64,000 bases of DNA, taken from assembly GCA_021811625.1 (NCBI GenBank), contig JAJZNU010000003.1, positions 32,461 to 96,460 on the forward strand, given 5' to 3'. This document shows, one piece after another, positions 1-64,000 of the stretch. A program made the translations under genes and the position numbers. Under the pieces are notes generated by a model. It had not been told where the DNA came from and did no database searches. It worked only from the letters and a program-made list of their open reading frames with translations. This DNA is from a bacterium. Its GTDB lineage: Bacteria > Patescibacteriota > Saccharimonadia > Saccharimonadales > UBA4665. Each line of letters opens with the position of its first letter. The stretch's first letter is position 1.

Positions 1-526
1 GTAGACTGTCCAGTTCCACGGGCGTCTCTCGTCCGAACATATTTACCAGCACCTTTAGCTTACCCTTGGCGACGTCAATTTCATTAATACTGCCGTCAAA
101 GCCCTTAAACGGTCCGTCATTAATATTGACGACATCACCGATGGAGTAATCGATTTTATGCTTAGGCTCGGCGCGGCCCATTCGTTTCATGATTTTCTCG
201 ATCTCATCGGCTTCGACGGGAGTCGGCTCCGAACCGCTCCCCACGAATCCGGTAACGCTCGGAGTATTTCTGACTATATACCAAGCGTCTTCGCTCATTT
301 TCATTTGAACTAAGACATAGCCTTGGAAAATACGCTGTTCAACTATTTTGCGCTTACCGTTTTTGACTTGAATCATTTTTTCTTTAGGAACGAGCACTTG
401 GAATATTTTATCTTTCATATCCAGAGACTCGGCGCGCTGACGAATACTCTCGGCAACTTTTTCCTCGTAGCCGCTGTACGTATGAATGGCGTACCATTGT
501 TTGGTGGTGTCGTATCGTTTATTCAT
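1..526 (-). CDS. nusG: Transcription termination/antitermination protein NusG (C-terminus truncated by window edge)
   Basis: Minus-strand translation from ATG at 526: MNKRYDTTKQWYAIHTYSGYEEKVAESIRQRAESLDMKDKIFQVLVPKEK...; NGN-domain pattern; start overlaps the secE stop. Confidence 0.95.
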   Translation of the reverse strand, partial: MNKRYDTTKQWYAIHTYSGYEEKVAESIRQRAESLDMKDKIFQVLVPKEKMIQVKNGKRKIVEQRIFQGYVLVQMKMSEDAWYIVRNTPSVTGFVGSGSEPTPVEADEIEKIMKRMGRAEPKHKIDYSIGDVVNINDGPFKGFDGSINEIDVAKGKLKVLVNMFGRETPVELDSL

Positions 527-890
527 GTAAAAATACCTTCTTAAATATTTTATCTAACCCTAGGTCCAAAAAGCTGACCAAAAAAGCAAAGACTATCGCA
601 AAAGCTAAAACCGCTAGAGTCAATTGTCTGGACTGTTTTCGATTCGGCCAGGTAACTTGTCTTAGCTCGGTGAACGAGTTCCGGAAGTACCGCGGAATAA
701 AATGTCGACCGAACCACCTTAGCGGACGCTTAAATATCGCAAACGGTCGGCCAATCAGACGAATCAGTCGTGAGACTGGTCCCCTCTTTTTTGGTTTTTT
801 GGCGGCTTCGTGGGCCTTTACCGACTTCGACCTGATAGTCTCGCTAGACCGGATTCGTCGCCGTTTTTTAGTTGCTTCGTCGTCTGCCAT
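519..890 (-). CDS. secE: Preprotein translocase subunit SecE, extended N-terminus
   Basis: FTELRQVTWPNRKQSRQLTLAVLAFAIVFAFLVSFLDLGLDKIF; adjacent to nusG. Confidence 0.93.
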   Translation of the reverse strand: MADDEATKKRRRIRSSETIRSKSVKAHEAAKKPKKRGPVSRLIRLIGRPFAIFKRPLRWFGRHFIPRYFRNSFTELRQVTWPNRKQSRQLTLAVLAFAIVFAFLVSFLDLGLDKIFKKVFLHE

Positions 891-978
891 TTATTAAGCT
901 CTACCTTAGAACCTTTAAGATAAGTCCCCTTATTAAACAAAGAACCTACATATAGGTGTAGGCTCTGTCAACTGTCAA

Positions 979-2106
979 CTATAGCGCATTACCCCCGGGT
1001 TGGTCAAGGTTGGGTACATTAATACTAAAGGTCGTCCCTTTGTTGAGTTCGCTCGAGAGGGTTATTCTGCCGTGCAGAAGGTCAGCCAGCTTCTTAGAAA
1101 TGTACAAACCAAGTCCCGTACCTTTGGTGCCCTTTAACCGGTAATCTTCAGACCGGAAGAACTTGGAAAAGAGTTTTGCCTGGTCATTCTTGCTAATCCC
1201 GATTCCCGTATCGGACACGCTAAAGGTGGCGCCGTTGTCGATGGCAGTGACACTAATGCGAATACCGCCGGCCGTCGTGTACTTGAGAGAGTTAGTCAGA
1301 AAATTCTGTAGTATCTCATGCAGGTATAGGCTTGAAGTACGGACGTTCAACGGCGTCGGGTTTAATACCTTGTCGAACTTCAGCCCTTTACTCCTGGCCT
1401 CCGGCAGATAGTCGTTCCACAGTTCCGCGACGAGTTTGTTGGCATCGACAGTCTCGGCGTCCGATTTCAAATCGTCGCGCTCGGCTCTCGAAAGTGTCGC
1501 CAGGTCGTTTATCATATCGGCCAGGAAGATTATTTGGTTATGGGCCTCGTCTAAGTATTTAGGAATACTGGCATCGCTACTCGACTTTTTAAATAACATC
1601 TGGACATTACTGACGTTTCCTTCGGCGATGGCTATTGGAGTCCGTAGCTCATGACTAACCACGCTGATGAACTCGTCACGTTCTTCCTCTAGCAGTTTTT
1701 CTCTAGTGATGTCGCGCATCACCAGAACAAAACCTCTGCCGTCGATCTGCCCATAGCCGGGTCGTACCGGAGCGATACTGAGATAAAGATTGGCATGGCT
1801 GCCGTCGGAGTAATGCAATGATAAATCGGTCCTGATGATGGCCGTCTTGGTCGCTTTAACAATACTAGCAATGTCTTGCTGGACGTTATCGGCGGCATAA
1901 ACCCTGAGGACGTCTTGGATCGCTTTATTCTCTATGACAACGTTTAAATCTAAAAGGTTAAGAGCGGCGGCGTTATATAGATTAATTATTCCGGATTCGT
2001 CGAGGGCGATAACGGCGTCCGTCATCGAGTTCATGAGGCTCAAAAAACGCTCGTGTTCTAGAGTTCCAACCTCAGGCTGCTCCGCACTAGAATCAGTGAT
2101 TGGCAT
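979..2106 (-). CDS. PAS-domain sensor histidine kinase
   Basis: PAS region plus HisKA (FISVVSHELRTPIAIAEG) and HATPase motifs (NSLKYT, DTGIGI, GTGLGL). Confidence 0.93.
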   Translation of the reverse strand: MPITDSSAEQPEVGTLEHERFLSLMNSMTDAVIALDESGIINLYNAAALNLLDLNVVIENKAIQDVLRVYAADNVQQDIASIVKATKTAIIRTDLSLHYSDGSHANLYLSIAPVRPGYGQIDGRGFVLVMRDITREKLLEEERDEFISVVSHELRTPIAIAEGNVSNVQMLFKKSSSDASIPKYLDEAHNQIIFLADMINDLATLSRAERDDLKSDAETVDANKLVAELWNDYLPEARSKGLKFDKVLNPTPLNVRTSSLYLHEILQNFLTNSLKYTTAGGIRISVTAIDNGATFSVSDTGIGISKNDQAKLFSKFFRSEDYRLKGTKGTGLGLYISKKLADLLHGRITLSSELNKGTTFSINVPNLDQPGGNAL

Positions 2107-2145
2107 AATGCTTATAATTATGTCACAGACGAGTCATACAAGCGA

Positions 2146-2850
2146 CTATATTATACGGGCCCGGTAGACTTTGATTGCTTGGCGTCTGGTTTTGGCGTCT
2201 GGTAAAAACTCTTCAAGTTTACTCCAAAAGTCAGCACCGTGATGGAGTATTACGGTGTGCGTTAGTTCATGAAGTAGCACATAGTCGATAAGCTCCCAAG
2301 GCAGCTGCATAAGGTATAGGCTAAGGGTTATATCTTTATTTTGACTGCAACTACCCCAGCGGCTCTTTAAGGCTCTGACGTGAACCGATTGGTAAGATAA
2401 GGCGTGGGTTTGAGCTAGAGTTTTTAGTCTGGCCGGGAGGAGCTGGACAGCCTCGCTTCTAAGAGCCCGGATAGCTGCTTTGGTGGCAGCCGCTTGAACG
2501 ATTTGATCAGTGAATTCATTATTTTGGTTATATCTAACGACTATGGTGGTGCCGGCAATTTTGGCACTGACATTGGCAACGTTCTCGTCACGAATCAGCG
2601 ACAAATGATGAGCTTTACCGATTGCTTGACCGTTCTTTAGGGAGCTGCTGATCACCCCGGCTAATTGACTGCTAATCCAAGCCGATTTGGTAGCCGCAAA
2701 GGCAACGGCTCTCGAGTACGGTACCCAGTTTGGCATTGAGACTCTAATCTCACCGCTACTGGTGATGGAGAGCCTTATATGCCGGTTATCGCGTCGTTTA
2801 TATAGCTTTAGCGTTCCGACACCGGGTAAATTAACTTGTTTAGAAGCCAT
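2146..2850 (-). CDS. YgjP-like/DUF45 zinc metallopeptidase
   Basis: SRWGSCSQNKDITLSLYLMQLPWELIDYVLLHELTH with HELTH motif. Confidence 0.88.
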   Translation of the reverse strand: MASKQVNLPGVGTLKLYKRRDNRHIRLSITSSGEIRVSMPNWVPYSRAVAFAATKSAWISSQLAGVISSSLKNGQAIGKAHHLSLIRDENVANVSAKIAGTTIVVRYNQNNEFTDQIVQAAATKAAIRALRSEAVQLLPARLKTLAQTHALSYQSVHVRALKSRWGSCSQNKDITLSLYLMQLPWELIDYVLLHELTHTVILHHGADFWSKLEEFLPDAKTRRQAIKVYRARII

Positions 2851-2886
2851 TATGTGAGATTTATTAATAGAGATTAGGAAACGATT

Positions 2887-3549
2887 TCAACGGATCACGA
2901 TATTGCGACGAGAGAAATCGACTCGACCCTGAACCGGAGATGGAACAAGATTAATGAGACCCGGCTTAATAACTTTATCCGCGGCTTCACCGTAACTGAC
3001 CAGACCTAACTCACGGAGTCTTTTCATAAACGAACTCTCTTGGGTTTTGAAGGCATGTTTGCCGCTGATCACCAGGTATTTCTCTTCTAGTTTAGGGTTT
3101 TGCATGTGAGTTGAAAGGTTATCGAAAGTGGTACGATCCAGAGGCATGGCGTATTTGTCATCGCTTCGCCGGCGATCACGACCGGAAACGCGGCTGAAAG
3201 CTGTTTCGACATCTATCTGAACCCAGACAAGCAGTGGCTCGGCATGGGTTTTTCGAGCCATTTCCCGCAATGATCGGCGCTGGCTGAAACGCATAGCATT
3301 GACATCATAAATAACTGTCACACCGTTCTCTAAGAATTGTTCGCTCATATAGTCCATGAGATGAGTGACGATGTCATTCTCCTGTTTGTCGTACCGGGGT
3401 TTCTCGAACAGTTCGCTGCGAATACGGTCGCTCTGAATATTGGCTGCCTGTAAGTTATCGGCGAGTTGGCGTGCGAAAAATGTCTTACCCGATCCCGGAT
3501 AGCCGTATAATAGAATAAGTAACGGTTTAGTCGGTATGATCTTTGACAT
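2887..3549 (-). CDS. P-loop kinase / zeta-toxin-like AAA ATPase
   Basis: Walker A LLYGYPGSGKTFFARQLA; probable start MSKIIPTK at 3549. Confidence 0.75.
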   Translation of the reverse strand: MSKIIPTKPLLILLYGYPGSGKTFFARQLADNLQAANIQSDRIRSELFEKPRYDKQENDIVTHLMDYMSEQFLENGVTVIYDVNAMRFSQRRSLREMARKTHAEPLLVWVQIDVETAFSRVSGRDRRRSDDKYAMPLDRTTFDNLSTHMQNPKLEEKYLVISGKHAFKTQESSFMKRLRELGLVSYGEAADKVIKPGLINLVPSPVQGRVDFSRRNIVIR

Positions 3550-3663
3550 ATTCCCTGCTAGTATATAAGAATTATACTCTCTATGCAAAGGGAGTGAAAA
3601 AAATGTTCACTTACAGAGATAAACCAGGCTATCATACCAGTATTTATCCGTTTATCAATGTCT

Positions 3664-3737
3664 AGGGGTGTCCGTTAATGGTAAGCGGCGACTCTCCAAA
3701 AGTCGTGCTGTCGGTTCGAGTCCGACCACCCCTGCCA
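3664..3737 (+). tRNA. tRNA-Trp (anticodon CCA), 3' CCA encoded
   Basis: Cloverleaf: acceptor AGGGGTG/CACCCCT, anticodon loop CTCCAAA, T-arm GTCGGTTCGAGTCCGAC, discriminator G. Confidence 0.93.
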
Positions 3738-3811
3738 ATTTTATCCTTATCGCCTTCGCAATAATCGTTATTGACCTGCTAAATGCGTAAGTGGAGTCAA
3801 ATTCTAACCCG

Positions 3812-5347
3812 TTAGCTTTTTGCTATATTTATAGCGGCCAAATTAATACCGCTTCTAAGCCAAGAGATTACATCCTTAGCGCTAAACCGCGCATTCCCGG
3901 CATATCGCGCCATACGCTGAACGGCTTCTTTAGCACCGTCTCCCGGTGTAAACAGAGGCGGTTCCTCGACTGGCTCATCGGACCCATTTCGCCGGCGGAT
4001 TTGACCTAAACCGGCGGTTGCCAAAAGACCATTACACAAACAAAGCCGTCCGACGGTATCGGCTACCTTGCCGAACTTTCTGACGTAGTGTTCGACTGGT
4101 TCCGCTGAGCATCGGTATATCGGCGGTCCATCCTTTACCTGAACAGCTTCGGTGAGCAATTGCTGGTCACAAACCCGCCGGCGTAGATTATTTACCTCGT
4201 CTTCAGATAGACTCCCGGCAATTTGGGCGATTTTAAATGGGTATCCGGTGGACGAAGCCCGAGCGCTGGTTACTATAGTCAGCTCGTTCTTTAGAGCTAA
4301 GTCGACGATTTTGTCTCGCCAATCGGGGGCCATTCCCGAATCCCGGCAAAGGGCAAAAATGCTCCCGACTTGAATGCCGTTAGCGCCTTCTTGCTTTGCA
4401 CGGATCAGACCTTCGGGGGTTCCGTATCCTCCGGCCAGCCAGAATGGTAAGCCTCCCTTAATAAAGTCAGCGGTATCGACGATGTCGCGGTAACCATAGA
4501 TTGGCTGACCGAGCTCATCGACCTGAAGTGCCCCTCTCGGCGGCGCATTGTGCCCGCCGGCCGTCGGACCTTCGATAACAAACCCGTTAGGAGCGGTTTG
4601 TGGCTCTTTAGAGAGAAATTTCGCCAACGAGTTAGAGGCTACGATCGCGATAAATGGCGGCCGAGTCAGGGGCATTTCGGCAAGTTTTGGATAGTTGCGA
4701 GGATCGATCGTTACTTTGTGTTTAAGTGACGAGGATCCGGATGCGCCGACAATATTCAGTGGAGTGGCGGCTTCTTCATGACGAGATAAATTTTCCAGAG
4801 CTTGCGGGATATCAGCCGGAATGCCGGCGCCCATGATAATGAATTCGGCTCCTGCCAGCATTGCACCATACAGGCTACTTGGAGTCGGCGGTTCAACTTT
4901 CGTTAAAAAATTAATCCCGATAGGGCTTCGGGACCGGTCAGGGCCGGTTAGTGAATCGGCGTATATTTGAGCTCTTCGAACTTCCGTGTATGTCGCTAGA
5001 ACATTTAATCTCTCAGCTAAAGAATCGTTACGCTTTCCAAATACCGGCGTGGTTAGGTACGGCTGTTGTGGTCGTCGTCCACCTTCGATGTAGTATTTAT
5101 CTAATGTTTCGGCTACGTATTGTTGGTCCCCAAAGCCGGCTAAAGCTTGCTGCAAGCAACTATCCATCTCGCCGTTTTGAAGCCGACGGCAAAACACTGT
5201 CGCAATCGCTGCTCCGGAGACAATACCGACAGCGCCATTGGCTGCCGATTCACCGGCTAGTCTCCAATTAGATATTGCTACCCCCATACCACCCTGGAAT
5301 ATATCTGGATAATTTCTGACTTGCTCTGTTAAGTTTTCGGCGGACAT
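3812..5347 (-). CDS. Nitronate monooxygenase / PfaD-like TIM-barrel flavoprotein (2-nitropropane dioxygenase family)
   Basis: FQGGMGVAISNWRLAGESAANGAVGIVSG; GPTAGGHNAPP; WLAGGYGTPEGLIRAKQEGANGIQVGSIFALC. Confidence 0.85.
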   Translation of the reverse strand: MSAENLTEQVRNYPDIFQGGMGVAISNWRLAGESAANGAVGIVSGAAIATVFCRRLQNGEMDSCLQQALAGFGDQQYVAETLDKYYIEGGRRPQQPYLTTPVFGKRNDSLAERLNVLATYTEVRRAQIYADSLTGPDRSRSPIGINFLTKVEPPTPSSLYGAMLAGAEFIIMGAGIPADIPQALENLSRHEEAATPLNIVGASGSSSLKHKVTIDPRNYPKLAEMPLTRPPFIAIVASNSLAKFLSKEPQTAPNGFVIEGPTAGGHNAPPRGALQVDELGQPIYGYRDIVDTADFIKGGLPFWLAGGYGTPEGLIRAKQEGANGIQVGSIFALCRDSGMAPDWRDKIVDLALKNELTIVTSARASSTGYPFKIAQIAGSLSEDEVNNLRRRVCDQQLLTEAVQVKDGPPIYRCSAEPVEHYVRKFGKVADTVGRLCLCNGLLATAGLGQIRRRNGSDEPVEEPPLFTPGDGAKEAVQRMARYAGNARFSAKDVISWLRSGINLAAINIAKS

Positions 5348-5510
5348 CTGATCCTAACAGTATAGCTACCAATAATGCTAAAGTCTAACCGGTTAAGTGT
5401 CTTTTAGCGTGGATAATAGCCAAAGTATGTATTGGGAAAGCTAATCTAGGTTTCGAAATTAAGTTTCCTCACGATCTTTAGCTACCGAGTAAGCGATCAT
5501 ATATCTATCG

Positions 5511-7166
5511 TCAATCTCCCTGCAGGTCGCGTTGATTGAACCGTACAGCTCCTATAACTCCGAGGACTAAGCCAACAATTAACAGCACGGCGTCAGTTGA
5601 CCAATTGGCGTTGACGGCCGGGGCTAGTGCGACTTGGTGAAATATAGAAGTATCCAGCAGCCAGTGATTGATATTTAGCCCCGAGCTCAACATCGTAACC
5701 AAAAACGACCAACCGATAGCGCCGTAAGCTAGCAGACTGGTTAGCCGCGGGATGATGCCGTAAGCAAATACACCGATTCCCAGAACCAACAATGTCGGTG
5801 CGATGTTGTTGGCACCGGCAAGCAGTAAGGTACGGATAGAGACGCCGACATGTTGGCTCGCTTCGCCGGCCCATGCCGCCACAGCGCTTATAAGGCAGGC
5901 GACTATGACACCCAGAACAATCAGCAGTACCCGTCCGCTTAACCATCGCAAACGGCTCAGCGGTCTGACTAAAAAATTATCCAGATAGCCATTGGCCTCA
6001 TCACTACGCATCCGCCCTAGAGCATTGGCTACGTAAACCATAATAACCAGCGTTACGAAGAAAAAAGTAAAACCGAGAAACGTCAATACGGCTTGAGTAT
6101 GTGCTGATTGAGCTAACCGGCTTAAAAGCGGTTTGACGCTGGCCGAGTCGACGATTTGGGCGGCACTCTTAGCCAGTTCTCCGTATAGAAAAGCAATTGC
6201 CGCCACCGCTGCTAACCATCCGGCTATGACGGTGCAATTAAGCCTTAGCACCGCCGCTAAGGGTGAATGCAACAAACTGGTTTTAGGTGTGGCGGTGTCT
6301 TTGTCGGCGACGATCCCCTCATAAAGATCACGTCTGCCGGCCAGCCAGACCGCTGTGGCAATCAAGACAATCACGAACCCCCCGATCGGCAATAACCACA
6401 TCGGCCGTGCGTTGTACATCGGCTGAAGCCTCTCGATCCAACCAAGTGGAGAAAAATTTAGGAGCCAGTGAGCAGTGGTGCTATCGGCAATAAGCCTAAC
6501 CATGTAGAATAGACCAAAAACCGCTGCCGAGACACCGGCCGCCCGACTGCGGACTGGCATAAGCTGACTGGCTACTGCGCCGACCGCCATAAATTCAGCC
6601 GCACCGGCAACCAAGGATAACGAAAAAAATAAACCAGCGCTGTCACTGAACCCCGCGTTATTCAATCTACCGATACTCAGCACCGCTAAGGCAATGACGA
6701 TGTATAAAAGTAGTAGTCCGCTGGCTAAGCCGGCAAAGGCGTTAATGGCTGCCCGGCGAGGAGTCGTTTGTCCGGCAAGAAATAGCTCCCATCGCCCAGC
6801 GTCTTCCTCACCCCGAAAAGTTTTAGTGGCTACGACTAACGCCCAAATAGCACCGGTAGCGGCAATGAGACATAAAAAATTCCAGGTCAGGTATCCTGAA
6901 ACCGTATCGATTCTATGGGCTACGCCTAGCAGAGCCTCGATACCGACATTTCCGCCTAATGACTCGGCTAGTTTTTGTCGGGCGATCTCGCTGGGATAGG
7001 CTTTTATATACGAGGAGGCCTTAATAAGCATGTAAAGGGATAAAATAACGCCGAGTATCAAGGAGCTGCGAAGAGTACGTTTAGCAATAAACCGTCCGGC
7101 TGTCGTTTTGGGGGACCGCAGCAATTTGGCCGGCGGTTCAGCCGCATTCAGTGGTAGTGCGCTCAT
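5511..7166 (-). CDS. ABC transporter permease (ABC-2 type, multi-TM)
   Basis: 551 aa, many hydrophobic segments; 4-nt overlap with upstream ABC ATPase gene. Confidence 0.85.
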   Translation of the reverse strand: MSALPLNAAEPPAKLLRSPKTTAGRFIAKRTLRSSLILGVILSLYMLIKASSYIKAYPSEIARQKLAESLGGNVGIEALLGVAHRIDTVSGYLTWNFLCLIAATGAIWALVVATKTFRGEEDAGRWELFLAGQTTPRRAAINAFAGLASGLLLLYIVIALAVLSIGRLNNAGFSDSAGLFFSLSLVAGAAEFMAVGAVASQLMPVRSRAAGVSAAVFGLFYMVRLIADSTTAHWLLNFSPLGWIERLQPMYNARPMWLLPIGGFVIVLIATAVWLAGRRDLYEGIVADKDTATPKTSLLHSPLAAVLRLNCTVIAGWLAAVAAIAFLYGELAKSAAQIVDSASVKPLLSRLAQSAHTQAVLTFLGFTFFFVTLVIMVYVANALGRMRSDEANGYLDNFLVRPLSRLRWLSGRVLLIVLGVIVACLISAVAAWAGEASQHVGVSIRTLLLAGANNIAPTLLVLGIGVFAYGIIPRLTSLLAYGAIGWSFLVTMLSSGLNINHWLLDTSIFHQVALAPAVNANWSTDAVLLIVGLVLGVIGAVRFNQRDLQGD

Positions 7167-8068
7167 TGCGGTTGATCCTTATTAATCTTCTCGCCGCCGT
7201 AAAGTGATAAGAACAGTTCCTCCAGAGATGGCTCTCTACTTAGCAATGATTTGGGGTGACCGGCGATTATGGCGGCCAACAATGGCTCGATTGGCCCTCT
7301 TATCTGACAAGTTAATTGGTGTCCAATCACCCGGACATTGCTGACGCCTTTAATATGATCAACGCGGGGCGGTTTAGTTTCAAAAGTTGCTTCGACGCTT
7401 AGTGCCGACAAGTGACGCATTTGCGGTAGGGTCCCGAGTTCGACTAATTTACCCGACCGTAAAATTGCAATCCGATCACATAAGGCCTCGACTTCCTCGA
7501 GTACATGAGATGACAGAAAAATTGTTTGACCATTGGCTCGGGCCTCGAGCGCGCATTCCTTAAAGGCCTGCTCCATAATGGGGTCCAGACCGCTCGTCGG
7601 TTCGTCCATGATAAGCAAGTCGGCTCTGGTCATGAACGCCGCGATAATATTAATCTTTTGGCGGTTGCCCTTAGAATAGGTTCTGACCTTTTTTGTGGGA
7701 TCGAACTGAAACTTTTTTATAAGCTCGGTCATGTATTTTTTGTCGATTTTGCCGTTAATTTTGCCGAGCAGGTACAGGGTTTCTCCACCGGTTAAATTTG
7801 GCCAGAAAGTCGATTCGCCGGGAATATAGGCAAGGCGTTGGTGGGCTTCGACTTTATTGGACTGAGTATCCAGACCGAAGATCATCGCCCTACCTGCCGA
7901 CGGTTTAATTAGCCCTAAAATTGAGCGTATGGTGGTGGTTTTGCCGGCACCGTTAGGGCCCAAGTAACCGAGGATCTCTCCTTTTTGTACCTCAATATTT
8001 AACGGGGCCAGCGCTACGAACGATCCATAGCGTTTTGTTAACCCCTCGGTTTTTATTGCTGCATCCAT
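7163..8068 (-). CDS. ABC transporter ATP-binding protein
   Basis: Walker A GPNGAGKTTT, signature YSKGNRQKINIIAAF, Walker B LLIMDEPTSGLDP. Confidence 0.96.
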   Translation of the reverse strand: MDAAIKTEGLTKRYGSFVALAPLNIEVQKGEILGYLGPNGAGKTTTIRSILGLIKPSAGRAMIFGLDTQSNKVEAHQRLAYIPGESTFWPNLTGGETLYLLGKINGKIDKKYMTELIKKFQFDPTKKVRTYSKGNRQKINIIAAFMTRADLLIMDEPTSGLDPIMEQAFKECALEARANGQTIFLSSHVLEEVEALCDRIAILRSGKLVELGTLPQMRHLSALSVEATFETKPPRVDHIKGVSNVRVIGHQLTCQIRGPIEPLLAAIIAGHPKSLLSREPSLEELFLSLYGGEKINKDQPQ

Positions 8069-8306
8069 ATGCTCTCCGCTTACGCTTATTGATATAAGTA
8101 ATATTGTCAGAAATTACCGATAGGAGCAACCTATACCATGCTGGTTGGCCGCGGCGCACCGCCAATACTGGCTAACCCTAGTACAGACAGCACCCCCCTA
8201 CTGTCAGAGTTCTATGAAGCTTGGGTGTTTTAAGTCCTCGCTAGAAACCACTCGCTGAACTCGTGCCAGGCGCTCGGTTTACGCTTATAAAATTGTCTAA
8301 ACAAAA

Positions 8307-9200
8307 CTACAGAATTACACCCTGTTTAAAACCGTAATCGTTACTAATGTCGTAGCGGGTGTTAATTAGGTTATTGTTGGCGATATCGACATTGACGGTT
8401 TGATTCACGACCGCATCAATCTGGGAACAGTTTGTCGGAATGGTACTGCTTAGGTCGCGGTATAGTTTTACGGCGGACTGCTCGTCTAAGTTAACGTGAC
8501 CTTGTTCATAGGCTTTTAGTTTCGATAGATACGTTTGCCATAGTAGTTTTAAGCCGTTGTTGGTGCCATCCGATGCTTGCCAACTAGGAAATACTTGTTT
8601 GATGTGAAGTGTCACTTCGACATTGCTTATGGTACAGATATTTCCGACAGCGGAGTTATAGCTCACGCTCCAGGCAATGGTGTCGGCTGTCGCGGCAGCG
8701 TATTTTCCGGTCGTACCATTGGTTCCGGAAGTACTAATCGGGGTACATTCGGCTATCTCGTCAAGAATATGTTCAGGTGTATTACCGTAGACCGTGTAAC
8801 TGTCCGGAGCATCGACAACCTGTAGGTAGCCCGGGCTGTTTGGTGGAATAGCGCTAGGATGAGGGGGTGATGTATCAACATTGCATAACGGCGTTGGGAG
8901 CGCTTCGGAACCGGCCGAGGCCGGATCCATGTTCGGTGAACTACTAAGAACGGCTGGCGCTGACGAGGAGGGGCTATTGACTGTCGGTGACGGCTTTATT
9001 GAGACCGACGCCGAATCACTCGGCGTTAGATAGTGATACTCGCGACTCTCACCGGCTGATGACCCGATGGCGTTACTTAGTACGAAGCAGGTTAAAACGC
9101 CCGGCACTATAACCCGGCGCATTATATGTCCACTTCGTCCCAACAATGAGCACGAATTAGATAACCCGGAACTCTTATGAGTCCGGAGTTTAAACCACAT
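8307..9200 (-). CDS. Secreted DUF922-like protein with degenerate zincin motif
   Basis: N-terminal hydrophobic segment, Pro/Ser linker, SYTVYGNTPEHILDEI...WSVSYNS...KAYEQGHVNLDE. Confidence 0.6.
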   Translation of the reverse strand: MWFKLRTHKSSGLSNSCSLLGRSGHIMRRVIVPGVLTCFVLSNAIGSSAGESREYHYLTPSDSASVSIKPSPTVNSPSSSAPAVLSSSPNMDPASAGSEALPTPLCNVDTSPPHPSAIPPNSPGYLQVVDAPDSYTVYGNTPEHILDEIAECTPISTSGTNGTTGKYAAATADTIAWSVSYNSAVGNICTISNVEVTLHIKQVFPSWQASDGTNNGLKLLWQTYLSKLKAYEQGHVNLDEQSAVKLYRDLSSTIPTNCSQIDAVVNQTVNVDIANNNLINTRYDISNDYGFKQGVIL

Positions 9201-9338
9201 AAAACTCCTCCCTTATGTGAGAACTATACTCTAACACGGAATGGCGCGCGGCGCAATATACTGTGGTAGTATTAGTACTGGCTACCCGTTCGCATTATTG
9301 CAGCTAAAATTGGGCCAATAGGGTCTATAATTAGACTC

Positions 9339-10559
9339 ATGAGCAACCAGATGCTGTCAACGACCCGAGAGACGATCCGAAAATCCGCTAAGGCCATCGG
9401 CTACCCGGTAGACGTTATTGAAAAGTTTTTGCGTTCCGAAGCCGAACATACATTTGAAATCAAACTTGGTAATAAGACATTTCCCGCCTTTAGAGTTCAA
9501 CACAATAGTAAACTCGGGCCGTATAAGGGCGGCATCCGCTTCCATCCCGGAGTTAATATTGATGAGGTCCGGGCCCTCGCCACTTTGATGACTCTGAAGA
9601 CGGCGGCGGCCGGTTTGCCTCTCGGTGGCGGTAAGGGCGGCGTCGCCGTAAATGTAAAAAGTTTAACCCCGCAAGAAATTGAGACCATCGCCCGACAATA
9701 CGCCCGGAAGCTATCCAACCATTTAGGACCGTCTATAGATATACCGGCTCCGGATGTTAATACTGATTCCCGAGTTATGGATTGGATGGTTGACGAACTC
9801 GAAAAGGTTACCGGGGATAATCATCAAGCCACATTTACCGGGAAATCCATTGAGAATGGCGGTAGTGAAGGCCGTGAGCCAGCGACCGGTAATGGCGGCA
9901 GTCTAGCATTGTACGAATTTCTGCGTGCTAAAAAACTCGACGGGAAAAAGTTAACCGTTGCCTTGCAGGGTTTCGGTAACGTCGGATACTATTTTGCCCG
10001 TTCCTTAGTAAACTATCCTAACCTCTCGTTAATTGCGGTATCCAACAGTCAAAATTCCTGGCACAACCCCGAGGGTTTTGACATCAAGCAGCTCCCCGCC
10101 AACATTACTCGTCCGGAAATGATCCCCATGTTCGGTAATGCGAAGCAATTATCACCCGATAACATTGTAAAAACCGATTCGGATATCTTGGTCCTGGCAG
10201 CCTTAGAAAATGCCATAACCGCCGATAACGTTAAAACGGTAAAAGCCAAAATTATAGTCGAGCTAGCTAACGGTCCTATTAGTGAAGGCGCCTCCGAATA
10301 CCTCGCGTCAAAGGGAGTCATGGTTATTCCGGATATTCTGGCCAACGCCGGAGGAGTGATTGCCTCCTACTTGGAATGGCGTCAGAACTTAGCCGGGAAA
10401 CATTGGAGTGAAGAAGAGGTTAACCGAAAAATGGGCCACATCTTGTCTACCGCGATCCGCTCAGCGATTGAGCGAGCCGAAAGTGAAAAGATTGACCTCC
10501 GCGAAGCCGCTATCCAGCTGGCCTTGATTAGGGTGTTAGGTGTCAAAGTTACCTCCTAA
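9339..10559 (+). CDS. gdhA: Glu/Leu/Phe/Val dehydrogenase (glutamate dehydrogenase)
   Basis: FRVQHNSKLGPYKGGIRFHPGV; LPLGGGKGGV; VALQGFGNVGYYFA. Confidence 0.95.
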   Translation: MSNQMLSTTRETIRKSAKAIGYPVDVIEKFLRSEAEHTFEIKLGNKTFPAFRVQHNSKLGPYKGGIRFHPGVNIDEVRALATLMTLKTAAAGLPLGGGKGGVAVNVKSLTPQEIETIARQYARKLSNHLGPSIDIPAPDVNTDSRVMDWMVDELEKVTGDNHQATFTGKSIENGGSEGREPATGNGGSLALYEFLRAKKLDGKKLTVALQGFGNVGYYFARSLVNYPNLSLIAVSNSQNSWHNPEGFDIKQLPANITRPEMIPMFGNAKQLSPDNIVKTDSDILVLAALENAITADNVKTVKAKIIVELANGPISEGASEYLASKGVMVIPDILANAGGVIASYLEWRQNLAGKHWSEEEVNRKMGHILSTAIRSAIERAESEKIDLREAAIQLALIRVLGVKVTS

Positions 10560-10605
10560 ACTGTTTATAACTTTCACGATTTTACCAACATCGCTGTAAA
10601 TAGTC

Positions 10606-10634
10606 TTGCTTCTGAGTAAGCTTAAGCATATAAT
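10606..10634 (+). promoter_or_regulatory. Putative sigma70-type promoter for the GT4-GH57-GH15 operon (TTGCTT-17-TATAAT)
   Basis: TTGCTT at 10606-10611, TATAAT at 10629-10634, 30 nt upstream of ATG 10664. Confidence 0.55.
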
Positions 10635-10663
10635 TTACTCGTAAATAGACTGAAAAGTTCAAA

Positions 10664-11875
10664 ATGAAAATACTGATGCTTGGCTGGGAACTGCCGCCAC
10701 ATAACAGTGGTGGTTTGGGAGCCGCCTGTTACTATTTATCGCGTGCTCTCAGCCGACAAGGTGTAGATATTGAGTTTGTTCTACCCTACACTGCCGACCA
10801 CAGCTCCATAGACTTTATGAAAATTACCGCCGCTCATCCCCAGGACGTTGTCAGCGTCATTAGTTCCGGCATTGCTTACGACAGTTATAAGTATGTCTAC
10901 AGTTCTGGTGACATCAAATCGGTTGACATCTTTGGTCAGTCGTTGATCTATGAACAAGCGATTTCCAGAATCGTCGAGTTAGCGGATTTCGATATCATCC
11001 ACGCTCACGATTGGCTAACTTGCCGGGCGGCGATTAAAGCTAAAATGATTACCGGCAAACCATTATTTGTCCACTTCCACTCGATCGAGGCGGATCGCTC
11101 CGGTAAAGTTATGGGCGGTAATCCTCTGGTTCGAGATATCGAATACCTCGCGGCACATATAGCCGACCAGGTCATCGCCGTCAGTCAGAATACCAAAGAC
11201 GGTTTGATAAGAGAATACGGTGTGCCGGCGGATAAGATCGAGGTTTTGCATAACAGTATCGATGAGTCGGTTCTTGAACCGTATTCCGGAGATAACGCCT
11301 ATACTTATTTAGATAGAATGAAATCTAACGGCTATCACGTCCTGGCTAGCGTCGGAAGATTAACTATCCAAAAAGGTCTACCTAATATGCTGCGGTCCTT
11401 TGCCAAGGTACTCGACAGCGTCCCTAAAACCATTTTGTTAATTACCGGATCAGGAGAGCAGTACTACGAGTTAATCGGTTTAGCCGCCGACTTGGGAATC
11501 CTTCATAACGTGATGTTCTCCGGTTTCCAGCGCGGTAAGGCTTACCGTGACGCCTTTTCGCTAGCCGATTTATTCATTATGCCTTCGGTGTCTGAACCGT
11601 TCGGCATCACCGCCCTGGAATCTATCGGCTACGGTACGCCGGTCTTAATTTCCAAGCAGTCCGGTGTCGGTGAAGTGATAAAGAATTGTCTTCGGGTTGA
11701 TAGCTGGGATGTTGATGAGATGGCTAATAAGATTGTTGGCGTCTTACAAAACCCCGGCATTAGGAATGAGTTGCATAGGAATTCGTATGACGAGTGGAAG
11801 CGTCTTAGCTGGGACCAACCGGCCGCTAAACTAAGAAACATTTACAGTAGCCAGCTGGCAGGTGTGTGCGTATGA
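10664..11875 (+). CDS. Glycosyltransferase family 4 / glycogen synthase-like
   Basis: MKILMLGWELPPHNSGGLGAACYYLSRAL; HAHDWLT; SVSEPFGITALESIGYGTPVL. Confidence 0.92.
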   Translation: MKILMLGWELPPHNSGGLGAACYYLSRALSRQGVDIEFVLPYTADHSSIDFMKITAAHPQDVVSVISSGIAYDSYKYVYSSGDIKSVDIFGQSLIYEQAISRIVELADFDIIHAHDWLTCRAAIKAKMITGKPLFVHFHSIEADRSGKVMGGNPLVRDIEYLAAHIADQVIAVSQNTKDGLIREYGVPADKIEVLHNSIDESVLEPYSGDNAYTYLDRMKSNGYHVLASVGRLTIQKGLPNMLRSFAKVLDSVPKTILLITGSGEQYYELIGLAADLGILHNVMFSGFQRGKAYRDAFSLADLFIMPSVSEPFGITALESIGYGTPVLISKQSGVGEVIKNCLRVDSWDVDEMANKIVGVLQNPGIRNELHRNSYDEWKRLSWDQPAAKLRNIYSSQLAGVCV

Positions 11876-13080
11876 ACCGGGCTATTGTGCTGTATTTGCA
11901 CGTTCACCAACCATTTCGAATTCGCCACTACACCGTCTTTGACGCCGCTAATTCTCACAACTATTTCGATGCTCCGTATGATGCTCCGGAAAGCAATGAG
12001 CGCATTCTCAAAAAAATTGCGACTAAATCTTACTTGCCAACAAACGAACGTTTATTAAAACTGTTGAACGATCATCCGGAATTTAAACTGAGCTTATCTA
12101 TTACCGGGACGTTGGTTGAGCAGTTAAAGAGATGGTCGCCCGAAAGCCTGGAGTCGTTTATAGCTTTGGTCAAGACCGGTCGAGTCGAGATCCTGGCGGA
12201 GACTTATCACCACTCGTTATCGTTTTTCTACGACCGGTCCGAATTCGAGTCACAAGTGGATATGCATAGGGAGATGGTCGAGAGCATCTTTTCCCAAACT
12301 CCGAAAGTCTTCAGAAATACGGAATTAGCCTACAACAATGATCTGGCTTTTTGGGCCGATAAGCACGGTTATAAGGGAATCCTGGCTGAGGGCTGGGACA
12401 AGATATTGGGCTGGCGCAGTCCGAACTTTTTGTATCGTCCCGCTTATACCGATAATATTCGTCTGCTCATGAAGAATTACAAGCTCAGTGACGATATCGC
12501 CTTTAGGTTTGGCGACCGGGAATGGAGTGAATGGCCGTTGACAGCCGATAAATTTACTCACTGGTTGAACGAGACCAACGATGCCGAAGTGTTCAACCTA
12601 TTTATGGATTATGAGACTTTCGGGGAACATCAGTGGATTGAATCGGGGATCTTCGGCTTCTTAGAGTCGCTTCCTAGGCAGTGGCTTAAAACCGACGGTA
12701 ACCGATTTTTGACAGTCTGTGAAGCTATCGATAGTTTTGAACCCGCTGATAAAATCGATGTACCCTCGACCATAACCTGGGCTGATACCGAACGTGACTT
12801 ATCCGCCTGGTTGGGCAACTCCATGCAGCAAGACGCTATTAATTCGCTGTACTCTTTGAAGGATAAGATCCTCGGCTGCGGAGATCTAGCCCTAATTGAA
12901 GATTGGCGCAAGTTGCAGACTTCTGATCATTTTTACTATATGTGCACCAAATGGTTTAAAGACGGCGATATACACGCCTACTTTAGTCCGTATGACAGCC
13001 CTTACGAAGCCGCAATTAATTTCATGAATGCCTGGCATGATATAAAATATAGGTTAAGCGAAAAAGGAATCGAGGTTTAG
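11872..13080 (+). CDS. Glycoside hydrolase family 57 (alpha-amylase/glucanotransferase type)
   Basis: YLHVHQPFRIRHY; FRNTELAYNNDLAFWADKHGYKGILAEGWD; FMDYETFGEHQW; ATG overlaps upstream TGA. Confidence 0.93.
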   Translation: MNRAIVLYLHVHQPFRIRHYTVFDAANSHNYFDAPYDAPESNERILKKIATKSYLPTNERLLKLLNDHPEFKLSLSITGTLVEQLKRWSPESLESFIALVKTGRVEILAETYHHSLSFFYDRSEFESQVDMHREMVESIFSQTPKVFRNTELAYNNDLAFWADKHGYKGILAEGWDKILGWRSPNFLYRPAYTDNIRLLMKNYKLSDDIAFRFGDREWSEWPLTADKFTHWLNETNDAEVFNLFMDYETFGEHQWIESGIFGFLESLPRQWLKTDGNRFLTVCEAIDSFEPADKIDVPSTITWADTERDLSAWLGNSMQQDAINSLYSLKDKILGCGDLALIEDWRKLQTSDHFYYMCTKWFKDGDIHAYFSPYDSPYEAAINFMNAWHDIKYRLSEKGIEV

Positions 13081-15021
13081 GTGGGTAGACCGGTAGTATT
13101 AAGCAATGGGCAATTATTCGTTGGACTAGATGAGAATGGTCTGGTACATGACTTTTATTATCCATACGTCGGACTGGATAATTTAACAAACGCTCGCAGT
13201 TCCCAACATAAAATTGGAGTCTGGATCGAGGGTAAGTTTCATTGGGTTGGAGACGATTCGTGGGCAGTTCATGTTAATTCTGCCGACGACGCTCTGATGA
13301 GTGAAATAACATTTCATTCCGATGATCTCAACATTGACATGCATTTAAATGATTTCGTCGATACTCAGTACAACTCCTTAATTCGCCGGATCAAGATTAC
13401 CAATTTAGCCTCAGAAGAGCGCGACATACGGCTTTTCATGCATCAGGTCTTTCAGATTTCCCGGGCCGGGAGGGCCGATACCGCCATGTTTGTTCCTGAC
13501 GATAATTATATCCTCGACTATAAAGGCCGTTGTTGCCTGCTGATTGCCGGTAAGTTGGTGCGCGGTGGTGAGTTTGATCAATTTGCCGTTGGTAACTACG
13601 GTATCGAAGGAAAAGACGGAACCTTTAAAGATGCCGAAGACGGTGAGCTCTCCGGTAATGCCGTTGAACACGGCGGAGTTGACAGCGTACTACGTTTCCG
13701 ACAGGTAACAAACCCCGGCGAGGACATGCTGGTCGATTACTGGGTGGTGGCCGCCGACAGCCAAACCGATGCTCAAGTCGTTCATACCAAGTATAAGTAT
13801 TACTCGATTGATGAGAGGCAAAATGCAACGACCAACCATTGGCGCAACTGGTTGGGAGACAAATCTACTTTAACACTTTCCAGCGATGAAATTCGGGCGG
13901 TCCAAAAGAGTTTACTGACCATCAAGGCGCATTGCGACGAAAGAGGGTCGGTGCTGGCCAGTGGTGATTCGAGTATTTTCAACTTCGGACGTGATTATTA
14001 CTGTTACTGTTGGCCTCGTGATGCGGCATATGCCATTTGGCCTTTGATTCGAATGGGTCACTATGAGGAGGCTAAAAAATTCTTTGAGTTTGCCCGCGAT
14101 ACAATGCACCGCGACGGCTATCTAATGCACAAGTATCAGCCTGACCGCGCGATCGGCAGCACCTGGCATCCGCTGCTCCACGGACGACACAAGGAATTAG
14201 CTATCCAGGAAGATGAAACTGCCAGCGTCATATTCATGATCGGGCATTACTATAAGGCATCAATGGATAAAACTTTCATACATACCTTTTTTGACAGCTT
14301 TATAGCCCCCTGCGCTAATTTTATGAGTAGCTTTATTGATGAATCGACCGACCTGCCTCACGCCAGCTATGATCTTTGGGAGCAAAAATTTCTGACATCG
14401 ACATACACTGTCTCAACGGTTATCGCGGCGCTCGAGACCGCCGCCGACATAGCCGAAACTTTGGAATATCCAGACAGTGCTGCCAGATGGCGCCGAGCAT
14501 CGTCTCGTATTGGGAGCGGCCTGGACAAGCTTTATCACCCTGACGGCTATTACCGCAAGGGCTTTCTGCTGCTACCTGACGGCCAGCTGGAGTACGACGA
14601 CAGCCTGGATATATCTAGTCTTTATGGTCCATTTATGTATGCCAAACTGTCTATGGATGACCCCAAGCTCCAATCGACTCTCTCCCATATCGAGCAAAGA
14701 CTGCTCAATACCAGTCCTATTGGGGGAGTAATACGTTATGAAGGTGATGAATATTTTCTGTCAAAAAGACAATATAAAGGTAACCCGTGGATTGTTTGTA
14801 CGCTGTGGCTGGCGCAAGTATATCTAGGTGTCGGACAGCATGAAAAAGCCAAAGTCTTAATCGATTGGGCATTAAAACGTCAACTAGAGAGTGGCGCGCT
14901 AAGCGAGCAGTTTGATCCTGACAGCGGTTCAGCCATAGGCGTAACTCCACTGGTTTGGAGCCACGCCGAAATGGTGGACACTTTATTGGATCTTCAAGCC
15001 GCCGCTTCGGCTAATGAATAG
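13081..15021 (+). CDS. Glycoside hydrolase family 15 glucoamylase-like (GTG start)
   Basis: GRDYYCYCWPRDAAYAIWPLIRMGHYEEAKKFFEF; SGALSEQFDPDSG...PLVWSHAEMV; starts immediately after GH57 stop. Confidence 0.92.
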   Translation: MGRPVVLSNGQLFVGLDENGLVHDFYYPYVGLDNLTNARSSQHKIGVWIEGKFHWVGDDSWAVHVNSADDALMSEITFHSDDLNIDMHLNDFVDTQYNSLIRRIKITNLASEERDIRLFMHQVFQISRAGRADTAMFVPDDNYILDYKGRCCLLIAGKLVRGGEFDQFAVGNYGIEGKDGTFKDAEDGELSGNAVEHGGVDSVLRFRQVTNPGEDMLVDYWVVAADSQTDAQVVHTKYKYYSIDERQNATTNHWRNWLGDKSTLTLSSDEIRAVQKSLLTIKAHCDERGSVLASGDSSIFNFGRDYYCYCWPRDAAYAIWPLIRMGHYEEAKKFFEFARDTMHRDGYLMHKYQPDRAIGSTWHPLLHGRHKELAIQEDETASVIFMIGHYYKASMDKTFIHTFFDSFIAPCANFMSSFIDESTDLPHASYDLWEQKFLTSTYTVSTVIAALETAADIAETLEYPDSAARWRRASSRIGSGLDKLYHPDGYYRKGFLLLPDGQLEYDDSLDISSLYGPFMYAKLSMDDPKLQSTLSHIEQRLLNTSPIGGVIRYEGDEYFLSKRQYKGNPWIVCTLWLAQVYLGVGQHEKAKVLIDWALKRQLESGALSEQFDPDSGSAIGVTPLVWSHAEMVDTLLDLQAAASANE

Positions 15022-15023
15022 TT

Positions 15024-15227
15024 CTACTTCTTTGGCTTAACTTCGTTCCGGCCGAGATTCTTCTTCGTTTCGGTAAAAGTCACGTGTTTCTTTAACTTCG
15101 GGCTATATTTACGAAGCGTGAGCTTATCCGGGCTATTCTGGGTGTTCTTAGTCGTATAGTATATCCGCTCGCCGGATTCCTCACTGACCAGTCCAATTAT
15201 CTTGCGTTTATCACCTTTTTTTGCCAT
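15024..15227 (-). CDS. rpmG: Ribosomal protein bL33, cysteine-free form
   Basis: [56 protein letters not shown]. Confidence 0.95.
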
Positions 15228-15268
15228 AGCGTTTATTCTAACAGATAAGTGGTTGATTTGTAAACATA

Positions 15269-15291
15269 AAACCCCGCGTGTTGCGGGGTTT
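15269..15291. terminator. Hairpin AAACCCCGC-GTGTT-GCGGGGTTT, possibly bidirectional terminator
   Basis: 9-bp perfect inverted repeat with A/T tracts on both flanks, between tRNA-Thr and rpmG. Confidence 0.6.
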
Positions 15292-15419
15292 AGAAGTGCT
15301 TGACGTCTCTCCACTACTTTGGGCCAATGCCCTCAAGCACCTGAGCTCAATTTAAACAGTCTTATGAATTCGAAGCAGTAGGAATTCTAACAATTTATGT
15401 GTATGATGCTTCTTTAACC

Positions 15420-15495
15420 TGGAGCCACGGCCGAGATTTGAACTCGGGACCTCAACTTTACCATAGTTGCGCTCTACCAACTGAGCTACCGCGGC
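15420..15495 (-). tRNA. tRNA-Thr (anticodon GGT)
   Basis: Reverse complement GCCGCGGTAGCTCAGTTGGTAGAGCGCAACTATGGTAAAGTTGAGGTCCCGAGTTCAAATCTCGGCCGTGGCTCCA. Confidence 0.95.
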
Positions 15496-15562
15496 AAATA
15501 GTTCTTACGCCATGGTAGCAAATTCCCTCTGTTTTTGCTACACTTTCTATCTGTAAGGATAT

Positions 15563-15639
15563 GCCGCCTTAACTCAGTTGGCTAGAGTGTCAGTTTTGTA
15601 AACTGAATGTCGTCGGTTCGAATCCGACAGGCGGCTCCA
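15563..15639 (+). tRNA. tRNA-Thr (anticodon TGT)
   Basis: GCCGCCTTAACTCAGTTGGCTAGAGTGTCAGTTTTGTAAACTGAATGTCGTCGGTTCGAATCCGACAGGCGGCTCCA. Confidence 0.95.
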
Positions 15640-15649
15640 ACTGAGTTGT

Positions 15650-15735
15650 GCAGGGATAGTGAAGCGGTCAAACACGGTAGACTGTAAATCTATTGGCTTT
15701 CGCCTTCGGGGGTTCGAATCCCTCTCCCTGCACCA
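15650..15735 (+). tRNA. tRNA-Tyr (anticodon GTA), long variable arm
   Basis: GCAGGGATAGTGAAGCGGTCAAACACGGTAGACTGTAAATCTATTGGCTTTCGCCTTCGGGGGTTCGAATCCCTCTCCCTGCACCA. Confidence 0.96.
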
Positions 15736-15924
15736 AATCACTGCCGTTGACTTAAGAAAATCTAGAACGACTTCAATTATTTTAGGCGACTTCAAACACC
15801 TTAATTTTTTACCTCGACAGCTTATTGTTTTGGCGAAAAAGCTTAAGTCAACAGTAGTGCTGCACCAAATGCTGTCGTATTCGCACGCATATGTTGCTAC
15901 AATACTTATTGGAGGAATATAATT

Positions 15925-16173
15925 ATGCCTAATATTTTACCTATCTCAGATTTGCGTAACTACACTGAAGTCTTAAAGAAAGTAGACGTAGATAAGCCGG
16001 TCTACCTAACGCGCAATGGCCGAGGTAGTTATGTAATCTCTAAGATAGACGACTATGATTATGAGAAAACTGTAGAAAACTTGCTGAAAGACATACAAAA
16101 AGGAGAGAAGTCCCTAAAGGATAATGGCGTTTCTTTAGATCAGATCGCAAAAAAATATAATTTAAGTTTATGA
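15925..16173 (+). CDS. Phd/YefM-family antitoxin
   Basis: MPNILPISDLRNYTEVLKKVDVDKPVYLTRNGRGSYVISKIDDYDYEK; SD GGAGG; 4-nt overlap with toxin ORF. Confidence 0.88.
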   Translation: MPNILPISDLRNYTEVLKKVDVDKPVYLTRNGRGSYVISKIDDYDYEKTVENLLKDIQKGEKSLKDNGVSLDQIAKKYNLSL

Positions 16174-16475
16174 ATATTATATTTACACCTTTAGCAGAAC
16201 AAGATCTAGCCGACTTATTTAGCTATATTAGCAATGATTTAGGTAACCCAATTGCTGCACACAACATAGCCGATAAAATACTTCATGCATCACAAAAACT
16301 ATCGGACTTCCCGGAGTTTGGTGCTGGGTTAAAAACGATAGACACCAGACTGGATAACTATAGGTATTTAATAGTAGATAACTATTTAATAATCTATAAG
16401 TATATTGAGCAGGAAGTTTATATACTGCGTATTCTATATGCTAGATCTGACTACGTTAAATTACTTGAAAAATAA
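16170..16475 (+). CDS. RelE/ParE-family toxin
   Basis: MNIIFTPLAEQDLADLFSYISNDLGNPIAAHNIADKILHASQKLSDFPEFG...YRYLIVDNYLIIYKY...VYILRILYARSDY. Confidence 0.9.
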   Translation: MNIIFTPLAEQDLADLFSYISNDLGNPIAAHNIADKILHASQKLSDFPEFGAGLKTIDTRLDNYRYLIVDNYLIIYKYIEQEVYILRILYARSDYVKLLEK

Positions 16476-16771
16476 CTAAAAAGGTTCTGACTTTGTACAG
16501 AATTCTGCACCAGTGTTGTTGAGATCGAAGCTATTATTTATAATTTAGTTATGAATTTTCCGGTTATTAACATATTAAGGCGTAAAGTTTGTTGTGATGG
16601 CACCTATGATTATCAAATCCGTCAGTAATTTAAGGAACACTACAAGATAAATTATGTTTGCGAATCCGGCGATATCAGACGGAGCACAGCTTTTCCAATG
16701 ATACAAGACTCTCCTGGCCGTGCAAGAAAAATAATCATGGCCAGGCAAGACCTCGGCCACAAATACATAAC

Positions 16772-17329
16772 ATGCTAAGAATCACTATAGTTACGGGAAA
16801 CCCTGGAAAAGTCAAAGAGCTTAAAGCGCTAGCGAGCGGTAGAATTGACTTTACGATGCATGATTTAGACATCGACGAAATACAGAGTCTGGATTTAGAG
16901 AAGATCGTTAAAGATAAAGCCGATAAGGCTTACAAGCAGATAGGAAGTCCGGTAATCGTCGAAGACGTCTCGGCGGGATTAGCTAGCCTCAATAATCTGC
17001 CGGGTCCATTTATAAAGTATTTTAATAAAGAAATTGGTAATGATTCGCTATACAAACTAGCTAATCCCAACGATACAGTGACGATTAGCTGTATCGCTGC
17101 ATATTATGATGGAGTAAAGTTTCTGCTAGGAAAAGGTACCCTTACAGGTAAAATTGTCAGCCCGAGAGGAAATAATGGCTTTGGTTTTGACTCTGTAGTC
17201 GTACCCAGCGGACAGACTAAGACAATGGCGGAGATGACTAGTGAAGAGAAAATACTTGTTGGACATCGAGGCAAGGCCTTTAGGTCATTATTAAGTCAAC
17301 TCGAACAACAACATATTATAGGGGTTTAA
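16772..17329 (+). CDS. Non-canonical purine NTP pyrophosphatase, RdgB/HAM1-like
   Basis: MLRITIVTGNPGKVKELKAL...VIVEDVSAGLASLNNLPGPFIKYF...GNNGFGFDSVVVPSGQTKTMAEMTSEEK. Confidence 0.9.
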   Translation: MLRITIVTGNPGKVKELKALASGRIDFTMHDLDIDEIQSLDLEKIVKDKADKAYKQIGSPVIVEDVSAGLASLNNLPGPFIKYFNKEIGNDSLYKLANPNDTVTISCIAAYYDGVKFLLGKGTLTGKIVSPRGNNGFGFDSVVVPSGQTKTMAEMTSEEKILVGHRGKAFRSLLSQLEQQHIIGV

Positions 17330-17481
17330 GCTCGCCGGCGGATTAAGATCGAATCGATTTATAGTAGTGATTGTTTCCTGGCTGGGTTGTAAACACGCCG
17401 TTATGCCCTGGTTACTAAAAGCGGAATTGGCAAGGCAATATTAACTAAAATGTATCTAAGCTAGGGCGTGTAGTTATGGGA

Positions 17482-18129
17482 TTAATTGTCGCCGCCCCCA
17501 CCGCCGCCGCTATCGCCGCCGCCACCTCCACCACTACCGCTGGTGACTGGAACCGGTATATAAATCGGGGTAATAACTTTCTGGATAATAACTTGCGTCT
17601 GGGTTTGGACTTTTACCGGTACTGGTTTGGCGACGACCTGAAAGTCGGCATAAGGTAGTGCGGTATAGTTAGTCGCAAGCCCTACTATCCGGTAAATGCC
17701 GGGTTTATTAAATAAATTGGGCCAATTATCAAAAGACTGCGTATACGTCCCGCCAACCGGTAGAATTCGCTGCTTGGGTTGATTTAGGCAGGCCGAGGAG
17801 CTGGCCGTGTCATGAATTCGTATCCATGAGTTATTGGACCACTCGTAGGCAAACAAAGGGTTCTGCGGACAGGTATTGACCAACGTAATCGGTTCGCTTA
17901 GGTCATTTTTTAGGGTGTAGCTGATACTGTCGCCTACGGTATATTTCGTTTTTGAGGTGGTAAGCTGTATTTCACCGTTAGCAAAATTAAGGGTATTAAC
18001 CCGTTTAGTTTGCCAGTATATTGCAAAGATAAACAGGGCTATAAGCACTAGATAAAGAAGCGCCCAGCCAGTAAGACGTTTAATCTTATTCCGTTCGCGG
18101 ATAGTGGCCAGTGAGTTATTCTTAGTCAT
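17482..18129 (-). CDS. Membrane-anchored protein with BsuPI/Ig-like domain and poly-Gly C-terminus
   Basis: Start MTKNNS at 18129 (ATGA overlap with upstream gene); one TM helix; TTSKTKYTVGDSISYTLKNDLSEPITLVN; ends GSGGGGGGDSGGGGGGDN. Confidence 0.6.
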   Translation of the reverse strand: MTKNNSLATIRERNKIKRLTGWALLYLVLIALFIFAIYWQTKRVNTLNFANGEIQLTTSKTKYTVGDSISYTLKNDLSEPITLVNTCPQNPLFAYEWSNNSWIRIHDTASSSACLNQPKQRILPVGGTYTQSFDNWPNLFNKPGIYRIVGLATNYTALPYADFQVVAKPVPVKVQTQTQVIIQKVITPIYIPVPVTSGSGGGGGGDSGGGGGGDN

Positions 18130-18875
18130 TCCACTTTTGCCCTTCTCTTCAGACGATAAACGATGGCGATGGCTATCAAGATGCCTAAGACTATCCAAAT
18201 AACCCTAAACACTCCATGCGCTAAATCGGTTCCTAGATATAAGGCATGGAAGAATACGAAGACGATAGTTAGATAGGATAAAAAGTGGAATATTTTCCAG
18301 GTATGCGGTTTTTTGTCCATCCAAAAGATTGACGTCAAAATTATAGCCAGCACAAAATATAACGAAAACACTCCTAAGGCCACATAAAGGGACCCGAAGT
18401 GGTGGCCGGCTATGCTTATTTGACGGTAATGCGACAGAAATGGGACTAGCGCTTGAGCAATCGTAAAGGGCACGTACTTGTCAAATAAGAGGGCAATCAC
18501 ATGTATGGTCCCCGATATGGCAAATATGTAAGCGATAGCTTTATGAGTCGCCCAGGCCGTTAGTGGCTCCAGGAATCGGAACGATGTCCCCGTTATAAAA
18601 CCAATACCAGAGAGTATTAATAATACCAGAGAAATAGCCGCTAGAAACCCGGCCGCCCGCGTCACATACCATGGCCAGGAAGTTTTGGCTCGGGCCTCCA
18701 GTTGTTTAGAAACCGCGGGCCCCTGTATTGGACTGACCAAAATATTCGGTGAGTCCGTCGCGGCAAAGGTCAGCGACTTGGGTATCGAGGACGCTGAGGC
18801 CCGTGTCGGATTGGCTACGGCCACTGCGATTAATAGAAGGCTTAGCGCGCTAACCACAACAAAAAATCTACGCAT
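18126..18875 (-). CDS. Ferric-reductase-like transmembrane protein with signal peptide
   Basis: Multiple TM helices with spaced His (AWATHKAIAYIFAISGTIHVIALL; HTWKIFHFLSYLTIVFVFFHALYLG). Confidence 0.75.
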   Translation of the reverse strand: MRRFFVVVSALSLLLIAVAVANPTRASASSIPKSLTFAATDSPNILVSPIQGPAVSKQLEARAKTSWPWYVTRAAGFLAAISLVLLILSGIGFITGTSFRFLEPLTAWATHKAIAYIFAISGTIHVIALLFDKYVPFTIAQALVPFLSHYRQISIAGHHFGSLYVALGVFSLYFVLAIILTSIFWMDKKPHTWKIFHFLSYLTIVFVFFHALYLGTDLAHGVFRVIWIVLGILIAIAIVYRLKRRAKVE

Positions 18876-19854
18876 GTGACTCCCCTATTTTTACGCTATC
18901 ACCGAATTTAAATATTTGGGCTTCGTTGTGATCGTTTCGACATTGTATAACAGCTGCTTTTACACCGTGTTTTTTCAAAAACTGGAGTCCCTTTTTACTG
19001 CCTAAAATAACGGCACAGCTCGCCAATACGTCAGCGTTGAGGGCTGAGCCGTCACAGACGGTTGCCAGTAAAATATCCGTCTCGGCTGGTCGACGGGTGC
19101 GCGGATCGATGAGATGATGCCATGCTCCAGCGGCCTTTTTACCGCGATGAACTATCGTACCGGAGGTGGCTACAGCCTGAACATCGTCAGTCGTGATTTG
19201 GGCGATGTTCGAGGCGGAGTTGGCGGCGCTTTCAACCTTAACCGTCCACGGCCTCCCGCTATCGTCGTGTCCGCCAAGCGCGATGTCTCCGCCAAATGAT
19301 AACCAGTAACCCTTAATGTTCTCGGGTAACTGATTAGCCACTAAATCGGCTAGGTAACCCTTACCGCAACCGCCGAGATCGATTGCCGTCCCATATGGTA
19401 TCTGCGCCCAATCATCGCCAATAATCAGTTTGTCGGCAGTGGTTAGCAATTTATCGGAATGGTCATCTACGACATCTGTTTCGTGACCAGGGACACGAGA
19501 GTATTTATACCCAACGGACTGGACAAGAGGCAAGACGAAAGGATTGTAAAGCCCGGACGTTTTTTGAGCCATTCCTTTAGCTGCTAATAAAATGTCACGA
19601 AATTCCGGTGATATACTTTGTTTTAATCCGCTTTTTCGGTTAAATTCCGATAGCTCACTGCTTGGTAAGAACCGGCTGAAACGTTTTTCGAAGATAAAAA
19701 CCGCTTTCCAAAGTGTTTTGTAAAGCCTATCTATTTGCCCGGGAGAAACATCACTGACCAGCGACATCCCTGTTTTACTACCCAGTGCCAGCGCTTCTTG
19801 ATAGTACTGCATGGCCGAACCTATATGCACCTTCCCGACGGTGTTGTTTGACAA
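18868..19854 (-). CDS. apbE: FAD:protein FMN transferase, ApbE family
   Basis: IDLGGCGKGYLADLVANQLPENIKGYWLSFGGDIALGG; HHLIDPRTRRPAETDILLATV. Confidence 0.93.
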   Translation of the reverse strand: MSNNTVGKVHIGSAMQYYQEALALGSKTGMSLVSDVSPGQIDRLYKTLWKAVFIFEKRFSRFLPSSELSEFNRKSGLKQSISPEFRDILLAAKGMAQKTSGLYNPFVLPLVQSVGYKYSRVPGHETDVVDDHSDKLLTTADKLIIGDDWAQIPYGTAIDLGGCGKGYLADLVANQLPENIKGYWLSFGGDIALGGHDDSGRPWTVKVESAANSASNIAQITTDDVQAVATSGTIVHRGKKAAGAWHHLIDPRTRRPAETDILLATVCDGSALNADVLASCAVILGSKKGLQFLKKHGVKAAVIQCRNDHNEAQIFKFGDSVKIGESHA

Positions 19855-20915
19855 GGAGGTGCCGGTACCGATACCGGAGAGGTGTATATCGGGGCGGCGG
19901 TCTGAGGCGGAAGGTTGACCAGATTGTTGTTGGTTGTTGGTGCCGGGGCGTTGGATGGAACCGTTATAACGTCCGGTGACGGCGGGATGCTATTAACGAG
20001 CTGATCGAGTTGCTTTTCGCGGGCATTAGTTATCATGTAGGGGGCTGTTTTTGTCGGTTTGAGCGTGGTGGTCGGGGGCAAAGCCTTTAACAGGTCGCTG
20101 ACCATAACTACCAGCGTTCCAAACGCCAAGCCGATAGCCCCCAGGGCATAAGCGTTGGCGGGCCAGCTGCGCAAAATACTTGTCTGCTTGGGAGATGATT
20201 GAGTGAATGCCTCAGTTAAGATATTGGCTTTAGGAGTCCCCTGCTTGGAAAGCAAATCGGCCATTGGCTTCATGAAAAAAGGCGGTCCACAAATGAAAAA
20301 TCTTTGATCTTTATAGCTTTTGGCGGTTACCTTATCTAAAAGGGCGGCGTTGATAAAACCAACTTCAGTGTGTCCGGCTGCTATATGATCGACAGGACCT
20401 TTACCGATCACGAATATTACCTTAAGGTTGGGGTGAGCTGCTTGTATCGACAACAATTCCTCACCAAACGGGATATCGTCTTGGACGGCGCAACTATACA
20501 GCAGCGTGACATCGTTATGGGCATTTAAGGCGGCCAAGTAGCGCATAATACTCATGAACGGCGTAATACCGATACCGCCAGCCATAAAAACGGCTTTTTT
20601 GTCGGTGGTGGTGTCGAACACAAAACCGCCGAAGGGATCCGAAACGTCGACGATATCGCCTTTTACGAGTTTGCTCAGAGCTGTCGTAAAACGACCTCTG
20701 ACGCGCATACTGAACTGCAGGAGGTGTTGGTCGGTAGGTGAACTAACTATCGAAAAACAGCGGGCATCGGAGCGTTTACCACGCTTCTCATAACTGATTG
20801 CGGCATATTGTCCCGGCTGAAATGCCAATGGTCGCTCAGAATCATCGCGCTTCAGAGTTAGCAGTAGAGTTGATGAAGTAATCTTAGTGCTATCTTCAAC
20901 AATGTAGGTGTGCAT
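19821..20915 (-). CDS. FNR-like FAD/NAD(P)H oxidoreductase with C-terminal TM helix and Pro-rich tail
   Basis: Start MHTYIVEDST; GQYAAISYEKRGKRSDARCFSIVSSP; MAGGIGITPFMSIMRYL; FFICGPPFFMKPMADLL; TM AYALGAIGLAFGTLVVMV; tail ...PAPPCQTTPSGRCI. Confidence 0.9.
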   Translation of the reverse strand: MHTYIVEDSTKITSSTLLLTLKRDDSERPLAFQPGQYAAISYEKRGKRSDARCFSIVSSPTDQHLLQFSMRVRGRFTTALSKLVKGDIVDVSDPFGGFVFDTTTDKKAVFMAGGIGITPFMSIMRYLAALNAHNDVTLLYSCAVQDDIPFGEELLSIQAAHPNLKVIFVIGKGPVDHIAAGHTEVGFINAALLDKVTAKSYKDQRFFICGPPFFMKPMADLLSKQGTPKANILTEAFTQSSPKQTSILRSWPANAYALGAIGLAFGTLVVMVSDLLKALPPTTTLKPTKTAPYMITNAREKQLDQLVNSIPPSPDVITVPSNAPAPTTNNNLVNLPPQTAAPIYTSPVSVPAPPCQTTPSGRCI

Positions 20916-20925
20916 GCTTGTGGTT

Positions 20926-20951
20926 ATTATAACACCTTGAGCAATGGTGTT
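20926..20951 (-). promoter_or_regulatory. -10 TATAAT plus overlapping inverted repeat AACACC-N9-GGTGTT upstream of the FNR gene
   Basis: TATAAT (minus) at 20931-20926; inverted repeat 20931-20951; ATG at 20915. Confidence 0.5.
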
Positions 20952-21121
20952 AGGATAGCAATCTTCATCCTTAATTCTATCTGTTATATAGTTGTCGCCT
21001 AAGGCCACAAACGACCATCGACAATGTCTTTAAGATCATGCCTAGCAGTACGCGTTATCACCGACGGTTGCCGTTAACTTGGCGTACAATAACTCAATAT
21101 ATTAACGAAAGGAGCATGCAT

Positions 21122-21286
21122 ATGAGTCCCGATGAGAACAAACCCGAAGCACCAACTAAAGGTTACCACAAACGTCCCGTGTGGCAGTGGGTAGTGCTTT
21201 ACGTTGTTCTGGCAATCATTATCTACGGATTAATCTACCTGATCTTTATTCATAAAAGTGGTACGACATCGAGCTCCGGGTACTAA
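21122..21286 (+). CDS. Small single-pass membrane protein
   Basis: AAAGGAG SD 7-8 nt upstream; MSPDENKPEAPTKGYHKRPVWQWVVLYVVLAIIIYGLIYLIFIHKSGTTSSSGY. Confidence 0.7.
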   Translation: MSPDENKPEAPTKGYHKRPVWQWVVLYVVLAIIIYGLIYLIFIHKSGTTSSSGY

Positions 21287-21421
21287 AAACCCGTTAACTA
21301 CTGTCCCTATCCAGGCGTCCTAACCGTTCGATCTAAGCAGGAACCGTATCGGACGATGAGGCGTTATGGCTACGGAATTAGTTTTTATCCGTCAAAGTAT
21401 TAAGGCAGAGTTTTTTGCCGA

Positions 21422-22078
21422 CTAGATAACTACCCGTCGGGGCCGCAATACTCTTTTGCGGCGAGCCGGTGAGGATAAGGTTAGTTTCTTGATCTCTTCG
21501 GCAACCTGATCGGCTTCCTTCTCCATGCCCCTTGATTTGTAGGCGCTTAAGAGTAGATTGTAGGTCTCTTCAATTGGTTCTAGCTCAATGGCCTTTTCTA
21601 ATTCTTGGAACATCAGTTTGTCGTTACCTACTTTCTCGGCGACTTTGGCATAGGCAACGTGTCTGGCGGCTAGGTTATTCTCCAACTTTAGGGCCTGTTC
21701 GAAGGCGACCATCGCTTTCTCATAATTCTCGGTCTCGTAATATATTAAACCAAGGTTATGCAAACTGGACGGCGTCGCTTCGATACTGCTAGCTATTTCA
21801 AAGCAATCGATAGCATCCTTATATTCTTTCTGTTTGGCGTAGAGAATGCCTAGTCGATTGTATGCGGCGGCATTCTTCTCATCGATCTTTAATATGGTTA
21901 GTAAAGCCTTCTCGGCACGTAAGAAACGATTTTCCCTCATGCCCTGATGAGCTATGTCCCACAGCCTCCCCAGTCGGTCGCTTACCTTTTGAGAGATGTC
22001 GCTGAACTCGTCTCCGTGAAGAACGGTATGATAATAAGCAAGTGCCGCGAAGGCGACTATAATTAAGAGTGCTACCAC
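21422..22078 (-). CDS. Membrane-anchored TPR protein (GTG start)
   Basis: N-terminal TM; NAAAYNRLGILYAKQKEYKDAIDCFEIA, SLHNLGLIYYETENYEKAMVAFEQAL repeats. Confidence 0.85.
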   Translation of the reverse strand: MVALLIIVAFAALAYYHTVLHGDEFSDISQKVSDRLGRLWDIAHQGMRENRFLRAEKALLTILKIDEKNAAAYNRLGILYAKQKEYKDAIDCFEIASSIEATPSSLHNLGLIYYETENYEKAMVAFEQALKLENNLAARHVAYAKVAEKVGNDKLMFQELEKAIELEPIEETYNLLLSAYKSRGMEKEADQVAEEIKKLTLSSPARRKRVLRPRRVVI

Positions 22079-22104
22079 GTTAGGATATTATACCATTTGT
22101 TGAT

Positions 22105-22971
22105 TTACAGATTTATCATCAGTTCGCTAAGCGCCAGTTTTTGGTTAGCACCGCGAGAAAGTTTATTTTGGGCCAGGTAGGCTGAGGCCATTACTTTTTG
22201 CCACCGGCTAACAGACCTAGAGTTGTCGGCGGCAGCGGCCTGCTCGATGGCTGCCGCAGACATCCTAACCAGCATCTCAACAACAGCGTTGGCTCCATAT
22301 TCGGATCGGGTGATCTTGTCGATGAGCGATAATCTTTCAAACGTAGTCGATTTCAGTATTAATCTGGCCTGCTCGACAGCCAGCAGCAGCGGGTTTTTTT
22401 GAGAGTCTTTAGAACCTAGCATATCGGCCAATAATCCTGGAAGACCGCCGCTTAATCTGTACAGGCGATCAAACTCGGCCCCTTGGAGCTTAAACACCGA
22501 TTGTAGTGCTTCTAGAGGGGGTAGTTCTATAGCCAGGAGTTGTAGCCGTGACAGGACTGTCGGCAGTAGCACCAACCGCTGCGCAGCGGTCAAAAATATC
22601 ACACTGTCCCGGGGTGGTTCCTCGAGAAGTTTCAAGAGTGAATTTTGCGCTTCGATTGTCATGGTATCGGCATGCTCAATCACGACAAAACGCCTTACTT
22701 TTCCCTGTCCAGTGGTTTTGAGCGACAGGAATTCATTCAGCGAGCGGATTTGATCGATCGAAATGCTACCTTTAGCCGGAGAGATGATCATGCCGAACCG
22801 ATAGCTATCGATGTCACCAACGGAGAGGTCGATTATTTTTTGAATCAGGTATTTAGCAACCGCACTTTTGCCTACCCCGTTTGGTCCGCTTATCAGCAAA
22901 GCTTGCGGCGGAGAGGCGATTATTTCCGTAACAGCTAACTCGGTTTTAGGATGTAGGGCCAAGTCTGTCAT
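22105..22971 (-). CDS. holB: DNA polymerase III subunit delta'-like AAA+ ATPase
   Basis: SGPNGVGKSAVA; ISIDQIRSL; VIEHADTMTIEAQNSLLKLLEEPP. Confidence 0.85.
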   Translation of the reverse strand: MTDLALHPKTELAVTEIIASPPQALLISGPNGVGKSAVAKYLIQKIIDLSVGDIDSYRFGMIISPAKGSISIDQIRSLNEFLSLKTTGQGKVRRFVVIEHADTMTIEAQNSLLKLLEEPPRDSVIFLTAAQRLVLLPTVLSRLQLLAIELPPLEALQSVFKLQGAEFDRLYRLSGGLPGLLADMLGSKDSQKNPLLLAVEQARLILKSTTFERLSLIDKITRSEYGANAVVEMLVRMSAAAIEQAAAADNSRSVSRWQKVMASAYLAQNKLSRGANQKLALSELMINL

Positions 22972-22973
22972 GT

Positions 22974-23837
22974 CTAGCTCCGTGAGTTAAGTTTTTTACG
23001 GAAGTCCACCGGTTGTCTGGCTCTAAAGACCCGTCTTTGCCCCATCGGTATGGTGATTTCCAGAGTTAGGGCGTGGAGATAGAGCCGGTTGGCTTCTTCC
23101 CCGCCGTATAGTTCATCGCCGATTATCGGGTGTCCAAGTTTGGCCAAATGAACCCGGAGTTGGTGGGTTCTGCCGGTTTCCGGTTTCATTTCCAGCAAGC
23201 TATATTTTTGGGTCGATTCGATTGTCCGATACTTAGTCAGCGACGGCTTGCCGTTGACGCCGACCCGAAATGTCGCCGGTGCCTTCGGATTTCGTTCTAT
23301 GGGCATGTCGATCACCGCCTCGGGATTAGCCAATTTTCCCTTGATAAGGGCCAGATAGGTTTTTTTTACCTTTCGATCGGCAAATTGCTTCTGCAGCGAT
23401 TTGGCAGTCTCAACGTTCTTGGCGCATATCATGACGCCGCTAGTAGCCCGATCTAAACGGTGAACTATTCCGGCCCTTTCGCCCTCCATGCCTTTTAACC
23501 GCGACCTCAGCCAGGTTGCTACCGTAGCTTCAGGATTAAACCCTCCCTTGGAATGCACCAGGATACCGGCGGGCTTATTGATGACGACACAGTTATCGTC
23601 TTCATAGATAACAGGCAGCTCGAGCTCGGGAATAGAATCAAGCTGTGTGGGATCAAAATCAATGTTTACCTGATCGTCGTCTTTAAGGCGATATCCGGGT
23701 CTAAATTCGGCTTCGCCATTGACACTGACCTTTCCGAGTTTAATCAAATCGGCAGCAAAGGAACGACTGAGTTTGGGAAACCGGTAAATTATTTCACTGT
23801 CCAGACGCCGCGCCTCCGGCGTAATCAACTCTGTCAT
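22974..23837 (-). CDS. RluD-family pseudouridine synthase with S4 domain
   Basis: VNGE S4 region; GIVHRLDRATSGVMICAKN; ETGRTHQLRVHLAKLGHPIIGDELYGG. Confidence 0.93.
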   Translation of the reverse strand: MTELITPEARRLDSEIIYRFPKLSRSFAADLIKLGKVSVNGEAEFRPGYRLKDDDQVNIDFDPTQLDSIPELELPVIYEDDNCVVINKPAGILVHSKGGFNPEATVATWLRSRLKGMEGERAGIVHRLDRATSGVMICAKNVETAKSLQKQFADRKVKKTYLALIKGKLANPEAVIDMPIERNPKAPATFRVGVNGKPSLTKYRTIESTQKYSLLEMKPETGRTHQLRVHLAKLGHPIIGDELYGGEEANRLYLHALTLEITIPMGQRRVFRARQPVDFRKKLNSRS

Positions 23838-24883
23838 TTTTGTCTGAGACCAACGGCTTTTTGGACCGTTAATAACTTAGCGTTGGCAACAGCATTGATT
23901 AGCTTTTCGTCGGACTCCAGTTTGGACAAGAGTAGTCCTTCGTTGACACTAGCTAGCCTGGTTTGGAAACCTTCTAAGAACTGCTCCATTGCTGTAGCCA
24001 GGGTCTTCTTGAGATCGCCGTAGCGGGACTTTCCGACCCACTCGGCATTAATGTTTTCTTGCGGTTCCTGACGCAAAAGAGCCAACAGCGTTAGGAGGTT
24101 AGTAATCCCCGGCTGATTGGCAGAATCAAAGTTGATCGTGCCAACACTGTCGGTGGTGGCAGACATAATCTTTTCGGCGGCATCTTTAGGATCATCCCCA
24201 AGGAAAACCACCCCTTTGCTGGAAGCGGCGCTTTTGCTCATCTTTTTGAGCGGATCAACCAAATCTTTGATGCGCAGTCCTTGGTCGTGGCCAAAAAATT
24301 CATGTTGCTCGGTGACTGACTTTGGCACGATAAAGATCTCTGAGAACTTGGAGTTCATTCGCTGGGCAATATCTCTGGCAAATTCGATGTGTTGTGTCTG
24401 ATCGTCCCCGACCGGGATATATGAGGCGTCGTAAAGGAGAATATCGGCGGCCATCAGTACCGGGTAATTAAATAAGCCCACCGATATCGCGGCTTCCGGG
24501 TTATCCGAATTGTCTAAATCCTTTGATTTATCTTTGAATTGGGTCATTCGCTGCAGTTGACCGAAGCCACTAAAACAGTCCAGGATCCAGGTTAGTTCGC
24601 TGTGAGCCGGTACAAAGCTTTGGCGATATAAGTGAATGTTAGGATGGTCAAGCGGCAGTCCGGCGGCTACAAACAGTTTGAGGTTATGCAAAGTCTGAGC
24701 GTAAAGTTGCTTGTGATCAATAGGCGTCGTAAAGCTATGGAGATCCGGTACGAATAAGTTAATATCGTAGTCATCGGCACGGTTATGAGCCATGTCGACG
24801 ATCGGCATCAGTGCACCGAAATAGTTACCGATGTGCAAATCATTGTTGGCTCTTAAACCGGTTAAAATTACTTTTTTGTCCAT
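23834..24883 (-). CDS. trpS: Tryptophanyl-tRNA synthetase
   Basis: LTGLRANNDLHIGNYFGAL; QTQHIEFARDIAQRMN; KKMSKSAASSKGVVFLGDDP. Confidence 0.96.
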   Translation of the reverse strand: MDKKVILTGLRANNDLHIGNYFGALMPIVDMAHNRADDYDINLFVPDLHSFTTPIDHKQLYAQTLHNLKLFVAAGLPLDHPNIHLYRQSFVPAHSELTWILDCFSGFGQLQRMTQFKDKSKDLDNSDNPEAAISVGLFNYPVLMAADILLYDASYIPVGDDQTQHIEFARDIAQRMNSKFSEIFIVPKSVTEQHEFFGHDQGLRIKDLVDPLKKMSKSAASSKGVVFLGDDPKDAAEKIMSATTDSVGTINFDSANQPGITNLLTLLALLRQEPQENINAEWVGKSRYGDLKKTLATAMEQFLEGFQTRLASVNEGLLLSKLESDEKLINAVANAKLLTVQKAVGLRQK

Positions 24884-24974
24884 GGTGATAACCTAAATAG
24901 TATAACACTCGTCAGGGTTCATAACTTTTCAGCCAACGAGTCTGACAGCGAAGTGTGTATAGAACGTAATTAAA

Positions 24975-25379
24975 CTAACGCTTGGTAAACTGACGCTGTT
25001 TGCGAGCAGATTTTAGACCAAACTTCTTGCGCTCTTTTTCTCGGGAATCTCGCCCAAGCAGTTCGGCCCGGCGCAGCGTAGCCTTAAAGTCTTCATTTAA
25101 AGCCACCAGGGATTTAGCAATACCTAGTCTCACGGCTTCGGCTTGTCCGTCGTGACCGCCGCCGATAACTTTGGCGGTTACGGCAAACTTATTTTCCTGT
25201 TCCAAAGCTGAAAACGGCTCCTGTAATTTAGCTAGTAGATACTTGCTGCTAGCGAAATACTCTTCAGCCGGTTTGCCGTTTATATCAATGGTACCTTTAC
25301 CGCTAGTCAGACGGACGCGAGCGGTAGCGCTTTTTCGACGTCCCAGGCCATAAAAATACTTGTCACTCGACACAGCCAT
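24975..25379 (-). CDS. rpsI: Ribosomal protein uS9
   Basis: GLGRRKSATARVRL...RDSREKERKKFGLKSARKQRQFTKR. Confidence 0.97.
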   Translation of the reverse strand: MAVSSDKYFYGLGRRKSATARVRLTSGKGTIDINGKPAEEYFASSKYLLAKLQEPFSALEQENKFAVTAKVIGGGHDGQAEAVRLGIAKSLVALNEDFKATLRRAELLGRDSREKERKKFGLKSARKQRQFTKR

Positions 25380-25861
25380 TACTTCTTCTCCTTAATCTTG
25401 AGGGTAACCGGTTTTTGCGGATCGTGGGGATGTTCCAGTGTCGAGTAGACCTTCAAGCGCTTCATCCGATCATCTTTTAACTTATTTGTCGGGAGCATGC
25501 CGCCGATAGCGTGACGGAGAACGTCGACGTTAGACATCTCGTGAAGCGTACGGGAGTGTAAACCGCTAGGGTGCGAGCTATGGCGATGGTACATCTTATC
25601 TGATTCTTTGTTGCCCGTTACTTTTAAATTGTCGGCGTTGACAATAATCACGAAATCGCCGCAATCAATGTGCTTAGTAAAGCTCACCTTACCCTTGCCG
25701 AGAAGTAGGCTGGCGGCAACCGTTGCCACTCTACCGAGACTGGTATCGTTGGCATCTATCAGGTACCACCTTCTGACAACTTCCGACGGCTTAGCGCTGT
25801 AGGTTTTTTTGATGCTTACCCGCCGAGTCACATTTGACCCATTAGATTTTACTTCGGTCAT
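25379..25861 (-). CDS. rplM: Ribosomal protein uL13
   Basis: RRWYLIDANDTSLGRVATVAASLLLGKGK; adjacent to rpsI. Confidence 0.97.
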   Translation of the reverse strand: MTEVKSNGSNVTRRVSIKKTYSAKPSEVVRRWYLIDANDTSLGRVATVAASLLLGKGKVSFTKHIDCGDFVIIVNADNLKVTGNKESDKMYHRHSSHPSGLHSRTLHEMSNVDVLRHAIGGMLPTNKLKDDRMKRLKVYSTLEHPHDPQKPVTLKIKEKK

Positions 25862-26316
25862 TTTGTTACTCCTTTGGCTGTTGGGGCCCGTTTGGTTGCT
25901 TCTTCTTTGATCGGCTGCGGGCTGGCAGGGACTGGTTTTTCCTCAACAATTGTTGACAAATCATCGACGAAACTGATGATCGCCATTTGAGAGTTGTCAC
26001 CGCGTCGTAGTTCTGCTTTGGTAATTCTGAGATAGCCGCTGGTTCGATTTTTCAATTTCGGGGCAATTTCGTCTACCAGTTTATGGGCACAGGCTTCGGT
26101 AGACAATGCCGACAAGATCTGTCTCCGGCTGGCCAGGTCACCGACCTTGGCTTTGGTAATCAGCTTCTCGACGTAGGGGCCGACTTCCTTGGCTTTGGGC
26201 AGGGTGGTCTTGACGTGGCCGTACCAAACCAAAGAATCGGCCAGGTTTTTAATCATGCTGGTTCTCGGTCCGATTTCCCGGCCGAATTTGCGTCCTTTGT
26301 ATCCGTGCCTATGCAT
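25858..26316 (-). CDS. rplQ: Ribosomal protein bL17
   Basis: MHRHGYKGRKFGREIGPRTSMIKNLADSLVWYGHVKTTLPKAKEV. Confidence 0.97.
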   Translation of the reverse strand: MHRHGYKGRKFGREIGPRTSMIKNLADSLVWYGHVKTTLPKAKEVGPYVEKLITKAKVGDLASRRQILSALSTEACAHKLVDEIAPKLKNRTSGYLRITKAELRRGDNSQMAIISFVDDLSTIVEEKPVPASPQPIKEEATKRAPTAKGVTK

Positions 26317-26322
26317 ATTATT

Positions 26323-27267
26323 CTAAAGCTCCAGCTCCGCTAATTTTTCTTTGACTTCATCCAGGGCTTTGGAACCGAATCCCTTAAGATCTCGTAACTC
26401 AACATCACTAAGACTAAATAGGTCTTTTAAGGTGTGGATGTCGTTATTGACGAGGGCGTTGGTGGTTCTCGCCGATAGGTTTAAATCGTCGATAGAGGTC
26501 ATTAGTTCGCTCCCGTCCTCACTGTCGAGCTCTTCATCAAGGGCGAGGCCGCTGACTCCGGCGTGAGGCGTCGCTTCGACTCGGGTCTTACCGGCTAGAG
26601 CTGAGTACTGGTTGACCAAAATAGCAGCCGCTTCTTCAAAAGCATCACGGGGGCTAATAGAGCCGTCGGTGTCGATCGTGATTAATAGTTTGTCCAAATC
26701 GGTAGCTTGACCGACGCGAGTATTCTCGACCTTGTAGCGAACCCGAAGAACCGGGCTAAAGATGGCGTCCAAGACGATCATATCGTTGGTTTTGTTGAGG
26801 GAGCCTTCTTCAACGGTGCGGTACCCGCGGCCCACTTCGACGCTTAGATCCATAACGAACTTGGCTTTGTCGTCATCGAGAGTTGCTATGACATGGTCGG
26901 GGTTAACGACTTCTACTTCGGAATTGGCGGTAATATCTTTGCCGGTTACCTTACCTTTACCGGTTTTGCTAATCCTAAGAGTCTGCGGTTCGCTATTGAA
27001 TAACCGGAAGCGAAGACCTTTTAGATTCAACATAATATTAACGACATCTTCTTTGACGCCTTTAATAGTCGTGAATTCGTGGGTTATGCCTTCAACCTTA
27101 AAACCAGTGACGGCAGCGCCAGCAATGCTCGACAGCAAGACGCGCCTGAGTGAGTTTCCCAAGGTCATTCCGTAGCCGCTATGAAGTGGCTCGATCACAA
27201 ACGTAGCGCTATTGTCGCTGTGGTCGTTGACGGCCGCCAGTCCGGGCGTATGAATTATATTTGGCAT
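26323..27267 (-). CDS. rpoA: RNA polymerase alpha subunit
   Basis: FVIEPLHSGYGMTLGNSLRRVLLSSIAGAAVTGFKVEGITHEF; alpha-CTD helix-hairpin-helix. Confidence 0.98.
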   Translation of the reverse strand: MPNIIHTPGLAAVNDHSDNSATFVIEPLHSGYGMTLGNSLRRVLLSSIAGAAVTGFKVEGITHEFTTIKGVKEDVVNIMLNLKGLRFRLFNSEPQTLRISKTGKGKVTGKDITANSEVEVVNPDHVIATLDDDKAKFVMDLSVEVGRGYRTVEEGSLNKTNDMIVLDAIFSPVLRVRYKVENTRVGQATDLDKLLITIDTDGSISPRDAFEEAAAILVNQYSALAGKTRVEATPHAGVSGLALDEELDSEDGSELMTSIDDLNLSARTTNALVNNDIHTLKDLFSLSDVELRDLKGFGSKALDEVKEKLAELEL

Positions 27268-27289
27268 TTCTCTTTCTCCTTACTTTAAT

Positions 27290-27907
27290 TTAGCGTGAGT
27301 AATACTCGACTATTAACTGTTCACTAATATCCGGTTCGGCGTCATCTCGGGTCGGTACACCGGTAATCTTAATAGACAATTTCTTGCGGTCGGCCTTAAG
27401 CCACTCCGGAACCGATGACGGTGCCGGGCTATTGTCATCTAGCGACTTAAAGTAGCCGGAATTTTGGCTATGGGGTCTGACCACCAGCTCGTCACCGACT
27501 TTGAGACGGAGCGAGGGGATATCGAAACGCTTGCCGTTGAGCATAAAGTGACCGTGGGAGACCAGCTGTCTGGCAGCAGGACGAGAAGCGGCTAATCCGG
27601 AGCGATACACGGCGTTATCGGCACGGAGCTCAAGGAGTTTCAGTAATTCTTGACCGGACTGACCTCGCGAACGGGAGGCTTCCTTCATGAGGTTAGAGAA
27701 TTGCTTTTCAAGTAGACCGTATAGGCGTTTGACTTTTTGCTTCTCTCTTAGCTGAAGCAAATATTGGCTCGGGCTTCGGTTAATTCTAGTAGAGGCGCTT
27801 TGACCTGGGCCAACCGTCCGCTTAACCAAAACCTTGTGAGCTTTGGGATGTAGAGCGTAACCTTCGCGGCGGCTTTGCTTAACGATAGACTGAGTATTTC
27901 TTGCCAT
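27290..27907 (-). CDS. rpsD: Ribosomal protein uS4
   Basis: QYLLQLREKQKVKRLYGLLEKQF; LELRADNAVYRSGLAASRPAARQLVSHGHF. Confidence 0.97.
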   Translation of the reverse strand: MARNTQSIVKQSRREGYALHPKAHKVLVKRTVGPGQSASTRINRSPSQYLLQLREKQKVKRLYGLLEKQFSNLMKEASRSRGQSGQELLKLLELRADNAVYRSGLAASRPAARQLVSHGHFMLNGKRFDIPSLRLKVGDELVVRPHSQNSGYFKSLDDNSPAPSSVPEWLKADRKKLSIKITGVPTRDDAEPDISEQLIVEYYSR

Positions 27908-27912
27908 AATAA

Positions 27913-28377
27913 TTAAACTCTCCTAGCCTTCCTGGGTCGGACTCCGCCGTGAGGCGAACCGGTTACGTCGTTAAGTGAGTCGGCAAATATATTAAGGTTT
28001 TGCAGGGAACGAACCGCGGCGTCACGACCAAGACCGGTGCCTTTGAGAAAGATATCGACTTTGCTGAGGCCGTAAGTTTGCTTGGCGATCTGGCCGGCCT
28101 TGTCGGTCGCGACCTGAGCGGCATAGGCGGTACCTTTTTTAGAGCCTCTAAAACCGCATGCTCCGGAACTGGACCAGCTCAGTACGGCACCCTTTTGGTC
28201 GGTGAAGGTAACTATAGTGTTGTTGAACGTTGCCAGAACGTGCAACTGCCCGGCGGTAACGCTCCTCTTGGTTTTGCGTTTCTTAGAAGCCGGAGCGGCA
28301 CTCGTCGCCGAAACTTCTTCAGTAGTTTTCTTGACGACTTCTTCTGCCGGTTCCATAATCTTTTGCTCTTCAGCCAT
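27913..28377 (-). CDS. rpsK: Ribosomal protein uS11 with acidic N-terminal extension
   Basis: LHVLATFNNTIVTFTDQKGAVLSWSSSGACGFRGSKKGTAYAAQ. Confidence 0.97.
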   Translation of the reverse strand: MAEEQKIMEPAEEVVKKTTEEVSATSAAPASKKRKTKRSVTAGQLHVLATFNNTIVTFTDQKGAVLSWSSSGACGFRGSKKGTAYAAQVATDKAGQIAKQTYGLSKVDIFLKGTGLGRDAAVRSLQNLNIFADSLNDVTGSPHGGVRPRKARRV

Positions 28378-28417
28378 CTCTATACGCTCCTCGGGTGTGT
28401 ATTAGTCGAGTTTATAA

Positions 28418-28804
28418 TCATGTCTTTGACGCCACTTTCTTAGCCGTACCACCGACTGTCACCTTCTTACCCCGGCGAGTACGGGCATTAGTCTTAGTCC
28501 TTTGACCGCGACTCGGTAAATTAGCGGTATGACGGGCACCACGGTATGATTTGATATCCTTCAGCCTCTTGATATTCCCGGAGACGATGCGTTGCAGTTC
28601 TCCCTCGACAGTATATTTCTCGCTGATAACTTCCTGAATACGGGAAAGCTCTCCGTCGTTAAGGTCCTTGACCCTAACACTAGTCTCGACTTTAGCCTGA
28701 GACAGTATTTCTCGGCTGGTTTTCTCGCCGATCCCATATATATATGTCAATGCCACCCAGACTTGTTTTTCGTTAGGAATCGTTACGCCTGAAATGCGAG
28801 CCAT
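28418..28804 (-). CDS. rpsM: Ribosomal protein uS13
   Basis: MARISGVTIPNEKQVWVALTYIYGIG; SYRGARHTANLPSRGQRTKTNARTRRG. Confidence 0.98.
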   Translation of the reverse strand: MARISGVTIPNEKQVWVALTYIYGIGEKTSREILSQAKVETSVRVKDLNDGELSRIQEVISEKYTVEGELQRIVSGNIKRLKDIKSYRGARHTANLPSRGQRTKTNARTRRGKKVTVGGTAKKVASKT

Positions 28805-28813
28805 ATGCGTTTC

Positions 28814-28930
28814 TTACCCCTGCCTTTGTTTATGCTTAGGTTTAAATTTATTAATAATGTATACTCGTCCCTTACGGCGGACGACTTTATCATCGGGACT
28901 GATTTTTTTGACACTGGCACGAACTTTCAT
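28814..28930 (-). CDS. rpmJ: Ribosomal protein bL36, cysteine-free form
   Basis: Own translation (below ORF-track size): [38 protein letters not shown]. Confidence 0.95.
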
Positions 28931-28997
28931 GAAATTAGTTCCTCTTTATATCCTTAGGACACCAATGATTACTCACCACTGCCCATACACCTGAAAT

Positions 28998-29219
28998 TTA
29001 TGATCTGCGATAGGTGATTCTTCCCTTCGAGAGATCGTAAGGGGTCAACTCGACCGTAACGCTGTCACCGGGGACAATGCGGATGTAATGTTTACGCATC
29101 TTGCCGGCAACGTGAGCTATAATCTTATGACCGTTTTCGAGTTCCACCCGAAACTGCGTGCCTGGTAAAGTTTCAGTCACGGTCCCGGTTAGCTCGATAA
29201 CTTCTTTACTCGCGGCCAT
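28998..29219 (-). CDS. infA: Translation initiation factor IF-1
   Basis: [73 protein letters not shown]. Confidence 0.98.
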
Positions 29220-29236
29220 ATTTATAACGTCAAGCC

Positions 29237-29266
29237 AGTATATCAAATATTACATCGTTATGTAAA
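29237..29266 (-). promoter_or_regulatory. Putative infA promoter TTTACA-18-TATACT overlapped by palindrome TTACAT-CGTT-ATGTAA
   Basis: -35 at 29266-29261, -10 at 29242-29237 (minus); palindrome 29250-29265. Confidence 0.6.
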
Positions 29267-29342
29267 GAGTTTTTATTTTTTTGTTGTCTAGTGTCTAGCG
29301 GAGAAAAGTTATAGCTAAACTAAGCCCTTGTCCCATTGCCTC

Positions 29343-29372
29343 TTGACAAATCTGATTCTCGTGGCGTATAAT
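29343..29372 (+). promoter_or_regulatory. Consensus promoter TTGACA-18-TATAAT
   Basis: TTGACA 29343-29348, TATAAT 29367-29372, upstream of the 29606 CDS. Confidence 0.75.
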
Positions 29373-29381
29373 CTAATGCAT

Positions 29382-29567
29382 CAACTACGGATTATCCGGT
29401 TGAAATCATTCATTAAATCGCTTGAGACAGTAATCATCTCGCGATTCACAGTATCCGCAGTTGGAACCTTGACATGACAGATTGTAAATAAGAGGGTTTA
29501 ACAGCAATTTGAGACCTGATGGAATGTTAATCGTAATGATATTAACGTAGCGTCTGGTCTCAAATTG
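29382..29567 (+). promoter_or_regulatory. Structured 5' leader with three hairpins
   Basis: Inverted repeats 29382-29402, 29416-29446, 29505-29516/29556-29567 (12-bp perfect arms). Confidence 0.6.
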
Positions 29568-29605
29568 GGATCGTGGCGAAAGCCAAGTCTTAGAAAGGGG
29601 CAAAT

Positions 29606-30412
29606 ATGCTCCGAATAATTCTGCGACGGCTTGCCGCCGCATTAGCTTGCTTTACCCTCCTAATAGCAATCTCGACAACCATCAACGCCTATGGGCAAAC
29701 GCTGCAGGCTAACCACACTGTTGTGTGGGTATATTCTGCCAAGACGCCCTATGGTGTTAACGATGGCAAGATTGCAATAGTTGGCGACTCCCAGTCGGTG
29801 TTAGTCATGACATCCGCTCAGGCTCTTGTTCACCCAAAAGGCGTACAGGTCGACCCAACTTGTGTGTTGGTGTCGTCAATTGTCTACTACGCAAACGGCA
29901 AGACGCTTGCAATGACGGCGGAAACAGGATTTGAATCACACAATCCTCCCCCACCCTACCCGGACACTATCGTTGGGGTGAAAGCTAGTGCGTATTGTTC
30001 CGACCTAGTCCCGCTCACCAGCGATATAAAAGCCGCTCCTATGAGTCACGTGGCCGTAACAGGATTACTGACCGACTCCATGGAAGGACCGTCGAAAGTC
30101 AACCTCACTTACCGGGGTAGTACCCTAGTAGGTATCCGATCCAGCCAGGACTTTGTGGATAGATACGACCATAAGGTTGAGGTGACAGTATCGGCGTCGG
30201 TTGCGTATACGCTTCCGAAGTTTGATCACGCATCCCATCCATATTGGACGGGAACGTTAGCTATCGATGACCCGATTCTAGGAGGAAGGCTTATCCTCTC
30301 CAAGATAGTGATAATAGCCTCCAACTCCCAACAATCGGTCGTCAGCTTCTATGCTAACATGTCACGAAAAGGCCATTGTGGTACTGTGACGGTTTCGTGG
30401 TTTTTCACATAG
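29606..30412 (+). CDS. Secreted protein of unknown function
   Basis: SD AAAGGGG; signal peptide MLRIILRRLAAALACFTLLIAISTTINAYG; no family recognised. Confidence 0.7.
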   Translation: MLRIILRRLAAALACFTLLIAISTTINAYGQTLQANHTVVWVYSAKTPYGVNDGKIAIVGDSQSVLVMTSAQALVHPKGVQVDPTCVLVSSIVYYANGKTLAMTAETGFESHNPPPPYPDTIVGVKASAYCSDLVPLTSDIKAAPMSHVAVTGLLTDSMEGPSKVNLTYRGSTLVGIRSSQDFVDRYDHKVEVTVSASVAYTLPKFDHASHPYWTGTLAIDDPILGGRLILSKIVIIASNSQQSVVSFYANMSRKGHCGTVTVSWFFT

Positions 30413-30642
30413 CAGCTCAGTGGCCGCTACACGAGTCGTAGTAGCACGTTTCTTGTCGTGAGGATACGGCCCGGTGGACTTTCTTGAGCGCGTATTGGGC
30501 TCTCTACCACCGGGCCATGTGTCCAAACAATCTGTCGTGTCAAAAAATCATTTAGATATTCTTAGTTAATCTACTGTTGAAAAACTTATTACATTTGATA
30601 TTCTATTATATGTACTCATAATGCTAATGCTATTTAGGCGGT

Positions 30643-30648
30643 TATAAT
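30643..30648 (+). promoter_or_regulatory. -10 TATAAT just upstream of ATG 30662
   Basis: TATAAT followed 14 nt later by ATG. Confidence 0.45.
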
Positions 30649-30661
30649 AAGGGTATAGTAA

Positions 30662-31234
30662 ATGATCGAACAGCAGACTAAAGACACACCCATATTCCCT
30701 TTGAGCCCTGATCAAAACAAACCTAGTAGATACACGCGCACAAGAAAAATTTACTTAAATTGGACTCATCATAAGAGAATCGCACTTGTTGTTTTCTTAC
30801 TAGCCGTCAGCGTTTTTGGAGCTTCTGTGTACTTCCTTCACAACTCGCCTACTCAGGTTAAAAATATACCTGAGAATAGTGTTTTATCTAAGGCCAATAT
30901 TGACCTGGCTAACAATCGACCGAACACAGCTATAGCTGTCATTCATAGTTCCAGCATAAACGACAAAAAAACATTACTACTACTTATAAACGCCTATACT
31001 AACACAAGGAACTACTCTAAAGCAGCCAGGTTATATAGCGAGTACATCCAAAGGTACGGTGCTTCTCTGGGATTGCTGTCAGCGACAGGGGATGCTTATG
31101 CCTTGGCGGGTAATAAAAAAAATGCTATTACGTACTTTCAAAAAGTTATCACTGATTACAAAAATTTGAATAGTCCACTCTCAAATGCTTATATAACATA
31201 TTACCAAGATCGTATAAAAGTGTTGCAGGGATGA
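30662..31234 (+). CDS. Membrane-anchored TPR-like protein
   Basis: TM RIALVVFLLAVSVFGASVYFL; repeats NIDLANNRPNTAIAVI..., GDAYALAGNKKNAITYFQKVI. Confidence 0.75.
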   Translation: MIEQQTKDTPIFPLSPDQNKPSRYTRTRKIYLNWTHHKRIALVVFLLAVSVFGASVYFLHNSPTQVKNIPENSVLSKANIDLANNRPNTAIAVIHSSSINDKKTLLLLINAYTNTRNYSKAARLYSEYIQRYGASLGLLSATGDAYALAGNKKNAITYFQKVITDYKNLNSPLSNAYITYYQDRIKVLQG

Positions 31235-31241
31235 TTTCAGA

Positions 31242-34200
31242 ATGAGTTTATTCCGAAATTCATATATAGGCAAAACTCTTCGTAGACGTTCAATTGTATA
31301 TGTGATCAGTGGTTTTTCACTTCTAACCGTAGTAATGCTAGTGGGTGGATCGCCGTCAAAAACATATGCCGCATATGGTTCCATGCAAGACTATGGATAT
31401 TTTTATGGTAATCAGCAAACATCTCTTGCTGATTTTGTACTACCGGCGATATACGACGGAAACGCATATGCCTTACCCGACAATGTTGACAACCCTAGCA
31501 GTAATACAAGCTCAATGCAAACTGCACAGGCATTCGAACAGTTTATCGAGTCTTACTACAACCAAACAAACAGTGCCCTAAATCAGGCTAACATCACTAA
31601 CCCGGGATATACACAACAAGGTCGAGTCGGAGCTGCATATATAATATTGACCATGTTGCCCAACATAACTCCTGGCAGCGTTTCTGTTAGTGCGGTAGGA
31701 ACGGGTAACTATATTCCACAATGGGTGAGTTTGGTTAACTACTATGCTTCTAACGGTCTTGTAATATGGGGTGCTTCACTCCAACAACCATCAGGAGGGG
31801 TCTGTAGAAACACTGCCTACCAGCAAGATTATCACGATGTGGAAGATTTAAACCTGTGTGACTATAGTGGACACCACGGAATTGCATTCTTGGACCCAAC
31901 CAATCCTACAATACAGGATTACGAAATCAAGCAAAGCTGCGGTAATCCCGTAGGCAACTTACAGCTCCCTCCGCCGCCCACTCCATCTATCAGCCTAACT
32001 GCCGGTGGTGTTTGCACCACTAATCCTAATGGACAGCTTACTTTTCAGGCAACTGGCTATAATACCGGTGATAATGTAACTGTTACCTACAGTAGCTTAC
32101 CAACTGGACAGAGTGGCTCACAGTCTAGTAGTAGCGGACCCCCATTTGGGGGGAGTTTTAACGTCACGGCTTCAGTATCGACTACATTTACGATAACAGC
32201 GACAGACAATGTGACTAGTGCCACAGCAACGAAAACAGTGAATTTAAGCTGTGGCACACCATCTTACGTCAATAATAACTATATAACTGATTCAAGTGGT
32301 AATAAAACAACGGCAACGCAAACAGTTACACCAGGAACTGGAAGGACTGTGTACTTTTATCTAACTGATGTTGGTACAGCAAACGGCACGGCAAACTGGA
32401 ATGCGATTATGTCTTCAGCTACTCCATCCGATTTCACTTTTAATGGTAATTGTGGGCCCAGTTGCGGTTCCAGCCCTCTAACTGTTGGTGGCGGCCAAAC
32501 GCTGGTTTACGCTGCAGGAGTTAATGTAACATCGAATGCAAGTACCGGCGATAGTGCTTGTTTCTATCTAACATGGAATGGAGGAAATGGTTCAGGTAAC
32601 GAAGTTTGCATGGTGGTCAGTAGTAGCCCTAATCAGTGTAACCCTGCTTACTCAAACGATAACTACGTAGGTGACGGTAGCGGGAATAAGACCACGGCTA
32701 CGCAGTATTTAGCTCCCGGACAGTCTAGACAATTATGGTTCTATCTAAGCGATAACGGCTGTGCACCCGGAACGGTATCTAGTTGGACTGCTCATATGGT
32801 GGCGTCGCCTGGGGCAGCACCTGTAAACTTTAGAGATTACCCAGGAGGCCCTACAAGCTTTAATGTGGACAGTGGATACAAATCCGGAATACCTTCCACG
32901 GAAGGGAATCCACCACCTAACCCACTTTACCATTTCGGAACCGTTAACATACCGTCGTCTGACACTTCGGCCAATAATGGCGATTCTTATTGTTTCTATT
33001 TACTGTGGCAGAATAACGGTAGCCAACAGAATGGTAGCAACAAGGAAGTTTGTATCGTTGTGAGCACAAACTCTCATAGTCAGGTAACCATAACTGGATA
33101 TGTTCACGAAAATGGTGCTCCGTTGAACGGTATGAATGTATCGGCATGTGACTCCGGACACGGCGGGACCTGCTCGACAAGTAATACCACTGGCGTTCGA
33201 GGAAACTACAGTCTGACATTGAATGTTGGCACCAAGTACTTCATTATGGTTACGAATGGTCCGCCGACATCAGGTGTAGGGGCTGATACTTTGACTTTAA
33301 ACAACAATCTTTCGTCCTACTGGCATTCGGATAGCGTTTTTGGTAAGGAATACCTCATTGATCCGGTCCAGAGTAGCACAGGAGGGAACCCTACACCAAC
33401 AGGCGGATGGAATTTTGACTACACCTCTCCGGGACACACTCCCACCGGCGGTAATAATCCTACAACTTTGAGTTGCAGTGTTGCTGGATTTACTCAGAGC
33501 AATACCGGCAAAGCTAGTGCGCCAGCCTCTTATACTGACACTTATAATGTAACTTATATCGATGAAGCTACTAATAATGTAGTACCGAGTTCAGACACGC
33601 ACTCCTACAAGTGGCAATACATTCCGGGTACCGGATGGTTCAATGGCAGTCTCACTTATCCCTCTACGAAAACTGTAAATGCGACATTTACGGGCATTAC
33701 GGTTAAATATCAGTTCTCAACTTCCCCTGGACCGAACGGCACCGTTTCGACCTCCTCACCGACCGTAGACGGCAACGGGAACGAGGACGTTTACTTTACT
33801 GCCGGCGCCTATTATGGCTACGATAGCACTACATTTAGCGCCACCGCCAACTACACCGACACACAGTATCCAACGGTATATATTTCCGATAGCAATAGTA
33901 AGCCAACCACCACCCCGACAGTGTCGCCGGTCACCGGTACACCGTCACAAAACGCCACTATAACATTGAGTGGCTACCCGGGGACTACACTACCCCCCTG
34001 CGTGGTCAATACCATTACCCCTTCCTCTGCTATTTGTAATCCTCTGTACACGTCTCCTGGCGGATATATCGGCACCGGTAGATCGTTTACTATGAGCGCA
34101 GGAGAGAGTGGTTACCAAATCGGACCCGATGGCATGTCACCACCGAGCTCCGCTCTGGGCGATCATTACATTGTATCGTTTAGTGGCCCCGGAAACGTCA

Positions 34201-35327
34201 CTCCTAACAGTGGAGATGTTATCAACTCTACGACTTATAGTGGAGGGGTAATCACGTATACAAATAGTGAAGTTGCTGATACGCCAGGTACATATACCGT
34301 TACATGGACGTTTAGCGGGAATGGTATTTACTATGACGGAACACCCGGTGACCCGCAACAATCACCACCTACTTGCTCTGGTACGTTCACTGTCGCGAAT
34401 CAGCCATACGTAAGCGTTATCGGCGGTGATGTTCTGGCCGGGAGCGGCATTGAGCCAACCTGCAATTCTAATGCCAGCGCTTTTATTTCGACATGGAACA
34501 ATAACGACTTTTCAGGTATGGATGCTTTAGGATTTAATGCCGGGGCCGGCACCGAATATGCTGCGGAAGCAATGAGTACCATAGATGGATTTGCTACAGA
34601 CCAGTCCCCCGCCTCGGGGCCGGCAGGTAATACGCTAACCTTCGCTAACAGCGGAAGTATACCGCCTAATACAGATTTTCCATCAGGAGGGTCATTCGGC
34701 ACGGTGCCGTGTTCGTATGACTATTACGGGCAGAACAGTAGCATCGCAAACGGCTCGATTGGACCCTACTACGGAAACTTAAGTTCATACGGCTCCCCGG
34801 GAGAGTACCAACTCCTGGGTACTCAGACCTATTCCGCTACGAATCTCTATAGCGGCCAACAGCTTATTCTGTATATCCAGGGAGACGTCTACTTAACCGG
34901 AAATATAACCTATCCAACGGGAGGTCCGAGCCCTAACAAGATGACCTCGCTCCACATGATTGTCCAGGGTAATATATATATCGCACCCAACGTAACCGAG
35001 CTCGACGGTGTCTATGTCGCCGAGCAAAACCCATCTACCGGGCAAGGTGGCACGATTTATACCTGTAGCTTTGATGGTTCTTTCCCCGGTACTTCGACTT
35101 GCGATAGTCAACTTTCAGTCGGTAGCCAGTCGACAGGAGTCGGCGGAAGCTTCGTAGCCAATACGATCAAGTTCTGGCGAACGTATGGCACTATGGCAAG
35201 CGGCTCCACCGTCCCTCACTCTCCAGCGGAGGTCTTTTACTACACGCCATACCTGTGGCTATCGAGGCCCGTAACCCCCATGGCCAATACCTACGATGCC
35301 GTGTCGAACCTGCCGCCTGTCCTTTAA
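31242..35327 (+). CDS. Giant secreted/surface protein, 1361 aa, with internal repeats and carboxypeptidase-regulatory-like domain
   Basis: N-terminal TM/signal (SIVYVISGFSLLTVVMLVGG...TYAAYG); Ser/Thr/Gly/Asn-rich; two diverged repeats; VTITGYVHENGAPLNGMNVSAC. Confidence 0.85.
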   Translation: MSLFRNSYIGKTLRRRSIVYVISGFSLLTVVMLVGGSPSKTYAAYGSMQDYGYFYGNQQTSLADFVLPAIYDGNAYALPDNVDNPSSNTSSMQTAQAFEQFIESYYNQTNSALNQANITNPGYTQQGRVGAAYIILTMLPNITPGSVSVSAVGTGNYIPQWVSLVNYYASNGLVIWGASLQQPSGGVCRNTAYQQDYHDVEDLNLCDYSGHHGIAFLDPTNPTIQDYEIKQSCGNPVGNLQLPPPPTPSISLTAGGVCTTNPNGQLTFQATGYNTGDNVTVTYSSLPTGQSGSQSSSSGPPFGGSFNVTASVSTTFTITATDNVTSATATKTVNLSCGTPSYVNNNYITDSSGNKTTATQTVTPGTGRTVYFYLTDVGTANGTANWNAIMSSATPSDFTFNGNCGPSCGSSPLTVGGGQTLVYAAGVNVTSNASTGDSACFYLTWNGGNGSGNEVCMVVSSSPNQCNPAYSNDNYVGDGSGNKTTATQYLAPGQSRQLWFYLSDNGCAPGTVSSWTAHMVASPGAAPVNFRDYPGGPTSFNVDSGYKSGIPSTEGNPPPNPLYHFGTVNIPSSDTSANNGDSYCFYLLWQNNGSQQNGSNKEVCIVVSTNSHSQVTITGYVHENGAPLNGMNVSACDSGHGGTCSTSNTTGVRGNYSLTLNVGTKYFIMVTNGPPTSGVGADTLTLNNNLSSYWHSDSVFGKEYLIDPVQSSTGGNPTPTGGWNFDYTSPGHTPTGGNNPTTLSCSVAGFTQSNTGKASAPASYTDTYNVTYIDEATNNVVPSSDTHSYKWQYIPGTGWFNGSLTYPSTKTVNATFTGITVKYQFSTSPGPNGTVSTSSPTVDGNGNEDVYFTAGAYYGYDSTTFSATANYTDTQYPTVYISDSNSKPTTTPTVSPVTGTPSQNATITLSGYPGTTLPPCVVNTITPSSAICNPLYTSPGGYIGTGRSFTMSAGESGYQIGPDGMSPPSSALGDHYIVSFSGPGNVTPNSGDVINSTTYSGGVITYTNSEVADTPGTYTVTWTFSGNGIYYDGTPGDPQQSPPTCSGTFTVANQPYVSVIGGDVLAGSGIEPTCNSNASAFISTWNNNDFSGMDALGFNAGAGTEYAAEAMSTIDGFATDQSPASGPAGNTLTFANSGSIPPNTDFPSGGSFGTVPCSYDYYGQNSSIANGSIGPYYGNLSSYGSPGEYQLLGTQTYSATNLYSGQQLILYIQGDVYLTGNITYPTGGPSPNKMTSLHMIVQGNIYIAPNVTELDGVYVAEQNPSTGQGGTIYTCSFDGSFPGTSTCDSQLSVGSQSTGVGGSFVANTIKFWRTYGTMASGSTVPHSPAEVFYYTPYLWLSRPVTPMANTYDAVSNLPPVL
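32250..33069 (+). repeat. Two diverged tandem domain repeats within the giant surface protein
   Basis: CGTPSYVNNNYITDSSGNKTTATQTVTPG...GDSACFYLTWNG..NEVCMVVSSS vs CNPAYSNDNYVGDGSGNKTTATQYLAPG...GDSYCFYLLWQN..KEVCIVVSTN. Confidence 0.8.
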
Positions 35328-35466
35328 GAAGTTTAGGTAACTTATCTTTCGATACCAATATAACGCTCTTCGTGCACTACTAATTAACCTAGGCTGAATG
35401 GTACTATTGACTGTTAAAGACCGCTTATGGTTAACTTAACTTGTTCAAGCAAGCAAAGGATGTAAT

Positions 35467-36066
35467 ATGGATGATAAAAACCCAAACACCAATCAGGAAA
35501 ACGTAGAAACACCAAACAACCCCACGCCAACCGTGTTCTCCTCATCGACGCCGCCCTCAAGAGGATTGGCCTCCAAGAAGCCCCTTATCATTAGCAGTGG
35601 CGTGCTCATACTACTAATAATACTGGCCTTGGTTCTGACGCTTACCCACAAAACTAGTACTAAACCGGTTGCCAATAGCGCTTCGACCAAGAAATCATTA
35701 ATCACCTCTAACAGCGGTCTAGCGGTTATCAACGCGGTATCGATGATGGATTTTTACACTAAGACCATCAGCAACGACATTACAAGTCCTTCAATCAACC
35801 CGAACATCGGAGGCCAAGCCGCTAAACCTTCCGCCATGCAACCGGATTGCAACAAATTACAGCAAGCGCTTACTGCGGATCAATCCTTAAAGCCGGATAC
35901 TGCCCAGAACACCCAAACGTATTCATTGTTCTTAGCCGACGCCAAGCAAGTCGTAACCGAATGTAACGCCGCCGTGAGTGCTAATCTTAGCAGCGCGACA
36001 ACGACTCAACTGCAGACCGATATTTCAAACATGGGTAATCAAGGAGATCTGGTCAGTGCCAATTAG
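35467..36066 (+). CDS. Single-TM membrane protein of unknown function
   Basis: TM KKPLIISSGVLILLIILALVLTLTHK; SD AAGGATG. Confidence 0.65.
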   Translation: MDDKNPNTNQENVETPNNPTPTVFSSSTPPSRGLASKKPLIISSGVLILLIILALVLTLTHKTSTKPVANSASTKKSLITSNSGLAVINAVSMMDFYTKTISNDITSPSINPNIGGQAAKPSAMQPDCNKLQQALTADQSLKPDTAQNTQTYSLFLADAKQVVTECNAAVSANLSSATTTQLQTDISNMGNQGDLVSAN

Positions 36067-36136
36067 GACGGTTCGATTTCTCTCTCTATATTGATCAGCA
36101 GCATAAGATTGTGTCTAGTCGATAAAAAGTAGTATG

Positions 36137-37642
36137 TTATGAGCTTTTACGGGAGCGTCGAGGTATCAACCGGAATCGTCGTCGACCCGGCATCAGTGCG
36201 TCGCCACCGGCCTGTGGGTCGTAGAAGAAGTCGCTTTCGCTGTATTGGTCGTATGTAACCATCAAGGCGCGTGACTCAATAGCTCTTAAGGTTTCAAGTG
36301 ACACAGAGACCAAAATAAGAATACTGGTGCCGCCGATGCTTATATTAGCGTTAATGAAGATTTGTCCGATTATGGGCAGTAATGCCAATATCCCTAGACT
36401 AATAGCTCCGAACAAGGTGACGCGATTAACGATACTGCTTAAATATTTCTCGGTTTGGTTTCCGGATCTTACTCCTTCTAAGAACCCACCCTGTTTTTGC
36501 AGGTTTTCGGCTATGTCCTTGGCATTGAAGGTGACGCTCGTATAGAAGAAGGTAAAGACAAATACTAATAAGAAATAGACCACCGGATAGAGGTATGGTT
36601 GCCACCCTCCGGCGGCAAAACTGGCTTTGGTGGGCTGTTGGAACCAAGTAGTTAAGAAAGTGCCGATATGTTGCAAATAAACACTATGGGCGCCATGAAG
36701 CAACTGTCCGACAAAGCTGGGAACGCTTAAGAAGGCCACGGCAAAGATTATCGGGATGACACCAGCGGTTATAAGTTTGACCGGGAGAACGGTTGTTACG
36801 CCTCCGTAAGTCCGGTTCCCCTGGACCCGCTTGGCGTAATGTATAGTTAACCTCCTTGATGCCTCGTTAAGCTTGACGACCGCCCACGTTACCAGGATGA
36901 TCACAGCGGCAATTATAAGGGCGTAGAAGAATTGACGTTCACTGAATGGCAGTTTGACTCCAGCAAGCTTCCAGTGGGCCGCAGCGGGGGCTAGGGCCTT
37001 AAAGACGCTGGCCACCGTCGACGGGAGGCGGCTGACAATACCGACGGTTATAATAAGCGATATACCATTACCAATTCCCTTTTCGGTAATCAGCTCTCCC
37101 AGCCACATCAAAAGCATCGAACCGCCCGAGAGTGAGGCAATCATTAACACCCATTGCAGGAATGAGGTATGGGCGGTAATATCACCGATGCCGCCGATCG
37201 ACTGAGCCGACTGTCTGATCAGGTAAATCTCACCGATCGATTGAATAATGGACAGCGGGAAGGTCAGGATGCGAGTGTATTGGTTAATCCGTTTCTGGCC
37301 CGATTCTCCCTCTTTTTGCATTGCCTCCAGCTTGGGTATGGCTTTGGTGAGCAACTGCATGATGATCGAGGCGTTAATATATGGCCCCAACCCGGCTAGC
37401 ATAATCGAGAAATTCGCTAAGGCGCCGCCGGAAATAACGTTCATGAAACTCAAGAACTGCGAGTTTTGTCCGGCCGTAGAATTAAATAAGTTAGTCAGCA
37501 GCTGTTTTAGAGTTGCGGGATTGCTGAGCGGCACCGGGATATGGCTCATAATCCGAAACGCCAGCAGCATACCAAGCACCGCCAGTATGCGCTTTCGCAT
37601 ATCGGCGTTCTTGAATGATTTCCAGATCGTTTTCCAGCTCAT
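36137..37642 (-). CDS. secY: Preprotein translocase subunit SecY
   Basis: MSHIPVPLSNP; LAGLGPYINASIIMQLLTKAIPKLEAMQKEGESGQKRINQYTR; FNAKDIAENLQKQGGFLEGVRSG. Confidence 0.97.
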   Translation of the reverse strand: MSWKTIWKSFKNADMRKRILAVLGMLLAFRIMSHIPVPLSNPATLKQLLTNLFNSTAGQNSQFLSFMNVISGGALANFSIMLAGLGPYINASIIMQLLTKAIPKLEAMQKEGESGQKRINQYTRILTFPLSIIQSIGEIYLIRQSAQSIGGIGDITAHTSFLQWVLMIASLSGGSMLLMWLGELITEKGIGNGISLIITVGIVSRLPSTVASVFKALAPAAAHWKLAGVKLPFSERQFFYALIIAAVIILVTWAVVKLNEASRRLTIHYAKRVQGNRTYGGVTTVLPVKLITAGVIPIIFAVAFLSVPSFVGQLLHGAHSVYLQHIGTFLTTWFQQPTKASFAAGGWQPYLYPVVYFLLVFVFTFFYTSVTFNAKDIAENLQKQGGFLEGVRSGNQTEKYLSSIVNRVTLFGAISLGILALLPIIGQIFINANISIGGTSILILVSVSLETLRAIESRALMVTYDQYSESDFFYDPQAGGDALMPGRRRFRLIPRRSRKSS

Positions 37643-37702
37643 GATTCCCTCAGTTTTCCACCCGGTTTTTCTGAATTGTCCACCCTAAAAAGTATACCCT
37701 AA

Positions 37703-38188
37703 CTAGCGTTTTTTATCTTTAGTTTCAGTCTTGGTAGTGGAGCGTTTCAGCCGATCAACACTTTTAAAGGTCCCGCCGGCTTTGGTTATTTGATCAATAA
37801 CCTGTTTGCTGGCGCCGTTTAACTCGATAGTGAACTTTTTGTTGATCTTTTCACGTTTAAAAACTACTTTAACGTTCTCAAACTGATGCTCAATCAATCC
37901 GGCTTCAGACAGGGTCTCGGCAGTAATATGGTCGTTCTTAAGCTGATTTAGCTGATAAGAATATATGACTGTCGGTTTGGTACGTTTAGAAGTAAAGCCG
38001 GGTAGTTTAGGTAAGGCCTGCATGAGCGGGTTCTGGCCGCCGGAAAATCCCGGGCGCCTCGAAGATCCGGTCCGGGCTTTTTGACCCTTTGTTCCGCGGC
38101 CGGCTGTTTTACCTTGTCCGGCAGCGATACCTCGGCCCACGCGGCGGGCGGATTTGTTGGATATGACTTCTAGCTCGTTATACTTCAT
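37703..38188 (-). CDS. rplO: Ribosomal protein uL15
   Basis: [50 protein letters not shown]. Confidence 0.97.
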
Positions 38189-38814
38189 GATTTTTTCCCT
38201 TTGGTGACTTTCTTAGCTGGAGCCGGTTTAGCCTTGGCTTTGACTTCTTCTGAGGGAGCTGCGCTTTCCACCGCTTTGGCTGGTTCAGCGACTTTGCCAG
38301 GAGTCTTTTTGGCCCTGGTAGTCCAGCTGGAGGCCGGTTTAATTGACGTCAGAGCATTGATGGTGGCGTAAGCGGTGTTGGTCTTGTTCGAGGAACCCAG
38401 TGACTTGCTAAGAGCGTTGCTGACCCCAGCTACCTCTAGAATCGTGCGAACTACCCCGCCGGCAATAAGACCCGTACCGGGACTGGCCGGTTTTACCAGT
38501 ATAAAAGCTCCGCCGACTTTAGCTTGAGCCTCGTGCGGCAGCGTACCTTTGTATAGGGACAACTTGACCATCTGTTTCTTAGCAACTTCGGTGGCTTTGG
38601 TGACTGCCGAGGTGACGTCCGCACCCTTGGATAGACCGATACCAACCTTACCTTTGTGATCACCGGCGACGACTAGAGCCCGGAAGCGGAAGCGGCGGCC
38701 ACCCTTGACGACGCGGGCAACTCGGTCAATATTAACCACCCGCTCGTCAAACTGTTTCGGTTCGGCGTTAAGCGGTGAGCGACGGTTATGCATATCTGTT
38801 TGACTACCGGGCAT
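38185..38814 (-). CDS. rpsE: Ribosomal protein uS5
   Basis: [42 protein letters not shown]. Confidence 0.97.
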
Positions 38815-38850
38815 AATTTACTCCTTGACTTAGTTGTTGTCGTTTCATGA

Positions 38851-39216
38851 TTAGAACTTCAACCCTCCTTCACGAGCGGCATCAGCCAAAGCCTTCAGCC
38901 GACCGTGATACAGTTTCGGTCCGCGGTCAAAAACAACACTATCTATCTTGATGGCCTTGGCCTTTTTGGCCACTTCGCTACCGATAGCTTTGGCTTTATC
39001 GGTCATTGTGCCTTTAACGGCGCCAGGTACCTTCGTCCCCACGCTACTCAAATACAGCAACGTTTGGCCGACGTCGTCGTTAATTAACTGAGCGGTTATA
39101 TGACGATTGCTGATATGCACACTTAACCGGGGGCGCGTCGCCGTACCGAAAATATTAGACCGGGTTCGCTTGGTGCGCAGTTCTCGATTCTTAATGGTAA
39201 TTTTTAGTCTGTTCAT
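38851..39216 (-). CDS. rplR: Ribosomal protein uL18
   Basis: RTKRTRSNIFGTATRPRLSVHISNRHITAQLINDDVGQTL. Confidence 0.96.
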   Translation of the reverse strand: MNRLKITIKNRELRTKRTRSNIFGTATRPRLSVHISNRHITAQLINDDVGQTLLYLSSVGTKVPGAVKGTMTDKAKAIGSEVAKKAKAIKIDSVVFDRGPKLYHGRLKALADAAREGGLKF

Positions 39217-39220
39217 GATT

Positions 39221-39760
39221 TTACTTATCCTTGCCTGATTTACCGCTTTTACGGATTATACGCTCACCGACATATTTTATACCTTTACCCTTGTACGGCT
39301 CCGGTTTCTTCAGCGAACGGATGTCGGCAGTGACCTGTCCGACCAATTGTTTGTCGATGCCGCTGATCGTGATGATGTTCTGCTCGACACTGGCCGTAAT
39401 GGAGGGCGGAAGAGTGTAATTAACGTCGTGCGAAAAGCCGATATTGAATCTGAGGGCGTTACCGCTGAGCGCCACCCGATAGCCGACGCCGTTAATTTCC
39501 AACTGCTTGTTAAATCCCCGGCTAACACCGGTTACCATATTATCCAGTAGTGAGCGCATCAGACCATGCTTGGCGCGGGTGGTGCGTTCGTCGTTCAAAC
39601 AACTAACTATCAGCGTATCGCCGTCCTGGGTGACGCTGATATTCGGCATACTAAACTGCGATAGACTACCTTTGGGGCCGTTGACGGTTATTTTATCCGC
39701 ATCGATCTGCACGGCGACACCGGAGGGGAGCTTGATGGGCATCTTGCCAATACGACTCAT
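39221..39760 (-). CDS. rplF: Ribosomal protein uL6
   Basis: MSRIGKMPIKLPSGVAVQIDADKITVNGPKGSLS; KPEPYKGKGIKYVGERIIRKSGKSGK. Confidence 0.97.
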   Translation of the reverse strand: MSRIGKMPIKLPSGVAVQIDADKITVNGPKGSLSQFSMPNISVTQDGDTLIVSCLNDERTTRAKHGLMRSLLDNMVTGVSRGFNKQLEINGVGYRVALSGNALRFNIGFSHDVNYTLPPSITASVEQNIITISGIDKQLVGQVTADIRSLKKPEPYKGKGIKYVGERIIRKSGKSGKDK

Positions 39761-39818
39761 GAGTTTTCTCCTTGAGCCGTCGGTAGCGATGGAATGTTAT
39801 TCAGGTAATGTTTCATAA

Positions 39819-40214
39819 TTAATACACCTTACAGATTAATTCCCCGCCAATGCCTTCGGTTTTAGCTTGATCACCGCTCATAACTCCTTTGGAGGTAGAG
39901 ATAATGACCACGCCGCGCCCGCTCTTGATAACCGGTATCTCGCTGGCTGAGGTATACATCCGGCGTCCGGGCTTGCTTAGCCTGACGATTTCCGTAATTC
40001 CTAAACCGTTCTGCGACAAACCCAGAACTAAGGTTTTGCCGACACTAGCGTCGACAACCTTTACGCTGCTGATATAGCGCGAAGATTTTAGCAGTTCGGC
40101 GATTGACTGTTTCAGTTTTGAATATGGTAGGTTGACCTCGTCCTTACCCACAGCCGCAGCGTTGCGGATACGGGTTAACATGTCGGCTATCGGATCTGTA
40201 GATACTTGACTCAT
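39819..40214 (-). CDS. rpsH: Ribosomal protein uS8
   Basis: MSQVSTDPIADMLTRIRNAAAVGKDEVNLPYSKLKQSIAELL. Confidence 0.96.
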   Translation of the reverse strand: MSQVSTDPIADMLTRIRNAAAVGKDEVNLPYSKLKQSIAELLKSSRYISSVKVVDASVGKTLVLGLSQNGLGITEIVRLSKPGRRMYTSASEIPVIKSGRGVVIISTSKGVMSGDQAKTEGIGGELICKVY

Positions 40215-40231
40215 AATTACTCCTTCTTCTC

Positions 40232-40501
40232 CTACCAACTGGATTTCGTTACACCGGGAATTTCGCCTTTTGAGGCGTGCTCGCGGAAGCTGATTCGCGA
40301 TAGACCGAACTGACGCATATAGCCGCGCGATCGACCGGTTTCGCTACAGCGGTTCTTACGACGTGTGGGGCTGGAGTTCCGGGGCAGTTTATATAGACCC
40401 TCGAGATCTCCGAGTTCCTTCAACTCGCGGCGTTTGGCGCTATAGCGCTCGAACATTTTCAGCCGCTTCTCGTCCCGATTAATACTAGATTTCTTAGCCA
40501 T
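40232..40501 (-). CDS. rpsN: Ribosomal protein uS14, long cysteine-poor form
   Basis: [28 protein letters not shown]...[40 protein letters not shown]. Confidence 0.96.
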
Positions 40502-40503
40502 AA

Positions 40504-41079
40504 CTACTTACTCTCCTTCTCAAATGGCATTCCTAATTTTTCCAGCAAAAGTCTGGAATGGGTCGGACCCTTACCTCTAATGACAAATATAGCTTGCAGG
40601 CCGTGCGCCGGGCTGGTTTCCTCGAAGCTTAGTTCCGGGAATACCGACTGATCGACAAGACCGAGCGAATAATTGCCGCTTTTATCAAAAGCCTTGACAC
40701 TGGTACCGTGGAAGTCACGCAGTCTTGGCAGTACGATGTTTATGAGGCGGTCGGCGAACTCGTACATACGCTCGCCGCGAAGGGTGACTTTCAGTCCGAT
40801 CTTGTTACCTTCTCGAAGCTTAAAGCTGGCAATAGACTTCTTGGCTACGGTGGTGACGGGTGATTGTCCGGTGACTTTTTTGACGGTATTTATGGCCGTT
40901 TCCATGAGCTTTTTGTCGTCTTTGGCCTGTCCGAGTCCGACGTTCAAGACTATTTTTTCCAGTCGCGGCACCTCGTGGACATTCTTAAGCTTAAGCTCGT
41001 CTTTTAGCTCAACGCGGAGCTTCTCATCGTAGAGCGCCATTAATCGCGGCCGGTTGGTAGCTAGGTTATTTGTCGGCAT
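40504..41079 (-). CDS. rplE: Ribosomal protein uL5
   Basis: [62 protein letters not shown]. Confidence 0.97.
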
Positions 41080-41410
41080 GGGTGGTTACCTCTTTCTTGC
41101 TCCCGGCGTAAACGCGAACCTTCTTGCCGTCACTGTTAATATGACTGGCCAGGCGGGAAGCTTTCTTGGTTGTCGGATTATACAGCCCAACCTTGCTGAC
41201 CCAGATTGGTTTGGTGATTTCCTTGATACCGCCGGTCTGCGTCTTGGTAGCTTTTACATGGCGCTTAACTATATTAACGCCCTCGACGGTTACTTTATTA
41301 AGCCGGGGGTGGACTAACAGGACTTTTCCGGTAACACCCTTGTACTTACCGCTTCTCACGACCACTTTGTCGCCTTTTTTCAATTTAATTTTGTAAGCAG
41401 TTGTGTTCAT
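41066..41410 (-). CDS. rplX: Ribosomal protein uL24
   Basis: [45 protein letters not shown]. Confidence 0.97.
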
Positions 41411-41775
41411 AGTACCTCCGGAGCCAAACTTATGATTCTGGAATGACCAAGGTCGCGCAGCTCTCTAGGAACCGGACCAAAAATACGAGTCGCTTTGGGC
41501 AACTTGTCATCCCCGATAATTACGGCAGCATTGTCGTCAAAGCGGATCGTCGAACCGTCCGGCCGGCGGATAGCGTCCCTGGTCCGGACGACGACGGCCT
41601 TGACGACCGATTTTTTCTTAACCGTACCGTTAGGGTTGGCGTCCTTAACGGTAGCGACGATAACGTCACCGACTCTAGCGTAACGACGACGGGTACCACC
41701 CAGTACACGGATGCAGAGGATTTCCTTAGCTCCGGAATTGTCGCAGACGACTAGTCTTGTTTCTTGCTGGATCAT
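41407..41775 (-). CDS. rplN: Ribosomal protein uL14
   Basis: [46 protein letters not shown]. Confidence 0.98.
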
Positions 41776-42059
41776 GCTTGTTCCTCGGTTTCGACGGCCT
41801 TAATGTCTTCCACTTTAAGGATCGGCCGCTCAATGATTTTCTCTAAACGATGGTGTTTGTGACGGCTTAACGGTCGAGTCTCGATAATAGACACTTTGTC
41901 TCCCACCTCGGCCTCATTTTTCGGGTCGTGGGCTAAGAACTTGTGGCTGACGAGATACTTTTTGCGGTATAACGGATGTGTCTTGCGGTCATTAACGGTC
42001 ACAACGATAGTTTTATCGCCTTTATTGGAAGTGACGGTGCCGATTAGTGATTTTGCCAT
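41772..42059 (-). CDS. rpsQ: Ribosomal protein uS17
   Basis: [54 protein letters not shown]. Confidence 0.96.
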
Positions 42060-42060
42060 A

Positions 42061-42264
42061 TTACATGCTCTCCTTTTGTAATTGTTCGCCAAGGATTGTT
42101 AAAACTCGGGCCAAATCACGCCGTTTAGTACGCGCCAGGCGGACATTACTTACTTCACCTTGCCGGATGCGGCGTCTCAGCTCGGCGATCTCATCACGGA
42201 GTTTAACGCTTTCTTCGGTCAGCTGTTCGGTGCTTAACTTGCGGATCTCGACGACTTTCATCAC
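42061..42264 (-). CDS. rpmC: Ribosomal protein uL29
   Basis: [60 protein letters not shown]. Confidence 0.95.
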
Positions 42265-42668
42265 ACTTCCTCCCGACGGATAAACCGGGTCTTAATAGGT
42301 AGTTTATTGCCGGCTAAACGCATAGCTTCTCTGGCAATATCTTCGCTGACACCTTGCATCTCAAAGAGTACCGTGCCGGGCCGGACTTTGGCGACAAAAA
42401 ATTCCGGGCTCCCTTTGCCGCTGCCCATTTTGACATCAAGCGGCTTGCGGGTGACAGGAGTATGCGGGAAAATCCGGATCCAGATCTTACCACCCCGTTT
42501 AATGTAGCGCGTCATGGCCTGACGGGCGGCCTCGATTTGGCGAGCGGTGATTCGTTCGTTGTCGAGCGATTGTAGAGCAAACTCTCCGTAAGCGATATAG
42601 TTACCGCTGGTGGCGACACCGCGAATACGGCCTTTTCTAACTTTGCGAAATTTGGTACGGCTAGGCAT
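42261..42668 (-). CDS. rplP: Ribosomal protein uL16
   Basis: [60 protein letters not shown]. Confidence 0.98.
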
Positions 42669-42683
42669 CAACATAATAAGTCC

Positions 42684-43313
42684 TTAAGCTGCCTCTCCTT
42701 TATATATCCAAACCTTGACACCGATAATGCCGGCGGCAGTTTTAGCCGGTACGTAGGCATAGTCGATATTGGCTCTGATGGTGTGAAGCGGAATCGATCC
42801 GGCTACTTCTTTCTCGCGCCTGGACATCTCAGCCCCGTTTAATCGTCCGGAAACCTGGATACGAATACCTTGGGCCCCGGCTCGCATCGAAGCGGCGGAC
42901 GCCGATTTGATGGCCCGGCGGAAATTCATCCGTCGCTCCAGTTGGTGGGCGATATTCTCGGCGACTAACTTGGCATACAAGTCGGATTTTTTAACCTCGT
43001 CAATATTGACTCTTACCGGAACACCGTAAATTTTCTCAACAGCGTCTTTCAGCTCTTGAGCCCCGCTGCCGCCGCGACCAATAACGACGCCGGCTTTGGC
43101 GGTCATGATGTTAATCGTGACCAGATTAGGTGATCTTTCGATATCTACTTTGTTAATAGCCGCTCTGGAGCCAAGACGGGTTTGAATCAGTCTTCGGACA
43201 TCAAGATCGTTTTTCAGGTACTTGGCATAGTCTCGGCGGTTGACGAACCACTTGCTGCGCCAATCCTTATTGAGCTGCAGGCGCATTGATATGGGATTAA
43301 CTTTTTGGCCCAT
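42684..43313 (-). CDS. rpsC: Ribosomal protein uS3
   Basis: MGQKVNPISMRLQLNKDWRSKWFVNRRDYAKYL; GVVIGRGGSGAQELK. Confidence 0.98.
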   Translation of the reverse strand: MGQKVNPISMRLQLNKDWRSKWFVNRRDYAKYLKNDLDVRRLIQTRLGSRAAINKVDIERSPNLVTINIMTAKAGVVIGRGGSGAQELKDAVEKIYGVPVRVNIDEVKKSDLYAKLVAENIAHQLERRMNFRRAIKSASAASMRAGAQGIRIQVSGRLNGAEMSRREKEVAGSIPLHTIRANIDYAYVPAKTAAGIIGVKVWIYKGEAA

Positions 43314-43705
43314 TATTTCTCTCCTTTAGCGGTGGTAGCGGTATCTTTAGATGCCGGTGCTTTAACGGGACGTTTTTCGCCGTCAACCACCACTCTGATA
43401 TGTGAACTGCGATGGACATACGGATGTGCCCGCCCGCGTGATACCGGCCGGAACCGCTTTTGCCGTGGGCCGGGGGTAACGGTAATCTCCGAAATACTCA
43501 GTGTTGCCGGTTTGTAACCGTGATTGCGATCAGCGTTCGCCCGAGCACTTAAAATGACTTTTTTCACATCGACAGCCGTACGTCTTGGGGTGTGATCTAA
43601 AATTACCAGGGCATCGGCTACGGTTCGTCCTCGAACTAACGAGGCCACCACCGATAACTTCCTCGGACTACTTTTGACACCTTTAGCTATTGCTATTGCT
43701 CCCAT
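43313..43705 (-). CDS. rplV: Ribosomal protein uL22
   Basis: GVKSSPRKLSVVASLVRGRTVADALVILDHTPRR...RGRAHPYVHRSSHIRVVV. Confidence 0.96.
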   Translation of the reverse strand: MGAIAIAKGVKSSPRKLSVVASLVRGRTVADALVILDHTPRRTAVDVKKVILSARANADRNHGYKPATLSISEITVTPGPRQKRFRPVSRGRAHPYVHRSSHIRVVVDGEKRPVKAPASKDTATTAKGEK

Positions 43706-43706
43706 A

Positions 43707-43985
43707 TTACTCCGTCGCCGCCTTAGCTAATTTACCGCCATGAGCCCGGAATTTGCGGGTAGGGGCAAATTCACCAAGCTTATGTCCGACCATATTCTCA
43801 GTAATAAAGACCGGCACGTGCACCTTACCGTTGTGTACGGCGATGGTGCGGCCAACAAACTCCGGGGCAATTGTTGAAGCCCGGGCCCAAGTGCGGACAA
43901 TGGTACGATCCGAGGCACCTAAAGCCTCGATCTTCTTGGCTAATTTAAAATCTATAAATGGTCCTTTTTTCAGTGATCGACTCAT
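43707..43985 (-). CDS. rpsS: Ribosomal protein uS19
   Basis: [57 protein letters not shown]. Confidence 0.98.
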
Positions 43986-43988
43986 ATC

Positions 43989-44852
43989 CTACCTTCTCTT
44001 CCCGGCGTGAGCGCTTCTTACGATAAATTTATCGGTACTTTTACGACGTCTGGTTTTATATCCGAGAGTTTTCTGGCCCCATGGAGTCTTGGGGGCGTGT
44101 CCGTAACCACCTTTTCCGCCACCGCCAACACCGTGACGGCCACCGTCACCACCACCGTGAGGATGATCAACGGCATTCATAACTACACCGCGGACGCTTG
44201 GGCGGATGCCTTTACGGCGATTGCGACCGGCTTTGCCGATCTTAACGTTCTGGTGCTGTTCGTTACCGACCGTCCCGATTGTCGCCCGGCAGTTAACTTG
44301 AACTAGGCGAATCTCGCCACTTGGCAGGCGGACTTGGGCATAGTCTTCTTCCTTAGCGACGAGCTGGGCACCGTTACCGGCGCTTCTGGCCAGCTGGGCG
44401 CCACGACCGGGCTGCAGCTCGATAGCATGGATAGTCGCTCCTAAGGGTATGTATTTAATAGGCAAACGATTGCCATTTTCGATAGGCGTTTGCTCGTCGG
44501 AGCTGATAATCTGTTGGCCGACTTTCAAGCCGCTGACCGCCAGAATATAGTGGAATTTGCCGCTTTCATCTTTGAGCCTGGCAATGCGGGCCGAGCGGTT
44601 AGGGTCATACTCGATATGCTCTACGACGGCCTTGGTTCCAGATGCCAAATTGAAATTTACCATCCGGTAGAACTGCTTAGCACCACCGCCTTGGTGCCTG
44701 GTAGTGATGCGGCCCTGGTTGTTACGGCCGTTACCGCGTCTTTTAGGCATCAGAAGAGAGCGGAGCGGTTTATTGGTGGTTATGCCGCTAAAGTCCTGAG
44801 TGGTCATGCCTCGGGTACCGGGGGTGTTGGGCTTTAGTTCGCGAATAGCCAT
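43989..44852 (-). CDS. rplB: Ribosomal protein uL2
   Basis: GRNNQGRITTRHQGGGAKQFYR; RGVVMNAVDHPHGGGDGG. Confidence 0.98.
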   Translation of the reverse strand: MAIRELKPNTPGTRGMTTQDFSGITTNKPLRSLLMPKRRGNGRNNQGRITTRHQGGGAKQFYRMVNFNLASGTKAVVEHIEYDPNRSARIARLKDESGKFHYILAVSGLKVGQQIISSDEQTPIENGNRLPIKYIPLGATIHAIELQPGRGAQLARSAGNGAQLVAKEEDYAQVRLPSGEIRLVQVNCRATIGTVGNEQHQNVKIGKAGRNRRKGIRPSVRGVVMNAVDHPHGGGDGGRHGVGGGGKGGYGHAPKTPWGQKTLGYKTRRRKSTDKFIVRSAHAGKRR

Positions 44853-45277
44853 TATTTGCTCTCCTTTTTGCGGTGCAGGATTGACCTGGAGGATTTCTTT
44901 TCCTCTTTTTTAGCCTGCGTTTCCATAGCCTTCATAATCTTCTCGCCGGACTCTTTCTGCTTAGCTTCTTCCTTTTCGATCTCTTCGAAAAATGGCAGGT
45001 TCTGGCCGGCCTTCAAGGTAACGTAGGCTTTTTTAACGTCGCTCTGCGAGCCGTTACCGATTAGCCGGCCTTGCTTGGCGACGGTTCGCTTGCTTTTACC
45101 TTTGATGAGGGCGATACGGACAGATTGCACTTCAACGTCAAACTGTTTTTTGATCTGCTCGGCGACGGTGTGCTTATTAACCGATTTCGGGACATCAAAG
45201 ACAAAGATCCGTGAAGACTTACTAAGGGAGTGCACCTTTTCGCTGATTCGAGGGTGCAGGGTAATTAAACCGCTCAT
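44852..45277 (-). CDS. rplW: Ribosomal protein uL23 with C-terminal extension
   Basis: LITLHPRISEKVHSLSKSSRIFVFDVPKSVNKHTVAEQIKKQFDVEVQSVRIALIKGK. Confidence 0.93.
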   Translation of the reverse strand: MSGLITLHPRISEKVHSLSKSSRIFVFDVPKSVNKHTVAEQIKKQFDVEVQSVRIALIKGKSKRTVAKQGRLIGNGSQSDVKKAYVTLKAGQNLPFFEEIEKEEAKQKESGEKIMKAMETQAKKEEKKSSRSILHRKKESK

Positions 45278-45936
45278 TTTTTGGCCTCCGTCTTAGCTGA
45301 AACTGAGCTCTTATCCAACCAGCTACTGAGAATATCGAGGGATTTCTCGGAGATGACAAGGGTATCGGCATTCATCACGTCAAAGACTGTTAAGTAGTCG
45401 GCGCGAGTGACCTTGACGTTGGATAGATTAGCGGTAGCTCGTTCGCTCAAGTCATCTTTCCTCGGAACGAGGATCAGAACACGGCCCTTGGCGGATAATT
45501 TATCCAGTAATTTGACGGCTGAGGAGACTTTGCCGTCTTTAATTTCAAAATCTTTAATAACTTTAATTTTCTTATCGGCGGCGGCTAGAGAAAGAGCCGA
45601 TACCAAAGCGCGGCGTTTTTGTTCACTAGGCATGGAGTGGGAATAGTTCTCGTTACCGGTAGGGCCGAACGCTATTCCACCACTGCGCCAGATGGGATTT
45701 CTGGAAGAGCCGAAACGAGCGCGTCCGGTGCCTTTCTGGCTCCAAGGTTTTTTGCCGCCACCGCTGACCAGACCGCGGGTCTTGGTTTTAGCTAGGTTGA
45801 CTCGGGAATTAGCCAGATAGGCCACGTAGGCACTTTTAATCAGTTCCGGTTTAAAGGGAGCTTCAAATAATGCGCTATTTAGAGTTACGGGTTGGGCATT
45901 CTTGACGCCGGCGGAAGAGTAGCTGTCGGTTTTCAT
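45274..45936 (-). CDS. rplD: Ribosomal protein uL4
   Basis: TKTRGLVSGGGKKPWSQKGTGRARFGSSRNPIWRSGGIAFGP. Confidence 0.97.
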   Translation of the reverse strand: MKTDSYSSAGVKNAQPVTLNSALFEAPFKPELIKSAYVAYLANSRVNLAKTKTRGLVSGGGKKPWSQKGTGRARFGSSRNPIWRSGGIAFGPTGNENYSHSMPSEQKRRALVSALSLAAADKKIKVIKDFEIKDGKVSSAVKLLDKLSAKGRVLILVPRKDDLSERATANLSNVKVTRADYLTVFDVMNADTLVISEKSLDILSSWLDKSSVSAKTEAKK

Positions 45937-46550
45937 TTGCTAACTCCTTTTATAACGACCAGGCCGCGGCGTGGTCCAGGAACGGCTCCGGTAATCCCGA
46001 TAACGCCTTTCTCGGCCTCGACTAGAGCAACCTTCAGTCCGGAAACGGTGACATTGGTATGCCCCATCCTTCCGGCCATTTTTTTACCTTTGCGGATATG
46101 TTGCGGATACATCGAGCCGATAGAACCTACTTTCCGGGTATCTCCTTTACCGCCATGGGTTTTTCGCTGTCGGTGGAAGTTGTGTCGCTTGATTGTTCCG
46201 GCCCAGCCTTTCCCTTTGGACTTGGCAGTGACGCTAACGTTATCGCCGACCTCAAAGACGTCTGCCGTAACCTTAGTGCCAACGCTCATCTCTTCGCTTA
46301 GCTCGTCGACACGAACTTCCCTAATAAGCTTGGGCTCGGCCTTGGAGGGTTTGAGATGCCCGGCCAAAGACTTAGAGGGCTTGCCTTTTCCCCAACCCAC
46401 TTGTACGGCGTTATAGCCGTCTTTTTCGGTCGATTTAAGTTGAGTCACTACTCCCGGCTCGGTTTTAAGCAATGTCACAGCCACTAACTCGCCGGTGTCG
46501 GGAGTTAACGCGCTGATCATACCAAGTTTTGTAGCGATTAGTGTTTTCAT
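45933..46550 (-). CDS. rplC: Ribosomal protein uL3
   Basis: KSKGKGWAGTIKRHNFHRQRKTHGGKGDTRKVGSIGSMYPQHIRKGKKMAGRMG. Confidence 0.97.
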   Translation of the reverse strand: MKTLIATKLGMISALTPDTGELVAVTLLKTEPGVVTQLKSTEKDGYNAVQVGWGKGKPSKSLAGHLKPSKAEPKLIREVRVDELSEEMSVGTKVTADVFEVGDNVSVTAKSKGKGWAGTIKRHNFHRQRKTHGGKGDTRKVGSIGSMYPQHIRKGKKMAGRMGHTNVTVSGLKVALVEAEKGVIGITGAVPGPRRGLVVIKGVSK

Positions 46551-46729
46551 ATGATTTTCTCATTGCTCATTTCGTACGGTGATCTTCAGCTTACGGTTAT
46601 TGTCACTCTGCTAGAGCTCGATTAGTGCTTTAACTTGACATAAAAACACTTGGCTATGGTGGTTTCCACGGATATACGTAGACCTTCCGATACACCAAGA
46701 TACCGTATCTTAAAGAAAGTACTCGCTAC

Positions 46730-46759
46730 AGATTACCACGTTTGCATTACTTCTGTCAA
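46730..46759 (-). promoter_or_regulatory. Putative promoter TTGACA-18-TAATCT upstream of rplC
   Basis: -35 at 46759-46754, -10 at 46735-46730; about 170-nt leader to rplC ATG 46550. Confidence 0.55.
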
Positions 46760-46825
46760 TGCGTTGCAAATTCTACAAACTTAATCTTAAAGCTTGATGT
46801 TCTGTTTACCCGCCAAAAAGACGGT

Positions 46826-47167
46826 CTACATCTTAATTTCGACGTCACAACCGGCCGGCAGGCTGAGGTTCATGAGACTATCGATAGTCTTAGGAGTCGG
46901 TTCGAAGACGTCGATCAGGCGCTTATGAACACGCATCTCGAATTGTTCACGGCCTTTCTTAAAGACATGAGGGCTTTTGATGACCGTATAGCTGCTTCTC
47001 TCGGTAGGTAAAGGTATAGGTCCGGCGAGTGAGGCACCGGTTCGAAGAGCGGTATCGATGATCTGCTTGGAAGCTTGATCTATGACTTTATGATCGTAGG
47101 CTTTCAGTCGGATGCGAATCCGTTGTTTGGTATCGGTGGAAGTTTTTTTAGGTGCTGCTACTGGCAT
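46826..47167 (-). CDS. rpsJ: Ribosomal protein uS10
   Basis: [71 protein letters not shown]. Confidence 0.97.
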
Positions 47168-47236
47168 AGTGTTTTTAAGGGTGTTAAAAGATATTTATCT
47201 ATTAATTTAAATATGTTAGTGCTTAATCTATCTGGG

Positions 47237-48421
47237 TTATTTATCTATCTTGGTTACGACACCGGCACCGACCGTGCGGCCGCCTTCACGAATAGCGAAG
47301 CGCAGTCCCTGTTCCATAGCGATAGGAGCAAGTAGTTTTACCTTGAAAGTGATAGTGTCACCGGGCATAACCATCTCTTTGTCAGCCGGTAATTCAACTT
47401 CACCGGTGACGTCGGTAGTTCGGAAGTAGAACTGAGGCTTGTATCCCTTGAAGAACGGAGTGTGACGTCCGCCCTCTTCTTTGGTCAGAATATATACTTC
47501 GGAGTCAAATTCGGTGTGAGGAGTAATAGTACCGGGCTTGGCCAGAACTTGGCCGCGCTCGATATCGTCGCGCTCAATTCCTCGTAGCAAAATCCCGACG
47601 TTGTCTCCGGCTTGTCCTTGGTCAAGATTCTTCTTAAACATCTCCACCCCGGTTACGACGCTCTTGGTGGTTGGGCGGATGCCAACAATTTCAACTTCCT
47701 CGTTGACCTTGATAACACCTTGCTCCACGCGACCGGTTGCGACCGTTCCACGACCCTTGATAGAGAAAACATCCTCAATTGGCATCAGGAATGGCTTGTC
47801 GAGTTCGCGCTTGGGCTCGGGGATAAAGTCGTCCATGGCCTTAACCAGTTCCATGACGGCATCTTCGTTAGCGGCATCGCCTTCGAGAGCCTTGGTTGCC
47901 GAGCCGCGAATGATCGGGCAGTTCTTGTCAAAGCCGTTCTTCTCAAGAAGTTCTCGGATTTCCTCTTCGACGAGGTCGACCAATTCGGGATCGGCCAGGT
48001 CCATCTTGTTCAGGAAAACTAGAATGGAAGGTACGCCCACCTGTCGAGCCAAAAGAACATGCTCGCGGGTTTGTGGCATAGGACCGTCAGCGGCAGAAAC
48101 CACCAATATGGCACCGTCAACCTGAGCGGCTCCGGTGATCATATTCTTGACATAGTCGGCGTGACCGGGCATGTCAACGTGAGCATAGTGTCTTTTCTCG
48201 CTCTCGTACTCCTGGTGAGAAGTCGCGATAGTGATACCGCGGGCTTTTTCCTCGGGGGCGTTGTCGATCTGGTCATAGGCCACCGGTTTATTGATAGTAC
48301 TTGGTAATTTTTTAGCCAGAACAGACGTTATAGCGGCTGTTAAGGTCGTTTTACCATGGTCAACGTGTCCCATTGTTCCAACATTAATATGCGGTTTGCT
48401 GCGATCAAAATTTTCTGCCAT
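47237..48421 (-). CDS. tuf: Elongation factor Tu
   Basis: [59 protein letters not shown]. Confidence 0.98.
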
Positions 48422-48496
48422 TTTAAGTTTATGCTCCTATAAGTTAAAAGTTATTTTAGCGCAAGCCGGCACGGCTCGCTTAAAAAGTACCGTTGA

Positions 48497-48525
48497 AGTA
48501 TATAAAACTCTAAGATGTTTGTAAA
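48497..48525 (-). promoter_or_regulatory. Putative tuf promoter TTTACA-17-TATACT
   Basis: -35 at 48525-48520, -10 at 48502-48497 in the fusA-tuf intergenic gap. Confidence 0.6.
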
Positions 48526-48535
48526 GTGTTTCCTT

Positions 48536-50623
48536 CTATTTCCCGTTCTTGGCGATGATAGCTTCGGCCACATTGTTGGGGACATCGGCGTAATGATCAA
48601 GCTCCATCGAGCTGCTGGCTCGACCTTGAGTCATCGAACGGAGATTAGTGGTGTAGCCGAACATCTCCCCGAGTGGGACGAAGGCGGTAATCTCTTTAAT
48701 CGACAAGGATAGATCTTCCATCGATTCGATTCGTCCGCGCTTAGAGTTAAGATCGCCGATGACGTCTCCCATGAAGTTCTCGGGAGTAACAACAACGACT
48801 TTCATTATGGGCTCCAGAAGGACCGGTGAAGCCTTTTTGACACCCGATTGCAAAGCCATGGAGCCGGCGATAGTGAAGGCTAGTTCGGAAGAGTCAACTT
48901 CATGGTAGCTGCCGTCGTAGAGTTCAACCTTAAGATCAACAACCGGGTAGCCGGCGATGACCCCGTTGCTCATGGCCTCTTCAACTCCTTTTTTGACAGC
49001 CGGGATGTACTCACCTGGTATAACGCCGCCTTTAATAGAGTTAATAAACTCAAAACCTTTGCCGGCTTCATTCTGTGACAAACGGAGCCAAACGTCACCA
49101 TATTGGCCTCGCCCACCGGATTGGCGAATAAATTTGCCCTGAGCTTCGGCATTATCCTTTCGAATGGTCTCTCGGTAAGCTACTTGCGGTTGACCAACGT
49201 TAGCTTCGACACTGAATTCCCGCTTCATCCGATCGACAATAATTTCAAGGTGAAGCTCACCCATACCGCGGATGATGGTTTGACCGGTTTCATCATCGAC
49301 ATGAATTCTAAAGGTTGGATCTTCTTCGGAAAGACGCTGCAAGGCGATGCCCATCTTTTCCTGATCGGCTTTGGTTTTTGGCTCTATAGCGATCGATACC
49401 GGCGGCTCCGGGAAGGTGATATTCTCCAGGACGATCGGGTTATTCGGATCACAGAGCGTGTGTCCGGTAGTGGTGCCCTTGAGTCCGACGATCGCGGCGA
49501 TATCGCCGGCATCGACTTCACTAACATCTTCTCGCTTGTCAGCTTGCATTCTAACAATTCTCCCGACTCGCTCCTTTTCGCCGGTCGAGCTGTTTAGAAT
49601 GTAAGATCCGGCCTGGATTTTACCCGAATAAACGCGGAAATACGCCAGTTTTCCAACGAACGGGTCGGTAGTGATCTTGAATGCCAAAGCCGCAAACGGT
49701 TCGGACGCCGACGGAGTTCGTTCGATCTTATCGCCGGATTTGGGGTGCGTCCCCCAAGTGTTACCGCGATCTTCCGGGCTGGGGAGCAAATCTGTAACCA
49801 TGTCTAAGACTTTTTCAACAATGACGCCTCGTCCATCACCACCGGTAACCGGGAAGAATTTACCGGTTAGAGTGGCGAGACGAATGGCAGTGCGGATTTC
49901 CTCTTCGCTAAGTCCTTCCTCACCGACTTCCAAATATTTCTCGAGTAGAGTTTCGTCTTCGGCTACGGCATTTTCGATCAGTAGCGAACGGTATCTCTTG
50001 GCCTCATCAAGCATCGACTCCGGAATTTCGCCGACTGTTAATTCGTGATCGGCAAAATCCTTATAGGTATAAGCTTTCATGCTCACCAGGTCGACAACGC
50101 CCGAGACGCTTTGTTCAAAGCCGATGGGTAGATGTACCGGGAAAGCGCGCTTGGTCAGTCGACCATGAATGCTCTCCAGAGACTTGTAAAAATCTCCTCC
50201 GGTTTGGTTGATCTTATTAATAAAGCAGATGCGAGGGACGCCGTATTTGTCTGCCTGTCGCCAGACCGTTTCAGACTGACTCTCGACTCCCATCTTACCG
50301 TCAAATACAACACAGGCTCCGTCCAGAACTCTTAGGGACCGCTCGACCTCGGCAGTAAAATCGATGTGCCCCGGAGTATCGATAATATTTATCTGATGGC
50401 CCTTCCAGAAACAGGTTACAGCGGCAGAAACGATGGTTATCCCCCGTTCGCGTTCCTGGGCCATCCAGTCAGTGGTGGTTTCTCCTTCGTGTACAGCGCC
50501 AATCTTGTGCTTTAACCCGGTTCGGTAGAGAATTCCCTCGGTAGTGGTAGTTTTACCGGCATCAATATGAGCAATGATACCAATATTCCTGATCTTCCCA
50601 ATTGCGTATTTTGTTTCCGCCAT
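48536..50623 (-). CDS. fusA: Elongation factor G
   Basis: [65 protein letters not shown]. Confidence 0.98.
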
Positions 50624-50626
50624 GTT

Positions 50627-51106
50627 CTAGCCCCTGGCAAAATGGGCAAAGGCCCGGTTGGCTTCAGCCATCTTATGGACATCTTCTCTTTTTTTGACGG
50701 CAGCACCCTGTCCGTTGTAAGCATCGACGAGTTCTTGGGCTATCCGGTCTTCCATACTCATACCGCGCCTAGCTCTAGCGGCTTGAACGAACCACATAGT
50801 CGTTAGGTGTGTTTGCCTTTGTCCTTTGACTTCAAACGGTATCTGATAATTGGCTCCGCCAACTCTTCTAGACCTGGTTTCCATATGCGGCTGAATGTTA
50901 CTAAGGGCTTTGTCTAGAACTTCTAGCGGATTCTGAACTTTGAGTTTTTCGGCAGCTTTTTGCATTCCGGTGTAGACCAGTCTTTCAGCCAGTTGTTTTT
51001 TGCCATTCAACATCACCCGGTTGATAATGCGCTGCACCGGTACCGAGTTATATAGTCGATCCGGGGAAATATTTCTAACTAGTGATTTGGTAACTTTTCT
51101 AGGCAT
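50627..51106 (-). CDS. rpsG: Ribosomal protein uS7
   Basis: INRVMLNGKKQLAERLVYTGMQ; VGGANYQIPFEVKGQRQTHLTTMWFVQAAR. Confidence 0.97.
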   Translation of the reverse strand: MPRKVTKSLVRNISPDRLYNSVPVQRIINRVMLNGKKQLAERLVYTGMQKAAEKLKVQNPLEVLDKALSNIQPHMETRSRRVGGANYQIPFEVKGQRQTHLTTMWFVQAARARRGMSMEDRIAQELVDAYNGQGAAVKKREDVHKMAEANRAFAHFARG

Positions 51107-51332
51107 TGCTTCCTAACCCTTTCTCTGTAACCCCGTAGCTATCGTCGGATTCAAAAACGACCATCGGACATCCTACTATCCCTAAACTTCGCTTATCTTC
51201 ATCTACACCAGACAGCTCTATGGCGACCCTATAATCTCCGCATATCACTCTATCGGGTAGATCATAGTAGGGACATTGCACGCCTTGCTCGCAATAGGAC
51301 TTAATGGTCTCCGGACGCTTTTGGACTGGCAT
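51099..51332 (-). CDS. Uncharacterised 77-aa cysteine-containing ORF between rpsL and rpsG
   Basis: MPVQKRPETIKSYCEQGVQCPYYDLPDRVICGDYRVAIELSGVDEDKRSLGIVGCPMVVFESDDSYGVTEKGLGSNA; 3-nt gap from rpsL stop, 8-nt overlap with rpsG start. Confidence 0.75.
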   Translation of the reverse strand: MPVQKRPETIKSYCEQGVQCPYYDLPDRVICGDYRVAIELSGVDEDKRSLGIVGCPMVVFESDDSYGVTEKGLGSNA

Positions 51333-51335
51333 GGA

Positions 51336-51749
51336 TTATTTTCCACCCTTCTTGGCGCCGTACTTACTTCGACCCTGTTTACGGTCAGCCACGCCCTGAA
51401 GATCTAACGATCCGCGGACAATATGGTAGCGCACACCTGGTAGGTCCTTAACCCGTCCGCCACGAATCAGAACAACCGCATGTTCCTGTAGATTGTGTCC
51501 TTCGCCGCCGATGTAGGCCCACACTTCATGACCGTTAGTCAATCGAACACGAGCCACTTTTCGAAGGGCCGAGTTAGGTTTCTTGGGGGTTTTGGTAGTA
51601 ACTTTGACACAAACACCACGCTTAAATGGCGAGGGTTTTTCGTAGTTAACGGTTTTTAGGTTATTGGCAATACGCTGCAAAGCCGGTGACTTTGACTTTA
51701 CGTTCACCTTAGCTCGAGGTTTTCTAATCAATTGGTTGATTGTCGGCAC
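51336..51749 (-). CDS. rpsL: Ribosomal protein uS12
   Basis: [61 protein letters not shown]. Confidence 0.98.
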
Positions 51750-51856
51750 GGTATTAATTTAACTCCTTATTTAGCCTGCAAGGTAGCCTGCCGGCTGTTT
51801 TAAAAAGCCGGCGGCCCTACTTATTATCTGTAAATCAGATGACATTTTACTACGAA

Positions 51857-54800
51857 TTACCCTTCTTGTCCAACACTCTGTAACGCTTCGGCCAGTTCCG
51901 GTTCGACATCGTCAGTATCATCCGGTGAAACGTACCCGGTACCGACTGGAATTTTGCGGCCCAAGATGACGTTTTCCTTAAGTCCGAACAATTTGTCAAC
52001 TTTTCCGCTGGTAGCCGCGGCGATCAGGACTCTGGTGGTGTCCTGGAACGATGCCGCGCTTAAGAATGAATCGGTTGACAAGCTTGCCTTGGTGATACCA
52101 AGTAGCAATTGATTAAACTCCGCCGGTTTTTTACCCTTAGCGATCAGGGCTTCATTCGCCTCAACCGTGGCTAATTTGCTGACAATATCTCCGGTTACGA
52201 AGTCGCTATCACCGGGGTCCTCGATCTGGACGCGACTGAACATCTGTCTGACAATTATTTCCAAATGCTTGTCAGCAATGTTCTGCCCCTGGCCGGTAAA
52301 CATTTTGAGGATCTCAATCATTATGTAGCGCTGGGTAGCCTCAACGTCTTTGAGCCTTGTCAGATCGTGCAGATTAATTGAACCATTGGTTAGACGATCT
52401 CCGGCTTTAACTTTTTGACCATCGACTACGCTCAAGTGCTTGAAGCCCGGTATTTCGTATCTTACGATGCCGCCAACCTCTGGAGTGATGACCGCTTCGT
52501 CTTTGGTAAATTCGATCATTCCGACAGCCGGGGATACTAAGGGGCTTGATCCTTTATCCTTGGCGGCAATCACATCGCCTATATTTACTGTTACGTCGGA
52601 TTCTACTTTAGGCGTTCGTCCATCCAGCGCCAGTCTAATTTTCTTCTGCTTGTCAGGCGCGATTTGGACGACGTAATGATCGCCTTCTTCCCAGGCGCTG
52701 ACGGTTCCGTCGACATCGGCAAGATAGGCTTGGCCCTTAGGTGTTCGGACTTCAAAAAGCTCTTCGACACGGCTTAATCCCTCGGCGGTATCGTCGGCAA
52801 CTACGGCACCGGAACGGTGCTTGGAGTCTAGGGACAGCTGCGTGCCCGGTTCGCCGATACTCTGAGCGGCAATGACTCCTACGGGATGATGCGCAGCAAC
52901 CAGTTCGCCGGTGGCCGGATCTAGACCGTAAGCTTTCCTGGGCACGCCCTTAACGGAATTGACACTCAGAACACTCATGATACGGACGCCGTCAAGTTTT
53001 GGATTATCCTCAATTTTCTTAGCTATCTCAGCGGTGATTAACTCTCCAGCCGATAAGTAGGGTTTGATATCGGTAGCTGCAAAACGTCCTACCAACCTTG
53101 ACCCATAACTGACGCCGATTTCCTCGGCATCGGCACGATACATCGCAAAACCTTCATCGGGAGCCTCGTCATCGATAGTGAAGACGTCTTGAGCGACATC
53201 CACCAAGCGGCGGGTCAGATACCCGGCATCGGCGGTTTTAAGTGCAATGTCGATGACGGCTTTTCGGGCTCCGCGGGTAGCCGTGAAGTATTCCAACTGC
53301 GTTAGACCGGCGGTATAGCTGGACTTGACCGGTAACTCGATCGGCTGACCGGAAGTATCGGAGAAGACACCAAGCATACCGACACACATTTTCATTTGCG
53401 AGATATTGCCTCGGGCGCCGGAGGTCATGGCAATAGCCGTCGATGAGTTCTGACCGGCCATCTGAGTCTTCAGAAGTTCCTGAACCTGGTTTTCAACCTT
53501 TGTCCAGTTGTCGACGGTTAAGCGGTAGCGCTCCTCTTCGGTAATGAAGCCTTGTTCGAATTGTTCGCTGATAGCGTCCGTCTTAGTCTCGCCTTCGCTG
53601 ATCGCTTTATCCGCACCGACCACTACGCCGAAGTCGCCCATACCCATGGATAAACCGGAGATGGTGGCATAGGCAAACCCTAGATCTTTGAGTTCGTCAG
53701 CGATTCTAGCGGTCTCGAGCTGTCCATATTTGTTGTATACCAGCGTCATGACTTCTTGTAGACGCTTCTTGGTCATCGTCTCGTCCTGGTAAGGAAAATC
53801 TTCCGGAAATATTTCGTTGAAAAGGATGCGTCCCAAAGTAGTGGTAATGGCCTTGCCACGGAATGTCAGTGTGACGTAATTCTGCAAGGTCAACACTCCC
53901 TCGTCACGGGCCATTAAAGCCTCGTTTATGTCGGTAAAGACCATCGGGGTAGTGTCTTGGTTCGGCGGTATGTAGGTCAGATAGTAGCAGCCAAGTACGA
54001 TGTCTTGCTCGATATGGAGAATCGGCGAACCGTCGGCTGGCTTCAATAGGTTGCGGTTGGCCGCCATAATGTCTCTGGCTTCGTTCTGAGCGTCATCAGA
54101 CAACGGGAGATGAACCGCCATTTGGTCACCGTCAAAGTCGGCATTAAACCCTTTACAGACCAGAGGGTGGAGCTGGATAGCCCGTCCTTCTATCAATACC
54201 GGCTGGAAGGCCTGGATACTGAGACGATGGAGACTCGGGGCCCGGTTCAAAAGAACGTACTTCCCGCGGATTACCTCGTCAAGGGCGTCCCAAACTTCGG
54301 TTTCGCCGGTTTCGATCATACGGGTAGCGCTCCGAATGTTATGAGCTTGCTCGCGGGCGATTAGCTCACCGATTACAAACGGTTTAAACAACTCCAAGGC
54401 CATCATCTTAGGCAGACCGCACTGATTGATCTTAAGTTCCGGTCCGGCAACAATTACCGAGCGGCCGGAATAATCTACCCGTTTACCGAGCAGGTTCTGG
54501 CGGAATCGTCCTTGTTTGCCCTTAAGCATGTCGCTCAAAGACTTTAGCTTTCGTCTTTGGCCGGTAGCGGCGACGGCTCTTCCGCCGCGGGCATTATTGT
54601 TGTCGATCAAGGCATCAACTGCTTCCTGTAGCATACGCTGCTCGTTGCGACGAATGACTTCCGGAGCGTTAAGGTCGATAAGTTTCTTGAGTCGATTATT
54701 GCGGTTGATCACTCGACGGTATAGATCATTTAAGTCAGAGGTAGCAAAGCGGCCACCGGTTAGTTGGACCATCGGTCGCAGATCCGGAGGAATTACCGGC

Positions 54801-55693
54801 AAGACGCTCAAGCACATCGAAGTGGGCTTGATGTTGGCTCGATCGATCCCTTCAAGCAGTCGCAGCCGCTTCATGATCTTCTTGCGGCGCTGGCCTTTAG
54901 TTTCCTCAGCCTCTTTGGTAAGTTCGGCAATGAGATCAGAGAGGTTGATGTCTTCCAGTAACTCTTTGATAGCTGCACCGCCCATACCGACGCTGATGAG
55001 GGCTTTGAACTCATCGGGGAGCGCCCGGTAATCGTTTTCGCTGATGAGGTGGTACTTTTCGAGACCGATCAATTGTTCACGAACAGTCTCGTGGGCCGCC
55101 CCGAGTTCCTCGAGTTCTTTGGTTTGGGCTTCGGCCAGGGCTCTGACATTAGCTCCCTCGGCTTTGGCCTCTTCTTCATAGCGAGACTTGATAGCGGCTT
55201 CAGCAGCTGAAAATTCGGCGTCTTTATCTGCCAGTATCTCGTCGCGTCGGACAGTATCAGCTCGCTTGATAATATAGCTGGCAAAGTAGACCACCCGTTC
55301 TAAGTTCTTGACGGTCATGCCTAGAATCAGACCAACGGCCGATGGAGTGCCGCGAAGGAACCAGATGTGGGCTACCGGTACGGCCAAGTTGATATGGCCC
55401 ATTCGTTCGCGGCGCACAATGCTCCTGGTCACTACTTCGCCCTTTTTATCGACGGCGGCTTCCCGGCTGCGAACACCCTTGTACTTAGTGTCATGCGGGT
55501 TGATGTCTTTCACCGGTCCAAAGATCCGCTCACAGAACAAGCCGTCGCGCTCGGGTTTCTGTGTCCGGTAGTTAATAGTCTCCGGCTTTAGAACCTCACC
55601 GTAACTCCATTCCATGATGTCTTCAGGGCTGGCGATGGCAAGCCTGACCGCGTCAAAGACCGCAATATCTGTTTGGTATGAATAGTTGCGCAT
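51857..55693 (-). CDS. rpoC: RNA polymerase beta' subunit, lacking canonical zinc-site cysteines
   Basis: WSYGEVLKPETINYRTQKPERDGLFCERIFGP; NADFDGDQMAVHLPLS; VGVIAAQSIGEPGTQLS. Confidence 0.98.
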   Translation of the reverse strand: MRNYSYQTDIAVFDAVRLAIASPEDIMEWSYGEVLKPETINYRTQKPERDGLFCERIFGPVKDINPHDTKYKGVRSREAAVDKKGEVVTRSIVRRERMGHINLAVPVAHIWFLRGTPSAVGLILGMTVKNLERVVYFASYIIKRADTVRRDEILADKDAEFSAAEAAIKSRYEEEAKAEGANVRALAEAQTKELEELGAAHETVREQLIGLEKYHLISENDYRALPDEFKALISVGMGGAAIKELLEDINLSDLIAELTKEAEETKGQRRKKIMKRLRLLEGIDRANIKPTSMCLSVLPVIPPDLRPMVQLTGGRFATSDLNDLYRRVINRNNRLKKLIDLNAPEVIRRNEQRMLQEAVDALIDNNNARGGRAVAATGQRRKLKSLSDMLKGKQGRFRQNLLGKRVDYSGRSVIVAGPELKINQCGLPKMMALELFKPFVIGELIAREQAHNIRSATRMIETGETEVWDALDEVIRGKYVLLNRAPSLHRLSIQAFQPVLIEGRAIQLHPLVCKGFNADFDGDQMAVHLPLSDDAQNEARDIMAANRNLLKPADGSPILHIEQDIVLGCYYLTYIPPNQDTTPMVFTDINEALMARDEGVLTLQNYVTLTFRGKAITTTLGRILFNEIFPEDFPYQDETMTKKRLQEVMTLVYNKYGQLETARIADELKDLGFAYATISGLSMGMGDFGVVVGADKAISEGETKTDAISEQFEQGFITEEERYRLTVDNWTKVENQVQELLKTQMAGQNSSTAIAMTSGARGNISQMKMCVGMLGVFSDTSGQPIELPVKSSYTAGLTQLEYFTATRGARKAVIDIALKTADAGYLTRRLVDVAQDVFTIDDEAPDEGFAMYRADAEEIGVSYGSRLVGRFAATDIKPYLSAGELITAEIAKKIEDNPKLDGVRIMSVLSVNSVKGVPRKAYGLDPATGELVAAHHPVGVIAAQSIGEPGTQLSLDSKHRSGAVVADDTAEGLSRVEELFEVRTPKGQAYLADVDGTVSAWEEGDHYVVQIAPDKQKKIRLALDGRTPKVESDVTVNIGDVIAAKDKGSSPLVSPAVGMIEFTKDEAVITPEVGGIVRYEIPGFKHLSVVDGQKVKAGDRLTNGSINLHDLTRLKDVEATQRYIMIEILKMFTGQGQNIADKHLEIIVRQMFSRVQIEDPGDSDFVTGDIVSKLATVEANEALIAKGKKPAEFNQLLLGITKASLSTDSFLSAASFQDTTRVLIAAATSGKVDKLFGLKENVILGRKIPVGTGYVSPDDTDDVEPELAEALQSVGQEG

Positions 55694-58600
55694 TAGCTTA
55701 CCTCCTCCTCTGTGGATTCAAGTGCGACAGCGTCGTCCGCCGTCTGATCATCGCTCCCATCATCGGACAGCGAACTGTCGTCAGTGATGGTCATAGTTGA
55801 AAACTCATCAACCGCAGCGTCTTCGGTGACGTCAATGTCCGAGACGACCGGTTCGGGAACGTCTACTTGTGGTTGATTTGAAGCTTCGCTCTTAATGTTT
55901 TCGGCTAAAATGTTTTCGGCATCGACAACCTTATCCGAGGTTATCATGTCGACCTTGAGTCCCAGTCCCTGCAGTTCTTTAACGAGAACGTTGAAGCTCT
56001 CCGGCACCTTTGGCCCGACAATCTCGGTTTTCTTAATTATGGCTTCGTAGGCTTTGGAGCGGCCATAGACATCGTCGGATTTCAAAGTCAACATTTCCTG
56101 CAGCGTACTGGCGGCACCGTAGGCCTCGAGGGCCCAGACTTCCATCTCGCCGAAGCGTTGGCCGCCATTTTGAGCCTTACCACCAAGCGGTTGTTGGGTA
56201 ACCATGGTGTACGGACCGGTCGATCGAGCGTGAATCTTATCGGCGATCATGTGATTGAGCTTGATGATGTACATCGAGCCCACGGTAGTCCGCTCGCTGA
56301 AAGCGTCACCGGTGCGACCGTCATATAGTTGCTGTTTGCCGTCTTCGGGCAGGCCTGACTTTTGGAGTAATTGTTGGATGGTCTCAATACCCACGCCATT
56401 AAATGCCGGGCTGGTAACGGTAAGACCGAGCGAACGCGCCGCCATCCCAAGATGTGTTTCAAATAACTGGCCGACGTTCATACGGGACGGTACGCCGAGC
56501 GGGTTTAATATGACATCGATCGGGGTACCATCCTCGGTAAACGGCATATCCTCTATCGGTAGAATGCGGGCAATAACACCCTTGTTACCGTGCCGGCCTC
56601 CGAGTTTGTCTCCAACCGCGATTTTTCGCATTTGGGCAACAAAGACCTGGATCTGCATCAAGACACCGGACTTAAGTTCGTGACCGTTTTCTTTGCTAAA
56701 TATCTTAACACCGACGACTTTACCGTGCTTGCCGTTGCTCATCCGCTGTGAAGTGTCTCTAACTTCCTTAGCTTTTTCGCCAAAAATCGCGCGCAGTAAT
56801 CGCTCTTCGCTGGATAGTTCCTGCTCGCCTTTAGGTGTGATTTTACCGACTAAGATGTCTCCGGGATGAACTTCGGCGCCGATTCTGACAATGCCGTCTT
56901 CATCCAAATGACGCAAGGCTTCTTCCGAAACGTTCGGGATGTCCCTGGTAACAATTTCCGGACCCAATTTCGTCTCCCGGACTTCGATCATGAAGTCAAC
57001 GATATTAATTGAAGTCAGGTCATCATCTTGGACTAAACGACGCGATATGATGATAGCGTCCTCAAAGTTGTATCCGGACCATGGCATGAAGGCCACCAGT
57101 AAATCTTTCCCGAGCGCCAATTCGCCTCCCTGAATACTCATACCTTCGATGAGAGGGTCGCCGGCCTTAACCTTGTCTCCGCTGGAAACTACGACGGTTT
57201 GGTTAATGCAAGTGCCTTCGTTGCTACGGATAAAGTGTTCAGGATGATAGCTAACAACGCCTTCGTTATACTTAACGACTACTTCGTCGGCGGTCGTCTT
57301 AATGACTTCACCACTGGCTTCGGCGACTATTAACTGTCCGGTGTTTTTGGCGGCGGCCGACTCCAGACCGGTGCCGACTACTGGTGCTGAAGGTTGTATC
57401 AGCGGTACAGCCTGCCGTTGTTGGTTAGAACCCATAAGGCTTCGATAAACATAGTCTTTTTCGATAAAGGGAATGAGTCCGGCGGACGAACCGATAATCT
57501 GATTACGGGCGGCGTCCATGTGGGTGACCTCGTTGGCATCGACTTGTCCGGATTGCAAGTATCGCCGTCCGCTGACACGGTCGCTTTTGAAGTAACCGTC
57601 TTCGTCCAGCTCTTCGGCGGCACTGGCTATAATAGCCGATTCTTCTGCCGATGCATCCAGATAGACGATTTCGTCGCTCACTTTGGCGCGGACTGGCCAG
57701 GTTACCTGAGTTTTGATCTTGGCTAACCTGGCAGCGTCGGCGGCCGTAATTTTCTTGCCGGCAGCAACGATTACTTTACCTTTTTCGTCTTCCAGATCAA
57801 CACTGGCAATATGTCCAGTAGCGTCGGCGGCCTTAACCGAGCTGACCACTTTTCGGTATGGAGTCTCGATGAAACCGTATTCGTTAATGCGCGCATAATT
57901 GGCCAGGTTTAATACCAGGCCGACGTTGGCGCCTTCGGGAGTTTCAACCACGCAAATACGGCCGTAGTGAGTGGCGTGAGCATCGCGAACTTCAAAGCCG
58001 GCTCTCTCGCGGCTTAAACCACCGGGACCCATCGAACTAAGCCTTCGTTTGTGGGCGAGTTCGGATAACGGATTAATCTGGTCCATAAACTGGCTGAGCT
58101 GAGAGCTGGCGAAGAACTCACGAACGGCAGCTACTACCGGGCGAGCGTTAATAAGTTGAGCCGGTGTAACCGTTTCTAGATCGCTCATACTCATGCGGTC
58201 TTTGGTGTTTCGCTCCATCCGGAGCAAACCGATTCTGAATTGGCGTTGGACTAATTCACCGACAAGCTTGACGCGGCGATTGGCCAGGCTGTCAATATCG
58301 TCGCCGGGATCCTGGGTCACATTAAGCCGGATAATTTCGGATATGATAGCCTTCAGATCATCAAGGCGCATAACGCGGTTCTCGATAGTATTGGGCACAT
58401 CCATATCGAGTCGCTTGTTTAACTTGTAACGGCCGACGCGACTAAAATCGAAGCGCTTGTAGTTGTAGAACATGTTTTCCAGCAAGCTCCGGGCATTATC
58501 GACAGTCGCCAGATCACCGGGGCGAAGTCGGCGGTAGACTTCAATAAGAGCTTCGTTCTGGCCGCGGGTAGGATCTTTTTCAAGTGTCGCCTCCAAATAG

Positions 58601-59271
58601 CTGATCTTACCCTGATCGACATGTTTAAAGGCCTCTCGCATCATCGGTTCATTCATACCGAGAGCTCGGAGCAGCGTAGTTACCGGCATCTTTCTTTTGC
58701 GGTCGATTTTGACAAACATTCCGCCGCTGGCAGACGTTTCAAACTCCAGCCAGGCACCGCGTCCGGGTATGACCTTAGCCCCATAAAGGTTAGTCGTCCC
58801 GTGTTGATCGGTGGTGAAGAAAACGCCGCTGGAGCGGATTAATTGGGAAACGACAACTCTTTCGGCGCCATTAATAACGAACGTCCCCCGCGCTGTCATC
58901 CACGGATAATCCCCGAGATAAATTTCTTGTTCCTTAACCTCGCCGGTTACCTTGTTGGTCAACTCCACGGTAGCTTTTAGAGGCGCTTCAAAGCTGATGT
59001 TGTTGTCGCGAGCCTCAGATTCGGTCATTTTAGGCTGATCGAAGTGATAATCCTTGAAGTTGAGGCGTAATTTAGCACCGGTATAGTCATCGATCGGACT
59101 GATTTCCGCCAAAAGTTCGCCCAGTCCCTCTTCAACAAACCACTGGAAAGACTTGTTTTGATGTCCAACCAGATCCGGAAGATCAATAACATCTCGTTGA
59201 TCGGTAAACGAGATTCTTTTGCCTTTTGCATTTTTGATTTTGTCGTCTAGTGATACGGTGCCTGATGCCAT
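55693..59271 (-). CDS. rpoB: RNA polymerase beta subunit with acidic C-terminal tail
   Basis: SSQLSQFMDQINPLSELAHKRRLSSMGPGGLSRERAGFEVRDAHATHYGRICVVETPEGANVGLV. Confidence 0.98.
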   Translation of the reverse strand: MASGTVSLDDKIKNAKGKRISFTDQRDVIDLPDLVGHQNKSFQWFVEEGLGELLAEISPIDDYTGAKLRLNFKDYHFDQPKMTESEARDNNISFEAPLKATVELTNKVTGEVKEQEIYLGDYPWMTARGTFVINGAERVVVSQLIRSSGVFFTTDQHGTTNLYGAKVIPGRGAWLEFETSASGGMFVKIDRKRKMPVTTLLRALGMNEPMMREAFKHVDQGKISYLEATLEKDPTRGQNEALIEVYRRLRPGDLATVDNARSLLENMFYNYKRFDFSRVGRYKLNKRLDMDVPNTIENRVMRLDDLKAIISEIIRLNVTQDPGDDIDSLANRRVKLVGELVQRQFRIGLLRMERNTKDRMSMSDLETVTPAQLINARPVVAAVREFFASSQLSQFMDQINPLSELAHKRRLSSMGPGGLSRERAGFEVRDAHATHYGRICVVETPEGANVGLVLNLANYARINEYGFIETPYRKVVSSVKAADATGHIASVDLEDEKGKVIVAAGKKITAADAARLAKIKTQVTWPVRAKVSDEIVYLDASAEESAIIASAAEELDEDGYFKSDRVSGRRYLQSGQVDANEVTHMDAARNQIIGSSAGLIPFIEKDYVYRSLMGSNQQRQAVPLIQPSAPVVGTGLESAAAKNTGQLIVAEASGEVIKTTADEVVVKYNEGVVSYHPEHFIRSNEGTCINQTVVVSSGDKVKAGDPLIEGMSIQGGELALGKDLLVAFMPWSGYNFEDAIIISRRLVQDDDLTSINIVDFMIEVRETKLGPEIVTRDIPNVSEEALRHLDEDGIVRIGAEVHPGDILVGKITPKGEQELSSEERLLRAIFGEKAKEVRDTSQRMSNGKHGKVVGVKIFSKENGHELKSGVLMQIQVFVAQMRKIAVGDKLGGRHGNKGVIARILPIEDMPFTEDGTPIDVILNPLGVPSRMNVGQLFETHLGMAARSLGLTVTSPAFNGVGIETIQQLLQKSGLPEDGKQQLYDGRTGDAFSERTTVGSMYIIKLNHMIADKIHARSTGPYTMVTQQPLGGKAQNGGQRFGEMEVWALEAYGAASTLQEMLTLKSDDVYGRSKAYEAIIKKTEIVGPKVPESFNVLVKELQGLGLKVDMITSDKVVDAENILAENIKSEASNQPQVDVPEPVVSDIDVTEDAAVDEFSTMTITDDSSLSDDGSDDQTADDAVALESTEEEVS

Positions 59272-59565
59272 ACTTAAAATACGCCTCCCCTTAGGTTGAT
59301 TGTGAAATGTGATATGCCTTTAGCGGATGCGGCATTTGCCATTCTTCTAACCAACTTATAATCCATATATTTTATAAAATGTTGTAGTTTTTGCGTGTGA
59401 AGATTACTACGAGGCCGTTTTTGGTGAAAATGCAATACGCATGAGCACTGCCCGACGTACACTACTTCTTATACTTCAGTTTGAACGAGTGAATGGAAAT
59501 TGTCAAGTGGTTTTTAGACCCTGTTTCCGAACGGCTCGATTAATGATCCGAACCACTCGGTGACC

Positions 59566-60186
59566 TTAAGCCGATTTTACAGCTTGAGTGCTGGCAATAA
59601 TCTTATCGACGATGCCGTACTTCTTCGCTTCCTCGGCACTCATCCACTTGTCCCGCTCCATATCCTGTCTGATAGTCTCCACTTTCTGACCGGTATTTTC
59701 CGCCATTATCTGATTCAGCCTATCCTTAATACGAAGCGATTCTTTCAGGTCTATTTCCATATCTGTCACTTTGCCTTTGGTGCCGCTGGAGGGTTGATGA
59801 ATCATGACTGTTGAATTTGGCAGTATAAAACGCTTGCCTTTGGTGCCCGAACTTAGTAGAAATGCTGCTGCTGAGGCCTGGATACCAATGCCGACTGTCT
59901 GGATATCGTTACTGACATAGCGCATGGTGTCGTAGATGGCCAAGGCATCGTAAACACTACCACCCGGGCTGTTAATGTACAGGTAAATATCCTTCTTGGG
60001 GTTCTCGGATTGTAAGAACAGTAACTGAGCTACGATGATGTTCGCGGCGGCCTCGCTAACGTCAGTACCTAAAAAAATAATTCTTTCTTTGAGTAGTCGG
60101 GAATAAATGTCGTAGGCCCGCTCAAAACGTCCTTCGCTCTCGATCACGGTTGGGATTAATACTTGTGATGATGTCATGATATTCAT
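59566..60186 (-). CDS. clpP: ATP-dependent Clp protease proteolytic subunit
   Basis: [76 protein letters not shown]. Confidence 0.96.
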
Positions 60187-60244
60187 AAGGTTATATTTTA
60201 AGTATAGCAAGATATTAGCACTCGTCAAGCCTGAGTGCCAATTT

Positions 60245-61531
60245 CTATTCTTTAGCGGCGAACGAACTTAATCTCGTCAGGAGTTTATCACTGAGTAGAC
60301 GGTTTTTTATCTCTTGGCGGCGCTCGGGATTATCCAGTTCGTCGCGCATTTGTGGATCGCTATACCTGGCCTTTAGGTTTACGATCTGGGCATCGATTTC
60401 CGCGTCGCTGACAGTGACTGCTTCTTTGTCGGCAATCTCACCAAGAACCAGAGCGTTTTTAACCCTGGAATAGGCATTATCCCGGTTGCGCTTCCGATGT
60501 TCCTCTTCGGTCACGCCTTCCGCTTCAAGATGTTCCTGCCAAGTCTGACCGCGATAAGCTAGGTTTTGCTTTTCTTCTTTCTCAATCTCATTCTGCTCTT
60601 CCTCAACCAAGGCTTCCGGAATATCGACCGTCGCATCGGCGGCAATTTTCTGAACCAAATCATTCTGGTATTGTCGATCGATCTGATTTTGCTGCTCAAT
60701 CTCGAGCGACTTCTTAATATCAGCCCGCAGCTCTTTTAAGGTCTTGAAGGGACTGACTTTCGCCGCAAACTTGTCGTCAATGGCGGGCTTGACGATCTCG
60801 TTAACTTTCTTAACTGTGACGCTGAACTTAACTTTACGATTACGAAGGGCGGCCAGAGAATAGTCTTTTGGAAATACCAGGCTGAAAACCTTGGCCTCGT
60901 CAGCCTTTAGCCCGAGAAGATTTTTTTCAAAACCGGGGATAAAAGTATCACTACCGAGACGCAACGGATAATCCGTACCGTCGGCGCCATTAATCTTTTG
61001 AGCAGTTTTATCGTCTTCACCAGTGAAGTCGATAATGACTTCGTCGTCGAGCTTAGCGGCTCGTTGTACTTCTTTTCGCTCGGCCTCTCTCAAAGCCAGA
61101 CTATCCAAAACCTGATTTATCTCTTTGACATGAACCGCTGGCGAGGGCTTAACCAGTTTTATCTTTTTATAATCTGGCAAAGTTACGTTCCCGACAACCT
61201 CGGCTTCGACTTTAAACTCTAGTTCGCTGTAGGGAACAAATTTGGTAATAGACACCTCCGGCCGTTTGACGACTCGCAGTTTTTCTTTGACAATGGCGTC
61301 CGTGAGCAAGCGGTTAATAGCTTCATTAATAAAAGTCGACTGCAATTTGGACTGGTCAATATTTTTCTCAATAATATTAGCCGGGGCGTGACCCTCGCGA
61401 AAACCGGGGACTCTAACGGACTTGCCTAGCTGATTAAGCACCAACTGTTTGATGCCATTCAGCTCTTCCGCCGTAGAGGTCAGTACGATTTCAACTTTCG
61501 TCGGGCTGGGGTGCTTTAAAGATATATGCAT
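60245..61531 (-). CDS. tig: Trigger factor
   Basis: [16 protein letters not shown]; PPIase-region [51 protein letters not shown]. Confidence 0.95.
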
Positions 61532-61586
61532 ATCGGTTTATGACTTTAACAGATTAATTGTTGCGACTCAAGAAATTTCACTCCGA

Positions 61587-62042
61587 TCACTTATTTAGTA
61601 AGACCGAGAGAACGACTATAGCGGCGGTCGCCCAAACAATTTCCACCACTGCTCCGGGCGGTCGTTCAAACCACTGAATTCGGCTATGGAACCTACCGAC
61701 TAAGGTTGTCGGCTTGGCGACGGTGCCGGTTTTTATCGACTTTAGATAGCGCGGAATATGCATAAAATCGACTCCAGCGGCTAGCGTCGCACAAACAATC
61801 GCCAGTATCCAGTTTCTCGGGCGAACGACCATGATTATGCTAACCAGTGCGGCACATAATATAACGTCGGCTTTTAGGAGGTTATTAAAAACCGGGCTCG
61901 TGAATGATACTTTCTTTTCACCGAAATGAGGTATGGCGTCCAGCACGAAATGAGAGCCAACGGCCAAGGGCACGGCAATAATGGGCTCTGAAATGCTCAG
62001 CCCGATAATTGCCCCCGTCATAGCGTGATTAATGGCTCGCAT
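61587..62042 (-). CDS. Membrane-bound YdjM-like metal-dependent hydrolase family protein
   Basis: MRAINHAMTGAIIGLSISEPIIAVPLAVGSHFVLDAIPHFG; multiple TM segments. Confidence 0.6.
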   Translation of the reverse strand: MRAINHAMTGAIIGLSISEPIIAVPLAVGSHFVLDAIPHFGEKKVSFTSPVFNNLLKADVILCAALVSIIMVVRPRNWILAIVCATLAAGVDFMHIPRYLKSIKTGTVAKPTTLVGRFHSRIQWFERPPGAVVEIVWATAAIVVLSVLLNK

Positions 62043-62049
62043 AGAAAAA

Positions 62050-63294
62050 TTAAGAAATGGTCTTTTCTTTAGTCAACTTCTCGATAATCTCAGCTGTGGA
62101 CAGCGACTCGCTAGCGCCGCTCTTTAATTCTTTCAATGAGTAAACCCCTTCACTTAGTTCTTTTTCGCCGATTACCAGAACGTATTTAACACCCTTCTTA
62201 TCGGCCGATCGAAGTTGTTTATCGAGTTTGCGTCCGCTCAAGTCAACCGACAAGTTGATTCCTGATTGGCGAATCTTGTCTATAACCTGTTGCGCCTGGA
62301 GGAAGACATCACCGGCCAGCACCACCGCAACGGACGTTTCCGGCTTTAAGGCAGGGAGTAAACTGTGTATCTGCAAAAAGTATTTTAGCGTGACATCGCC
62401 CATCCCAAAGCCGACCGTCGGCAAAGGCTCGACACCGAACTGCGCCACCAACCCGTCATAGCGTCCTCCGCCAAACATCGATCGGTTATTTTCCGGATGT
62501 TTGTCAAAGACTTCAAAAACGATGTCGGTGTAATAATCGAAACCCCTGGCTAGACTTGGTACGAAGACGACCCGAAAACCAAGTTGCTGACAAGCGTCGA
62601 TTAATTTTCTGATCTCGTCATTAGGTTGCGCGGAGGTAAGATATTCCAACAGTTTATCGGGATTTTTTACCTGCTTACGGAGTTTTTCGGTTAACTCTTC
62701 ACGACTTAGCTTTTCGAACATGTCGACACTTCTTATAACGTCAGTAACACCGGTAATTACTCCTACCGAAGTAATGGCCTCTCCTAGTGCTTTGCGGGAA
62801 TTGACGCGAATCTCGTACATATCTTCCGATGCTCCGTAAGCCCTAAATATAGAATTAGCTACTTGGAGCATTTCAATCTCTGCAGAGATGTCCTCGACCC
62901 CGAATAGATCGACATTAAGCTGCCAGTGCTCCCTCAGCCGTCCGTGTTGCGGCCGCTCATAACGCCAGACGTTGGGAATCGAGTACCACCTTAGCGGGTA
63001 GGCCAGTTCTTGTCGTCTGGCGGCCACCATGCGACTGACTGTCGGTGTCATCTCGGGACGAATTGTAACTTTGCGTCCACCTCTGTCTTCGAAACTGTAT
63101 GTCTGTTGGGAAACTATCTCTTCACTGGTTTTACTGAGATAAAGTTCTATCGGCTCAAGTATCGGAGCGTCATATTCCTCATAACCATAACTTTCCACGA
63201 CCTGCCTGATTACCGAGAACATGTACTTCATGAGACGTTTATCTTCGGGATAAAAATCTCTGGCGCCTTTATATGGTTTCGTGGATAGCGGCAT
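62050..63294 (-). CDS. hisS: Histidyl-tRNA synthetase (class II core)
   Basis: GARDFYPEDKRLMKYMFSVIRQV; TIRPEMTPTVSRMVA; RGFDYYTDIVFEVFDKHPENNRSMFGGGRYDGLVAQFG. Confidence 0.93.
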   Translation of the reverse strand: MPLSTKPYKGARDFYPEDKRLMKYMFSVIRQVVESYGYEEYDAPILEPIELYLSKTSEEIVSQQTYSFEDRGGRKVTIRPEMTPTVSRMVAARRQELAYPLRWYSIPNVWRYERPQHGRLREHWQLNVDLFGVEDISAEIEMLQVANSIFRAYGASEDMYEIRVNSRKALGEAITSVGVITGVTDVIRSVDMFEKLSREELTEKLRKQVKNPDKLLEYLTSAQPNDEIRKLIDACQQLGFRVVFVPSLARGFDYYTDIVFEVFDKHPENNRSMFGGGRYDGLVAQFGVEPLPTVGFGMGDVTLKYFLQIHSLLPALKPETSVAVVLAGDVFLQAQQVIDKIRQSGINLSVDLSGRKLDKQLRSADKKGVKYVLVIGEKELSEGVYSLKELKSGASESLSTAEIIEKLTKEKTIS

Positions 63295-63343
63295 ATCTGA
63301 ACTACATTATATCCCTAATTATCTTTTGTCTCGCTACGACGAA

Positions 63344-63420
63344 TGGTGGGTGATGAGGGGCTCGAACCCCCGACCTCCTCGGTGTAAACGAGGCGCTCTA
63401 GCCAACTGAGCTAATCACCC
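63344..63420 (-). tRNA. tRNA-Val (anticodon TAC)
   Basis: Reverse complement GGGTGATTAGCTCAGTTGGCTAGAGCGCCTCGTTTACACCGAGGAGGTCGGGGGTTCGAGCCCCTCATCACCCACCA. Confidence 0.95.
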
Positions 63421-63494
63421 CTAACAAGTCTGCATAATTGTATCAGAAAATGTCCATTCTCAATAGCTTAAGATGGTGGTAGAATAACAGATAT

Positions 63495-63578
63495 GCGCGA
63501 GTGGCGGAATGGTAGACGCGCTACTTTGAGGTGGTAGTCCTGCAAGGGGTGGAGGTTCAAGTCCTCTCTCGCGCACCA
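63495..63578 (+). tRNA. tRNA-Leu (anticodon GAG)
   Basis: GCGCGAGTGGCGGAATGGTAGACGCGCTACTTTGAGGTGGTAGTCCTGCAAGGGGTGGAGGTTCAAGTCCTCTCTCGCGCACCA. Confidence 0.95.
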
Positions 63579-63889
63579 AGATCAATACCAGATACCGATT
63601 TATATTTTTATTAGAAGATTTACGCTTCTGACTTGAACAGGAACTCCGAATAGTTAAAGAATAGCTATTGGATTATGAAATGAAATTTGGGAATCCATAA
63701 TATGATCATACTTTTGATTCCCTTGCTGGCTCCAGTTTAATCAAGAAATCATCATCAAGAAATAATCACTAAAGATGATAGTGTTAAGGAGTGAGAACTT
63801 GCAGGGCAATCGCACTTACCACCCCAATAATTTCTCCAGATACTTTGTGTTCCTACCGGCTTTGTGCCGGCTACCCGCGCGTAGCCCTC

Positions 63890-63936
63890 AATCCGGACAC
63901 TTGCGGACCCTCTTGTAGGTTTTGAATCCGGACACT
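63890..63936. repeat. Two direct copies of AATCCGGACACT at the transposase 3' end
   Basis: 63890-63901 and 63925-63936, identical 12-mers, the second overlapping the transposase stop. Confidence 0.75.
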
Positions 63937-64000
63937 ATGTTGACTTTCTCTGAACTGCTCGGTACTCCTCTAATGCTTCATTGGGTGTTTTGTAGCCCAG
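63935..64000 (-). mobile_element. C-terminal end of an integrase-core (IS481/IS3-like) transposase running off the window
   Basis: Minus-strand frame: LGYKTPNEALEEYRAVQRKST*; resembles the terminal L-x-Y-x-T-P-x-E segment of rve-core transposases. Confidence 0.7.

Follow-up and report, generated by a model that had tools for sequence, protein, structure and literature searches.

The trigger loop of RNA polymerase, which folds over the incoming NTP as a helical hairpin and speeds up catalysis, is among the most conserved mobile elements in biology, and its residues have mainly been studied by artificial mutation. Within the canonical bacterial loop (TMRTFHI in Escherichia coli; M1238, R1239, F1241, and H1242 in Taq), the Arg933 equivalent touches the NTP triphosphate (PMC2874521) and, according to simulation, aids pyrophosphate exit (PMC3617016), while in the closed state F935 touches the incoming NTP (PMC10716388). 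The Taq substitutions R1239A (Arg933 equivalent) and F1241A (Phe935 equivalent) slow the enzyme 50-100x and 3-4x, respectively, and M1238L, the equivalent of M932L, leaves activity equal to that of the wild type (PMC2874521). RNA polymerase II (Pol II) has Asn at the Arg933 place (PMC2874521); Arg933 is therefore not universal. Among the residues surrounding the loop, E. coli G782A is ∼2x slower and more accurate, with A779V more accurate too (PMC5791816); a separate report describes a moderate fidelity defect for yeast G823A, the G782 equivalent (PMC3533926). I1134V lowers activity (PMC5127505). In the literature on the trigger loop in Saccharibacteria, Patescibacteria, or CPR, we found nothing on an altered motif. 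Here, we describe such a motif in the RpoC encoded by a Saccharimonadales contig, of which a stretch of 64,000 nucleotides (the window) was analyzed.

The trigger loop of the window RpoC

The minus-strand ORF at 51857-55693 adjoins rpoB and matches TIGR02386 with 1373.4 bits (cut-off, 963.5). It is the only rpoC match in the window's own genome, the assembly of which is 74% complete in 13 contigs. Its translation reads ...AAQSIGEPGTQLSLDSKHRSGAVVADDTAEGLSRVEELFE around the trigger loop, and the loop itself is IGEPGTQLSLDSKHRSGAVVADDTAEGLSRVEELFE. The following features are relevant to the comparison.

51857-55693, minus strand: rpoC, RNA polymerase beta' subunit, 1278 aa (ORF; TIGR02386; single copy)
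52814-52834, minus strand: trigger-loop face that contacts the nucleotide, altered to SLDSKHR (window residues 954-960; E. coli TMRTFHI, 931-937)
54125-54139, minus strand: catalytic metal-binding Asp triad D460, D462, and D464, intact
55693-59271, minus strand: rpoB, beta subunit; NTP-contacting residues intact, without a discriminating change

Alignment with RpoC of E. coli MG1655, whose numbering is used throughout for RpoC and RpoB, revealed the substitutions T931S, M932L, R933D, T934S, F935K, and I937R. SLDSKH occupies nt 52817-52834 and R960 nt 52814-52816. The His at position 936 is present (H959), whereas the canonical basic residue at 933 and Phe935 are absent, with D956 and K958 instead. 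The original prediction, that LTMRTFH is replaced by LSLDSKH at 52814-52837 with L, D, and K at M932, R933, and F935 and His936 kept, was borne out by the translation and the alignment. The flanking IGEPGTQL and the active site are also intact, as had been claimed: the NADFDGD loop, R425, N458, R731, and Q929 match those of E. coli. The Arg and Phe positions had further been called near-invariant. M932L is unremarkable: Leu is common at this position, and Taq M1238L is fully active. Changes missing from that earlier account are T931S, T934S, I937R, a longer loop (the altered type commonly has one additional residue), and linked substitutions in the bridge helix and the second arm of the trigger loop.

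The window loop resembles the canonical one in its place, the IGEPGTQL flank, the catalytic His, Gln929, and the presumed helical-hairpin context, and differs from it at 931, 933, 934, 935, and 937 and at the linked positions I1134, T1135, P1139, G782, and T786. Like Pol II (Rpb1 L1081, N1082, H1085), it has Leu at 932 and no Arg933. Pol II retains Phe before His, so the combination of an acidic residue with Lys differs from the Pol II solution.

Distribution of the motif and its coding sequences

Codes f1, f5, f7, f18, f30, f37, and f57 denote sampled families. SLDSKH or SLNSKH was found in 34 of the 35 readable genomes of the window's own family (32 and 2, respectively); a genome from the same genus carries SLNSKH. 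Counts for the 99 sampled genomes taken as Saccharimonadales were 40 SLDSKH, 2 SLNSKH, 2 KLDSKH, 4 TLDTKH, and 1 TLDTFH, the rest being 22 TLRTFH, 15 TLKTFH, 6 TLNTFH, and a few others. The suggestion that the change might be lineage-wide therefore stands for the clade, with SLDSKH/SLNSKH in 42 genomes of six families (f1, f5, f7, f30, f18, and f37), but fails for the order, in which many sister families have the canonical T-L-R/K-T-F-H. Canonical close relatives had been named as a sign of error; the nearest relatives instead carry the motif. Its six codons occur in 33 spellings across 40 genomes, with both TCN and AGY in use for Ser, while the protein remains constant, which indicates purifying selection on the altered motif. 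The substitution set is fixed in the clade, is under purifying selection, and is linked to changes in the second arm and the bridge helix.

A phylum-wide pattern search located Lys935 in 41 of 381 sampled Patescibacteria (42 matches, one of which, G520, was false); frequencies are given only from this search because Lys-type rows were deliberately enriched in the set used for the tree. Arg935 (TMRVRH) occurs in further Patescibacteria genomes, and residue 933 alongside a basic 935 is R, K, N, H, D, or G. The other Lys/Arg-935 loops of the phylum (TMRVKH, TMRVRH, TLRTKH, TLNTKH, TLHSKH, and TLDTKH) share the basic 935 with the window, often lose I1134, and change 934 and 786 in step; they differ in that many retain Arg933 and have other companion residues (V934-S786, F773V). 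Among 74 readable non-Patescibacteria, mostly Bacillota, Actinomycetota, and Chloroflexota, neither K/R at 935 nor a non-basic 933 was found. Lys935 was likewise missing from the five PDB sequence-search alignments listed.

Other departures from the canonical loop were recorded during this survey. The near-universal His936 itself is replaced in nine Patescibacteria RpoC (rows L253, L254, L255, L257, L261, L263, L264, L267, and L273), with the motifs TMRTFQ, TMRTVN, TMRTFK, TMDAKR, LKNKS, LKSKS, TMRTFW, VLRTFY, and LHGKR. Two non-Patescibacteria Bacilli MAGs (L076 and L097; TMRNFN and TMRTIN) have Asn at the trigger-loop His. Eight f1 genomes (L004, L012, L014, L015, L019, L115, L121, and L125) carry P926L, which turns IGEPGTQL into IGELGTQL. 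All three f57 sequences read (L259, L268, and L269) have QMTMQTFHKG, with Gln at the Arg933 place.

The history of the motif was traced on a FastTree phylogeny of RpoB plus RpoC (257 rows, trigger-loop columns left out), in which some long branches meet. Parsimony required 16 changes for a basic 935, 20 for a non-basic 933, and 9 for a non-His936. LDSKH changes five times, four of these forced by well-supported branches. The main SLDSKH clade (f1, f5, f7, and f30) is a single supported group of 36, with f18 and f37 placed apart. That the same multi-residue blocks occur at separate points of the tree suggests either an old single origin followed by reversions or transfer by recombination. One genome labelled f1 (G086; row L142) has a canonical trigger loop, bridge helix, and F-loop within the SLDSKH family. 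Its RpoC is a mosaic, canonical-like at 601-810 and 925-1145 and f1-like at 1320-1375, and this identity profile suggests recombination or reversion.

Positions linked to residue 935

Each conserved RpoB/RpoC column (776-783 columns) was scored against a basic 935 by phylogenetically independent pairs. The regions of RpoC involved are listed below.

52772-52789, minus strand: second arm of the trigger loop, with T969 (E. coli I1134), A970 (T1135), and S974 (P1139)
53192-53299, minus strand: bridge helix (E. coli 769-804), with A812 (G782) and I816 (T786)
53360-53395, minus strand: F-loop segment (E. coli 737-748), with the more weakly linked M767 (I737)

The best four of the 776-783 columns were RpoC I1134, T786, T1135, and G782, all of them in the second arm or the bridge helix (hypergeometric p=1.4e-5). 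I1134 was the best covarying column, with 8.3 independent pairs in agreement and none opposed; Ile1134 is present in 168/168 rows with a non-basic 935 versus 17% of those with a basic 935. Substitutions at 934 and 786 are coupled, with 9-10 independent pairs concordant and none discordant, the observed states being T934-T786 (174 rows), S934-I786 (43), V934-S786 (12), and S934-V786 (9). They thus behave like a contact pair, and a contact is predicted from this pattern; the AlphaFold fragment is of low confidence at the relevant helices. A basic 935 is also associated with a non-basic 933: 7.3 independent pairs favor the association and 0.2 contradict it (median p, 0.016). This link is not strict, as both residues are basic in 25 rows and neither is in 11, including LNTFH and LDTFH.

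Within Saccharimonadales, the only positions that separate the two trigger-loop types without overlap are G782, T786, T931, T934, F935, I937, and I1134, and the next-best, close behind, are P1139, R933, I737, and T1135. The linked substitutions of the clade are I1134T/S/A/V, T1135A, P1139S/N/T, G782A/S, and T786I. The same linkage is seen in f18 and in f37 (the latter retains T1135), and it is reversed in the canonical G086. Covariation of D and K with secondary-channel or RpoB residues had been raised originally; the partners mostly lie elsewhere, in the bridge helix, the second arm and, weakly, the F-loop.

The window RpoB agrees with that of E. coli at R678, E813, D814, K1065, K1073, R1106, and H1237, and no RpoB column separates the two trigger-loop types within Saccharimonadales. 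Compensation by RpoB was consequently rejected. A weak A679S signal, beside R678, appears where 933 is non-basic. Loss of secondary-channel factors was also rejected, since the window's genome has GreA, as do families with either type of trigger loop. Two further features of the active-site surroundings are recorded here. The F-loop residue R744 (window 53372-53374, counted from A748) is Arg/Lys in most outgroup bacteria; Saccharibacteria with either trigger-loop type mostly have Leu, Ile, or Val there. In the rifampicin pocket of the window RpoB (55693-59271), most checked residues equal those of E. coli (Q513, D516, H526, S531, and P564).

Proposed mechanism and rival explanations

We consider it reasonably likely that this RpoC belongs to the sole polymerase of the cell, genuine and predicted to be functional, whose trigger-loop/bridge-helix core was remodelled as one unit, with Lys935 taking over the contact of Arg933. 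Repacking of the core is well supported, and the triphosphate-facing positive charge has probably moved from 933 to 935. In the folded state, residue 934 would pack on bridge-helix 786 and residue 935 on 1134/782; T786I and G782A would fill the space vacated by the Phe935 ring, and Lys935, next to the catalytic His936, would assume the triphosphate/pyrophosphate contact of Arg933. Were Lys935 to have this role, 933 would be free to become Asp, Asn, His, or Gly. The 933/935 association supports such a putative relocation of charge, even though the link is loose. By analogy with the E. coli single mutants G782A, A779V, and I1134V, we predict with low confidence an enzyme somewhat slower and more accurate than that of E. 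coli, not a crippled one; as the covariation suggests compensation, its overall speed may be close to normal. The mechanistically altered polymerase of the original prediction is plausible. More tentatively, Patescibacteria may have repeatedly evolved Lys935 as a triphosphate-positioner replacing Arg933, and perhaps even His936, enabled by compensatory repacking of the core. The LKSKS, LKNKS, MDAKR, and LHGKR rows are lineages where Lys935 perhaps stands in for His936.

On this reading of a rebuilt core, a catalytic element thought nearly fixed would have been rewired in nature in a large branch of the Saccharibacteria, which are tiny symbionts. R933D and F935K, which biochemists would expect to be damaging, evolved together with candidate compensating mutations. 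The clade therefore offers a natural epistasis experiment on triphosphate positioning, trigger-loop folding, and the balance of speed and accuracy, and it cautions against taking the trigger loop as invariant in inhibitor design or in inferring mechanism across bacteria.

The strongest rival is relaxed constraint, because trigger loops are highly diverse in Patescibacteria even at His936, which is lost in nine sequenced rows. Small genomes of slow-growing, host-dependent cells would tolerate a degraded loop, through near-neutral changes that come at a cost in speed, without specific compensation or relocation of charge. We nevertheless regard this as unlikely. The motif does not vary among 40 genomes despite 33 codon spellings, and the active site is otherwise unchanged. 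The paired states of 934/786, which relaxed constraint does not predict, and the I1134 link reappear in lineages independent of one another. It may explain part of the pattern.

Recombination of rpoC segments within Saccharibacteria would make the linkage there a product of co-transfer, not of epistasis. Consistently, f18 and f37 hold the same block apart from the main clade, and G086 is a mosaic. However, f37 has I786 and S782 though the remainder of its bridge helix looks canonical, and the other solutions found elsewhere (V934-S786, S934-V786) are impossible from one transferred block. We therefore judge this quite improbable as the source of the linkage; co-transfer may have caused the spread within Saccharibacteria but not the differing solutions elsewhere. 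Very improbable, too, is that the changes were driven by escape from inhibitors of the streptolydigin (Stl) type, which lodge between the trigger loop and the bridge helix. The makers of such compounds are actinobacteria, whose relatives host some Saccharibacteria, the altered type often carries S793A, and in a modelled Stl-GreB complex R933, F935, and I1134 lie close to the drug (PMC10274647). Against this, M932, R933, and H936 are reportedly not involved in binding Stl (PMC3957892). The window retains D785 and the beta fork residues, and the pattern recurs in many Patescibacteria families. Finally, an assembly or sequencing error, for which only the incompleteness of the window's assembly would speak, has a negligible chance of having produced a motif shared by 40 genomes (including the single-contig G005) in 33 spellings within an intact ORF of a single-copy rpoC. 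A pseudogene or second copy was rejected on the intact ORF, the one rpoC, and the constancy of the motif in relatives.
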